Below are positions 1 through 64,000 of a stretch of DNA of 64,000 nucleotides, piece after piece. How positions within the stretch are numbered: the first letter of the stretch is position 1; every line of letters starts with the position of its first letter. The notes under the pieces are model-generated. The model made no database searches. It was not told where the DNA came from and was given only the letters and a program-made list of their open reading frames with translations. The position numbers were made by a program, and so were the translations under genes. Source of the stretch: Sphagnum magellanicum (lineage: Eukaryota > Streptophyta > Sphagnopsida > Sphagnales > Sphagnaceae). The DNA is taken from contig CM038912.1 of NCBI GenBank assembly GCA_021904315.1, positions 25,146,949-25,210,948 on the forward strand, written 5' to 3'.

Positions 1-995
1 ATTTCATTCACCAAATATTTGTGGAATTTCAAAGGCTATGTGATGTGCTTTTAGAAAAAGGAAACAAGTTGTTCACAAATGTGAAGACAAGATGGATAAA
101 TATGTTGATTTTAGTGAACATGTCATGGGGAATTATCGACCTCTAATTGCAAAAATGCACATGGATGCACCTAAAAACAACATTTTTAATGACAAATTAA
201 ACCTCTTTTGTGTTTTAAAGCTCATTTTTGGATTTAGATGTAATTAGATGCCACTTTTGGATTATGTCCATGCCTTGATTAAACTTGCCCAATCTTAAGA
301 CATCTTCATATATGATTTTATTGATGCTCCATTATGTTTACAATTATGTTTACAATAAATATTCTGACCTAACCTTTGATGAATTGATTGTTAGGTGAAA
401 CAAAGTTGTGAAGATTTTGCCAAGTTTCTTGTCCATGAATTGCAAGGTAGATTCTTAAACCATGAACTCATGTTAATCTACTCAAATTTTTGAGTTGCCC
501 CATTAATGTTAATGTTCCTTTTCACTAACACTTGAATATCATTAAAGTTGCCTACTATGGATTTCACAAGGTGGGAAGGATGAGGTCTAGGTGAAAGCTT
601 TGCTTGATGGCCATGCTTTGGATTTACAATGTTATTTTTTAAAAACAACAATGACTACAAATGGTGAAGCAAGTATGAAAGAGAACTTTCGTATGAACCT
701 TGTCACTCAATTGTGGGCAAAGTTGAACTCTTATGCCATCCTCAAGCACAAACTCTTAGAATTCATAAAACTTGCCAAGACATTATGTGTTCAAGTCTTC
801 AACTTTGTGGAAGATGAAGATTGTTTCTTAATAATGGCATTTATCAAAACTAAGTTGAGAGGAATTGCTTCATGTTATTTGGACCTATGCATTCAATTTT
901 ATGGACAATGTTTTTACATGATTGAAAACGTCCCTTTTGAAGAGGCCATTAATCAATGCAAGGACACAAAGGCATCTTATTCTATTCAATGTTGA
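1..995 (+). pseudogene. hAT-like transposase remnant, C-terminal part
   Basis: Translation in shifting plus frames gives a protein resembling the plant hAT (ZNF862-like) transposases. Near the left edge one reads VEFQRLCDVLLEKGNKLF followed by NVKTRWINML. Around 240-290 comes LLDYVHALIKLAQS. From 591 an open stretch of 134 codons carries ALLDGHALDLQC, then VEDEDCFLIMAFIKTKLRG, which matches the hAT dimerisation block (family form V-E-D-E-R-x-F-S-T-L-x-F-M-K-x-K-L-R). It ends at a TGA at 993. At least one frameshift (near 115-130) and several stops separate the pieces, so it cannot make a transposase. The N-terminal part and the left element end lie outside the window. The family call is from remembered motif patterns. 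A hAT-derived host gene is unlikely given the stops. Confidence 0.7.
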
Positions 996-2021
996 TTGAA
1001 GGAAAATGGTTTTTTTTAAAAGATAGTTAGTTTTTTCTTAATTATAACCCTTTTTAAATGGGATAATTTTTTGTCAAATGGATGATCAAAAGTATAATAT
1101 TTTATGACTTGTTTTTTTTCTTTAAATTGAAACACAATTTGCATAAGCTTATAAGTTGTTATTGTTTACAAGTTTTAGACATGCCTTAAAAGCTCATGCA
1201 AGTTTGTTGATTCATTATGAAATGCTTTGAACAATGTAGCCAATGGAATGCAAAGTGGGGCTTGGGCCTTGAGCCTTGGGGTTTTTAAAAAAAATTCCAG
1301 CTTTTTGAACATGAAATTTTGAATGCTTGTTTGGATTTGTTTTTTGCACTTGTGTAGCTTTGTGCATTGTGCCATTGTACAATTATGTGACTCATTGTTG
1401 AAGTTGGAATTTTGTTTGATATGATTGGGGGCTTAGAACTTGGAACTTTGGGTGGGTTGTGGTGAAAGGACATTGCTATTGCATATGGGTAGAATTTCTT
1501 TTGAGATTGGGGTTCAAATCCTTGGCAATGTTTGAACCTTGTAATGTGCATGTTGTATATGTTTGTGTAACTAGTTATTGGGTAGTTTGCTCAATGTTAA
1601 GTTTTAAAACTTTTTTTTGGTAAGATTGTGAAATTTGAATGCTTAAAAAAAAGAACAAAGAAAACTTTTTGTTAGGTACTACAAGTTTGTACCAATGTTA
1701 TGTGTGTAAATGGTTTGGAACTTACACTTCATGTAATTGTAAAAATAAATTAATTTATATAATCTTACATGGTCTGATAAAACAAGGTAAATATATATAT
1801 ATATATATATAATTGATTAATTTTGCATGGCTATGTGAAACAATATAAATATATAACAATGTAAAAAATGTGATTTTTAATTGAGGAGAGGAGATTTCAT
1901 AATGTTTTTGAAGCCAGCTAAATGGCTCATTGCAAAAAAGAATCCATCAAATATACATCCACAACTAATTCATATGACTTTGCAACAAGGTCTGATCATT
2001 CAAGATATAGAATAAAATTAT
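996..2021. other. AT-rich spacer with no gene seen
   Basis: No supportable coding region. There is an AT dinucleotide run at about 1792-1811. A tRNA B-box-like motif (GGTTCAAATCC) lies near 1508 on the plus strand, but no A box or cloverleaf could be built, so no tRNA gene is called. Confidence 0.6.
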
Positions 2022-2255
2022 CTATAAAGTAAGGAAAACAAGACTAGAACCTTGAGTTTGATCATAAACAGGGTGAGATTCAAAAAAATAAAAACCATTA
2101 GCCTTCAAGGGTGGAGGAACCTCAGTTTTTGTGATGAACGGAGTTTCACCCTGTCTCTCCTTTTTCTTTAGCTCCTCCACTGTTGCTGCATATATTTCCA
2201 CTGCTCCTACTTGTGATGCTACTATGGTTAGTCTTGAACCTTGTGCAATAAACAT
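2022..2255 (-). other. Possible coding exon of unknown function
   Basis: A 77-codon minus-strand frame opens with ATG at 2255 and reads with a protein-like mix, including ATVEELKKKERQGETPF and a Pro-rich VPPPLKANGFYFF. This is less repetitive and less Phe/Leu-skewed than random AT-rich frames nearby. A CTCAAG/gttcta junction near 2045 could be a weak splice donor, but no partner exon was recognised. I cannot assign a family. It may be a captured gene fragment or chance. Confidence 0.22.
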
Positions 2256-3685
2256 CGATTTTTAGCATTTCATTCCCAGATTTAATAGAATTTCCTTACT
2301 TTATGGATACCCCTGAAAGAAGGATTTGGGGTGAAAGGAGGCCCAAAGACAGGGTGACTTCACAAATAATTTTAGTATTTTCACTTACACTTGCATGCTC
2401 CAAAACGTTTACATAGGATCGTGTAAGTGTATTTGACAAATATTTACACTGGCCTTGTGTAAATGTGAGTGTAAAAAAATATATATACACATTGCAACAG
2501 GATAAGTGTAAGTGTAAATTTTTTTGACATATAACTGTAAATGATTTACACTTACATTGGATTTACACATCATATATATGGCTGTTGACATGTACATGCA
2601 CCACACTGGTTTGTACCTCAATTTGGTACCTTCTACGATCCATTGATCACCAAACATTTGCAGGTGTTTAAGTAGTCAAAAGTTTGCTGTTACAGTGAGC
2701 ATGATAATCAATTCCATGACTACATAATATCTTATTAGCCAAGTGCTTCATCTCCATAATGGCTACAATAGCCACATAACACACTCTACCCAACTTACTG
2801 GAGGCAATCTAGCAACTTTCAAATTTTGAAAATAAAAACTCTGGAAGGGAGACAGGACATCAAAAGCGATTTCAAATTTTATTAGGTTACTAAGAGCATA
2901 TTTCTCCTAGAAATATTTGGTTTGTTTTGGGCCCATAATTACAATTGAGGAATAAGCATGTGACCGAAAAAATCAGGGTAGACTCTTAGAGTTTGGGAAC
3001 AACCTTTTTTTTCCATTTGGGTGATGTTTGGTGGCAATCATCCCAAAAACAATTTAGCACTGATGATTACAAGTCATTAGAAAACGTTCAAAACAATAGA
3101 AAATCTGAGAGGAAAACCTGACTATTTTCACATTTTGACTAATAACTCTAAAAGTTCTTTCAATTGGTCCATGCTTGACCCATAAAGAGTTTGGTGGAAA
3201 AACATAATGAAAAGCTACTGTGATACATAATGGAAAGTTTTGCAGGATTTTGATGATAAATATATCCTTAACCGCCTCACTGGCAACCAAAATGATGAAA
3301 CCCTGCCAAACTTTATAAAAAGAAAGCACCCGAAGAAAGAGAGAGAAAAAAGAAACAAGGGGCAAGGACCAAAGTCGAGGCCCTCAAGCAGCCCAAACAA
3401 GGTCGGCCACAAGGCGAAAAGGGAACCATTAAGAACCGAACCCTCCACCAGTCGCATGAAGCATATCAACAACCAAAAGACTGGACCCAAAAGGACTTAG
3501 CTGGAAAAACATAATGAAAAGCTACGGTGATAAATAATGGAAAGATATCCTTAACCGCCTCACTGGCACCAAAAGACACCATTGCATAGAGTACCAACAG
3601 ATTCCAATGGTTGGTATGGGTGACTGAAAAATGGGTCTGCTTCATGCAAAAGGTTCCAGTAAATACAAAATACTGTTCATAGGTC
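2256..3685. other. Non-coding stretch with a partial local duplication
   Basis: No gene recognised. About 75 bp at 3499-3572 repeats the sequence at 3191-3292 (shared segments around AACATAATGAAAAGCTAC and TATCCTTAACCGCCTCACT), with a 28-base stretch missing from the second copy. The overlapping frames at 3054-3500 on both strands have no family features and are not called. Confidence 0.5.
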
Positions 3686-3688
3686 TCA

Positions 3689-4058
3689 AAGCATCTCCAC
3701 CGGTGCTCAGTATGTCACTCTGGATTATAAAATTAAACGTCTAAGTTTAGCTGTTTTTTTTTGGCAACCTCATCAATAAAACTGTAACTGGATTTGCATA
3801 TATGTGGGGACTACTAATAGCAAACCACCTGGACCAATCATTATGATCGACCAATCAGAAATACTGATCCGCAGTCAGGTCCAATTTATTACTCTTTTTT
3901 GAAGGTGCACAAGTGTGTTGCGCCTTTCACCAGCGATGGGAAGGTGCACGAATTTGGTGCAGAGAAATCAATTTCCTGAGCTAAACCGGCACATTTTGAC
4001 AATTTCGCAATAAATTTTACTGTCTATAGTCAGATACTGTGCAGCGGTGGAGATGCTC
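3689..4058. mobile_element. 370-bp MITE with PIF/Harbinger-type ends
   Basis: The left end AAGCATCTCCACCGGTGC and the reverse complement of the right end (GAGCATCTCCACCGCTGC) match over the first 18 bases except two, and similarity continues inward to about 35 bp (CTCAGTATGTCACT versus ACAGTATCTGACT). TCA flanks both sides (3686-3688 and 4059-4061), fitting the 3-bp T-N-A target duplication of PIF/Harbinger elements; GAGCATCTCC-like ends are common in plant MITEs of that superfamily. No coding capacity. A Harbinger-like transposase family is present in this window and could be the source of activity, but its ends were not matched to this MITE. Confidence 0.65.
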
Positions 4059-4116
4059 TCAGTGGAACAAAAAGATTCCGCCATAAATCTAAAGTGGTAC
4101 CAATAAACACAATCAC

Positions 4117-4281
4117 ATGGTCATGGTGATACTGACAGAAACTTATCGGATGGTCATGGTGGTACCGACAGAAACTTATCGGATGGTCATGGTGATACTG
4201 AGCGGAACTTATCGGATGGTCATGGTGGTACCGACAGAAACTTATCTAATGGTCATGGTGATACCGACAAAAGCTTATCAA
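4117..4281. repeat. 33-bp tandem repeat, five units
   Basis: Five adjacent units start ATGGTCATGGTG (4117, 4150, 4183, 4216, 4249). Because 33 is divisible by three, the plus frame stays open and encodes an 11-residue repeat of the type MVMVxxTETYR. The open frame is a by-product of the repeat, and no gene is supported. Confidence 0.8.
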
Positions 4282-4521
4282 ACAGTGATAGCATCGAACG
4301 GTCTTCCTGCTTTCCCACTGATGAGAGAGGTTAATCTCATCTCAAGGGGCAGGTTATATGTAGGGTTAGGTTTGAATTCCAGTTATTGAAGATGAGGGAT
4401 TCCATGTAGATTGGCCCCACATCTGGGCGGCTGCCGCAAGTTTGAAGTTCCACTTTTTTGCAACTAGGTTTGGGCAGGGCTGGTCAGGCATTATTCAAAC
4501 CATATACATTATTAATGTGTA

Positions 4522-4620
4522 GGGTTTCGCAAGCCCCAGGGTGGAGGCATTGCCAAAATAAGCTGCCCCCAAGGCCGAAGGCTGGTTATTTTGGGAATGC
4601 CGTAGCCTGAGGGCTTTACC
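4522..4620. mobile_element. Foldback MITE, GGTAAAGCCC family, copy 1
   Basis: About 99 bp. The right arm reverse-complements to GGTAAAGCCCTCAGGCTACG followed by GCATTCCCAAAATAA. The left arm reads GGTTTCGCAAGCCCCAGGGT, then GGAGGCATTGCCAAAATAA. The arms pair over roughly 35 bp around a short loop. The same structure recurs at 49488, 55018, 55984 and 63732. No target duplication was clear. Confidence 0.6.
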
Positions 4621-4667
4621 TGGCATAGGAACTGTTGAAATAATTTTTTAAGAAATTTCTTGTTGTG

Positions 4668-5508
4668 ATACCCGGAGGGTACCAGAAGGGTATCCTCCAG
4701 ACAACAATACAAAATTTAAATTTTTATATCCAGTGGACATCCTCGTGCGTACTTGTTGGGTATCACAATAATTTTTTAAAAACAAATTAAGATGGGCATC
4801 TCTAAGACAAATTTCCTGCCCCTAAAAATTGAAAGTGCCTCCTCTCAGCAAAGGAGTTATTATGCTTTTGGTAAAGTGCTCTCCCAATACACTAGTAAAT
4901 TCTTACCAGGTTTACACCAGTGTTGGGTGGATATCAGTTTTTAAGAACCGCTGGATCTGATTATGAAAAAAACTTAATAAAGACCTGGTTCTTTGTAAAT
5001 GTTTTAATTATTTTTTAATGTCAGAGCAGGTTATCATTTTTTGTAAAAAAAATTTGTGACCATTTCTCATGAATTTGATAATATTCGGTTATCATTGGGA
5101 GGTTTTTACAAACCAATTATGACTTTTTTTTGGGGTCAAAATCACAAAATGGGTGAACCCAATTTTTTCTTGGAGAGTAAAGAGCAGGCAGCCATTGCAA
5201 ATGCCGCACTGCCAGGAACACTAAACCCTAAACTAGCTTCTCCACTCTCTACCTATTCATTGGATTTGGATTTTCTACCTAGACACCTAAAACCTAGTCC
5301 CAGCATTCCCTCTCCCCCCCCCCCCAATCTCAGCATTTGGAAGGAGACATCTTGTCACTGGATCTCACCATTTCTCATTCTCACTTGTGTGAGAACTGGT
5401 GATCAAAGCATCAGAACCGGTATCACCTAGACTGATGTTTGGAAGGGTTCAAATTGAGATACCCAATTAATACCCAAATATCTTTTTCATACCCGCCCAA
5501 CACTGGGT
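4668..5508. repeat. Dispersed 0.8-kb repeat, copy 1
   Basis: Colinear with 56690-57507 about 52 kb away: the same order of TACCCGG, a GTGGACATCCT block, an AAATTAAGATGG block, CCTCTCAGCAAA, CCAGTGTTGGGTGG and finally CCCAACACTGG. The inner part, from CCAGTGTTGGG (4912) to CCCAACACTGG (5508), has inverted ends, and near-identical octamers (ggtttaca and gttttaca) flank it, which would fit an 8-bp hAT-type target duplication. Homology to the other copy, however, extends about 245 bp left of the inner left end, so the true element boundary is unsettled. The 124-codon frame at 5056-5430 is partly present in the other copy but matches no known protein. Confidence 0.6.
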
Positions 5509-5510
5509 TT

Positions 5511-5556
5511 TACAGGCTGGAGTGAATTAGCAGCCACCAATGCACCAGTTGAGGAT
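5511..5556. repeat. Solo end of the GTGAACCAGCACCC foldback family
   Basis: GGAGTGAATTAGCAGCCACC followed by AATGCACCA is a diverged copy of the inverted-repeat arm seen at 52518 and 63322. It begins directly after the right end of the 4668-5508 repeat. The same pairing occurs at 56487, just before the second copy. Confidence 0.4.
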
Positions 5557-5589
5557 GAGCCCGTTCAGCCCGTTTTGCGCATGAACATC

Positions 5590-6275
5590 CTCCTTGCCTG
5601 AGGTGTTTTTTTTTTTTCACCTCTTCTCTGCCCCACCTACCTCCCCCCTCCTATCCCCCCTCCTACCTCCCCAATCCTACCTACCACCTACCTCCCCCCT
5701 ACGAACCCCACCCCCCCCCGCCCTCACTCCATTGCCAGAGCTCGAGTTGTGGAGCGGAAGCTCGAGCTATGGAGCTGTTGCTGTGGAGCTGTGGAGCTGT
5801 TGCTGTGGAGTCAGAGCAAGAGCTCGAGCGCCCACGAGACCCACGCACCCACGATCAAGTAAGATGCTTACATTTTTATTTTATTTTTGTGTTTGTTTTG
5901 TTTGAAGAGGCATCGTTGCGCTACGTTGCAGCGCAGCACAACACTGCAACTTCTCCTTCTTCTTCTTCCTCTTCTTCTTCGTTTTCTTCTTCTTCTCCTT
6001 CTTCTTCGTCTTCTTCTTCTTCTCCTTCTTCTTCTTCCGCAAAGAAAGCGACGGCAATGCCTTCTACTTCCTTTGCTAAGCTGCAGCTCAGCTATAGTGC
6101 ACCGTACTTTTTCTTTTTTTTTTGGTGTTTGTTTTGTTTGAAGAGGCATCGCTGCGCTACGCTACAACGCTGCAACAGCGCAGCGCTGCAACTTCTCCTT
6201 CTTCTTCTTCTTCTTCTCCTTCTTCTTCTTCCTCTTCTCCTTCTTCTTTTTCTTCTTCTTCTTCTTCCGTTGCAA
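5590..6275. repeat. CTT-rich microsatellite region with a ~236-bp duplication
   Basis: Two segments share TGTTTGTTTTGTTTGAAGAG plus GCATCG (about 5888 and 6124), a GC-rich GCGCTACG/CAGCGC stretch and then a long CTT/CTC run (about 5945-6040 and 6188-6270). Upstream (5630-5860) lie C-rich and GGAGCTGTTGCTGTGGAGCT-type short repeats. The long frames here encode only poly-Ser, poly-Leu or poly-Arg and are products of the microsatellite. No gene is supported. Confidence 0.75.
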
Positions 6276-6375
6276 AAAGTTCAAATGTCTCCACTTCACA
6301 GTCTGTTGTGTTATTGTTTTTTTTGCCATTGTCTGCTGCCTAAAATCACTGATTGTAGCAATTTTTAGAAGCCTT

Positions 6376-7100
6376 TTGGCCCTTCCTAATCTCCAGGCTA
6401 AAGGTCCTGTTGAGATGGTGCAGGCTTCTCAACAGGACCCTTTGTGGCTACTTTATGGTTTCTATGTTTTTGAAATTCTCCAAACCTGTTTGGGCCATGT
6501 TCAGGACCCAGAAGTCGAAGCTGAGCAATCTCACAACAGCACTAAAACTGGTAACCATTTGCCCCTTTTTCAACCTTCAAAATGCTCACTAGGCTCTAGA
6601 TGGACCAATTTTGCTACCAATGTTATGCCATTAGTTTGGCTTGAGAATGTTATAAGTAGATAACCATGTATTATGGGTGCTACAATGAACTGGAAGGATT
6701 GGCTTGAAGACCTTGCTACCTCACAGCATGCATCGAAAGATTGCACAAGGGATGACGGTTATGCCTGCACAAGGGACTCATGTATAGTGCTTTAGCTGGG
6801 TTTTCCACTGCAAATCTTTCAGGTATCACCAAAACGTACAAAAGAAAGAGGGAGGCAAGTGTTCAAATATTCTCATGTTTGTTTTTGTGGATTAGTTGGA
6901 GCTGCATGAAGTTTTCTTAGTGATGTATTTCTGTACCCCCAGGCAGATTATGTTAGAAATGCAAGTGAAGGTTTCCACTTCAAGGTAAGTGACTAGTGAG
7001 ATGAGTCTTGTTCCTGGCTTTCTTTGGCATGAATTCAATGTTGGAAGGCATATTCAAATTGGTTATGTTGTTGCAGAGGATTCTCATGCACTAGCATGAG
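6376..7100 (+). other. Unassigned ORF and candidate splice-flanked micro-exon
   Basis: A 95-codon frame (6376-6663) is of ordinary composition and belongs to no family I know. Downstream, 6943-6984 is a 42-bp segment (ADYVRNASEGFHFK) preceded by a CCCCCAG acceptor and followed by the textbook donor CAAG/GTAAGT, and another acceptor (TTGTTGCAG) lies near 7076. These could be scraps of one host gene or a captured fragment, but no frame-consistent gene model could be assembled. Confidence 0.25.
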
Positions 7101-7394
7101 TAACTTTGGAATGAAAGTGCCCAATCTGTTTCCAATTTTACATTTGACACCTTTGTCCTTTCCAAAGAAGCTGTCCCTGATCAATGTTTCAAGTGTTTTT
7201 TTTTCAGGTTGCATGCTTAAAGATTCTATATTGCAACTTTGATCCCTTCTGAAATTGCCTCTTCTTTCTTTGCAGAAGACAATTACTCCTTAGAAGCCTA
7301 TGCTAGAAGTAAAAGGTGATATTTTAGCAACTCTGAGTATTCTTTACAGTTTCTTCTTTCAACAAACAAATCTATTTTTTGGTGCACTTATTCT

Positions 7395-9690
7395 GCATAT
7401 TGTGTTTAGGGCTAGGTCTTCACTTAAGGGTATCCAAACCATTTAGATGGGTTTTTTTTTTAAACATGTGGGTATTGCATTTAGGCTTGTTTTTCATTTA
7501 AACTTGCAATGCCCGAACTTATACTTACCTCTACTAACTGGATTGTTGGGGTTTCATTACAATACCTACATCCGTACTTATCTTTACAAACTGGAATTTT
7601 GGGGCATGATTGCAATACTTGCACTTGTACTTACTTTTACCAACTGGGATTTTGGGGCCTAGTTACAATACCTGCATCTAACACTAATATTATCATATCC
7701 TTGTCTTTTTGCATTTCACATTTTTTGTGCTTATTACTTGGGAACAATAATAACCTTTGTGCCATATTAGATTTCATGTGTGTGTTGAATACATGATGTT
7801 CAAAGAATTTGGGGTATGATTTCCTCCATACGAAATTGATTCTAAAAGAAAATTCTTAGTGCTAATGGCAACAATCTTGATTAGTAATTGAAACATTTAT
7901 TCATAACATTGTTTAGTCTATGGAACATATGGAAACAAAGGAAATTCAAATTATGGTATAAATCTAAACAAGTGAAAAGATCAAAAACCAATACAATGAG
8001 CAAAATTTAGAGTATAAACCTTAAGTTCTAAAATATATGAACCAAATTCTTATACACTAAGTAATAAAGCATAACTTTAAAAATCCAAATGATATTTTGC
8101 CATAAGCCCTATTACAACCTTAATTATACAAACCTTAACAAAAAAAAGTCTTAGTGATATATGTCCTAAACCCGAAAAACTATACAAACCATACAAATTA
8201 TATAATGCAATATACGTTAATCTTTAAAAACAATCAAATAAATTTCATACAAAACCAAAAGAGAAGATATGTCTTTTACCTTTGTGTGATCTCTCCAACT
8301 TAATTTTTTCCACTCTTTTTGAAAAAGATATAAAATGCAATTGTATTACTTCACATATGTGTAAACCCTAAAATTTTCCCCCCAAATTTAGCCTACTTTA
8401 GATTAATTATTATACATTTGTGAAAAACTTATTAATTAATTTATGTGTCTCAACCCTAAACCTAATGGTTAAGTTAGTAGGGTATGTAATTAATAAAGTA
8501 GCTAGGTTAGTAGGGTAGGTGGTTAGTACAATAGCTAGGTCAGTAGGATAACTAGTTATTAAAGTAGCTGTGTTAGTAGGGGATAATAAATAAAGTACCA
8601 AGGTTGGTGTAATACTTATGAGGGTAGGAAAGTGAGCATGGTAGCTATTCGGAGTGACCCCAAATGCAGGTATTACATTTAAGGTGGGATCTTCATATAA
8701 AGAACCCTAAACCCCACATGCGTACTTTCGGAGTGACCCTAAATGCAAGTATTGCATTTAGGGTAAGATCTTCATATAAAGAAAGCTTAAACCCTACATG
8801 TGTCCTTTCGGAATGACCCAAAGTGCAGGTATTGCATTTAGGGTTGGGTTATTTCAAAGTGACTTTGCATATGCATATTGTGTTTAAGGCTAGGTCTTCA
8901 CTTAAGGGTATCTAAATCATTTAGATGGGTTTTTTTGAAACGTGGGTATTACATTTAGGTTTGTTTTTTCATTTCAACTTGAAACACCCAAACTTACACT
9001 TACCTTTACCAATTAGAATTTTGGGGTTTCGTTGCAATACCTACACCCATACTTACTTTTACCAACTGGAATTTTGGGGCATAATTTCAATACTTGCACT
9101 TGTACTTACTTTTACCAAACCCTAACAAAAAAAAGTCTTAGTGATATATGCCCTAAACCTAAAAAATTATACAAGCTATACAAATCATATAATGCAAAAT
9201 AAAAAAATTTGAAAGAACATAGGAAAAAAATTAAAAACCAAAATTCAAAGGTTTTAAACTATAAATATTTATTAACTGAACGAAAATACGTTAATTTTTA
9301 AAAATAATCAAATAATTTCATATAAAACCAAAAGAGAAGATATGTCTTTTATCTTTGTGTGATCTTTCCAACCTAATTTTTCCACTCTTTTTCAAGAAGA
9401 TATAAAATGCAATTGTATTATTTCACATATGTGTAAACCCTAAAATTTTCCCCCCAAATTTAGCCTACTTTAAATTAATTACTATACATTTGTGAAAAAC
9501 TTATTAATGAATTTGTGTCTCAACCCTAAATCTAATGATTAAGTTAGTAGGGTATGTAATTAATAGAGTAGCTAGGTTAGTAGGGTAGGTGGTTAGTACA
9601 ATAGCTAGGTTAGTAGGATAACTAGTTATTAGGGTAGTTGTGTCAGTAGGTTGGTGCAATACTTATGAGGGTAGGAAAGTGAGCAGGGTA
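7395..9690. repeat. Large imperfect tandem duplication (units ~1.3 and ~0.8 kb)
   Basis: The unit starting near 7404 (GGGCTAGGTCTTCACTTAAG) recurs near 8888. Block order is shared: AACTGGAATTTTGGGGCAT, AAAGTCTTAGTGATATATG (8138 and 9131), AAAAGAGAAGATATGTCTTT (8260 and 9330) and a GTTAGTAGGGTA-rich tail (8470-8600 and 9540-9660). The second unit lacks about 450 bp (roughly 7660-8130), joining the left and right parts directly at about 9120. No coding potential is retained. Confidence 0.75.
8649..8867. repeat. 79-bp tandem repeat, three units
   Basis: Units begin TCGGAGTGACCC at 8649, 8728 and 8808 (TCGGAATGACCC in the last), each with a GCATTTAGGGT-like core. The first two carry GATCTTCATATAAAGAA; the third diverges after about 50 bp. 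The array separates the two halves of the 7395-9690 duplication. Confidence 0.75.
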
Positions 9691-9960
9691 GCTATGTGTG
9701 AAATCAAGTCCAAGAAAAACGACCAAGAACAAAAGGAAAAGAAAAAAGTACAGTGGTCAGCAGCAAAAAGAAATCGACTGTGATGAGCCCCATCCGACGC
9801 CGAATGAAAAAACGCAACCCATCCAGTGGACAGAACGGCCAACTGGTGCATTGGTGGCTGTTAATTCACTCTGGCCGATTTTACATACCTCTAAAGTGGT
9901 GGCCAGTTGGGCCCCATTGTCACCTCCTATTTGCTCCCTTGTCCTTTAAAGCATGTTATC
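9691..9960. other. GC-richer island of unknown origin
   Basis: About 270 bp with base composition well above its surroundings and short open frames on both strands (9698-9949 plus, 9753-9965 plus, 9663-9851 minus). None has recognisable motifs. GGCCAACTGG and CCAGTTGGG form a short inverted pair (9837 and 9904). It could be a captured host fragment. Confidence 0.3.
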
Positions 9961-10800
9961 CATAAAGTCTTCAAATTGGGAAATCTCAGGATGAGATCCT
10001 TAAATTCGCACATCAACTTTCTTTTGTTTTCACCTACAAGCTACCACCTCTAGCGTATGTTATGTGCACTAAGTATATGGCCTAGGGCGAGGGGGCTATT
10101 GGCTATGGTTATTGGCAACTGGTTATGGCTATTGCTTTTGACTATGGTTATTGCTTATGACCATTTGTTATTGGTTGTTGCCTGTGGCATATGGCTATTT
10201 CTATTGTATATTGGCCATTGGTTATTATAAGGTTTAATTTGTAGGGTTTAGGTTTGGGTCTTTAAAGATTTTGTATTTTTGGGTTTAGGTGTTGGGCTTT
10301 CAATGGTTAAGTATAAGGGGTTTTAAGGTTCAATTTTTAGGGTCTAAGTTTGGGCTTTTTAGGCCTTGAATTATAGGGTTTTTTTTCTTGCGTTTTGTAG
10401 TTTAGTTTTGAGGTTTAAGAGTTAGGGTTTACAACTTGATTTCTTAGGGTTTAATTTTTAGGTTGATGTTTGGGTCTTTTAAAGGTTAATTTTTGAGTTT
10501 AATGAAGGTAGTTCTAAGGTTAAGGTTAAAGTGATGATATGTACTTGTGTAAAATATTGGAGTTAAAACATCAAGATTTAAAACTAAGACTAAAAAACAT
10601 GACTATCGAGTCCAATTAATGATAAAAACATTATTAAAAATGTTGATTTAGGGGTTTTTTTTGTGTATGTAAAATGATGAAATTAAAGATTAGCTCAGAG
10701 GGGTTGGTTTAGGGTGTAAACTTGGACAACCAATGTGGATTATATAAAGAGAAGGTTTTTCTAATTTTTTTGGTTTTGTTTTCATTTCAAGCCTTGAAAG

Positions 10801-11010
10801 ATGTTTTTTTCAAGCTTTTCAAATGGACTTTATTCAAGTAACTATGATTTCACCTCATTTTCAAATGATGATGACATTTTGAAAAATATCAATCAAAATG
10901 ATCTTGTTATTTTTCAAATGATGGCATCGATGGTTTCTAACTCCAATGACTTGTTTACTTCACATGAGATGAAGGAAGGGGGTGGGGCAATATATGGACC
11001 CAATTGTTAG
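10801..11010 (+). CDS. Short ORF conserved between the two Harbinger-like copies
   Basis: A 69-codon frame that opens MFFSSFSNGLYSSNYDF and contains KNINQNDLVIFQMM, then a HEMKEG segment. The counterpart at 59396 keeps most residues and the same start, while surrounding DNA is more diverged, suggesting past selection on the protein. It lies 30-90 bp downstream of a TATATAAAGAGAAGG-like sequence (about 10742), so it is probably the first exon of the element's gene. It may be the transposase N-terminus or a separate accessory protein as in other Harbinger elements. Function not known. Confidence 0.4.
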   Translation: MFFSSFSNGLYSSNYDFTSFSNDDDILKNINQNDLVIFQMMASMVSNSNDLFTSHEMKEGGGAIYGPNC

Positions 11011-11985
11011 TGTTAAAGGTGTCTTTGTTACAATGTGAATCACACTAACATTATTCAAGAATTTGATGAACTTTACATTTTAAAAGTTTGATGAATTGGC
11101 TTTTCAAATGATTCTTATCATTAAAGCCAATGCTAGATTCATAAGTGAATCTTCTTTTTCATATTTATTTTCAATTTTAAGATAGGTTTGATTTTTGAGT
11201 TAAAGGTTAAAGTTAGAGATTAGGATATGATTTTAAAGGTTAGGGTGAGGCTTGAAAGGAAAGATTTTTGTGTTTTAGTGTTAAGGATTAATGTTTAAGG
11301 TTTCTATTGTAGGTTTTTTAAGTTTATGATTCAAGTTAGGGTTTTCATGTTTCCAATTTAGGGATTTAGGTCTGATTTTTAGGGTTTAGGATTTAGGTTT
11401 GGGTTCTCATGTTTACAATTTAAGGTTTTAGTTTGGAATTATAGGTTTTTAGGTTTGATTTTTAGGGTTTAGATATAAAGTTTATTATTTAGGGATGATG
11501 AATAGGTTTTTGATTTTTAGATTTGATTTTTAGGGTTTAATGTTTAAAGGTTTAACGTTATGGTTTTCAAGTTTAATTTTTAGGGTTTATTGTTTAAGGG
11601 ATAAGGTCAAGGTTTTTACATCTGATTTTTTGAATTTAAAAAAAAGGTTTATTATTTAAGGATTAAGGTTAGGGTTTTAAGTTTGAGTTTTAAGGTTTTA
11701 GTCTAATGTTTGGGGCTTGGGGATAGAGTTTATGGTTAGGGTTTTCAGGTTTCATCTTGTTTTCCATCATAGTAGGTGAAGTTTGAATTATATCAAACAA
11801 GTTATCAAAATTAATGCCCAAACATCTTCTCAACATCATTATTTACATGAAACATGGCGAAATCACTAGATGTATGATGCTTTCATGTGGAATTAGTCCA
11901 AAAAAAAATTGTGATGATGCATTGTTCATTGCATCAAACATCAACCACACGAATACAAATGAAATTTGATGGCCCACATTGAAGG

Positions 11986-12508
11986 ATGGGGTTGCCTCAA
12001 GTACACATTTGCAAAGAATTGCCTCAGTGTATTAGATTCATTGATGGCACCTTGATCAAGATTCACAATCCTTATTGGAATGAGGCCTACCATACATGGT
12101 TTAAAGGATGGAAGAAGATTTATGCAATGAATAAAATTATCATTCTAAACCACCATGGATTGTTCATCTACATAGACATTGGTTCCCCAATTCTTATTAT
12201 GATGTGAATATCCTATGACATTCAAATGTGTACAAAGATTGACATTAATATTTCTCACATGGAGATGAATATTTTGAATACCTTTCCAAAGATTTGAGTT
12301 ATGCATGTGAAAAAATGTTTATATGTGCATGAGAGGACAATACAAGTTTCTTTTAGATGCTAACCATGCTATGATGAGAACATATAACAAAATGCATTCA
12401 AGTTTCAAGGTGCAATTAAATTGGGGTATAGGTGGGTTCCATCCCACAAAACCAAACTATTCACATTTGTTCCAAATCAATGTTCGGCAATTTTCATTCC
12501 TTGGTTGA
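11986..12508 (+). pseudogene. PIF/Harbinger transposase remnant, copy 1
   Basis: The frame at 11986-12207 contains CIRFIDGTLIKI (first catalytic Asp of the DDE_Tnp_4 family), NPYWNEAYHTWFKGW and ILNHHGLFIYIDIG. A frameshift follows; in the next frame SYYDVNI supplies the second Asp. From 12323 another frame gives YNKMHSSFKVQLNWGIGGF, the C-terminal block. In relatives I remember, an acidic residue precedes WGIGG; here it is Asn. With two frameshifts and stops the enzyme is dead. Its role would have been cut-and-paste transposition in the nucleus. Confidence 0.7.
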
Positions 12509-12665
12509 AAACCAATGTTAGTTTTCAATCGAGTTTTCAATGAGAACTGCCATGAAAACCTTCTTGATAGTTCTCATTGGAAATGAGAGCTGCCCAAGTT
12601 TTCACTAAGCATCAAACTTGAAAACCAAACCAATTTTCACATTTTAGAAAAGGTTTGGTTTTCAT

Positions 12666-14239
12666 GGTAAAAATTTAAAAAATTAACTTGTAATAAATAA
12701 AAAAAAGTAAAAAGTAATTAATAGTAAAATAAAATATAATAAATAATAAATAATAGTAAATAATAAGTAGAAAGTAGGAAAATAAATTTAAAAATAAAAC
12801 TTACTATTTATGGAGGTGGCCACCACATTAAGGTTAGGGGTTAGTGTTTAAGTTTGTTTGTAAGAAGGCTCCAAGCTCCCTCTAGGGCCCACTTTGCTCC
12901 TATGCAATTTTACACCTCCACATTTGCTCTCCTATACTTTAAACACTTTTGTTTTTTTGTTTTTTTTGTTAAAAGTCTTTTAAATCTTCTTAGTTGTTTT
13001 ATGTTTTTTTTTTCCTAGTTTTTTGTTTTTGTTTTATAGGGTTTGTAATATCAATTTGTAGTTTGTAAATTGTGTTTTCTTCTTTGTGACATTTGGTTTG
13101 TTCCAGTGTGTGTTGTTGTTGTTCCTTAATGTGGCTACTCCCCACTTATTGCTCCAGGTCATTGTTCCCCGCTTGTTACTCCTTTGCATGGTTCCCCACT
13201 TGCTATTCCCTATGTGTGGTTACTCTTCAATTGTTCCTCCAAGTCGCTCCTCTTTCATGTGGCTCCCCACTTGTGCTCCACATAGTTGTTCCCCTGTGTG
13301 GTTGCTCCTCACTTGTTACTCCCTTGCATGGCTCCCCACTTATTACTGTGCTTGTTGCTACACCATGTCCTTACTCCCCGCTTGTTGCTCCCCCGGTGGT
13401 TGCTTTTCACTTGTAGCTTTTGCTTTTTTTTAGGCCCCTTATTGTTGCTACTCCTTGCTTGTTGCTAATCTCGTGGCTACTCCTCGCTTGCTTGTTGTTC
13501 CCTAAAGTACTTTGTAATACTTGAAGGATTCAAGAAGTAATACCTAAAGTACTCTGTAATACTTGAAGGATTCAAGAAGTAATACCTAAAGTACTCTATA
13601 AAACTTGAAGGATTCAAGAAGTGTTAAAAGCACGGCTTGAAATAAGTCTAAAAGTATTCCTGAAGGCTGGTTTAGTATTTGGAGGAAGGCTTGTAGTATT
13701 TGTGAAGGCTTGAAGTATTGAAGAAAGTTTGAAGCATTCAGAGGAAGATAATTGTTTAGTACTTGGGAAAGCTTGAAGTATTCAAGAAATACTTAACCAT
13801 TTAAGGTTGTAAGGGAGTGTAAACTCAATATAAAGAACCACTCATGCTTAAAGGCCTAGTCCTTACATAGTCCTTGGTGAAATTTTTTTTGGTTGCGTAG
13901 GACACGTGGTTTTAAATCATTAGCTAGGTTTGTACCCGCATTGACCAACATTTCAAAATCCGTTTAGGGTGACTTTGGCACAAAACGTGTATTTCATGGT
14001 CATTTCTTTCTTAAGGTGCGAACTAACGAGTATTATGAGCCTAGCCTCTAAGTTGTTGTCATCAAATGTTTGCGCACTTGCCTCTTACAACATTTATGTC
14101 TACTAAGAGTTTTTGTTTAGGTAGGTGCTTCTATGTGTTTTGTCTCTTTATTTGGCTATGCACGCACGATTAAGCAACCAAGTTGCTTCTAATGTAATTT
14201 CATTTGTGTTTTGTAAGTATTATCCAACACACCATCTTA
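12666..14239. other. Gene-free stretch with low-complexity repeats
   Basis: 12690-12800 is an AAATAATAA-type low-complexity run. 13086-13500 is made of degenerate GCTCCCCACTTGTTGCTCC-like units (open in several frames, encoding Cys/Leu/Pro-rich nonsense). Nothing else is recognisable up to 14239 apart from the 42-bp array at 13501. Confidence 0.6.
13501..13622. repeat. 42-bp tandem repeat, about three units
   Basis: Units starting CCTAAAGTAC at 13501, 13543 and 13585, nearly identical, each with CTTGAAGGATTCAAGAAGT. The following 150 bp contain diverged TTGAAGTATT/CAAGAA variants, suggesting an older, larger array. Confidence 0.85.
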
Positions 14240-15800
14240 AGTTGTTGTCTCTTTTCACTAATTGTTGTGGAGAGAAAATGGCAAAAGGTTGAGGTCAAAG
14301 GAGATATCCCAACTTGGGAAAAGGTAGATTACAAACTATAGACAAAAATTTTTTTTGCAATAGTTAAAAAGTTGAATAATAAAGGTTTGAGCCTTAAGAC
14401 ATAGATCACTAGTAAGCATGTGACTAATGCAAATATCATGGAGGTTTTTGGAGAGTTCAAAATTCTTAGGACCACAAATCCAACTTTAGATCCAACTACA
14501 AAGTTATACTCAAAATGTTATGGCCATAGTAATGTGAACAACAATGAATTCTATCTGTGGTTTGTCAAAGGTTACATTGTTCCAGAAAAAGGTTTAGATA
14601 TTGATTGGGCTAAGGCAGCTGCTTCTACTACAAGAGGGAAGTTCAGGAAGGAGGAGATAGCAAAATGGAAATTGGTTCTTGGGGCTACATCAAGAAGTCA
14701 CAACAGAAGTGGCATGAAGATCAAACTTTTCTTACAATGGGTGCAAGGCCAAAGGATTCAAAAGCATGAACTTCCTAGCTCAAAGACCTTTGTTGACATC
14801 ATCTCCAAGTTTCTTCACATAATCACACCCATTGTAGTGGTTCGTGTTTAAGAGCTACATGATCTTCTAATTAAAGTCTTCAGCGAGTTGAAACGAAAAG
14901 TCGAACATTTGGCGTTGTAGAAGATGAAACATGAAGTAAAAGTGATTAAATCACGATTTTTTTTAACGAATTGATGAAAATTGCTTACACAAGCACAAGA
15001 GTGCATGAACAAGGATGAACAAAGATTTGAGATCTTCTACACCGACTCCATGCACTCAAAGATATGGTATTTCAATGTAACTTTAGAATCTTGTTTTACA
15101 ATTAAGGTTCATTGTTCAAAATCATGCATCATCATGTTATTTATGCCTATAGGGTTCACACAAGAAGTGATTGTCTTCTAGGATCATTTAAGTCTACCTA
15201 GATTTTGCGGATTTTGTAAGTTGAGGGCACTGACAACATTAATGCTCCTTCAAAGGATGTTGATTTTCTTGAAGATGTGAAGGTGTTAATTAAAAAAATT
15301 CACACCTTGGAAAAAAGAATAAAGATATCCCGTATGTTGTTGGAAGACAAGCACTAGAGTGCCATGTAAGGTGAAAATGATTTACAAGGTGCATAATTAG
15401 ATATGTGGAAATTGAATTCTGACATTGCATCTACAACAAAGGATCTTATAGAGCTTTAACAAGAAATGCAAGCTATTCACCAACAACTAGAGGAAATGCA
15501 ACAAGGGGGAGGGTTATCTTTCTAACCTCAACCAGTTTTGCATCCATCTGCCCCAATTCTTGATGATGATGTTAGCAATTCATGTTAAATTTTTATGTAA
15601 GGATGTGGTTTTTGCAAGAAAAGGTTTACTTCATATGATGTGGCTATTGTGTCTTACAAACATACCTACCACCCTTTTTGCCTTGCTCAATTGTGTAAGA
15701 AAGATAATAAGTGTTGTGTATGCAAAGAGGTAATTCATCCTAAATGGTGGGCTTTTAGGGGATATGAAAACCAAATGATGAGATTATGGTTTTAGCTATG
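14240..15800 (+). pseudogene. Decayed TE-associated gene with Cys/His zinc finger
   Basis: Consecutive plus-strand pieces look like one protein. 14420-14851 (143 codons) includes YGHSNVNNNEFYLWFVKGY and KAAASTTRGKFRKEE. 14981-15181 contains EQRFEIFYTDSMHSKIWYF. About 15400-15520 is Gln/Glu-rich and probably coiled coil. 15601-15785 encodes CGFCKKRFTSYDVAIVSYKH, then YHPFCLAQLC, CCVC and HPKWW, i.e. a C-x2-C ... H-x2-H-x2-C ... C-x2-C finger resembling a RING or treble-clef domain. Stops at 15586 and 15598 and frameshifts break it. I recall similar uncharacterised repeated proteins in non-seed plants, unverified. The finger suggests nucleic-acid or protein binding; the actual role is unknown. 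Confidence 0.45.
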
Positions 15801-17089
15801 GAGCTTGGTGTGGGTTTTTTGTGTAACAACGTCAAGCTTACATTGAAAGAAGAATGTGCAACACAAAGAAAATCATGTAAATCCTTAAATTCTCTTTTCC
15901 ATTACCAACAAATGTTTAAATTCACATCCATGGATTGTGCAACTTGCGTTATTTATTGTTTAGGGTTTATGGTCTTTCCTTACTATCCTTACAATCCTTA
16001 CAGATGGCATTAATCAAGATATTAATTTAACTCAATTTGGATTGGCTTTGTAAGTTTTGGGCACATGTTTAAATTCCTTCTAAGTTTTAGCTATCTAAGT
16101 ACAATCACAGTTGGGATACACAAAAGGAATGTCTCACCTCAAAATCACTCAGAGGACATTATTTTGAATGACCACTATGTTTACTAATCCATTTATTTTG
16201 GTGAATTTATTTTTCCATTTAATATTCACATTCTTTTTTATTGAAATGGTTGTGATTGTTTGTGATTTGGATGATTTAAACATGTCCTTAAATGTCCTAG
16301 AACACATTTCAGAAACGTTGTCCCACTACACAATTTTATTAAAAAGGAATCAACAGAAATAATAATATTTGTTCAAATTGATTCATATTTTAACCACAAA
16401 TAAAATAAAATATGTTTTACATGATGGCACAAAATTTTGGTAATATAAAAAACTAGATTTTTTAGAATTGATATTAGAATCTTGAATTTTCTTCTTCAAA
16501 AGGGTTACATTAATAAAGACAAGTATATTAATTATATTAATAAATATTTTACATTCCAAAGGTTTAGGGGGGAAGATAGGAGGTGTGGATCTTAAAAAAA
16601 GGACATTTTTTAATGTTTTTACTAAGACTTTGGCACTCCAATGAAAGATTGTCATTCTAGAAATGTCTTGGAGTCCTACATTCTTTTATGGTTTATGCTT
16701 CAACAAGACATCCAAAATTTGTTTAATTAACTCTTTTCAAATTTTGCAGCACTTTTTCGTTGAATGACTAAACATACATGGCATCTTTTCATTGTTTCAC
16801 ATCTAAAAACATGATTCGGCCTCAAGACTTAGGACTCAAGACACAAGATAGTTCTATGTACTTCATGGTTCTTGTTGTGGTACCCCAATTGTGATTGTAC
16901 CCATCTATCTAGTCCTTGATCTAGGATTTAAAGTCAAAGTTAGAGTGCATTGGATGTGCAAATTTGTTTAATGTTTAGTTTGTAATTTGGTGTTCATAAT
17001 AGTTGATTGATTTGTGTAGATGAATTCATTCCTTAATAAGCATCTAAGTAAGGAACTCAACATGCAACATGAGCAAAATCCTTTTTTTT

Positions 17090-17590
17090 GCATTCAAATC
17101 ATGTGTTAAGGATTTAAGGACAACGTTCATGACCGATAACATTCATGCACAAGTCCTTTGTTAGGATTCTAATGTTGTTTAGGACAACTTGTCCTTTGTC
17201 CATCAATCAAGCCCTTTGTTAAGCATCTAACCACTTTGGTAATGAGTAATTTCCTTTATAAGGAATTGCAAGTCCTTTGCTAAAACATGTGATTGCTTTG
17301 GTAATCAATTTAGTCCTTTGTTCAATACTTCAAGTCCTATGATTAAACACCTAATTGGTTTGGTAAGGAGTATGGTGCTTTTCTACCTACTTGAAGTCCT
17401 TTGTTAATCATATGATTGCTTCGAAAAGGATTCTATTACTTTTTTTGGGGGTTTCAAGTCCTTGGTAAGCACCTAATTACTTTGGTAATTAATCTACTAC
17501 TTTGTGGTGTTTTAGGTCCTTGGTAAGCACTTGATGGCCCTTTGGTAATCAATTTACTACTTTATGGATTATGTTTGTGTGACTTTTCAT
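17090..17590. repeat. Degenerate ~60-bp tandem repeat, about seven units
   Basis: Repeated phrases AAGTCCTTTGTTAAGCA, CTAATTGCTTTGGTAA and AATCTACTAC recur at roughly 55-65-bp spacing from 17150 to 17570, with heavy divergence between units. No protein reading. Confidence 0.65.
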
Positions 17591-18855
17591 AAGCACTTGA
17601 TTGTTCAAATGTAATTTGCAATTTACAAAATTTGAATATTGGTTAATGAATGCAAATATTACAATTATTGAAATTACTATTCATGTGTTATTCATGTAAG
17701 GTTTGTTATTTATGGGTTCAAGTAGACTGAAATGGGATCATGTGGGTCAACTTTTCACTTTGGTAAACAACAAAGTTTGGGAGTGTTAAATACCAATTGG
17801 CTTGCACCAACTTCATGCATAGGCCATTTAGGTGCATTGACACCTCCAACCTCACCAAGAGCCATCGATGTACTTGTAGTGGGTGATGTAATTGTAGATC
17901 CTCCAATGAAACATGTGCATGCTAAGAAAGTGGTGTGTGAATTGCCATCAAAATTAGACCACAATCTGCAAATGGAGGATGCAATTGAAGGACATGGCTA
18001 TTAAGAACAAAATGCACAACCAATTGCAAATCTAGTTGTTGTCCACATTTTAAAAGAAATTACTATTCCCCAATCTATTGGTATGTGTTCATAATTTTCT
18101 ACTTGAAAATATCCTTGTGAACACATTATAAGATCTTAGGATGGCATGTTTTTACTTTAAACACACAAAGACTGTCTGATTTGCTTGGGAACAAGTTACT
18201 TTATCTATTGATTTGTCTTATGATTGTAGGCATGGCTACTATGCAGCATGAAATTTTAGAACAGAACAAAGCCAACCAGACATAAGGTTAAAGCTCATTG
18301 TCATACTTTTGGGTCTTTGGTGACATTTTTGTCAAGGTTAAAAAGGTTCAAAGTGGCTTTGCAAGCTCCTCCAATATCTTTCAATCTTTATATATTGTCA
18401 TGTTGACATTTTGTTCATGATTTTGTATTTTTTTTTCAATGTAGATTTGAGGTTCCATTCACTATTTTATGTTTATACGTGTTTAATACATGTAAAACAA
18501 TCTAATACACAGTGTAAGATTTTGCAAGAACATAGATGTGACGCATTCTTACACACCCTTAGCATGGAGATATGCACTCACAAACCCGCTTGGAAGTGGA
18601 ACTACTATGTAGTTGTAGTCTAACAAGTACGGTGGTTCAATGTAATGCAATGAAGTTCATTAAGAATCTAATGCGTTGTGTCTAACATCTACACATAACA
18701 TCCTAATCTAACATGCATTGGATTTTTGAAAAGCTAATCTAAAAGGAACCATGTTACAAAATCTCATAAGTTTTTATTTCTTATTTTTTATTTTTTTGAT
18801 CAAGAGTTAAGCTTTGAACTAGAAACCACTTTGCTTAAATTGAAGGAAAAAACAG

Positions 18856-19266
18856 AAAATTCAACCCCCTCTACTTCCAACAAGTGTAGCTCCCTTACAG
18901 CAACTCCGATGATGCTAAAAATTGAGAAGAACCTTCTACACCTCTGAAACTAAGACTGATTTAAATTTGACACAAATCCAACGGTGGATTTGGGAGGAAC
19001 TATTAATTGAAATAAAAATCCAGAGGCTTTGTCATGGAAATCCTTCCATGAACTCCACTACAACACCCTCTACTTCCAACCAGTGTAGTTCCCTGACAAC
19101 AACTCCGATGATGCCGAAATTTGAAAAGAACCTTCTACACCTCTCAAACTAAGACTAATTTAAATTTGACACAAATCCAACGGTGAATTTGAGAGGACCA
19201 ACTAATTCAACCCAAAATCCAAAGGCTTTGCTACAAGTACTTGTTACACAGAACTTCCTTCCATGT
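18856..19266. repeat. 199-bp direct duplication
   Basis: Two consecutive units (CTCTACTTCCAAC at 18869 and 19068) share AACTCCGATGATGC, AGAACCTTCTACACCTCT, CACAAATCCAACGGTG and CAAAGGCTTTG/CAGAGGCTTTG. Divergence is moderate. Non-coding. Confidence 0.8.
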
Positions 19267-20134
19267 TTGATTCTTGCACACACCTTTTCCATGAACACCT
19301 CTCCACACATAAGAACTAAAAATTCTTCCTCACACTTCCTCCTCCTTTTTCTTTCTTTCTCACATACACCCAATACCCTCTCTCTTGGTAAGCCTCCATG
19401 ACCTTCCTTGAGCTTATTCCCCTTGTCCAATGAAAGTTTTGAAATCCTTTGCTCCAATCAATGGCCTCCTCATCCTTTTAGAGCCAATGAAAATTGAGAA
19501 TAAATTGCCATCCAATTGAGTTTAGGATGAGAATTCTTGGGCCCAATGAGACACAAGAAATCTTCCATCCTATAATCAAATAGGATGACAATCCTCATGA
19601 CTAATGGGATTGGAGGATTCATCCTTTCCTTTATCTTGGATATCTTGATGAGGTCTTTTGAGCTTGATCCTTATCCTTTCTGTCTGTTGACCTTCACATC
19701 CTACTTTTTCATCCTAATTACTTCAAGTAACTAACTACTAGGATAATTTATCGGTAGTAACAAGTAACATCCTTGAATTCTTACTTGATTAATTCAATGG
19801 TTGAACTAACATCCCCATGTACCATTTACTCTTTTGATATCCCCTACCTATTTATTTTACCATGCACTAGTTAACTATGTAGTACATAGTAAATTGGAAG
19901 TAAAATTTGTACCACAAAAAACCCCCACATACTTCTAAATCCGTCGTCAAAATTAGGGTTCGATGAATCCATTAGATCTAGGATGTTTGAGTTTTCATGA
20001 GGTTCCGTCGTCACTCCCACACCTTACGCCTACCCTAATTTGTTAAATAAAAAGGCCTCGACCCTTTTTGAACGCAAGTACCACATTGTTTGTATTACCT
20101 TCTTGGTTCTTGTTGATGCAGGTGAGAACTAGTC

Positions 20135-20542
20135 ATGGCAGATGATGTCACTACGCCTTCGAATCCTCCAGTTGCACCAGTAGAACAGAAAAAACTTAAA
20201 GAAACACCGCTCGACGTGATTGTTTCTCAACGGTCATGCGAAGAAAAATTGCCCAGGCGAATGGTGCGCAATCGAGTCAATCGTTCGGCATGGGATCGTT
20301 GATTGTCTCCTAACCCACATGCTTTAGCAATTTATTTAAAATTCATTCTTGCTCATGGAACTGCACCAGAAAGGTTTGAAAAATGTCAATGCGAAGATGA
20401 TGATGTCCGTCTCCATTGTCGAACGTGGGTTTCCGGTGATGGCCATTATCATTGGCTACGAGGGCCAATCAACCCCCTTCCCATGGAGCACCGAGCCGAG
20501 TACCTCGCTCGCACCATTCGTTGCATTCTAGATTTTTTGTAA
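20135..20542 (+). pseudogene. 136-codon ORF interrupted by a single TGA
   Basis: ATG at 20135 sits in a good plant context (gtcATGGca). The frame runs 55 codons (contains SCEEKLPRRMVRNRVNRSAW), hits TGA at 20300-20302, then continues open in the same frame for 79 more codons (SPNPHALAIYLKFILAHG, a Cys-rich KCQCEDDD segment, HYHWLRGPINPLPMEHRA) to TAA at 20540. Base composition is clearly less AT-rich than the flanks. CGTTGA could come from a CGT-CGA or CGT-TGG-type codon by C-to-T/G-to-A change, the same decay seen in the neighbouring retroelement. No family recognised. It could be a recent pseudogene, an exon pair with a cryptic boundary, or part of another element. A TGTTGATGCAG acceptor-like site lies just upstream (20111-20121). 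Confidence 0.4.
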
Positions 20543-21101
20543 TTATGATCTATCCTTTAAGTCGGTTATAAAGTTGTAATTCACCTGAGGCTACTCAGGC
20601 GGAAATGTTAATACTTAAGTTTGATTTGATTCTATTTAAAAGTCTAATAGAAGTGAAACTAAATAAAGATGTATTAGGACTACATCCTAAAAATCTTACA
20701 AGTACATGATTAGTGCTTAGAGATTCTTCTACATACTAACTTAACCTTGTCATGGCGAAATGCTATTGTTAATCATGGGCTTGTATTCCCTATATATCAA
20801 TAAATCACATCTAATTCTACATCCCCTTTCCTTTCTCTACCACATAAAAGGGATAATGTACTTTAAAAGGTTTACTAGGTGCTTAACTGATTAAGCGCTA
20901 CATCAACTGAAATAAAGAAGTACTATATGCCTAAAAATATCACAAAAGTTGATTCAACTATTAATAATCACTACTTGGAGGCTTATAAGCATTCAAATCA
21001 TTAGTACTAAGGAAAATTATGGAACTAAAGCTTAACTAATTGTTGAATTATAATCCATGGCTCATAATAGATCTAAACAATGATTTCATAAATTTAATGA
21101 T
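20543..21101. other. Spacer up to the retroelement target site
   Basis: No gene or repeat recognised. It ends in ATGAT (21097-21101), the left half of the retroelement target duplication. Confidence 0.6.
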
Positions 21102-21257
21102 TGTCATGGCCTAAGATATTTTAGGACTAGTATGGTCCAGGGTTATAAAAGGAGATAGTCTGGGGAACAACCTTTCAGCAAATCAACACCAGTTGATGGA
21201 TCAATAAAGCTTGTCTTGTCTTGTAATTTTCCATTTGTTTGTAGTCGATCCATAACA
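21102..21257 (+). repeat. 5' LTR, 156 bp
   Basis: Begins TGTCATGGCC, ends CCATAACA. Contains TATAAAAG at 21144-21151, a predicted transcript start near 21177 (33 bp from the TATA start) and a poly(A) signal AATAAA at 21203-21208, giving a very short R region. It differs from the matching 156 bp of the 3' LTR (26964-27119) at 12 positions, all transitions. Confidence 0.95.
21144..21177 (+). promoter_or_regulatory. LTR core promoter: TATA box and predicted transcript start
   Basis: TATAAAAG at 21144 in the context GGTTATAAAAGGAG. The usual 25-35-bp spacing puts the start close to the A at 21177, which is also where the sequence becomes complementary to the primer-binding site. The same box lies at 27006-27013 in the 3' LTR. 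Confidence 0.6.
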
Positions 21258-21259
21258 AT

Positions 21260-21269
21260 TTGATCTGCT
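21260..21269 (+). other. Primer-binding site, apparently for self-priming
   Basis: TTGATCTGCT starts two bases after the LTR. Its reverse complement AGCAGATCAA matches 9 of 10 bases of 21177-21186 (AGCAAATCAA), the predicted 5' end of the element's own RNA; the mismatch is a G-to-A transition. It does not resemble the 3' end of initiator Met or other common plant primer tRNAs. Self-primed reverse transcription is established for Tf1/sushi-type elements, and this arrangement has the same geometry. Confidence 0.5.
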
Positions 21270-21402
21270 CCTTCTTCTTGTTTGTTTGTTTTGTTGTTTC
21301 AGTAAGTAGCTAGAGGTATCTTGGGGTGAAACTTGGAAAGGTTATAGAAGACTATAGGACACTTCTACTCTCAAAGTTTCAAAAGAAAAGGATATGTTTT
21401 AT

Positions 21403-21712
21403 GAGTGTTAAGAGCTTTTGAAAACTTTGTGTCAGATCTGGTTTTTTGGTCATATCTCCTTTGTTTAAACTTTTTTGGGTCTGTAACTTTGTGATCTTAT
21501 AGATCATATAGGAATATATGTGTGAGAGAAATTTCATGTCATTTGGACTTGTATTGTGAGAGTTAAGAGCTTTTGAAAACTCTATGTCAGATCTGGTTTT
21601 TTGGTCATATCTCCTTTGTTTAAACTTTTTTGAGTCTGTAACTTTGTGATCTTATAGATCATATAGGAATACATGCGTGAGAGAAATTTCATGTCATTTG
21701 GATTTGTATTGT
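21403..21712. repeat. 155-bp duplication in the retroelement leader
   Basis: Two head-to-tail units (starting GAGTGTTAAGAGCTTTTG at 21403 and GAGAGTTAAGAGCTTTTG at 21558) differ at only a few positions. Both lie in the untranslated leader upstream of gag, with the next GAG at 21713. Possibly a duplicated packaging or structural RNA segment, or simple slippage. Confidence 0.85.
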
Positions 21713-21791
21713 GAGAGATCTAAGCATCTGAAGTTTCAGTCTCAGTAGGAGTTTGAAAATTGGGAAGCGCAAAAGTGTGAGAATTACCACC

Positions 21792-22762
21792 ATGGATAAC
21801 TCAGAATCAAACATCGATCTCACTCAAATCCTCACCGCCCTTCAGCACCTTCAACAAGAAAATGCCGTGCTTAGAGACTTGGTGACCCGCCTACAGAATC
21901 AGCCACCACCTCCTACCCCAGTACTTCTTGTTCTTGCAATGGTCGCCCCAGAGCCCAAGATCAGTCTGCCAGAAAAGTTTGATGGAACACACCTCAAATT
22001 TCGAGGCTTTGTTAACCAGGTACGCCTGATCATGCAACTACACCCCTATCATTATTTTGATGACACCACTCGTGTAGGATTCATTGGAACCCTACTCACT
22101 GGGTCAGTTGCAGCATGGTTTGCTCCCATCCTGGAAACATATCCCCTCTCCTACAAGATTTCAACGCCTTTATGGCGGAATTTGAAGCAGTGTTTGGGGA
22201 CAGTGACAAGGCCAGGACTTCAGCCAACAAGCTACGTCGCCTCTAGCAAAGGACATGTTCGGCCATCGTCTACGCTTCAAAATTCAGGCAGTTTGCCTGT
22301 GACATCAATTGGGGAGAAGCTGCCTTGATTGATCAGTTTCACTATGGGCTTCGTGATGATGTTCAAGATCTTTTGTTGACACTCGCAGACCCTTCTTCCT
22401 TCAGTGAAGTTACCACCCAGGCAATTCGGTGCAATAATCGTTTGTTTGAACGTCACCAAGAAAAGAAAGTCACCTCCAACGCCCAGTTTTGGAACAGTTG
22501 GCCTACTACGCTCCCCTTAGTTCCTCAAACAACACCAGTTGCCCGACCTGCCTCTTTTGGACTTGCTCCGATGCAGATCAACACAGCTAAGTTTAAATCT
22601 TTGACAGAAGCCGAGAAACTTCACCGAAGGATAAATAATCTATGTCTTTATTGTGGCAACCTAGGGCATATAGCTCGTCAGTGCCGTCAAAAGCTTGTCA
22701 AACTTCAAGTACAAGCTGTGGAAACTCCCCAAGAATTGGAAAATAAAAACATCCAATCATAG
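21792..22762 (+). pseudogene. gag: Chromovirus gag, one frameshift and one stop
   Basis: ATG at 21792 in a strong context (ACCATGG). It is followed by a coiled-coil start (ILTALQHLQQENAVLRDLV), a Pro-rich linker, a capsid-like part (PEKFDGTHLKFRGFVNQV) and, at the end, the zinc knuckle CLYCGNLGHIARQC (C-x2-C-x4-H-x4-C). The reading frame shifts near 22145-22151 and an in-frame TAG lies at 22244-22246, most simply a CAG-to-TAG change; the frame then stays open to TAG at 22760. Gag would assemble the cytoplasmic particle and bind genomic RNA. It overlaps the open part of the pol frame by 16 bp (22747-22762). Confidence 0.85.
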
Positions 22763-25510
22763 TAGGAGCCGTGCGACTATATCTCACCCAACACCACCTT
22801 TGCAAAGGCTCTTGTTCCGTTGTTGGTCCCAGTCCCAATTTCACTCAGTATGTGGACATCATTCGTATTCCAGAAGACATACCACAAGTGTCAGCTTTGG
22901 TGGACTCCGGCACCACCTCTTCTTTCATCGACCAAACATTTGTCGTCCAACACAACATCCCTGTGATCAAAAAGTCAACCCCTGTTCTGGTAGAGGTTAT
23001 TGATGGGAGAACCATTGCTTCTGGTGCAATCACACACGAGACAACCCCTTTAGAACTTTGTATTGGCAAGCACACGGAGAAGATTGTTCTCAACATCATC
23101 TCCACCCTTCACCATCCCATCATCCTTAGTCTACCTTGGCTAGAAGCACATAACCCTATCATTGATTGGCGGTCTAGAACCCTCACCTTTAGTGCACAAC
23201 GGTGCACCTCTCAAGAACCCCACGTTCAGAAAAACACTTTGTCCAATCCTGCCAAGAACCCTGTGGTCAAGAACCCAAAGAGGGTCGGAACCAATTCCAG
23301 TTTTTTCAAGTTTGTTATGTCAAGTCCTGCAGTCAAGAACCCCCAGTTGGTCAGAACTAAACCTTGTCCTGTCAAGAACCTTGTCAAAAATCCTGCCCAG
23401 AAAACCAACCCTGTCCAGATCTTCGTTGATAGAGCTGCCCCTTTCTATCGGGCTGCTAAGAATCTTCAAGTCTTTGCCATCCATGTCAACCCAGCCAACA
23501 ACACAAACCCCCCATCAGAACTAACACCTATCAACCTTCCCGAGAAGTACAAGGATTTTGTTGATGTTTTTGAAAAAAATAATACTGATCAGCTCCCCGC
23601 CCATAGTCCATATGACTGCCCAATTGATCTAGAAGAAGGACACTCACCACCCTTTGGTCCTATCTATGGCCTATCGGAACCGGAACTCCAAGCCCTGCGT
23701 GATTACCTTACTGAAAATCTTGTCAAGGGGTTCATTCAGCAATCCAAGTCTCCAGCCGGCGCCCCAATTTTGTTTGTCAAGAAGAAGGATGGCTCCCTTC
23801 GACTTTGTGTGGATTATCGTGGACTCAACAAGATAACCAAAAAGAATCAATATCCCTTGCCCTTGATTTCAGGTCTCCTGGATCAACTACGTACCGGGAA
23901 GATCTTCACCAAGCTTGACCTCCGTGGAGCCTACAATTTACTTAGGATTCGTCCCGGTGATGAATGGAAGATAGCTTTCCGCACACGCTACGGCCACTTC
24001 GAATACACGGTCATGCCCTTCGGCCTCACCAATGCACCCGTAGTCTTTTAGCATCTGATGAATGATATCTTCCGAGATTACATGGATGAATTTGTCATGG
24101 TCTATTTGGATGACATTTTAATCTTTTCCAAGGACCAGGAAATCCACGACAAACATGTACGATTGGTGCTTGCGACGCTCCGAGAACATGGTTTATACGC
24201 CAAGTTGGAAAAATGTGAATTCGACAAATCTTTAGTGGCGTTCCTCGGCTACGTGATCTCTCCAGATGGCATTTTCATGGACAAGTCAAAGGTCAAGACC
24301 ATCCAGTGTTGGGCTACTCCATCCTTGGTCAAGGACGTTCAACGCTTCCTGGGGTTTGCCAACTTCTATCGTCGGTTTATCAAAGGCTACTCCAAGATCG
24401 CAACATCGTTAATAACCCTGACTTGCAAAGACAAGCCCTTCTCGTGGAACCCAACGGCCCAGGCTACTTTTGATACTCTCAAGATGGCATTCACCTCTAC
24501 ACCCATCCTGATACATCCCGATCCTACCAAGCCATTCATTGTGGAAACGGACACTTCAGATTTTGCCTTGGGAGCTATTCTATCTCAATTTGGAATAGAT
24601 GGGTTACTGCATCCAGTTGCTTTCTATTCACGGAAATTAACTAGTGCCGAAATCAACTACCAGGTCTATGATAAGGAACTCCTAGCAATCATCACGGCAT
24701 TCGAGCAGTGGAGACCGTATCTTGCCAGAGCTTAACATCGAATCCAAGTTCTGACAGATCACAAGAATCTCCTTTATTTCACAACTACTCGGACCTTAAA
24801 TCGTTGCTAGGCACGCTGGTCTATCTTCCTAGCTGATTTCGACTTTGAGATTCAGTATTAACCCGGCACTTAGCAAGGGAAAGCTGACGCGCTATCTCGT
24901 TGTTCAGAATATGAACTTCGAGCGGGGGATGAGGCCTACGGTCAGCAGAACTAGACTTTACTCAACCCCGAGCAATTTTGAGTTGCAGTAACAATCAGCA
25001 CCCTCCCAGATTCATACCTTGTCAGGGACATCAAGATGGCAACTGAGGAAGACACCTGGGCTACCAACATCAAGAAGGAACTCCAGGAACGACCAAGGAA
25101 CCCAAATCGTGATGACCTGGATCAGTTTGAGTAGCAAGACGGACTTCTCCTTCGAAGTAACCTGATTTATGTACCCGAAGGACCTATACGCCTAAAAATC
25201 CTGAGAGAATGTCACGACAACACCCTGGCGGGTCACTTTGGAATAGCACGGACTCACGAACTAGTGTCAAGGACTTACTGGTGGCCCAAAATGAACAAGC
25301 TACTATAGGAGTATGTCAAGTCTTGTGATACATGTGCTCGATCCAAGGCTCCCAGACATCACCCGTTTGGACTCCTACAGCCTCTGTCGATTCCTAGCCG
25401 ACCTTGGGGATCTATTGCAATGGACTTCATCACGGACCTCCCTACTGTCAGAACCAAGAATTCAATACTGGTAGTGGTCGATCGACTCACAAAAATGGCC
25501 CATTTCACCC

Positions 25511-25671
25511 TAGTGATGACATTCTTCATTTTACACATTAAAATTTTTTAAAATTCTTCATTTAGCACCTTGTCAAAACATTTTTCGGCGCGAATTTTAA
25601 TGAATTTAAACGAATTTTCGTGCTTTTTTGGGCTTCCATAACATTCCCGCACCAAGAATGTCATAACTATG
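25511..25671. mobile_element. 161-bp Mutator-like MITE inserted in integrase
   Basis: Left end TAGTGATGACATTCTT. The right end reverse-complements to TAGTTATGACATTCTT after two bases, 15 of 16 identical. CATTTCACCC is duplicated on both sides (25501-25510 and 25672-25681), a 10-bp target duplication in the range typical of Mutator-like elements. Element plus duplication adds 171 bp, a multiple of three, so the integrase frame resumes in phase, although the insert itself carries stops. The interior is AT-rich with TTTAAACGAATTTTCG-like sequence and no coding capacity. Confidence 0.8.
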
Positions 25672-26651
25672 CATTTCACCCCTTGTTCCAAATCAATCAT
25701 GGTAGAAGAGACAGTTCAGTTAATTCTGGACGGGATCATCCGACTGCATGGACTCCCCAAGGAAATTGTGTCTGACAGAGGTCCTCAGTTTGCATCCAAG
25801 TTCTGGCATTATCTATTTGAGCTTCTTGGAGTTGACATTCGGCTATCTTTAGTTTTCCACCCTGAGACAGATGGACAAACCGAACGGACAAACCAGACAC
25901 TCGAGCAATACCTTCGCTGCACTGTGAACTACCAACAGGACGACTGGCTGGACTTACTATCTCAAGCAGAGTTTGCTTATAACAACACAACACATGCATT
26001 GACCGAAATCAGTCCATTCTTTGCCAATTACGGTTTTCATCCCAGGTTCAGCCTTGAAATTCCTGGAGACTCCGTAAACCCCTTGGCTGAAGAGAGGGCC
26101 ACGAGGCTTGGACAAGTTCAACAGAACCTTATGGCAAAACTCAAGCTAACACAGGAGTGGCAAAAGAAGCAAGCAGACCACCGACGCAAGGACCATCCAA
26201 ACTTCAAGGTTGGAGACAAGGTCTAGCTTCTCAGAAAGAACATTGCTACCACTCGCCCATGTGCCAAGTTGGATTATAAGCGCCTCGGACCTTTCAAAAT
26301 TGCCAAATTGGTTGGTCTAGTGGCTTGCCAGTTGGAGCTTCCACCCTAGTTCAAAATCCACAATGTTTTCCATGTCTCCTTGCTTGAGCCCTATCATGAA
26401 AACCCGATCCCAGAACGTTATCAAGAACCCCCAGCTCCAGTCGAAATTGAAGGCCAAGAAGAGTTTGAAGTTCAGGAGGTCTTGGACTCCAAGAAGATTC
26501 GTGGAAAGCTCCTGTACCTTGTCTTTTGGTGAGGTTATCCTCCTTCTGAAGCTACTTGGGAGCCTGTTGGAAACCTAGTTCATGCCCAAGACTTAATTAA
26601 TCGGTTTCACCAACGGTATCCTAATAAACTGGCTCCATCTGGAAGATGTCG

Positions 26652-26667
26652 CTTGAGGAGAGGATAA
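26652..26667 (+). other. Polypurine tract
   Basis: CTTGAGGAGAGGATAA immediately precedes the TG of the 3' LTR. The purine run GAGGAGAGGA also encodes the last residues of Pol, and TAA is its stop codon. This would prime plus-strand DNA synthesis. Confidence 0.75.
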
Positions 26668-26963
26668 TGTCATGGCCTAGGATATTTTGGGATACTTTGG
26701 GCAATGTCATGTCCTAGGATATTTTGGGATACTTTGGGCAATGTCATGTCCTAGGATATTTTGGGATACTTTGGGCAATGTCATGTCCTAGGATATTTTG
26801 GGATACTTTGGGCAATGTCATGTCCTAGGATATTTTGGGATACTTTGGGCAATGTCATGTCCTAGGATATTTTGGGATACTTTTGGCAATATCATGGCCT
26901 AGGCTATTTTTGGATACTTTTGGCAATATCATGGCCTAGGATATTTTGGGATACTTTTGGCAA
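26668..26963. repeat. Eight 37-bp tandem units within the 3' LTR
   Basis: Units start at 26668, 26705, 26742, 26779, 26816, 26853, 26890 and 26927; the LTR's own copy follows at 26964. Each opens TGTCATG(G/T)CC or TATCATGGCC and ends in GGCAA. Units 2-5 are identical and carry GTCC for GGCC; units 7-8 share TATCATGG with the LTR's own start. The 5' LTR has a single copy, so the array arose after integration. Confidence 0.95.
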
Positions 26964-27119
26964 TATCATGGCCTAGGATATTTTGGGACTAGTATGGTTC
27001 AGGGTTATAAAAGGAGATAGTCTAGGGAACAACCTTTTAGTGGATCAACACCAGTTGATGGATCAATAAAGCTTGTCTTGTCTTGTAATTCTCCACTTGT
27101 TTGTAGTCGGTCCATAACA
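26668..27119 (+). repeat. 3' LTR, expanded to 452 bp
   Basis: The last 156 bp (26964-27119) are the LTR proper. The first 296 bp are exactly eight 37-bp copies of the LTR's own first 37 bases. The LTR ends CCATAACA and is followed by the target duplication ATGAT. TATAAAAG lies at 27006. Confidence 0.95.
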
Positions 27120-27124
27120 ATGAT

Positions 27125-29339
27125 ACATATTAATGCATATTTATTAAAAATTACAGAAGAAAGAATGCGCTCTAACATTATGAAAACATGGGCATCCTTG
27201 CAAGGATCTTATAAACAACCACAACAAGCATTGAACAAGGTTTTGATGTTTCAAAGAACATCACAAATAATGGGGAAGAAAAAGATCTAGCCAATGATAG
27301 CAACCAAGAAAAAGTTGTTATTAAATACTCCTTCTAGAAGAAAAAATCAATGGCTGTAATATTTGATTCAAAATTTACAAAGAAAGCATCCTTATCCAAA
27401 GTGTTGAGTTAGATAAAAATGTCACGAGCACCTCCAATTTGCAATAAAAAAAAGTGCTTCAAATAAAAGTGGAGATGATCAAGGTCTGTAAAGTAATTAC
27501 CCAAAAGAAAAGCTACCATGGGCTCCCAAGCCAAAGTAACCAAAGAAAAGTTGGGGCAACATTGTGTAAAAATCTATATCCTCTAAAAGGCAAGTAGGCA
27601 ATACATAAGGTGCTTGGTGGTTTTTTTGTAATAGTTGGAGAGAACAACAAGTTAACCATGTTGCAATTTTTGTCTTTGTATGATCTTGGAGGTGTAATTA
27701 AGATGTGGGTTTGATTAATTTTAATGTTCAAGCTAGATTGGTACATATGTTGGCAATGATGCAACATTGTAAGCAAAATTTCTCTACCATAATGTATATT
27801 TTGGATTTCATCCTTTTGATGTATTGTTCATTTTAGATTATCAATCATTTTGGAATCTGCCACAATGCAAACAATTTTTGTTTACATCCCTATATTTGTG
27901 TGCATTAAATCTCATATTCTAAAGTGCATGGAGATGGAATATTTGCAAGTTCAAGTCAAGCCCAAGGAGAAAAGGGTCATGCTAATTAAAAGCAATTTAA
28001 AATATAGTTACGCATGAACTACATGGTTAATGCTTTTAGAAACAGAGCATAAATGTTTTCACAAATGCCACTCGTTCTACATAATTTTAGAAAAAGATAT
28101 GGTGGCTAGGATTAATTGAATTTCCAATGCTAAGGCATAAGACAAAATCATTCTTATATGGTTTATAGCTTGGGCTCATTAAGAGTTGTGAAACCATGTG
28201 AGGTTTGCCATGAACACTTCTAAAAACTACTAGATTTCATGATAAAATTGTTCAAACTTTAAATTCTGTTGATATGAGACTACTCTAGTGGAAATAGATG
28301 AAGGGAGGGCATTAGATAGTTTTCTTGCACTCTTTGTACAAAAAAACTCTATGTAAAAATGAAGACAACATAATCTACAGTTTTGACCTTCTATTCCTTT
28401 ATGGCAAAGCAAATTTAGTAAGTGTAAATTGTGTGTCATGCATCCTCTATCCTCACTACCAAATTTTTCATTCTGAACCATGGGTTATTGTGAACCAAAT
28501 TGATGAAGTTATTTTGCAAAAGTGGACAAGCATTCATAAGTTTCGATGCCTATTTGAGAACAGGTACCAACATATTAGAGAGCACTGCTTTGCAAGCAAC
28601 ATTGATCACCCAATTCTTATTTCAAATAGGCATACTTATAACTAAACCAATGATTGTGAATTTAATCCTTGAAAAAGTACTGAAGGTGTGTGATATTACC
28701 TTGCTCATTTGAAACCTTTTGCTCTACAACAAATAGTGACGATTTTTGCTTTCCAATTAATATGACCTTTTACTCTGCAACAAACACTAACCTCTAGAGT
28801 TTAGAGTCTCATGTATACTACTTAAAAGATTGTTTATGGCAAACCAATTGTTTAGTACCTAGACATACATTTGATACCATCATTAATTGACATTATGAAT
28901 TCACTAGACAATATACCATCTCTAGACTCCTTAGATAGTATACCATCACCACTTTTGAGGGCAACTAAATTTTGAAGGTGCCTCACAATAAAGGGATTGT
29001 TTAAAAATCAAGGCAATCCTTAACACCATACCTAACACAATAACATCACCAATAGTGTGCGGTCCAATATTCGTCACCATGGACATTAGTAGGAACACCT
29101 TCCCCATTAAACTAACTGTCCCATCACCATGAACACTAGCAACTACAATGTAAATAAATTAGTAATGCCATAAAATACATATTGCCAACAACAAATCAAA
29201 TATGGAGATTGATATCAAAACATGTAGATCACAGTCTAGTTCAAGAGTGCTTAATGTGAAGTAAAAAACACAATGTCAATGTAGTTAGTTCAATCATCAA
29301 AAGAGTTGCCTCAATAACTAAATGTTCAACTAAAAAATT
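27125..29339. other. Spacer without recognised genes
   Basis: Short frames (27078-27290 plus, 27513-27776 minus, 28325-28645 plus) show no motifs. TTACAG-type acceptor sequences occur (for example 27155) but no exon chain can be built. Confidence 0.5.
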
Positions 29340-29880
29340 GACCAAGAAGCTTTACTTGGTCCAAAGCCTCAAAAATTAGGTCTATCACATTGCCATCAAG
29401 CTCATAGGATGCATAATTGCCTTTCACTACATGAGCAATAGGAGGTAAGGAAAATTTGGAGGCTAACACCAAATGGGATTAAACATATGCTACTAGCTTA
29501 TCATATCTAAGCATATAAAAGCAACTACCTAGCATTAAGATATCATACCAATAACCATTGAGGACACTTTCTCCTTGTAAATAAAAATTGCCCCAATCAT
29601 ATGTGAAGTCTTCTTCTACCACATGGACACACTTGTCCACCAACATAAGCTAGAAGTCTTCATTGGATGACCCACCTGCTTTGACTACAATGTTGTCTCC
29701 TACTAATACAGCATCTGCAATCAACTCTCCCCCATTCCCATACTCAATTTCTTCATTAAGATCATATGTGATTTCTCGGACTTTTAAACTATTAAAAGGT
29801 TTGAGTTTTTGAAGAGACCATGGTGTCACATGTGACTTGGAATCGCATTTTTTTGCCACAAACATATTTTGGAACCTCAC
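29340..29880 (-). pseudogene. C-terminal fragment of the DDE-like repeat family, copy B
   Basis: The 76-codon frame at 29650-29880 reads VTPWSLQKLKPFNSLKVRE, then EEIEYGNGGELIADAVLVGD and VKAGGSSNEDF, and stops. It goes on as LMLVDKCVHVVEEDFTYDWG and later SLPPIAHVVKGNYASYELDG with FEALDQV (about 29350-29450). It corresponds to the C-terminal third of the long copy at 32090-35690 (compare LEVGDNLAINAKDGNIEG there), but is diverged and truncated at its N-terminal side. At least one stop (after NEDF). The role of this domain is unknown. Confidence 0.5.
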
Positions 29881-32089
29881 AATATAGGTTGGAAAAAAGA
29901 ATTTTTTTCGCGATTGAATTCTTTGTGTTATAATCTACCATATTATGCAAAAAGTTTGGAAAACTATTCTACAATATTACCATGGTTAAAGTTCAAACAT
30001 GGACACCCCTAGAAAATAGTACAATGTGACAACATTTTTGGCCCCCCCATAGAGTGCTTTCACCCTTCAATAGAACTTCAAAAGATACATCTTAAAGTGG
30101 CAACTATTGCACTTTTACATTTTCACATTAAGATTCAACAACTAAAGTTTTTGAATAGATGCAAGCTACAATGGCACAAAAACGTCAAGATAACCTAGCC
30201 CCAAAAGTCCATACAAATGGAAAAATTAACATTAAAATGGAAAAAAATGTTAAAAACCAATGTTGAAAGGGCCACATGTGGTGATTAATCAATTAATAAA
30301 GTCAATATGAATGGCTACCCATTTAGAAACCTCTTTATTATACATCTTAGGGGGAAAAAAATATCAATCCAACAAAAAATGACGAAGATTGAGACTTTTG
30401 AAAATAAGGCCTAAATTTGGTCATTCAAAAGTCCATAATTATTTGTTGGTTAAATTTTTTTTTGTAATTTTTCTCAATCCGTATATATTTTTTCATCATG
30501 TATCATATATTGAGACCCTATAAAAAATGTTGAAATAAAATAATAACAAAAAATGCATTTGAATGTTAATTCAGAACCTAAATTATAGTCCGTATGTCCA
30601 ATTAAAAGTCCATTACTATATGGTTAGTGTATGTTTATTGAATTTCACCCCTTAAAAAATATTCTTATTCAAGTTGGCAATCATAATCCATAAATATTTT
30701 TGTCAAATTAATGATTTTACAATGCATTTGTGGCATTTGAACAAAACACATTCTATAGAAAGTCCATAAGGACACAAAGAGTGAGCTACTGTAACTTGCA
30801 TCTACCCTTCCAATGAGCATGCAATGCATGACTTCTTGAACAAAGATCCATATTAATGAACTTGAAGTGAAATCCTAGAAATAGTTGCCAAAATGTTAAC
30901 ATGACTACTAACTAACTATCCCTTTGAGATGATCAATTTTGATTTGAACAAAGTTGTATTTCACTACATCAAATATAAGCTTGTTCACAACAGAAAAATC
31001 AAAGAAACTAATCACATTTGTCAATTAGTTAAAAAATTTCAATGAACTTGATAGACTTGAGATGCCTACACAACATAATCACCCATTTGTATGTCTGAAG
31101 GAATTGTGAATTTAACATCATGTGTTAACAACCATATATTGGCTTTGCATTGCCACATGCTCAATTCCAATCAAGGTTCTGGCAAGTTTCCCACATGCCA
31201 AATCACATCATGTTATCTCATCATGTAGTCTAGTATGGTTTATATTTACATTATAGACACATTATATGATCCCATAACAGTTGCAAGCTCTTACAATGCA
31301 CTAGCTTTTTGAACAATTTGTATTAATGAACTCTAGCTCATTTTATACCTACAAATGAAACCCAATAATTTTAAATTCATCATGTTGCATCTGATCTAGA
31401 TGTAAAAATCACTTTGGGGGTTGGACATATCACATAAGCCCTTCAACCTTTTATCACAAATATGTGTAAAATGATAATTGGCACAAAAGAAACATGAAAA
31501 TTCAGAAAAGGTCCCTTCAAACCCTTAATGGATACCTATGAACTAAATAATTACAGTTCCTATTGTACCTCACACCTGCAAATTGCACATCATTAACAAT
31601 CCCAATAAGGAAATAAACAACAAAAGCTGGAATATACATGATCAAAAAAATTAAGACATAAAAAAACCCAACAAAAATAATGTGTTTGCAATCTATGGCG
31701 AAAAGAAACATACTATGAATTATAGCAAGATAACACACATTAATTTCATCAACTTGATATTCAAAAGGTCAAGAAAATTGGAAATCACCTAGTTGAAGGG
31801 TAATTTTTTTTTCCATTCATGTAACCACCATCTTCCCTTATGTACCCTTAAATTCATCCTTGTAGGTTGTCATAATCTCAACTTTGACCCAGTTAGTCTT
31901 AACTCAATTATACATTGATCAATTCATGATCTAATTAAATGGCACATGGTCTTAATTTACATCCTTCAATTCAGAGGGGGATTGAACATAGTCCAAATAG
32001 CTATTTTGAACTGCCTATCTAAGAACACACCAACTTTTTAATAAAAGAAAATCAAACACATATTTGCAACATAGATAAAATGGTCTTAG
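29881..32089. other. AT-rich spacer between the two family copies
   Basis: No supportable gene. It may include unrecognisable remains of the N-terminal part of copy B. The minus frame 31517-31738 is hydrophobic (VGFFYVLIFLIMYI) but looks like chance in AT-rich DNA. Confidence 0.4.
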
Positions 32090-35000
32090 GCCAACCAAAC
32101 CTTTGAAGAAATCCATTATATAGTCATCCACCTCCAGATAAACAATAATTTCATTGATACTTTATAGGACATTTTTTGGTAGTTCATAAATTGCATCATT
32201 TCCACTCACACGATGGTTCCTAGGTGGCATAAAAAACTTTACAGCCTTCATTAAATGTGAGTACACAAACAATATGTGAATCCTTTAACAAGACATTAGA
32301 TGAATGAATGTTTCCCCATTACTGATAGTAGAAACCCGCCACAACATCATCACCTTCATCAAAAGAAGTCCCCCAATGATCTATGAAATTTTTCCATACC
32401 TTATGAAATGTTTTGGTACAAAGGATGAGGTAGAAATATACACCTTCAATATTGCCATCTTTTGCATTAATTGCTAGGTTGTCACCAACCTCCAATACAA
32501 CAGCTAATTCATCACCTATACTCCAAACGCAAATAACCCAAAGTTAGAACAATTCAAGAATGCAACATCATACACAGATCAGAAAAAGATGCAAAGAATG
32601 AGAATTTGACTTTCAAAGCCCACCTTTTATTCCAAATTGCCAATCTCCATCCCAACCTTAATTCATGCCATCTCTTACGAATCGAGTATCTTGGGGTTGT
32701 AAAACCTTTGGCACCCAATGGCTTGTCCACTAAAGATTAATGCATTTGTTCTAGTGGCTATCCAAACAAAACTCACAAAAGCACACTAAGTTTTTAACAA
32801 ACAATTGAGTCAAGTTATTTTTATTCATAAAATAGATTGAATGGATTTTCATTGTGCCTTTGATAGGATCACAAACAAACAAAGGAGATCTCCTATCAAT
32901 ATCCTTTGTTCACACATGCCAAAATGTTCTTTGTAGTGGTTTCCTTGAACTAGAATAAAAAGATTTTGGTTTAAATGATAATTGTTCGCACAAGAAGGTA
33001 ACCACCTCCTTGACATTTTGCAACTTCACACCATGAGCATTGCGTTGTTCTTTTCAAAAAAACCTCTTGATTACAACCCCTACCCATCATGGGGCTCCTT
33101 ACCATGACCACTACCAAAGAAGTTCCAAATCATTTTGTAGGCACAATCAAATTAGGATACCTTGAAACAAAATACCATGGTTTGTTACTTTTAAATTATG
33201 ATGCACAACCATCACTCCACACCCAATGCCATTGTGGTGGATAATAATGTTCCCAATGCAATTTAAAACAATGTTGAACAAACTCAAAATCATGCTTCTT
33301 ATCATCAGAAATATAGAAGTGGTGTTTTGTAAGAATTTGATATTCTTCATTAAATGGATCAAGTGTAGGGTTGTGGTGAAAACAGATATGTACTAGAATT
33401 GATACTTGATAAATATGTTAATTGCATATTTTGTACCTTGTTTTACACTTCAAATGAATAGTTCTCTACAAAATCCACCACATATACCATTGTGTTGGCT
33501 AGAAAATGCTTGATGCATTTTTTGAAGTGCTCATCTTTCCACTTGGCCACAAAGTTATGTCTTACAAAATGTTGCAGTTTTAGTTTCATGTAATCAAAGA
33601 ACTCATTTGTTGAAGTAATTTTGTACACCAAGGTTAGCTTTTTCGATGTGTTGCCAACCTTTGACATTGTTGTTTCAAGAGCAACACGTGTCCACTATAC
33701 CAAAACAAAATCGGATCTAGTAACTTCGTTTGGACACAAGGGTAAAACATCCACACTTGACACCTTAAGCAAGTCCCAAACAAGCATTTCCCAAACAAGC
33801 ATTTCCACTTGTGCCATTCATCAAATTTGTTTTTTGGGCACACTATAGCCTCCCACAGTTGAGTTATGCCTTTATACACATTGCTTGAGGCTTGGCATGG
33901 TTGGCCATCATAACCACAAACAACACCATAAGCATAGTCACACACTTCCAAGTTCCCATGAAGACCACTACAGTCTATCCGCATCTAATTCAATGCTAAC
34001 CATAGTTCATTGATCTTAATGTGGTAAATACAACAACACGTGATTTTTTCTTTCAAAGCTTTGGCATAGAAAGGTTTGAGAGATTCAAAAACCCTCTGTC
34101 CAACAATTTTTTCAGGATAGGCAGCTTGAAATTTCAAAAAAACCTCAATCTGTAAATGACAAAACAATAATTAACATTTGTTATAATCAAGGTTAAGTCC
34201 AACATATCCTTTCAAATGTTCATGTATCATACACTACTACTAAAGACATAAACGTGGTTTTATCTAATCAAAATATGAACATGTAAAATTACAAATATGC
34301 ATAAATTGATGTAATAGTCCATTGTATAAATACAAATTATAATTTAAAGTTCAATTCAATTTCCAATGAATGTACATTTAAAAATTCCCTTAGGTAATCT
34401 ATAATATTCCAAGATCAATCACTCCTCATACTTAATCACAATTCTGATATGTTAAAAACTCCATTATATTTTACAACAATCCATTAACCTATAGGAACAA
34501 CTCAATTCAGATCCCAATGAATACATAAAATTCTTTCATATTTTGTAGCACTCCAATAGTAGGTTTCAAAGTCCATATTAGTTACACTTAGTCCCACATG
34601 ACTTGTGAAAAAATCCATGGGACTTCATAGTAGTCCATTGCCTTACATGTGAACAATTCAATCAAATCCCAATGAGTACATAAATTTCCTCCTAATCTCT
34701 AACACTACAACAAGTTTCAAAGTCCATCTTAATCACACAGAGTCCCAAGTGATGTAAAAAAGTCCATGGGACTTTGCAGCAAGCCATTAACATACATGAC
34801 AAACTTAGTTCAAATCCCAAAGAGTACATAATGTTCCTTTCCAATCTATAGCATTCCAATAGCAAGTTTCAAAGTCCTTAGTCACATTCAGTCCCATGTG
34901 ATTCACAAAAATCCATCAAACTTTGTAACAATCCATTGACACACATGGACAACTTACCAGAAATCCAAGTTAATAGATGAACTCCCCTTTAAGTCTATAG

Positions 35001-35690
35001 TACTCCAAGTGCAAGTCTTAAGGTCCTTCTTAGTTATACTTCTTCAATAATGAAATCATAATACTATAAATCCTTGTGGATAGTAGTCCATTGAGCTATA
35101 GTAATGTTCATACAACATTAAATTTAAGCAGATCCTTCAAAATCTATAGTAGACCTTGGTACAATTTTGAGTTGTATAATTTATTCACTCTAAGCTAGAT
35201 TCTAGCTTCAGAACATGGTGCATAATGTCAAAGGAATCCATACTTGGGTCTCCATTAAGAAATGAATGGGCTTCTCATCAAATACTCCAGCTTCTAGTCT
35301 CTTCCATGTCACATCACTTTTGTTGGGATTTATTCAAATTTCTATTGCCCACCAATTCACAATAGTATGCCTAGTAGAAGGCATGATGCCATCACTTCTC
35401 TTGTTCCTCATTGTGAGTGTCCATAAAGGCACCCCACTTTCACACATTAAAGCTTGACATAGTATTGTTGCAACTACATTTTGGTGGTGCACACCAAACA
35501 TCCTTGCAATGCCCCTTGCAAATGATGTTCTAAGTCCTACACTTACTACCCCTACAAGAATGTAATGTTTAGCAACTAATTTAACATTAGAATTAACTTG
35601 TTTTGTTTCCACCAAGGAAGTACAAATTCCTACTATTAATTCTTGAGTTGAACTACAACAACTTTTGGAGGTAAAAAAAATTCAAGCATA
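32090..35690 (-). pseudogene. Near full-length copy A of a probable DDE-type transposase family
   Basis: Minus-strand translation, from high to low coordinates: ARMFGVHHQNVVATI and WTLTMRNKRSDGI (35615-35340), FDEKPIHFLMETQ ending at 35244, then EVFLKFQAAYP and GQRVFESLKPFYAKALK (34149-34050), KNKFDEWHKWKCLFG (about 33800), LQHFVRHNFVAKWKDEHFKK and VVDFVENYSFEV (33560-33443), YHFYISDD-type sequence, HCFKLHWEH and VWSDGCAS (33340-33190), TFLCEQLSF (32990), FVCDPIKGTMKIHSI (32870) and GDNLAINAKDGNIEG (32490-32420), with ELPKNVL near 32170. Conserved Asp in VVDF and WSDG suggests an RNase H-fold nuclease. Several stops and frameshifts make it inactive. I recall uncharacterised relatives in non-seed plants; identity with a named transposase superfamily is not established. 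Confidence 0.6.
34150..35243 (-). other. Intron-like gap inside copy A
   Basis: 1094 bp separate METQ from IEVFLKF. The borders are CAA/GTATGG (donor, 35243-35238) and TTTACAG/ATTGAG (acceptor, 34152-34150), and joining them keeps the frame. The gap is AT-rich, with degenerate repeats of the type AAGTCCATNTTAGTCACA and CCATTGACATACATG at about 100-130-bp spacing. It may be a true spliceosomal intron in a transposon gene, or an inserted repeat with chance borders. Confidence 0.45.
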
Positions 35691-38650
35691 TTGGAAGACA
35701 AACTAGGGTTTAACAAAACTATTTCCATTACACATTTTTTACTTTTTGGTCCAGGGTAGGCTCACAACTCCAACAAGATAAATTCCACTATTGCATAAGC
35801 AATCCTTTTTTAATTTCATTTTGGTAAGATCTCTTCCATCATTACAAGTGCAGAAGTAATCTTTTTTTAACATATGGTAGTTGCTTTCTTTGCATTATGA
35901 CATTTGCGTTGTTGAGAATTTTGTGATGTTTTCTCAAATCTCTCTTGAATCAATGCTGCATTAAACCTTTTATGAATTGATGTGACACTTTTCATTGCCT
36001 TGGCATTTGCTAACTTCTTATTACCCATGTATGTAGTGGGAAGTTTAAGGCCAAGTATAGTTTCAAAACAATAGTGTAGATTTGATTAAGAAGATAGTAT
36101 GTTTAAAGGCTTGAGTTCAACATGATCAAGAGCATAGTCAATGTACAAAGTTCATATGGACATGATTTAGGTCCATATCAAACAAAACTTTCATATCCAA
36201 GCACTTGAGACTTGATGACTTGTACATAACTATACTATTTAAATCAACAAAATATGGGCAAAAGGCAATTTAACACTTTGCTACCACCAATTAGGACCTA
36301 GTTATAGGTGCAGTTCAACAAATTGGCCATGAACAAATTTGAACATTAGTAGATTAGGTTAGATCATAATTATTCGAAAAAATACTTGAAGGAAGGTCTG
36401 AGACTTTGTTTAGCTTATTTGTAATCAAGTTCAAGTTGTTTCCACTTGAGTATTATAACAAGATTTGGTGATTAAAAAATAAAACAACACCCAATTAGAA
36501 ACATATTGGAGTTGTTTCAATAAAACAAGTGCACATCTAATTGTAAGTTCCCCTCTAAGGAAACAATGTTGAAACATAACATTTTGTTTCGTTTTTTGAT
36601 TAGTAAAACAACAATATTGAAACCAAAAAACTAAGGATACATACTTGAGGAAAAACATGGAGGCAGAACATACAACTTTCCTTAAACCTCTTGCAATGTA
36701 CTCCACATCAAACTTTGTTGCTAACTCCCTGTACATGCAAAATGTAATGCAATAATAATAATACAAAAACCACTTCAACCACTCCAAATCAAAAAGATTG
36801 TTACAACTACTTCACATGTATCCAATGGAACATATAACCATCTATAACAACTTAGATTCCACATGCACTGACATATGCCTTCAAGAAGAGTTGACCATCT
36901 ATCACATAACAACCTTTTGGTGATGCAAATGTACAAGTCCCACCCCTTCCACTAAAACAATGCAGTGATTATTTAAGGAATTTGTTAACCCATTGATTCA
37001 ACTATTTTGTTAGTTAACAACATGATTCTGATAGCTACATATGACACAAAAAAGAAAAAAAATAGAGTAAAAAGTGCCTTCAAATCTTTTGAGACCCCAA
37101 CAAGTCAAGAACTCACACTTATGACTACAAGATACAAAATAACAAAATAACTTAAAACAAAAGAACTTAGACTTGGTCACTGGTATATAAATTGGCCTCC
37201 TAACTAGAATTGCAAGAATAATCTCAATACTACTTGAACATTAGATAAAAAGGCAATGGAAATTTGAAGCTAATTTTTTTGAAACCTAAAGTTTTTTGTT
37301 TAACAACGATGTTGAAACCATAAATATGAAGATACAAACTAGAAAAACATGGAGGTGGAGTTGCTCCCACAACTTCACAAGTTGTAAGGATTAAACCTAA
37401 AGCCTTGAAGGGCATGTTACCTCAGTTGTCAAATTTCTTCCAACAAACTTGAATATAAAATGACGAAAAGCTTATGAAAATAAATCAAAATACCTTGGCC
37501 CTCAAAGCTCCCTCAAAGCTCATAAATGCCGAGGCCTGAAACAACAATTCCTAAGCCATGAACTTGGTAGGCGTTTTGTTTCCACATTCATGAGATCAAT
37601 GTTCTTTAATTTACTTTGCTTCAGATTTTCCTTGTGATTATCCAACCAACCACACATGTCCACATACAAAGTTTTATACACTTTGGTGTGCAAAAATGAG
37701 CTAGGTCATCAAAACAACAAAATTGTGGAAACTGTTAGTAATTGCAACATCAAGTGCTTCATATTCAAGGACTTTCAATGTTTCATTAAAAAATGTAAAA
37801 TGAGGATATGTATCTTGCACATGTGTGAACGAAACCAGTATGAGCAAACTGAACTAGAAAGTTGAAAACACAAGGCTCCAACAACAAGTAGGTTGTTGTT
37901 CAACAAACAAGTGAGAACATTAAGTGCGCTCCACAAAAGCTGTCACAAGTTGACAACTTTACCCTAACCCTATTTTTGTTGACGGAATAACGTCATTGAG
38001 CCATAATGGCTTAGTAAATTTTTTCACCAAAATCAAATTTTTTCCATTTTTGACTATACAAAACCTTGATATATACCTTTTGAACATATTTAGTGAAAAA
38101 AATTCATCAAAATAATGATTTAAATGTGTATATGGACTAAATAAAATTCTATTATTATGAATGAGTTCATTTTAAATCTTAAAAAATAAAAGAGCTATTT
38201 CTACTTGATTTTTTCTTCTTAAGTATTATGAGTCTAAAATTAAGGGTCATTTAAAATTAAAAACATTCCTTCCAATTCCCCTAGAAGAAAAAAAGTCCAT
38301 ATCCATAATTTTTTATGGACTGTGACATTGGAAGGTGCTTAGATTGCAAAGTCCATTACATGTAGAATATTGATTTTTTCAGAGTTGGAAGGATTACAAC
38401 ATAAGTTTTTTACTTATCAAGCTAACTTTGTAAATTCATTAGTGGCGTTTGAGTTATCCCAAACTTTATTTGTTTCATCTAGAAATAATTACAACTGTGA
38501 CGTCCATAAAAGTACAATGTACTCTGTAATTGCAAGAATGTTAAGGGTTGGCATTGCATACAACAAAGGCATCCCTGAATTTATAGACTGGCTGTAAGGC
38601 TACCACAAAACGGTCATGACCTTTCGTCGTCCCCTCATCCACTTCCTTTT
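35691..38650. other. Spacer with a duplicated exon-like segment
   Basis: On the minus strand 36645-36735 is an exon-like piece: CATGTACAG acceptor, ELATKFDVEYIARGLRKVV, then SASMFFL and a CTCAA/GTATGT donor. Part of it with the downstream sequence (CCTCCATGTTTTT, GGTTTCAA-ATTGTTGTT) recurs, diverged, at 37250-37390. The parent gene was not recognised. The rest holds no supportable gene. Confidence 0.35.
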
Positions 38651-40650
38651 CATCGACAGTGGGATTCTACATACCAAAGAAAAGGAAGGTCTCTTATCTC
38701 TTTCCATTACCTTTTCAACAGTCGTTAAAGATGCCAGCTGGTGATGTGACCCACTAGCTTGCTTGGGCTATTTGCCTGCTTGAGATTTTTTAGCCATTGA
38801 AGAGCAACACATAGAACATGGGGTGAACAATATGCACGAATAAACACGTAGAACATGGGGTGAACAATGTGCACAAATCAACACATAGACCCTATAGGTA
38901 CATTTAATAGAAGACTCAAGATGAAAATATTGATCACTCCGTCCTTAGTAGCTTTAATCTATTGCAGTCATGTGTAGGATAAAGCCCTCTGTCATTTGAA
39001 TAAGGGCCTCTGTGAGGCAGAGCCAAGCACAAACCCAATTTCGATAAACTTGCTTTCAGCCAAGGACTTTATTGAGTGTAAAGACTTCAATATTTTTTTC
39101 ATATGATATCACTAAAAGAAAAAAAAGAAGACAAATGTGGGGCATTTCAAAAACAGAATGTTTGTCAGAGTGCCCTCTCTGATTGGCATTCTGGTTTTTG
39201 AAACACCCTGCCAGCCAACAACAGGGAAAAGTATGCTCAATAAGGTGTCCTCCAATTAGACCAAAAAAATTGGAGCAAGTCTTTACAATATTTTAATGAT
39301 CTCCATGGCATCAATGCAATTGAAGGGATGATGCAAGCTACAATGTATGTTGTAAGTCTTTTGGGGTCACTGTTTAAAAGTCGCAAAGCACTAGCTGAAA
39401 TATCCTAGTGTATTTGCAGGGCACCTTCTAGAATGGAACTTTTCCTTTGTCGTGGGTGTGGTGTTTTAAAAAGTGAAACACTTGGTCCTATGCACATTTC
39501 ATGTATTTGAAATGCCTTGTGCCATTTTTTTCACTTTTTTCTTGTGATACTTGAGTATTTGCAGGGCATCATGGGAAAAAATGAAAACCAAAAAGTTATG
39601 TGAGAGTATTATCTGCTAGGTAACAACTTGGAGAAGGGTGAACACCTGAAATAAGTGTACCTTGGCTTCACCTCAAAAGGGTACCTAGAGTTGGGATGCC
39701 CTGTTCCTTGAGCTTTAGTACTGTAGACCCAAAATTTGCAGAACTAGTTGGTCCCTTTTGGGACTTGGAGTGGAGGTAGGCCTAGCACCCAATATTATGA
39801 AGGGTATTAGTATTTTTCTCTTTTCAATTGTTTGGTTTATTTTTAAAAAAAAATTCTAACATGTAAATTGGATGTACAATGCATGGTCAAAGCCAAGAAG
39901 GAACAAACCCAATTTTGTTTCAAAACCCTTTTAAATTGATGTTCAATAAACATATTAAATAATGCTTTTCATTTAGTGGGTGAACAACATTTCAATTCGT
40001 GTTTTTATAAAAAACTGAAATCCTATAAGGTGTGTAATGGGTCTAAAAGTAGGGTGTGTTTTAATATTGTGGTTGGGTTTGGAAACTAAAACACCAAAAT
40101 CCAACCAACACTCATTGGAATTTGGAACCACACTTGCGCGATGCCTATTATTAATTTTATTAATCAGATGTGGGTATATCTCATATTATTTTTTTAAAAT
40201 TTAAACTTTGAAACAATCATTCAAATAAAAGTTCAAATGAACTACAAAAATATCTATATATATGAGGGAAGGTTGTTTGTTTGTTTTGTTCCAATGGTTC
40301 ATGAAACCAAGGTCATAATGACACAAGGAAAGTTGTTAAATTTGAAATTCATATTTTTAGAAAAATAAAATTAAGAAGTAGTTATAGAAGGCCGCAAGTT
40401 GTCAACATGAAAGGTATGTAGTTATAATGTGTGATAGAATGTGCATATTATTATCTAACTTGGATGCCAATTTTGTAAAAATATTTCATACTAAATGTTA
40501 ACATATTATATTCCAATTACCTATATATCAATTATCAAGATGTTTTTACCCAATTACAAATATGTCTGAATGATAAATTAATTAACACTCAATATTCATT
40601 AAACATTTCATATATTAAATTGTAAACTAAAAATGTAAGTATAACATTTG
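38651..40650. other. Spacer without recognised features
   Basis: No gene seen. Short direct repeats such as GCACTTTCAAAAAC/GAAACACC around 39140-39200 and TATTTGCAGGGCA (39410 and 39553) occur without a clear unit. Confidence 0.45.
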
Positions 40651-40659
40651 GTATATCTA

Positions 40660-40830
40660 TAATATTTTCATAAGAAGTGACATCTTTAAAATTTTAAAAG
40701 TATAATTGAACCTAGGATTTGAACCTAAAGAAATATGCCCAATTTGCGCATTGAGTGGAAAGGAGATTGGTAAAACCAATCATAAGAATTGCACATAGTG
40801 CATACTAGATTACAATGATACATGTGTTAG
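40660..40830 (-). repeat. tRNA-like short dispersed repeat, copy 1 (SINE candidate)
   Basis: Shares about 110 bp with 42905-43075: CCCAATTTG(C/T)(G/A)CATTGAGTGG, then AAAGGAGATT and ACCAATCAT. On the minus strand AGGTTCAAATCCT (40726-40714) resembles a tRNA B box (GGTTCGANTCC). A weak A-box-like CACTCAATGCGC lies upstream on that strand. This suggests a tRNA-derived SINE, but no tail or target duplication was identified. Confidence 0.4.
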
Positions 40831-41739
40831 TATCTCAATTTACAACAATGTTCACATTTTCTAAAAACCATGGCAACACAAGTTATATGTTCGAGGGTTG
40901 AAGATTGTTAACAATTTTCAAAATTTTCCAACTTGTCACTCTAGATAGCATTACATACATCAATCCTTTTATAAAAGATTCACAAATATGTATCATTACT
41001 TTGGATGATATCGTTGCACTTTGGGATTTGTGCCTTATAATTGCATAGCATAATGTTAAAAGAAATGATGTTTTGTAAAAATGTCCTTGAAAATCATATT
41101 TATTTTGAATTGATTTTTTCCAAACTATTTACATGTATCTTGATGGATTGAATGCAACAAAAATGTTGTAAACGTTATCTTTTAAATTGAACTCCAATTT
41201 TGTTATGATTCCAATAGTTCCATTTGTAGCACCAACTTTTAAATCAATTTTTTCAATCAACATAACCAATGCTCCCAATACGACATGTTGCATGCAATTG
41301 AATCTTTTATTGTTGGCCTAAGATTGAATGTGTTCATGACGCCAAAAGTTATTTTTTGTGACTTGATTTATGACTAGGTTGTTAGTCATGGAAGACATCC
41401 ATGACTACATGACTATGTAATCGAATAGGACACATCATTTAAAACATCTAATCATTATTGTGGCTTAGTTGCAAAACAATATACGATTGTGACTTTTGCG
41501 ACTATAAAGTCACGGAGGTCATTTTTGTGTGATGAAATCCATAAATTATGGTCCTTGGATATAATTCATTAAATATGAAATAGATATGTTTTCCACCCAT
41601 GCTAATAAACATGTGGCATTTTCTATTTGCCACATGGTATAAAGGCTAAAAATCCAACCTATATGTTAGGAATGTAGGCTTTAACCTACCTAGGAATGTA
41701 GGCTAACTTAGTTAGCAAACTAAAATAGTTAAGCTAGTT

Positions 41740-41830
41740 CATTTAGTTGCAAGTGTGAAGACTTGAACCCCTCACTTTCATATTGAAGGAAAAAGTTTTA
41801 AACCCCCACTTAACCATTGCACCACATGAT
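41740..41830 (-). repeat. tRNA-derived sequence (Ser/Leu-like), degenerate
   Basis: Minus strand: GTGGTGCAATGGTTAAGTGG resembles the A-box/D-arm of class II tRNAs, and GGGGTTCAAGTCTTCAC, about 50 bases downstream, resembles the T arm with its B box. The arms no longer pair well enough for a functional tRNA. Could be a tRNA pseudogene or the head of a SINE. Confidence 0.4.
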
Positions 41831-42233
41831 TTTGACATGATAAAAATTGTCACCATATTGTTATAAACATTTTTTTTCTAACACTACAAGGAATTTACAA
41901 ATATATGACTATATTTACAACTCATTTTTAGTCGTAATTACCACATTTGAGATACTACAATGGCTAGTCACCTTGGACAAGACACATAAAATTCCACTCG
42001 CAAAAGATAATACGTGACACCAAGTTGTAATGGTAGTGCATAAAGATGTAATTTATATGAACTTTTCATCCATCCAAACTAGCTTATGTGGCATTGTCAT
42101 CTTGCAACTAATTTTATGACTAAAAAATGTAATTACATTATTTATATTTATTTTAAATTCTATTATTTAACTAGTAAAATAATAATATCATATATACTTA
42201 TATTATTGTTAATTTCATTATGTTCAACCTATA

Positions 42234-42488
42234 TCATGTTGACACGTTAATAATGATGATGTTAGCTTCTTTAAGAATTTGAAATTCAACATTTAATTTT
42301 TGTAATGGCCAAACATATCCTTTGCATTGTATATGAAACATTGAAGCTTTTGAAGTAAACCTTGATGTTGCACATCTTGTTGTTGTAGTAAGGATAACCT
42401 TCTTCTTCAATAACATATAGTATTTGGTCAAATACCAAATGAAAAATGTCTTTCCACTACCAAGAGTTCCTAACATAAACATGTTCAC
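42234..42488 (-). pseudogene. PIF1-like helicase fragment (Helitron-type)
   Basis: The 84-codon frame reads MLGTLGSGKTFFIWYLTKY, where G-x-x-G-S-G-K-T-F is the Walker A loop of PIF1 helicases, then KKVILTTTTRCATSRF (motif Ia region, family form K-V-L-L-x-A-T-T-G-V-A-A), ASMFHIQ and LKEANIIIINVST, the Walker B region with the acidic residues lost. Only the first ~85 residues of the helicase core remain, isolated in very AT-rich DNA. PIF1-type helicases at such loci usually come from Helitron transposons. No Rep domain or Helitron end was found. Confidence 0.65.
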
Positions 42489-42904
42489 AAATAATGAATA
42501 TGCATAGTTATAAAGAATAATTAAATATATAATTTAGTGAAAATGCAAAATATTTTGTAGAATCTATCAATTTTTTGGTTGTAATTAAGAAAATTTTAAC
42601 ATTTTCATTTAAAAATAACATGTATGCCATTTGGTAATAATTTTGATTGTCGTGTAGTGTTTTGGTTCATATGTTTGCATTTTGATGTTTCATAACATAC
42701 AAATGCAGAAGACTTTGAATTGGATAACTATTTCTTTAGTGATAAATGTCAATATGCACACATTTGTACCCAATTATAGATTGTAATTGATACTTATACT
42801 TTAATGTAATTTATTATAATTTTCAAATATTGAAGTCATAGACTTAACCTTAAACAATGACTTACAATATTTGTGCACATTTATATATATATACGGTCAT
42901 GCAT

Positions 42905-43075
42905 TTGGTATATTTGCAAGAAATGTATTTTTAAATTTTCAAAAGAATATACCTCAACTTGGGATTTGAACCCATAAAAAATGCACCCAATTTGCACATT
43001 GAGTGGAAAGGAGATTAGTGATACCAATCATACAAATAGTGCATATAAATTTCAATGTTACATTCTAATGTTTTC
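42905..43075 (-). repeat. tRNA-like short dispersed repeat, copy 2 (SINE candidate)
   Basis: Second copy of the 40660-40830 repeat. The minus-strand B-box-like GGGTTCAAATCCC (42973-42961) is a better match here than in copy 1. Confidence 0.4.
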
Positions 43076-46000
43076 AAACTTGCACATTTAATTTGAAAAG
43101 AAATACATATAAACCTTATGATGTTTTATCAATTGATTTTGTCATTTTCTATTTTGATGCTTATATTTTTACTTCTATTGATTTTATGTTCAGAGTTCAA
43201 ATACATGTGCAACAATTTGAGAATATATGTAAGCCCTAAAAAATAACTTGTGTTATATTGAAAATGATGATGCCATAAATTGTACAATGCAAATTCCAAG
43301 TACATATGTGAAATTTATGTTCACGCAATTCAAAAAAGAACGTTATAAAATAATTATTCTTCGAACAAATTATTGATAATGCTTTAATATATTTGAAAAA
43401 AATTATTAATACTACTTTAATATATTTGAAGGCGTATATTGATGATGCATATTAGGGTTCATACATGTAAATTCTTTTTTTTATCAATTTGAATCCTATA
43501 ATATATGTATTTTGAAATTTGAATTATTTCATTATTAATTTTTTTGATATATTTACAATTTAATTCTACAAATTTTTGGATTTGATATGTAAAATAAATT
43601 TTAAATGAAAAAAAAATTATTGTTGCTATCAATTTCACATTTTACTATACATGTTTAAAATAATCAAAATTCATCCCACAAATATACATATAATCTACAT
43701 CAATTTTTAATTTATTAGATTAAGGTATATAATGTTTCTTTTTTGCATTCATTCTTTGTCATTCAATATTTTGGTATATATTTTTTGACTTATGAAACTT
43801 TGAAATCTAATTAGTTTAAATTGTGATATATTTTCATTTTAATGCTACAAATTCTTGGAATTAATTAGTATTTTTTTTTTAAATGACAAATATTTTCTTA
43901 TCATTATCAATTTTACGTCTTTATTATACATGTCTGAAATATTCAAAATTCATCCCAAAAGTATTCATATAATTTACATCAATTTTTAATGTATTATGCT
44001 ACAGTATATAATGTTTATTTCTTACATTTATTCCTTGTCATTCAATGTTGTAATATATATTTTTTAATTTATGAACTTTATCTCCAATTGTTAAATTTGT
44101 AATTAAAATTTTAATTACAAATACATTAAAAATATAAATGTTCAATTTAATGACTTTATATTTTGGTATAATTATTTGATTTTTTTTCAAAACCAACATA
44201 TATATATATATGAATATTTCCATCAAGAATTTTTTTTTCATGTGTTTGGATTTAATATTTCAAATGTTTTTAAGATGACAAACATTCTTATAACTTCATC
44301 AATTTCACATTTTAACTATACATATTTTTGAAAATGATCATAATTCATGCTAAAAGTATTACCATAATTAATATCAAATTCTAAATATTGAAGTATATAA
44401 TGTTGTCTTGTTGTTCAATTTTTAAAATTTTAACATTTTTTTGCGCAATGTTTGATTTCTTTTGCATCAAACATATAATTTTGTGTAAAAAAAACTTTTG
44501 CATGATTTTTTTTTTGGGGCTTTTTTTCCCTCTAGTTTGGTGTTATGTTTTTTTTTGTGTGGTGAAAATGTGATTAATTTTTGAGTTTTTAAAATAAAAT
44601 TCTATAGTGATCATTCTTTTCATGGGTAAGTTTCATGGATCCATGCTAAAAATCCTTTTTGTAAAAAAACACTCATTCAAAATGTTGTGAATTTATTTTG
44701 CGAGGGTTTGGAGTTCTTAATAATAGGATTGGAAAGAAAAAGAAGGCAAAAAAAAAACATTTGCATCAGACATTTAGTAGTAAAGCAACAAACAACAGAT
44801 TAAAATCTTTTGTGCATGGATTCTTTTCTAGCTCCAAATTCAAGGAAATTATTTAAAGGATTTTTCATTTTCCTAGTGGGCTTCTCATCTTTCACTGGAT
44901 TATTTTTAAAATCTTGATGGATAATTTTTCATTAGATTTTCTTTAAATCTTAATGTGTTATTTTTTAAGGATTTTTCTTTTATTTTGAAAGTTTCATTCT
45001 TCTGTGATTTCTTTAAATCATGGTGCAAGAACATTGGAATTATTTGTTTCTAAAGAAGATGAGGAACCTCTATTCTACAATATTAAAATCATTTGAAAAA
45101 ATGAATATGCTTTTTCTTTGAATGTTGAATTATGTACTTTTGGTGTAAACTTTAAAGGTGAGTTGTGGATAGATGAATACTAGCAAATGGTACAAAAGTT
45201 TCAAGAACATTCTACAAAATCTAAAAGGTTTAGGAATCTACATTGATCAAGGACAAGCACCAAAGCTAGAAGGAAATTCCAAGAGAAAGACATCCATCAT
45301 GATCTTCATAATCTCATGTGATTTGGAGGTGCCAAACTAGAGCTGGATGACTAATATGCATCACTGGGTTATTGAAGTTCGATGACACTCTTGGGGTTGT
45401 TGTAGATGATTAGGCTGATGTTGGGATCAATGATGATCAGGGAGAAAAAAAGTTACACCTAGCAATGATCACTAGCTAGCTGCTACTGCCAACTTTGTTA
45501 CAATTACACTTGCAAATATTTGGAGCCTTTTCCTTGTGTTGATCCACGTTCAAGTACTGCAGGATTTCAAATTTTTGCTAATTTAAGCACCTAATCAGTG
45601 CCATGGAGCTGGGAAACCAACCAACCAACAATTGAAGAAGGAGAAAGAAATAAAGATAGTAATTCAATCTTAGCTTGACTCTTTTGAAGTATTAATCTCA
45701 GCTTCACTCTCTTGAAGTCTAGCTGCTGCAGTAGAGTAGCAATAAGCACCACACAATTGGCTACAACTGATTTTCTTCACTCACCATGATCCTAGATAGC
45801 TTGCTTTTTGAATTAAAATAATACTTCATCATGAATATTAGGAGCAGCAAGACAAAGGGTTGAGAGTTTTATCAAAAGTGTCGCATTCAAAAAAATGAGC
45901 ATATGCATTGTGCTCATATACAAATTCTTAAACCTTTTGGACTTCCAATAATTTTAGTAGATACAAAACACCATAAGACATATAACTATTTCTAAATGTA

Positions 46001-47407
46001 ACAACTTGAAAAGTTGAAAGTTTTTTGTGAACAATATGGAACACCAAAGGATTCCTCTGCATTAGCTCCAACGTTTGTGAGTGGCAGTAGCAGTGCAAGT
46101 GTGTCCATTTGCAAAAATCTAGCACCCATTACCTTAAAAAACTTAACGTTCTCTCTACATCATCTCCTCATACTTATAGCTACTGTTATGTTTGCTACAT
46201 TCCCAAGGAGTTTCAGAAAGACTACATATGCAGAAAAGGTTGGAGTCATAATACCCAATCTTATTGGGTCTTTAGCAAAGTAGGCTTCACACACACTGCA
46301 CAGTCAAAGCACCTAAACCCATGTCATACATAAAGAAGCATACATAAAGCAGTAACATAGGGACTTAAATAACAAATTTTGACCTAAAGAAGAAGGCTGC
46401 TTGTTGGCTCCTCCATCCACAAACTCATGTGAAGAACCCAGAGGAGGAGGACTCAGGTTGCTCAAGGCCACATCTAATGAAGGATACAAACCTCCATGCA
46501 TTTGGTTGTCAGGGCTCTAGAGAAACATGAACAGAGGATTGGATGGGGAAGAAAAATGGTGGTGGTGGTGTTGGTCCAAGAAGATTGAATGCCCCTCCTC
46601 TTTACCTCCAACCTGCTGCACTCAAAAACATAACTAACAAAACAACAAAAAACTTTGATGGTAAGTAGTTGACTCTGATGGGCAGGCATCATCAACAGAA
46701 AAGTTTTCTGCCATTCTTCAATCAACAACACTGCACAGAAAGTTGTCGACAACTCTCTCTCTCTCAAAAAGAAAAAAAGCCCAAAATAACAAAAAACACC
46801 ACCAAGTTCCATTTACTCCCGGACGTAGTCACAAGGTTCCTGAGGCTTCTGTTTCATACAGGACTGACTGAAAACATTCCAGTCTAAAATTTTTACATAG
46901 ATGAAAGTTGCAAGCAATTTTCACCGCAAGAAAGGGACTGGCTCACCTTCTTTTTCCAAGACCTGTGGCATGCAATAATGTAGCACTGACAGTGAGACAC
47001 AGTGCCATACCATATGGCCTCAAGTAAAATCTTCTTCACTGTGCATTTCAAAGAAATTAAAACCAGAGTGAATTACTGTGGTTTGAATCATCAATGATGA
47101 TATTTCCTTTCCTAGACAGTTTTTAGAGTTCACATACATAAGCTAATTCATAGATATGGATACGGAATTCAGAAGATTACACCACTTCCAACAGTGTGTT
47201 CAGTAGAAAAGATACTTGTTCACTGCAAGTAGTTGAGAAATATGGCTCACATTGTTTGTCAGGGAGACTGGTAAGGACTGCACTCATGCATTTAAAACTA
47301 TTGTAAGTGCCTTATGCACTGAATGGTTGTTGTACCTTAGAGAACACATTATCTGGTCAACATGAACAATTCAACTATCAGCTATAAGTTGTAGTTCACA
47401 TTATACC
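43076..47407. other. Very AT-rich spacer
   Basis: 43.3-44.6 kb is exceptionally AT-rich. It contains a ~300-bp diverged duplication (the phrase TACATGTNTNAAATAATCAAAATTC with the following ATTTACATCAATTTTTAAT, near 43650 and 43925, and weakly at 44310). No gene could be recognised between 44.6 and 47.4 kb; open frames at 46014-46283, 46474-46812 and 46669-46887 lack motifs and overlap on opposite strands. Confidence 0.45.
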
Positions 47408-47713
47408 TGCACTTCTTCTAGAAGTTGCTCAAGTTGGCTTTCGGTGCAGGAAGGAGAATGCCCATAGGAAGGCACCACAGTGGCAACCTTCTATGGCCAA
47501 GAATGTGCTTTCAGTAGAGTCTTATGCAAAAGAATACCCTGTCTTGTCCCCAATAATTGAGGCTCCAAAGTCACTGTAACTTCTTGTATGATCTAATGTT
47601 GGCTTTGCTTGCAGGAGCCAGGCATGTGCATTTGCCAAATGCTGCTCTAAGTCTTCTAGTCCATAGACCTGAATTGGCAGTGCATGCACCTCCTCAACCA
47701 CTGCCTCCAATTC
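47408..47713 (-). other. Two candidate host exons, possibly PLU-1-like (KDM5/JARID1) region
   Basis: Minus strand. From 47713, after a TTGGCACCAG acceptor, reads ELEAVVEEVHALPIQVYGLE followed by DLEQHLANAHAWLLQAK, an amphipathic pattern (xLxxLLEExxALPIxVxxLxxLExxLxxAxxW) like the repeats of the PLU-1 helical domain in KDM5-type histone demethylases. A second piece, 47487-47408, encodes SYGHSPSCTESQLEQLLEEV ending at CAG/GTATAAT, a fair donor. The helix phrase fits the same domain type. The two pieces are in different frames, with a stop between, so an intron of about 70-100 bp would be needed. No JmjC or PHD part is in view. Identification is tentative, and a captured fragment is also possible. 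Confidence 0.3.
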
Positions 47714-49487
47714 CTGGTGCCAAGGACAGTACCCAAAATGAGTTCAACCTTCAAAAGATTGTGTTTCAAGGGACTTTGATATAAATTTGTTAGTATACTG
47801 TGATATTTATGACTGAACATATTTATAAGGTTCTACAATTGCATATCCCATATGAACTGAATGATGATATTCTTTGACTCCAAAACCTACACTTGCTAAG
47901 GGAGACCAATTCCAAACTCCTTCCCACTGTAATATTGCTACACTGGTCAAAACATACTAAGGATGGGAGCATGCCAAATTTTTTGACAAAGCACTTGGAA
48001 GGGTGCCACTAAACCAAGCATCACATTGACATGATGCTTTAAGGTGTGGGCTTTCTTTATCACAAAATCCAAAATTTGTTTATCCTTTGTCTTCACTGGC
48101 AGCAACAATCTCTGGATCCCCCATCCAACATTGACAGTTGAGCTTCTTTGCTTACCCAAAGTATGGAGTGCTACCAAGGCTAATCACTGGAAAACCCTGC
48201 AAGTATCCTTCTTAGTCAATTTAACTCAAGACCTCAGCTATCTCTAATAGAACTCATATCCAATTTGGCCTCCAGATTAGGTGTCCAAAGCTTAAGCATG
48301 GTGTCTTTTGGAAATTGATAGTTTCAGTAATTCGTAGCATATACAAGCAACATAGCTCTTGGATGAGTGCACCACATTCTCATTGTCTGGATTCCCCCAA
48401 AGTGTTTGTCTAGGGTACATGACTTAGAAGCTATGTTCATAATTAAAAAGTTCCTTATACATGGAGTAGGTAATTCTCTAAAAGAAAAGATAGGTGATAT
48501 TAAAAAGAACATATTAATTGTAATCTGACTCAAACCCTGCTCATCAAGATCTTTCCAACAACACCAAAGGCACATTCCAATTCCAATTCCTCCCATATTT
48601 TCAGTTATGATTTAATTTAATTTTCAGTGAAGAAATCATTCAATATTCAAGAACTTTTGCTATGCAAGTCCAAATGCCATGAAACCAAGCCCATGCACCC
48701 CTCCTCCTTGAGAGCTTTCCAAAGAGACCAAGAACGCGATCTGAAGCATCCTGGTTCCCTGGGTGTCATTAGTACAAAACAAAACAAACAAACTACCTTG
48801 CTTCATAGATAGATGATGTAAGTATTTTTGGGATTGTTTGTTTATAGAAATTTGAAAATTAGAACATTGTTCCAAGTTGTTTTGTCCACCATTTCTCATT
48901 GTTCTTATCATACATGAAACCTTTTTGTTTATGTTGGAATTAAATTATGTCCAAATTATACAATTAAATTGCTAAGGTTTTTCATGCTGCACTTATCAAG
49001 GTACTTATTTTCATGTTGCCTTGGCCTGTTAATGATTCCAACACGTGCCATTGGAATATATGCAACCAACTTGGTATTTTCTTATATTTTTGTCATTCTT
49101 GTAGTTTATATTTGTCTAGATACTCCTAAATTTGATCCAGATTAATTAGAAATGGATTATTTTCTCAAGGTTTCAAAAACACAATAGGTGTCAAAAAGAT
49201 GAAATGCCACTGGGTTGATCAGATTTAGTTGGCAAACTAAGTGTCTATTTATTTATTTTTTTTTGGATTGCACAGGTAAGTTGCAAGCATCACATTTAGA
49301 AGTGACCAAAGTGATTCAAACAATATCTTTTCCTTTATTTCTTTTTCTATAGTCATGCATATGGCTTCTTTCATTGTTGGAAGCAGGAGATTATATAACA
49401 TGTGCAATGTAAAATAACAAAAGATTTCAAATTTTCCTAGAATTACTATATCTTCCACCACTATTAGTGTCTTCATATAATGTTTAG
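47714..49487. other. Spacer with unassigned minus-strand frames
   Basis: 47947-48177 (minus) encodes a plausible 76-residue peptide (TVNVGWGIQRLLLPVKTKDK) with no known relative. 48640-48765 (minus), after an acceptor-like GACACCCAG, has three partly open frames. These may be more exons of the 47.4-kb gene fragment; nothing decisive. Confidence 0.3.
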
Positions 49488-49585
49488 GGTAATACCCGAG
49501 GAGCAGGGCATTCCCAAAATAAACACTTGCCCAATGTAGAGCAAAGGTGATTATTTCAAGAATGCCCTATCTAGAGAGAGTTACC
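49488..49585. mobile_element. Foldback MITE, GGTAAAGCCC family, copy 2
   Basis: About 98 bp. The left arm GGTAATACCCGAGGAGCAGG, then GCATTCCCAAAATAA, pairs with a right arm whose reverse complement reads GGTAACTCTCTCTAGATAGG, then GCATTCTTGAAATAA. Same loop size and inner box as the other copies. Diverged terminal part. Confidence 0.55.
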
Positions 49586-52516
49586 TTGTGTAAAGCACTA
49601 GATGAAATTTTATTTTGTTTCTTTCTTACCATGATACCTTGCTAGTATCCAATAGGTATCACGGGTGCAAACAAAAAAAATAGGTTGGACATTTTGAAAT
49701 GTTTGAATGAGCGGTGAAAGCATATTACATGTTCACAAGGCAGGTTTTGCAAGATTTTAGAATTTGTAATTGATCATGTGATTAAATATAATCAACTAAA
49801 ATGAAAAAAGACTCAACATTATAATGATTATATATAATATAATCACATTGTATGAATTTCATGGATAGTTTTTGAATAGTCTTAACATAATGGACTTTTA
49901 AAAAAATACCCAAAAACTTATAATAGTCCATAATTAATGAATATGAATTCCATGCATCATCATATAATGTTTTTTAATGAGTAAATGACTCAATGGTAAT
50001 ATGATGTTATAACATTGATATTAAGGAAAACTTTTTGGAAAGGTTTGGGTGATGAAATTTTTTTATGTACTTTGAATTATGGTTTTTTCTTTATTAAGTC
50101 CTTTAGTGAATAAAAATAATAGTTTAGAAGCTCATCTTTCAAATTTAGGTTCTCCATTAGATAAACTAGAGTTGTAATTTTTTTTTATAATAAATTTCAA
50201 ATGATAACTTTTAAAATGACTTGTGTGATTCAGGATGTTTTGCCTTCACACTATTTTCAAGGTGTTAATTTATGCAATTATGGACTTCTATATGTGCCTA
50301 AAAGTGTTACATCTTAGTGTGCTTTCACTTTGAACATTTCATGTTTTGAAATGCCTACTTTTTGTAGAGGATAGATTATCCTTAATTAATAACATGCGTA
50401 TAATTTAAGAAAGGTTAGAAACTATGAAAATAGTCTCATAGTTTTTAGCACATAGGTAAATTATTAAACATACTTCAAAACAACATTTGCAATATTCGTC
50501 ATTCACATGATTTCCAACATGAGACTTTACATTCTTTCGGGATAGGATCACCCACACGCCTAAAATTCTCCTTTATGGGGATCACTCACCAAAAACTATA
50601 AAATTTACACAATGATATTTATAATAATTTCCACATTATATTTCTTCAAGGATTTTTCTTCACATATGATACTTCTATAAATCTTGATCCAATTAACAAC
50701 ATGAAATTATTGAATGCAAATTATGAACCAAAAGCTCCAATCTCTACCCCTTATATATTTGAAGGAAAGAAGTGAATGAATAATCAACCACATTCATTTA
50801 CATCTATTCCTTATTATCAAATCAATCAACATGTGTCATTTATAACTTTTCATCCTTTTATGAATACATTTTACATTATTTGGAGTCTAGAATTTGGTCA
50901 AGTCTACATACTTGACCTTCCATTATTACAAACTTGAAATAGTTCTCTAAATTATTCATAATAAACCCTTATGCCCTTAGTCAAAAGATTCCCCTTGTAG
51001 GCCTCATGAGACTTCATTATTTTGTTCCCCATTTTTATCCATAGTATGACCTCAAACAATAATAGTATTATTTACAATTACTTGTAATTATTTTGATGTT
51101 ACATGCCTTCCAAATTACATTCAAACAATTTCGCCTCTGTTTTACAAAAATCTAAAAGTTCATATCATGAATAAGATGTAATTTCATAAGTATGACAACC
51201 TTTTTAAATCAACACACAATTGTGTGCCATTCAACCATTTGACATCGCATAACTTAGTTGCAAATATAACACGAGGACAAATTTGGTCATGAACTCTCCC
51301 ATTGGTTATTGCTTGGTTTCTCAATGCAATTGTTTTCTTCTAGAAATGATAACATGAATGTGGATATGGGCTGCATTGAAAGATATTTGCCTGATAGTTG
51401 TGAAGTAATTGACCATAGAATCATATGAACTTTTTTTTAATTACCTAACATTCAAATTTGAAGCCTATCCATGTAAATTACATGACCAACATTGTCTGAA
51501 TTATATGAAGATGTGCAAAATGGGACTTGTTGGACCTTTGTTACTCTTACAAAATATTGAACTAGGGTTGTGGTTTCAAATGTTGGATCTGTAACACCAA
51601 TGTGGGTTAACAGAAGCAGAATTGGTAAATAAGATTAGTTACCTATATGATTATCAAATACCTAATTGATAACCACAAGGTATCCTATTGGTCATTAGCT
51701 GGTAGATTATATAGATTTCTTAGAATTAAAATTTTATTATGTTATTTTATTTTTCAGTAATTTTTTTAATCATAAAAATGTTTAGCAATTTAAGATAAAC
51801 TATGCGGATGATTACTGTGTCATCCATGTAGTTTATTAAAATTTGAAAATTTAATACCAGACGGTCATCAACATTACTGGTTATCTGGAAAATCAAGAAC
51901 CTAGATGTGGGTTATTAATACCTGGTTTGATAGTCAGGTGAAAACTCAATAACCTACCAACACTGGCTCACACTCAGCTTTGTCCTCCCATGACCCCCTA
52001 TTCTCATATTTTAGCAATTTTGTCTTCCCATAGCATTACCTAGTATTAAATGTTCCCCAGGGGTGTTTCAAAGTTTAATTCTTCTCAAAGCTTTCAATTG
52101 CCACCCAAATATTGTTCAAGGGTGTTCAAAAATTTGCAAAACTTGGTTCGCAATGACGTTCTAAATTTATATCTGTGTCAAATGACCTCCTTTAAGCTGA
52201 CTTATCAACATTGCTCCCTTACCTCCATTACATTCCATCAAGAAAACACACATTCCTACTCAAGCAATTGCACCTCCATTTGTTCTAAAGTGGACAGGAC
52301 CTCCAATACTTTACAGTTTACTAACCCAGTGACCTCCATGTACAGTTTACTAATCCAGGGACCTCCGATGCTTTACAGTTTACCAATCCAACGTCAAGAT
52401 TGAAACAAGGATCCCAAATCTGTAATAGTATATTCGTGCTCTCTAAGTTGTCAGGTCAGCATCTCTTGCCATTGGTAGAGAATCAGTGGTAGTACTATAA
52501 ATTCCCCCTATTAAGT
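49586..52516. other. AT-rich spacer
   Basis: No supportable gene. At 52290-52395 a short direct repeat (TTTACAGTTTACTAA plus CCAGNGACCTCC) occurs three times at about 33-bp spacing. Confidence 0.45.
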
Positions 52517-52858
52517 ACCTCAAAGCCAGAGTGAACAGTGAACCAGCACCCACCAGAGTACCATGAAAGGTGAACCGTAAGTGGTCAGCAAACCAGGCTT
52601 TTTGTCGGTGCAGCTCCCCACCTAACCATGGTAGTTAGCTCGTTCTTGGTTGCTTGGTTTAATGAGGGTGAACCAGCACTCACTCTGGTACCATGGCAAA
52701 AACCTCAATATGGATATTAAGCATATCTCATGCTTACACTGAATCAGGGTCTCTGAGTCCAAATCTAACATTTCTTGGGCTTAATATAGCCACCAAGATG
52801 TCTCACTCAAAATTTACCTGGTGCAAGAGTGGGTGTTGGTTCACTGGAGCCTCATTGC
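52517..52858. mobile_element. Foldback element, GTGAACCAGCACCC family, copy 1
   Basis: The left arm (AGTGAACCAGCACCCACC then AGAGTACCATG, 52537-52565) and the reverse complement of the right arm (CAGTGAACCAACACCCACTC then TTGCACCAGG) pair over about 35 bp. An internal GTGAACCAGCACTCACTCTG (52669) repeats the arm motif in direct orientation. The interior shares CTAACCATGGT(A/G)GTTAG with the copy at 63322-63713. Non-coding. The superfamily cannot be assigned from the ends alone. Confidence 0.6.
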
Positions 52859-53248
52859 ATTGCCTTTAAATGTTCACCACTAACTACCCACAAGCTTGTT
52901 ATGCCTTGGTTGAAACAATACCTATGCTAGTAACATGGTAAAAACCAATGTCGGTCTGGTATATTGGTGTGCGTCTAGTATCAACATTGGTATCAATACT
53001 GGTAGCGAGTATGCTTCCGGCCTGGTATGGGCTGAGGCAATACCAGTACCAACTGGTAAAGACTTGAGGTAATATCAGCCTTATACCAACTAAGTATATA
53101 CATGCCTAATACTAGTCAAAAATCAGTCTAGGACATATTACCTTACCAGACTGCTATTAAAATTTTCAAAAACTGCCCAATACTAATAGCAGCTGGTATC
53201 TTCAAAAACTGACAAACAGAGGTAAAACGCAAAAATCCTTTCAACCTG

Positions 53249-53640
53249 CTTCCAAGGTCTACCTAGAGGGTGTTTCCTTAGGTAGCCCTCTAGGTAGACC
53301 TTATGTAAACTTTCATGTAAGTTTTGATAGCCCTTACTGTAGATAACCCCCTAGGTAGACTCTTAGGTATTTCCCTAGGTAACCTGCAAAGTAGACCTTA
53401 TGTAACTTTTTATGTAAGTTTTTGATAACCCTTACAATAAATAACCCCCTATGTGTTTCCCTTGGTAACCTTCAAAATAAACCTTATGTAATCCTTTATG
53501 TAAGTTTTTGATAGCTCTTACAATAGATAACCTCTTAGGTGCCCCTAGGTAACCTTCAAGGTAGACGTTATATAACTTTTTATGTAAGTTTTTGATAGCC
53601 CTTACCTTAAATAACCCCCTAGGTAAGCTTATATAGCTTT
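53249..53640. repeat. Degenerate ~85-100-bp tandem repeat, four units
   Basis: Each unit combines a GTAGACCTTATGTAA-like phrase, TTTATGTAAGTTTTTGATA, CCCTTAC and AATAACCCCCTAGGT. The TATGTAAGTTTT core recurs near 53310, 53411, 53498 and 53581. The minus frame at 53432-53659 is open only because of the repeat. Confidence 0.75.
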
Positions 53641-54765
53641 CTTTTATGTTATGAATCACTTTTAGGTATCCTTTTAAACTTGAAATATATTCTCTAACTT
53701 AGAAAATCCCTAGCTAATCCTTAAAGTAAATTTTGTGTAATTTTCTAAGTAGCCTTTAAATATCCCATAACCTAAGTAGGCACATAAGTAGACACATGCA
53801 AAACAAAAGAGATAAAAACAAACTCAAGTTATTTTGGGTTGAGGAAGAAAATTGAGTTTTTTCCTTTGTTATTTTCCTTTGGCACAATCTCATCTTGTAT
53901 TTCGATTGTTATCCTAAGTTAACCTGAGATTTTGCTCTGGGTTTTACTAGCTTTGCAAATATCTCTAATGTGTTCTTAACTATGTGAATATCTCTAATAT
54001 GTTGGAACATTTTAGAAAGTGAAAAGTTTAAAATTAAAAAAAAAAACCTTTCCTAGCATGAACAAAACAAGAAAAGCAAGGACAACATTATGTCAAACAA
54101 TGCCCTAACAGTAGTGTTTTTTTTGGGCAAAATTTTGCCAAATGTCAACCTGAAAAATATGATTTTGACCTATGCAAAAGGATATTTCATGAAAAAAATG
54201 ACCCAAATTTTCCAGATTTTTGTGATAACTTCCAGTAGGTAGCCAATAATATAGAACGATTCTGGTTTTATCACTTTCATATCTAGTATGTAACCAAATC
54301 TGTCTAAATCATCTCATGGATGATGCCCTTCAGCTACATCACAAAATTGAAAAGAAGAACCCTGACTCAGAGCAGGGTGTTCCATAATGAAGGGTTGGCA
54401 CAAGGCAGCTCCTAGGGCATTACTTACCGCACATTATCGTCATCTGAGTTCCTGTGTGCATCACATCGGCATTGCAGCCCTGACTTCGTTTTAGTTCATT
54501 ACTATCATTTATTTAGCGCAGCCAATGGCCTAGCTTCCAAATGGAAAACTGATGATCATTCACAAATCGTAGGAATCCTTCTGTCCATGGGAATCATAGA
54601 TGGTACAGATTACTAGGCTCTCCCTCCATTAAGGCCAATGAAGGGGTTTATGTGCATCCTCAACAGATGTTCTATGTGCCCTTTGGAGCCACCATCAGCC
54701 CCCTACTTTCTTTTGGCTCAGTCATAGCAAATCATGTAGCATAGGCAATGGCCTACCAGATGTGA

Positions 54766-55515
54766 AACCAAGGGAATCATTGACAAAATGTGACAACTTG
54801 TGTGTGCAGAAGAGTCATATGTGGTGCGGTTTATTTGGCACTCCATCCAGAAAGGCAGCTATAGTGGTGGTTCATGATCTGGAAACAGAATGCACTGCCG
54901 AAAATTTGAGAGTGTAGGTGGAGAGCACCTTCTAAAGTGGAATCTGACATCCACTACATGTCAGTGCCTTCCATTTTCAAGAGCATAAACCTAGTTTTCA
55001 GCGTGTGCATTACGTTTCTTAAGGCCCTCAACCAAGGGCACATTCACTCAGCTTCCATCTGGTGCAGGCCCTTCATCTGGTAATGCCTTCGACCTAGGGC
55101 CTTACCCTACACTAATGGAATTGTTGACAAAATGTGACAGCCTATATGTCCAGAAGAATCCCACAATATCGTGCAGTTTATTTGGCTCTCCATCCATTAA
55201 GGCAGATGAAGTGGCTCAAGATATGGAATCTAATGGAACTGTAGACAAAATGTGACAACCCATGTGTATGAAAGAATCATAAGTGGTGCAGTGTATTTGG
55301 CTTTCCATCCAGTAAGGCAGATGGAGTGGCTCATAATCTGGAAACTAAGCAAATCGTTGACAAAATATGACAGCCTATATGTCCAGAAGAATCCCACAAT
55401 ATCGTGCAGTTTATTTGGCTCTCCATCCATTAAGGCAGATGAAGTGGCTCAAGATATGGAATCTAATGGAACTGTTGACAAAATGTGACAACCCATGTGT
55501 ACAAAAGAATCATAC
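54766..55515. repeat. ~117-bp tandem repeat in alternating A/B units
   Basis: Units of about 117 bp run from 55116, each GTTGACAAAATGTGACA, then TGTNCAGAAGAATC, GTGCAGTTTATTTGGC and CTCCATCCATTAAGGCAG. The units at 55116 and 55350 (A type, CCCACAATATCG) are nearly identical, offset 233 bp, while 55234 and 55468 form a B type (AACCCATGTGTA). So the last step was duplication of an A-B dimer. A diverged single unit lies at 54766. The ORF pieces at 55252-55488 and 55367-55696 derive from it. Confidence 0.8.
55018..55106. mobile_element. Foldback MITE, GGTAAAGCCC family, degenerate copy 3
   Basis: The left arm TTAAGGCCCTCAACCAAGGG, then CACATTC, pairs with a right arm that reverse-complements to GGTAAGGCCCTAGGTCGAAG, then GCATTACC. 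It sits between diverged units of the 117-bp repeat region. Confidence 0.45.
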
Positions 55516-55983
55516 AGGTACCAAAATGGCCTATACAGAGCACACTCCATTATGTAACGGTTTTCATGGATTTACATTAAAGTCAAGGCTTACTGACTCG
55601 ACTTTTTACTCTTTATTGCGACAAAGTCAGCCCAGCATCCCAATGCAACATTCCCCTCACAGTCTTCAACATTCCAATGGAATTCCCTGTCTTTAAATTC
55701 AAACAGTGGGCTGTAGATGGCATGCTTGCTTGGTAGAATCTGCTGTCCTCACTAGCCAGCCTGCTCTTTATCGTAAAGCACCCGGAGAAAATCTGTAGTG
55801 TATTTGGAAGGCACCTTATATCCATCAATTCCCTTCTTAGAAGATGGGAGGGATATTATGGCTACTCCTCAATAGTGGGAGGGTTCTTACACTTATAAGT
55901 AGGCATAATATCCCTCCCACTCCTACACCTCATGATCTACGTAGGTTTGATTCATGATAAATTTTGCCTCATGCTTTATAATG

Positions 55984-56089
55984 GGTAAAGCCCATGGGTG
56001 AGGGACATCTCAAAATGCGAGGCCCAACTCAGCTATCACCTCATCTTAGGCCCCCTATTTTGAGAATGCCCTCATCCTAGGGCTTTACC
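55984..56089. mobile_element. Foldback MITE, GGTAAAGCCC family, best copy 4
   Basis: 106 bp. The left arm GGTAAAGCCCATGGGTGAGG, then GACATCTCAAAATG, and the reverse complement of the right arm (GGTAAAGCCCTAGGATGAGG, then GCATTCTCAAAATAG) agree at most of 34 positions. This copy has the most intact ends and best defines the family. Confidence 0.7.
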
Positions 56090-56486
56090 CCACACCTAAT
56101 GATCATGTGAATTGACATAATAGCCATGTTGCCCAAGTTAGGTCAGGTAGACTCAACAAGACCTGTCTATTGTTTAAAAAAAGGCAAAAAAGGACATGAA
56201 CCATTTATGTATTATGCAATGTGCTGAGTAGAGGCAATTGTATCTAGTAACCTGCATGTGAGGAATTTGGGCAAGTCCAGCCAAATTGGAAGGGGTAGCA
56301 AAACCAGGCTCAACCCAAATTCCTCACAAGCACCTTACTAGGCACAATGGCTTGTACCTGGCATGTTTAATAACATAATGGTTTTCATGATTTGCACAAT
56401 GGGCATGTGGATTGGGATATTATCCTCTGAGACACGCACACACAACTGATTTTGTTCACTCAAGGGATGGAGCCTCAAATTATATA

Positions 56487-56533
56487 GCCTTACTGTGGCC
56501 AGAGTGAACTAGCACCCACCAGTGCACTGAAAG
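56487..56533. repeat. Solo arm of the GTGAACCAGCACCC foldback family
   Basis: CCAGAGTGAACTAGCACCCA followed by CCAGTGCACTGAAAGG matches the left arm at 52518 and 63322. No partner arm was found nearby. Confidence 0.5.
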
Positions 56534-56689
56534 GATTCTCTTTTCTACCCCTGTGCCATCCCAGGTTGAGTTTTTTGTTTGTCCTTTCTCAGCCCTGATC
56601 TCAGTTTTTTTTTGCAACTTTATTTTCTCCCCGCCCCTTTCCCAGTTTTTTTTCCCCCTGATCTCTGTTTAAGTTTGCATTGGAATTTA

Positions 56690-57507
56690 TATTTACCCGG
56701 GAGGTACTAGACGGGTACCATCCAGAAACAACAATAAGAAAATTTAAATTTTTATGTCCAGTGGACATCCTTCTGTATACTTGTTGGGTGCCACAATAAT
56801 TTAAAAAATAAAATTAAGATGGCCATTTCTAAGACAAAATGCCTGCTCCTAAAAATGGAACGTGCCTCCTCTCAGCAAAAGAGTTATTATGCCTTTTGGT
56901 AAAGTGCTCTCCCAATACACTAGTAAATTCTTGCCAGGTCTTTAGCAGTGTTCGGTGGGTATCATTTTTTAAGAACCGTCGGATCTGCTTATGAAAAAAA
57001 CCTAATAAAGACCTGGTTCTTTGTAAATTTATTATTATTTTTTTAATGTCAGGGCAGGGTATCATTTTTGTAATAGAGAGGTTCTCACAAACCGATTATG
57101 ACTTTTTTTTTGGGTCAAAATCACAAAATGGGTGAACCCAGAGTAAAGAGCAGGCAGCCGTTGCAAATGCCGCACTGCCAGCAACACTAAACCTTAAACT
57201 AGAGTCTCCACTCTCTACCTATTCCTTGGCTTTGGATTTTCTACCTAGACACCTAGAACCTGGACCCAGCATTAGCCTGAGAACCAGACTCAGGCAACGA
57301 AATTTAGCCCTCCCCCACCCCCCAAATCTCAGCATTTGGAAGGAGACATCTTGTCACTGGATCTCACCATTTCTCATTCTCACTTGTGTGAGAACTGGTG
57401 ATCAAAGCATCAGAAAGGGTATCACCTGGGCTGATGTTTGGACGGGATCAAATTGGGATACCCAAATAATACCCAAAGGTTTTTTTCATACCTACCCAAC
57501 ACTGGTT
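56690..57507. repeat. Dispersed 0.8-kb repeat, copy 2
   Basis: Colinear with 4668-5508. Differences include a 50-bp insertion-like segment at 57271-57312 (GCCTGAGAACCAGACTCAGG followed by CAACG) and loss of some bases near 57140. The inner inverted ends are CAGTGTTCGG (56946) and CCCAACACTG (57506). The right end coincides with the end of homology, as in copy 1, supporting a real element terminus there. Confidence 0.6.
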
Positions 57508-58902
57508 TTTACCAATGTTGGCTGGGTACTGTCGGTTCCGGTTTTGGTTCCAAAGAACTAAACCAGAACCAAGTAGAACCAAGTCTTGGTTCTGGAACTG
57601 GGTGGACACAAAATCGGCTATGGAGGGGTCGGTTCTTAGAACCGGATTGGAATCGTCTTGTGGTTCTTTGCATTTGAGTAATCGAAATCGGACTGATTTA
57701 TTTACTTTAAATCCGATTTTGATATGGTTTCAATTTTAGTGTTTATTGTTTTTGTGAAAAAAGTGGAAAACATTAGTTGGTTTTATGGTTTAGGGAGTTT
57801 GTTAAAGTTTGGAGTTTTGAAGAAAGCTTTCAAGCTCTCATTGAGCTCAAGTTCTTTTGTTCATTGCTCATTTTGATGTGGCGTTCATTGGACTAGAAGC
57901 TAAATCGTGGTTTTCAAGTGCCTTGGCTCAACTTCAACAAACAAAAACATACAAGGTAAGTCGTATATTCAACCATTGGCTTCTTGGTCTTTGTTAAGCT
58001 CATGGCCTTCCTAGTTTTTGCGTTGCTTCTAAGCTAATTTTTTTTGTTTTCTTTTTGTGGGTATGATTTGTGGTTTGTGCTTGTGCACAATGGACGATGG
58101 TGATGGTGGCAACAATGGTGGTGGAGATGCTTTCAGTGATGTCCTTCTAGTGAGTTGTTTTCTTTTCATTGTGCTTCATGGCCTTTGTGCTCTTTGTGTA
58201 ACTCATGGCCTTCCTAGTTTTCGCATAGCTCTTGGCCTTCCTAACTTTTGCATACCTCTTGGTCTTCATGTAACATCTTGGCCTTCATGCTCTTCACTTC
58301 ACGTTGGTCATGGTTTTTTTGGTTTTTGTTAAGCTCATGTGGCCTTCCTATTTTTCATGTTACCCATGGCCTTTCTAGTTTTCATTAAGTTCATTGCCAT
58401 CCTAGCCTTAATCTCGCATTCCTAAGCTTCACATACCTCATGGCCTTCTTGGTTTTCATGTTGCTTATGGCTTCCCTTGCCTTTCGTTTTATTTTTATGG
58501 GCAAAGCTGAAATCTCATTATTATTGTTGGTAGAACTGAATTTTTTTTGCTACTACTAGTACAGCTGAAATATCTTTGCTGCTATTTGTAGAACTGAATT
58601 TTTTGGTGGTGTTAGGAGAGTTGAAATCTCTTAGTGGTGTTAATAAGATTGTTCAATTGTTTTGTTGCTGCTAACAAAGCTAAAATCTTTTGGTGGTGCT
58701 ACGAAAGCTATTTAATCTTTGTGTTATTGTTAGCAAAATGGAAATCTCTTGGTGGTGCTAGTAGAGTTGGTAAGAGCAAGGTTTTTTTGGGTTGAAATAA
58801 GATTTTTTGCATCTTGATGTAGGATTTTTTTGGGGATTTGATTACAGGCAAAATTGGGGGGTTTTCAATATGATAAGAGGCCATTTGAAGTGCTAGTTCT
58901 AT
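57508..58902. other. Gene-free stretch with CTTGGCCTTC-type repeats
   Basis: 57540-57680 is rich in GGTTCTGGAACC-like short inverted motifs. 58150-58500 consists of degenerate 30-40-bp units around CATGGCCTTCCTAGTTTTC. 58540-58760 has a ~60-bp degenerate repeat (GCTGAAATCTCTTGGTGGTG). The 91-codon frame at 58057-58332 is made from these units and is not called. Confidence 0.55.
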
Positions 58903-59395
58903 TGGATATTGGCTATGGATATTGGCCATTGGTTATTTTAGGGTTTAATTTGTACGGTCTAGGCTTGGGTCTTTAAAGATTTTATTTTTTTGGGTTTAGG
59001 CCTTGGGCTTTCAAAGTTTAAATACTAAAAGTTTTAAGGTTCAATTTTTAGGGTCTAAGTTTGGGCTTTTGAGGGCTTGAATTTATGGTTTAGTGAGGTT
59101 AGTCCTAAGGTTAAGGTTAAAATGATGGTATGTGCTTGTGTAAAATATTGGAGTTAAAACATCACAATTTAAAATTAAGACTTAAAAACATGACCATGGA
59201 GTGTAGTTAATGATGAAAACATTATTAAAAATGTTGATTTAGGCTCATTTTTTTTTCTATATGTAAAATGATGAAGTTAAAAACTAACCCAAAGGGATTT
59301 GTTAAGGTTAGATCTTAAGATGTAAATTTCGACAACCCATGTGGATTATATAAAGGGGAGGTTTTTCGTTTTGTTTTCATTTCCAGCCTTGAAAG

Positions 59396-59611
59396 ATGTT
59401 TTTTCCAAGCTTATCAAATGGATTTTATTCAAGTAACTATGATTTCACCTCAGTTTTAAATGATGATGTAATTTTGAAAAATATCAACCAAAATGATCTT
59501 GTTATTTTTCAAATGATGGTGTTGATGGCTTCTAGCTCCAATCATTTATTTACTTCATATGAGATGAAGGAAGGGGTGGGGCAATATATGGACTTGATTG
59601 TTGGTGTTTAA
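59396..59611 (+). CDS. Short ORF conserved between the two Harbinger-like copies
   Basis: 71 codons opening MFFPSLSNGFYSSNYDF, with KNINQNDLVIFQMM and SYEMKEGVGQYMD. The start and most residues match 10801-11010; this copy keeps a slightly longer C-terminus (the other has lost the frame after MKEG). A TATATAAAGGGGAGG promoter-like sequence precedes it at about 59347. Probable first exon of the transposon gene, function unknown. Confidence 0.4.
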   Translation: MFFPSLSNGFYSSNYDFTSVLNDDVILKNINQNDLVIFQMMVLMASSSNHLFTSYEMKEGVGQYMDLIVGV

Positions 59612-60406
59612 GATGTCTTTGATACATGTGAACCACACTAACATTATTCAAGAGTTTGATGAATTTTACATTGTAAGAGTTTAGCAAGTTGGCTTTTCAA
59701 GTGATCTTCACCGGTAAAACCAATGCTAGATTCACAAGTGAATTTTCTCTTTCATATTTAATTTCAATGTCAAGTTAGGTTTGATTTTGAGTTAAAGGTT
59801 GAAGTTAGAGATTAGGATATGATTTTAAAGCTTAGGGTGAAATTTGAAAGGAAGAGTTTTTACATTTTAATGTTAAGGATTAGTGTTTTTAGGTGTAGGT
59901 TTATAGAGTTTATGATTCAAGTTAAGGTTTTTGTGTTTCTAATTTAAGGTTTAAAATCTGATTTTTAGGGTTTAAGATTCAAGTTTGGGTTCTCATGTTC
60001 ACAATTTAGGGTTTTTGTTTGGAATTATAGGTTTTTAGGTTTGATTTTTAGGGTTTAAATATAAAGTTTACTACTTAGGGGTTATGAATAAGTTTATGAT
60101 TTTTAGATTTGATTTTTAGGGTTTAAAAATAAGGTTTCATGTTTAAGGTTATGGTTTTCAAGTCTAATTTTTAGGGTTTATTGTTTAAGGGATAAGGTTA
60201 AGGTTTTTACATCTAATTTTTTGAGTTAAAAAAAGGTTTACTATTTAAAGATTAAGGTTAAGGTTTTTAAAGATTAAGATTAAGGTTTTAAGCTGAAGTT
60301 CCAATTGTATCAAGCAAGTTATCAAAGTTAATGCCTAAACAACATTTCCTAACAGTCATTATTTTCATGAAACATGACAACATCACTATATGTATGATGC
60401 CTTCAT

Positions 60407-60980
60407 GTGGAACTAGTCAACAAAAAAATTGAGATGATGCATTATTCATTGCATCAAACATCAATAATGCGTTTGCAAATGAAATTTGATGGCCCACATC
60501 AAAGGATGGGGTTACCTTGGGTACACATTTGCAAAGAGGTGCTTAGGTGTATTGGATTCATTGATGGCACCTTGATCAAGATCCCGAATCCTTATTGGAA
60601 TGAAGCCTACCATACAAGCTTTAAAGGGTGGAGAGGATTTATACAATGAATAACACTATCATTCTAAACCACCATGGATTGTTCATATACATAGACATTG
60701 GCTACCCTAATTCCTATTACGATGTGAATATCTTTCGACATTGAAATGTGTACAAAGATTGACATTAATATCTCACACATGGAGATGATTATTTTGGAGT
60801 ACCTTTCGAGAGATTTGAAAAATGCGGGTGAAGAAATGTTTATGTGCATGAGAGGACAATGAAAGTTTCCCTTATATGCTAATCATGCTATAATGCAAAC
60901 ATATAACAAAATGCATTCAGGTTTCAAAGTACACGTAAAGTGGGGTATAGGTGGGTTCCATCCCACAAAACGAAAACATT
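60407..60980 (+). pseudogene. PIF/Harbinger transposase remnant, copy 2
   Basis: The frame at 60407-60649 gives HICKEVLRCIGFIDGTLIKI and PNPYWNEAYHTSFKGWRG. After a frameshift the next frame has NNTIILNHHGLFIYIDIGYP, then SYYDVNIFRH with the second catalytic Asp, a stop, and HGDDYF. The C-terminal block reads KVHVKWGIGGFHPTK with Lys at the place of the expected acidic residue. Better preserved than copy 1 in the central domain but still broken by at least one frameshift and stops. DDE_Tnp_4-type nuclease of the PIF/Harbinger superfamily. Confidence 0.72.
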
Positions 60981-61200
60981 CACATTTGTTCCAAACCAGT
61001 GTTGGGCGGTTCTCACCTGTCAGGTGAAAACCACCAGAGTCGGTTTTCAGTTCGAAACTGATGATGAGAACCGTCATGAGAACTTTTTTGGCAGTTCTCA
61101 TTGGAGATGAGAATCGTCTGATGAGAACCACCTGGCATCAAATCTGAGAACCAGACCGATTCTGACATTTTGAAAAGAGTTTGACTTTCATGGTAAAAAA

Positions 61201-62990
61201 TTAAAAAACTAAGTAGTAAATAAAAAGTAAGAAGTAAAAGTAAAAAATAGTATACAAATCTAGCTGCAAACTGATACCCGCCTAGCAGAGTTGTTTTTTT
61301 TTTTTTTTTTTTTTTTGGGTCATTCGTGTACTGTAGTTGGAGCATCTTTTCTTTTTGTGTGAAACTTAGCCGAATTTATTTTTTGGGGCTGCGACCCTAC
61401 AAATGCTTTTTTGGGAATTTTTTGAAAAATTTGCCCCAAAAGCAAGGATTTCGCACTGGGTTCGTTAAATGTAGAAGGCATGCTCTGCAGGTCGCCAAGT
61501 GGTAGCAGGATTACAATATTTTTATTTTATTGTCTTACTTGTCATGCATATAATGCTAATGCCTGCTCCTGCAAGTCGTCAAATAGTAGCAGGAATACAA
61601 CTTTTTGTTTTATTGTTTTAATTGTCATGTTTCCATTTAATGATAAGTCCTTCTCGGGATGCTAACCAATAATGCAACAGCAATTGTTTTTTAAAAAATG
61701 ATTGAGTTGAAGAGGTGATCATCTAGAAGATGTAAATCTAAATCTGGCTGCCAAAATTAAATGAATATTTTAAAATTAAAAAAATCCTTTTCTATTGTTT
61801 GCTACCTTACTGGAACACAACACAAAAATCTAGTGATTTTTATTTTAAAATTCTGACATTTTGATGACGAAAAACCTAAAAATGTTTTTTTTTCACTATT
61901 TTCCAAAAAGCTTTTGGTAGAGTGTACACACCCTTAATCTTTAAACACCATGCATCAAAATGACTGATTAAAATCACTGTTTGTCTGATGTGACTTGTCA
62001 TAGTGTCATTCATAGTAATTAGATCATGTCTGCCCTCACAACTTTTCTTTTTAGTTTTTAAAGGAGCCATATTGAGTGACCCATCAGCAATTGTTTTTGG
62101 AACATTGGGCATTCCCCCTGTAGAAGCACTTTTATGGACCCCCAGTTGCAAAATAGAAATAAATGTGTATCCCTGGATTTTACCTGGTTAGTTTATATTA
62201 AGGGGAGTTTCAACTTTGGGCAAACTATATGGCATAAAACCCAGGTGCTATTGGGAACAAAGTTGGGAATGCATCTGGGAACACTTTGAGAACTTGATGA
62301 GAACTGTTCGAGAACCAGGGGAAAAAAAATGTCCCTGTCACCCCCCACCAAAAGAAAAAAAATTGAATTGTTTATGAGTGTATGCTGAGCCTTCCCATTG
62401 GCTGCATGAAATTTCTCTTTTCAAAATTGTTTGTCACCATTTTTCCCCTAGGCTAATGCAGGGGCAGAATTTTGCAGACATAAAACATGCTTGGGGAACA
62501 AATTGGGAACCCAATGGGAACTTGATGGGAACAAAGGAAAAATGAAAAAAATCCTCTCCCCAACCCCCCCACCCCCTCCCCCAAAAAAACTTGAAAGAAA
62601 AAATCAAAGCACTTTGAGTGCATGCTGACCCTTCCCATTGGCATGAAATTTCATTGAATAATTACTTGTTTATCAAAAACATATGCTGTGAAGTGTTCAA
62701 GCTTTATGAACTTTCCCAAACCTTTTTTTCTTGCCAAAGCTCCAAAACTTGTACAGTATTACATATAATAAAGGATGTCATGAAGCATCATTTCATTCAT
62801 CTGTCTCATCATCCATCCATCCAATCATCCATCCATTTCGTCATAGTTTGTTTATTTTGACAAGGCAAAGAAAAAGTGGAATACAGACGTGACGCAGCGA
62901 AAAAAGCAATAGGAAGAGATAACACACATGCCAAAGCCCTGCAATCATAAGCATCCATCGGAAACTGAGCCAACTTCAAAAGGAACTCAC
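61201..62990. other. Spacer with small duplications
   Basis: A T24 run lies at about 61292-61316. 61479-61645 holds a ~84-bp tandem pair (CTGCAGGTCGCCAAGTGGTA versus CTGCAAGTCGTCAAATAGTA). 62240-62660 holds a ~238-bp diverged pair (GGGAACTTGATGGGAAC-type and GCTGANCCTTCCCATTGGC). 62815-62835 has a CATC run. No gene recognised. Confidence 0.55.
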
Positions 62991-63143
62991 CTCATCTCTT
63001 GTGACTTTCTTGCCCTTTTTGCCTTTTCGCTTCTGCAAGGCTCTTGCTTCCTCAAGCTCCTTTTCTTCAATCTCCTTTGGAATCCTTACTTTCTCTGGCC
63101 TTGCTGACTCATTTGCAAGCCTCTTGGCCTCTGCAGTAGGCAT
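62991..63143 (-). CDS. Candidate host-gene exon, Lys/Glu-rich, unknown product
   Basis: Minus-strand frame of 51 codons from ATG at 63143: begins MPTAEAKRLANESARPEKVR, continues IPKEIEEKELEEARALQ and ends KRKGKKGKKVTRDE at a textbook donor, GAG/GTGAGT (62991/62990). An alternative start of the exon is the acceptor CTACTGCAG/AGG at 63130, which would make it a 140-bp internal exon in the same frame. High Glu/Lys/Arg content, no stop, and balanced codon use set it apart from the AT-rich surroundings. Predicted helical and charged, perhaps nuclear (basic KRKGKKGKK tail). No family recognised. No second exon was found downstream within 1 kb. Confidence 0.45.
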
Positions 63144-63321
63144 GTGATTCAAACTAGTGTAATAGTATAGGAGGGCACCTTAGAGCAAGGAATAGTGCCT
63201 CCTCCAGATGCAAAGGCTACAAGAGCACCTTATAGGTGCTTTCAGACCTGGGGGTCCACTGCTGACTACCTTCTGGTCTACAAGTTTATCATCACCTGTC
63301 AGCTAAAGTTTACCTCCTAAT

Positions 63322-63713
63322 TTGAGGCCACAATGAACCAGCACCCACTTGTGCACCATGAAGGATGAATGGTAAGTGGTCAGGAGACAGTTTTCTGTTG
63401 GGTTCCAGTTCCCTAGCTAACCATGGTGGTTAGTCGCAGTTGTTTTTTTTTCTCTCTACCTAGCTACTAACAACCTGCTTGTGAGTTATTAGTAGTAGGT
63501 AGTAAAAACAGCCCTTATCTATACATAAACCATCTAATCATCTAGTAATTACGTATTTTCTTACCTATCTACCCATATATGAGGCCTACTTCCTACAGAA
63601 TTGGTTACCAAGGTGAAACCAAATATTAACTCGGTTGAGGTTCATCCACAACTGACTAATAACAGGCATCCAGTGGATGGTGTGCTGGTGGGTGCCGGTT
63701 CACTGTGGCCCTA
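63322..63713. mobile_element. Foldback element, GTGAACCAGCACCC family, copy 2
   Basis: The left arm TGAGGCCACAATGAACCAGC followed by ACCCACTTGTGCACCATG and the reverse complement of the right arm (GGCCACAGTGAACCGGCACC followed by CACCAGCACACCATCC) pair over about 38 bp. CTAATT occurs at both borders (63317-63322 and 63711-63716) and may be the target duplication. The interior carries CTAACCATGGTGGTTAG as in the copy at 52517. Confidence 0.65.
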
Positions 63714-63731
63714 ATTGGCCACATTCGATAT

Positions 63732-63839
63732 GTAAGTTTACAGCCCACTGGTGGGGCATTCCCAAAATGCTGGGCTAGGCTTGATTACAACTTGCCTAGG
63801 CTACTTGTTTCGGGAATGCCGAAAGTGTGAGTTGTTACC
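63732..63839. mobile_element. Foldback MITE, GGTAAAGCCC family, copy 5
   Basis: About 108 bp. The left arm GTAAGTTTACAGCCCACTGG, then TGGGGCATTCCCAAAATG, pairs with a right arm that reverse-complements to GGTAACAACTCACACTTTCG, then GCATTCCCGAAACA. It lies only about 35 bp upstream of the promoter-like sequence at 63874. Confidence 0.55.
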
Positions 63840-63873
63840 TTAATCTTAACCTGTAGCTCACGTATTTGGACAG

Positions 63874-63942
63874 CCAATGAGCTGATGACACGTCACATGT
63901 GCCACAGTCAAACACTATGGGGTCTGCGCTGCACTATAAATA
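63874..63942 (+). promoter_or_regulatory. Plant-type core promoter at the right edge
   Basis: In order on the plus strand: CCAAT at 63874-63878; TGACACGTCACATGTGCC at 63886-63903, with an ACGT core of the bZIP (G/C-box) type; and TATAAATA at 63935-63942 in the context CACTATAAATAGC. Spacing and order suit a class II promoter with start near 63965-63970 and a gene continuing beyond 64000. The region is less AT-rich than the rest of the window. The ACGT box suggests bZIP control (for example stress, light or ABA responses). It could instead belong to an LTR, but no LTR partner is seen. Confidence 0.5.
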
Positions 63943-64000
63943 GCTTTGCCTCGTTCAGGGTTGTATTGTGACGTTGTGAGTGCAATCGATCTTCTTACCT

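Follow-up and report, generated by a model that had tools for sequence, protein, structure and literature searches.

A degenerate Tf1/sushi-like chromovirus in a moss genome that very probably primed reverse transcription from its own RNA

The 64,000-nt stretch of Sphagnum DNA analysed here (the window) holds a decayed moss Tf1/sushi-like chromovirus which, judging from sequence comparisons, very probably self-primed its reverse transcription from its own RNA. We infer that RNA polymerase II would start about 33 bp past the TATA box, and that in most sampled copies the RNA would therefore begin with AGCAGATCAA or a one-base variant of it. This 5' end would fold back onto a site 2 bases past the long terminal repeat (LTR), the complementarity being observed directly and the fold predicted. 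By analogy with Tf1, the element's RNase H would then cleave the RNA just past the paired stretch, and the 3' end so released would prime minus-strand DNA. The complementarity is kept up among the copies of the window's own family (F1) and recurs with other letters in a second family (F2), as though pairing had been maintained between families while the sequence of the primer changed.

Results and discussion

Anatomy of the element

The element extends from 21102 to 27119 of the window, with the target-site duplication (TSD) ATGAT on both sides. Its features were assigned as follows:

21097-21101 (left) and 27120-27124 (right), + strand: target-site duplication ATGAT, read from the sequence.
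21102-21257, + strand: 5' LTR of 156 bp, TG...CA, TGTCATGG...CCATAACA, delimited by its repeat with 26966-27121, by the match of its start at 26668-26692 and by the TSD.
21144-21150, + strand: TATA box TATAAAA, from the motif only.
21177-21186, + strand: putative self-primer AGCAAATCAA, expected to form nt 1-10 of the element RNA, from its complementarity to 21260-21269 and the 40-copy tally, with the RNA start placed by its distance from the TATA box.
21258-21259, + strand: AT dinucleotide between the end of the 5' LTR and the site, from the sequence.
21260-21269, + strand: predicted primer-binding site TTGATCTGCT, 2 nt past the LTR, from complementarity and the same layout in F2.
21390-21699, + strand: leader in which a 155-bp direct repeat stands in tandem (94% identity), from repeat comparison.
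21732-22762, + strand: gag in two broken frames, with a DUF4939 stretch and a CCHC zinc knuckle, from open reading frames (ORFs) and Pfam.
22747-24735, + strand: pol with protease, reverse transcriptase and RNase H, and a stop at 24049-24051, from ORFs, Pfam and PDB matches.
25309-25551, + strand: upstream open piece with no Pfam match, putatively integrase, from ORFs.
25642-26226, + strand: integrase piece, rve E 9.7e-5, under the Pfam cut-off, from ORFs and Pfam.
26461-26610, + strand: chromodomain with one internal stop in the window copy, read from the translation and supported by Pfam Chromo (PF00385) matches in three further copies.
26655-26667, + strand: purine-rich tract presumed to precede the 3' LTR, read from the sequence.
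26668-27119, + strand: 3' LTR of 452 bp, its U3 lengthened by some nine repeats of 37 bp, from repeat comparison.

In the window copy, the DUF4939-like stretch of gag was matched at E 1.6e-5, still under the cut-off of Pfam, and zf-CCHC at E 2.2e-4, barely past it. DUF4939 is a sushi/PEG10-type gag family. The ORFs at 22247 (gag) and 22747 (pol) overlap, the second lying in the -1 frame with respect to the first, and the best PDB matches of pol were 4ol8 and the Ty3 polyprotein 7q5b. The chromodomain motif was present in 13 of the 20 copies scanned, and the three other copies submitted to Pfam all returned Chromo at E 9.1e-14 to 2.7e-13, with a Tf2-1-like SH3 domain also scoring in each. A DUF4939-like gag, the CCHC knuckle, a -1-frame pol and a chromodomain at the C terminus of integrase are all shared with the Tf1/sushi group, and it is through these shared features, not a tree, that the element resembles Tf1/sushi (Tcn1-type) chromoviruses. 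Because its frames are broken, the window copy is taken to be dead.

The length of the 3' LTR is due to the start of U3 being repeated about nine times. The unit of these repeats is 37 bp, sometimes 46 bp, and its number is unequal between the two LTRs of a single insertion (1 versus 9 in the window, 2 versus 9 in L018 and 4 versus 15 in L025), an inequality which arises although both LTRs come from one template. The window also holds a 2.3-kb stretch twice, at 10444-12726 and 59034-61252, with 80% identity.

Pairing in the window copy

An earlier note on this DNA had proposed that 21260-21269 is complementary to 21177-21186 at nine of ten positions and that this partner lies 33 bp downstream of the TATA box. 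Coordinates, letters and spacing were all confirmed, TATAAAA starting at 21144, and the sole mismatch sets A21181 opposite C21265. LTR and leader were shuffled with dinucleotides kept and with the start of the site free to fall 0-5 bases past the LTR. Pairing at 9/10 or better was then reached in 11 of 3000 shuffles when the partner had to lie 25-40 bp after the TATA box, and in 94 of 3000 when it could lie anywhere in the LTR. Taken alone, the pairing of the window copy is therefore suggestive only, and the second of these frequencies is what speaks for chance complementarity in one decayed copy.

Pairing across the F1 family

The host genome (438,994,042 bases in 31 contigs, the window being on contig C6) was searched with 21144-21400 as the query. 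The top 40 of the 509 candidates that this returned were scored across the leader, and one further match covered the LTR only; both sites could be read in 40 copies, the window among them. Four LEAFY-like loci were also seen in this genome, on contigs C1, C2, C3 and C13; a piece from one of them had as its nearest PDB entry the moss protein 4bhk (FLORICAULA/LEAFY homolog 1, 198 bits), ahead of Arabidopsis LEAFY 2vy1 at 183 bits. In the F1 sample, which leans toward window-like copies because the best-scoring 40 of 509 candidates were used, Watson-Crick pairing was complete (10/10) in 14 copies and reached 9 in 21, 8 in 4 and 7 in 1. With G-U allowed, the corresponding counts were 23, 15, 1 and 1. 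The earlier note had cautioned that so short a match would need support from the family, and this was obtained, with 35 of the 40 copies pairing at 9 or 10. The 14 perfect copies argue against chance, though they are related by descent. They also reach the threshold used by Neumann 2019 (PMC6317226), namely complementarity over 10 bp or more that begins 0-5 bp past the LTR, which the window copy does not.

Position 21181 carries the pairing G in 38 of the 40 copies and A in two, including the window, so that the mismatched base of the window is a rare change. The transition-biased decay attributed to the element was likewise found, with 103 transitions versus 7 transversions in 19 LTR comparisons. 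The 17 same-strand LTR pairs lying within one long stretch, a set that omits L022, which is on the opposite strand, and the short locus L046, gave 92 versus 6. Changes at the primer and the site of F1 copies are also mainly transitions.

Co-variation of the R start and the site, which the earlier note had proposed looking for, was not convincing inside F1. At the pair 21178/21268, both sides have changed to A-T in two copies and one side has changed in ten (seven on the R side, three on the site side), and with two two-sided against ten one-sided changes, within-family co-variation was dropped as proof. Low conservation at both sites was dropped as well, C-to-T decay explaining it equally well. 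In one F1 copy (G000:C16:4250844-4256630; L033, L101, L106), gag is interrupted by roughly 4.3 kb containing two tRNA-like genes, as if a tRNA-gene carrier had inserted there.

A second family with a different primer

Querying the host genome with a piece of gag gave at least 151 matches (150 of 325 candidates scored), some of them 36-58% identical, and the upstream stretches of 20 divergent matches were fetched. Perfect inverted 10-mers are commonplace in these stretches, at least one being present in 16 of the 20 and most being unrelated to one another; what marks out F2 is recurrence at the LTR end, CTCTCGTCAA and its complement recurring at one place in four stretches. F2 comprises 11 of the 20 stretches, with gag 38-47% identical to that of the window. 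Its LTR ends in ...CGCAACA and is followed by GT and then by the site TTGACGAGAGT, the exact complement of the F2 primer ACTCTCGTCAA, which lies 32 bp downstream of TATGAATA. This LTR end was confirmed by a 3' LTR and a 5-bp TSD in all three elements examined. Ten of the 11 stretches were readable at both sites and paired at 10/10 (four), 9/10 (three) or 8/10 (three). The same pair was the top match of an unguided scan of the 10 aligned F2 stretches, with a mean pairing of 0.91 against 0.84 for the next. Before their 3' LTR, F2 elements carry a G-run tract, GAAGGGGGGG, and their U3, too, has internal repeats (upstream stretches L064, L060 and L072, with L077-L079).

The F1 and F2 primers differ at five of ten positions and their sites differ to match, while the letters that follow the primer, CAACACCAG, are common to both. 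Mean pairing of a primer with the site of its own family is 9.2 of 10 in F1 and 9.1 in F2, as against 4.6 and 4.7 when the families are crossed. Chance complementarity is made very unlikely by F2, in which the layout is repeated with another sequence at 10-11 nt, and we give that explanation next to no weight. The self-priming part of the earlier proposal of a self-priming plant chromovirus is thus well supported by sequence, in that copies restore the full match and the F2 primer and site differ in step.

Three further groups are less clear. In L074 (F5, 58% gag identity), AGTAGACCAA and TTGGTTTGCT pair at 8/10, with C-G replacing one T-A pair of F1. F4 (three stretches) and F3 (three of four) carry another type of primer, ending ..TTCAA, with 7-9 of 10 pairs at sites that were placed by eye on the F1/F2 layout, their LTR ends being unconfirmed. 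When the LTR ends of F4 were sought from downstream DNA, no repeat was found in two F4 stretches. The unguided scan put the eye-read F3 and F4 pairs outside the three top matches for either group, and for this reason the two groups count as weak support for self-priming. When the five groups were compared, using 17 of the 20 divergent stretches, own-family pairing ranked first of 120 assignments, a ranking that rests partly on the hand-placed groups, as the F1-F2 contrast does not. The stretches left out were L058, in which no R start was located, L063, whose alignment lacked both sites, and L076, where no LTR was seen.

Priming by tRNA

Ordinary tRNA priming, in which a host tRNA would pair with the site through its 3' end, making the resemblance to the R start incidental, would be in keeping with the tRNA-Met sites given for most plant chromoviruses in the passages on primer sites of PMC6317226. 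The window copy, however, has no TGG within the first 60 nt past the LTR. The earlier claim that the F1 site matches the 3' end of no common tRNA was also upheld, the best match being 6/10 among 40 tRNA genes, a partial set drawn from 62 scored genes at about one per distinct score and covering 16 named kinds. In this set, the maximum for tRNA 3' ends was 6/10 for F1, F2 and F5 and 7/10 for F4, and the tRNA-type site of Tekay, CRM, Reina and Galadriel (TGG start, 3'-end complement) was not seen. Furthermore, the match to the R start is kept in F1 and F2 with different letters. We consider ordinary tRNA priming to be very improbable.

In some Ty1/copia lineages an internal tRNA fragment serves as primer, and the same might have held here. 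Such half-tRNA priming is known in plants from Osser, Bryco, Gymco-II and Bianca, as listed in PMC6317226, and one F4 site matches a tRNA-Ala gene internally at 9/10, the internal maximum for that group. Yet the best internal match of the F1 and F2 sites, as of F5, is 8/10 across the 16 named kinds of the same partial set, and half-tRNA priming would leave the matched differences at the R start unexplained. The likelihood that we attach to it is just as slight.

Predicted fold of the leader RNA

When the RNA from 21177 to 21300 was folded, a primer-site helix of 8-10 bp was present in the predicted fold of 30 of the 40 F1 copies and missing from the lowest-energy fold in the other 10, the window among them; medians of pairing probability cover 39 of the 40 copies, one being omitted for a gap. 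Stability of the leader fold was unremarkable, z being 0.05, -1.43 and -0.94 in three copies, and with values between 0.05 and -1.43 its stability was dropped as proof. The full 'pretzel' of Tf1 type was not seen in the F1 leader. Its upstream duplex, adjoining the site, was reached by 2-7% of shuffles in four copies and its downstream duplex by 48-82%, so that the model would weakly support the former and appears to do no better than shuffles for the latter.

Priming does not follow from complementarity and a predicted helix alone, and the paired ends could have functioned in genome packaging or dimerisation, in shielding the 5' end of the RNA or as a regulatory hairpin. The site nevertheless sits exactly at the position required of a primer-binding site, 2 nt past the LTR end, in both F1 and F2, and no tRNA-type site was seen at the LTR end. 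A non-primer role appears to us unlikely, if somewhat less so than the use of a tRNA, and self-priming from the RNA 5' end is the reading that we prefer.

Relation to known self-priming elements

Self-priming is known from elements of yeast and fish, and the earlier note had also suggested that finding it in this element would extend the mechanism to plants. That claim falls, the host being a moss: in its passages on primer sites, PMC6317226 already predicts self-priming for most elements of the moss and club-moss Tcn1 clade as well as for the TAR lineage of Ty1/copia. The F1 element is therefore a well-supported addition to the known self-priming elements and not a first for plants. Neumann 2019 grouped the moss and club-moss Tcn1 elements with Tf1/sushi and predicted self-priming for the majority of them, which are without tRNA sites; in the same passages no other group of plant chromoviruses self-primes (PMC6317226). 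The relevant passages of Novikova 2010 give evidence of neither tRNA-priming nor self-priming for SM-Tcn1 of Selaginella (PMC2864245). In these passages, self-priming in plant chromoviruses rests on sequence prediction. The presence of Tf1/sushi elements in non-seed plants, the 'pretzel' and the -1 frame are described in PMC10085805. Our literature search, in the main texts of mostly open papers, found no study of self-priming in Sphagnum. A relative was also looked for in viral contigs, where none of five pattern stretches was confirmed.

Like F1, the Tcn1 clade, as described in parts of PMC6317226 and PMC2864245, combines a non-seed-plant host, a chromodomain Ty3/gypsy element, kinship with Tf1/sushi and the lack of a tRNA site; the present data differ in that pairing was tallied in 40 copies and changes in step between families. 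In Tf1, Tf2 and Tj1 of fission yeasts, too, the first bases of the RNA match a site downstream of the 5' LTR (PMC4600332, which covers Tj1, and PMC10085805). According to the sections of PMC10085805 that deal with them, fission-yeast Gags are without CCHC, whereas F1 has a CCHC gag, and -1 frameshifting predominates in Tf1/sushi elements outside fission yeast, in agreement with the -1 frame of the F1 pol. The fission-yeast elements, by contrast, have a single ORF or an in-frame stop. Self-priming is there called common to the group that includes sushi-ichi and vertebrate Tf1/sushi elements (PMC10085805). These belong to a different host kingdom, and their likeness to F1 is one of features and not of sequence comparison. 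Lastly, the TAR lineage (Houba, Osr-1) shares with F1 a plant host and a prediction of self-priming in PMC6317226, but belongs to a different superfamily, Ty1/copia.

Conclusions

F1 and F2, and less clearly three more groups of the same moss genome, keep their pairing with different letters, and evidence of this kind can tell a helix in use from a coincidental match. As a tentative proposal, which we think has the odds against it, every cycle of reverse transcription in moss Tf1/sushi-like elements may rewrite the site from the RNA 5' end. Whenever the transcript start drifted, the change would then be copied into the site, and several self-primer sequences with the same layout would thereby have accumulated in one genome. 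The moss families form a natural series in which to study how an element swaps its primer without losing it.
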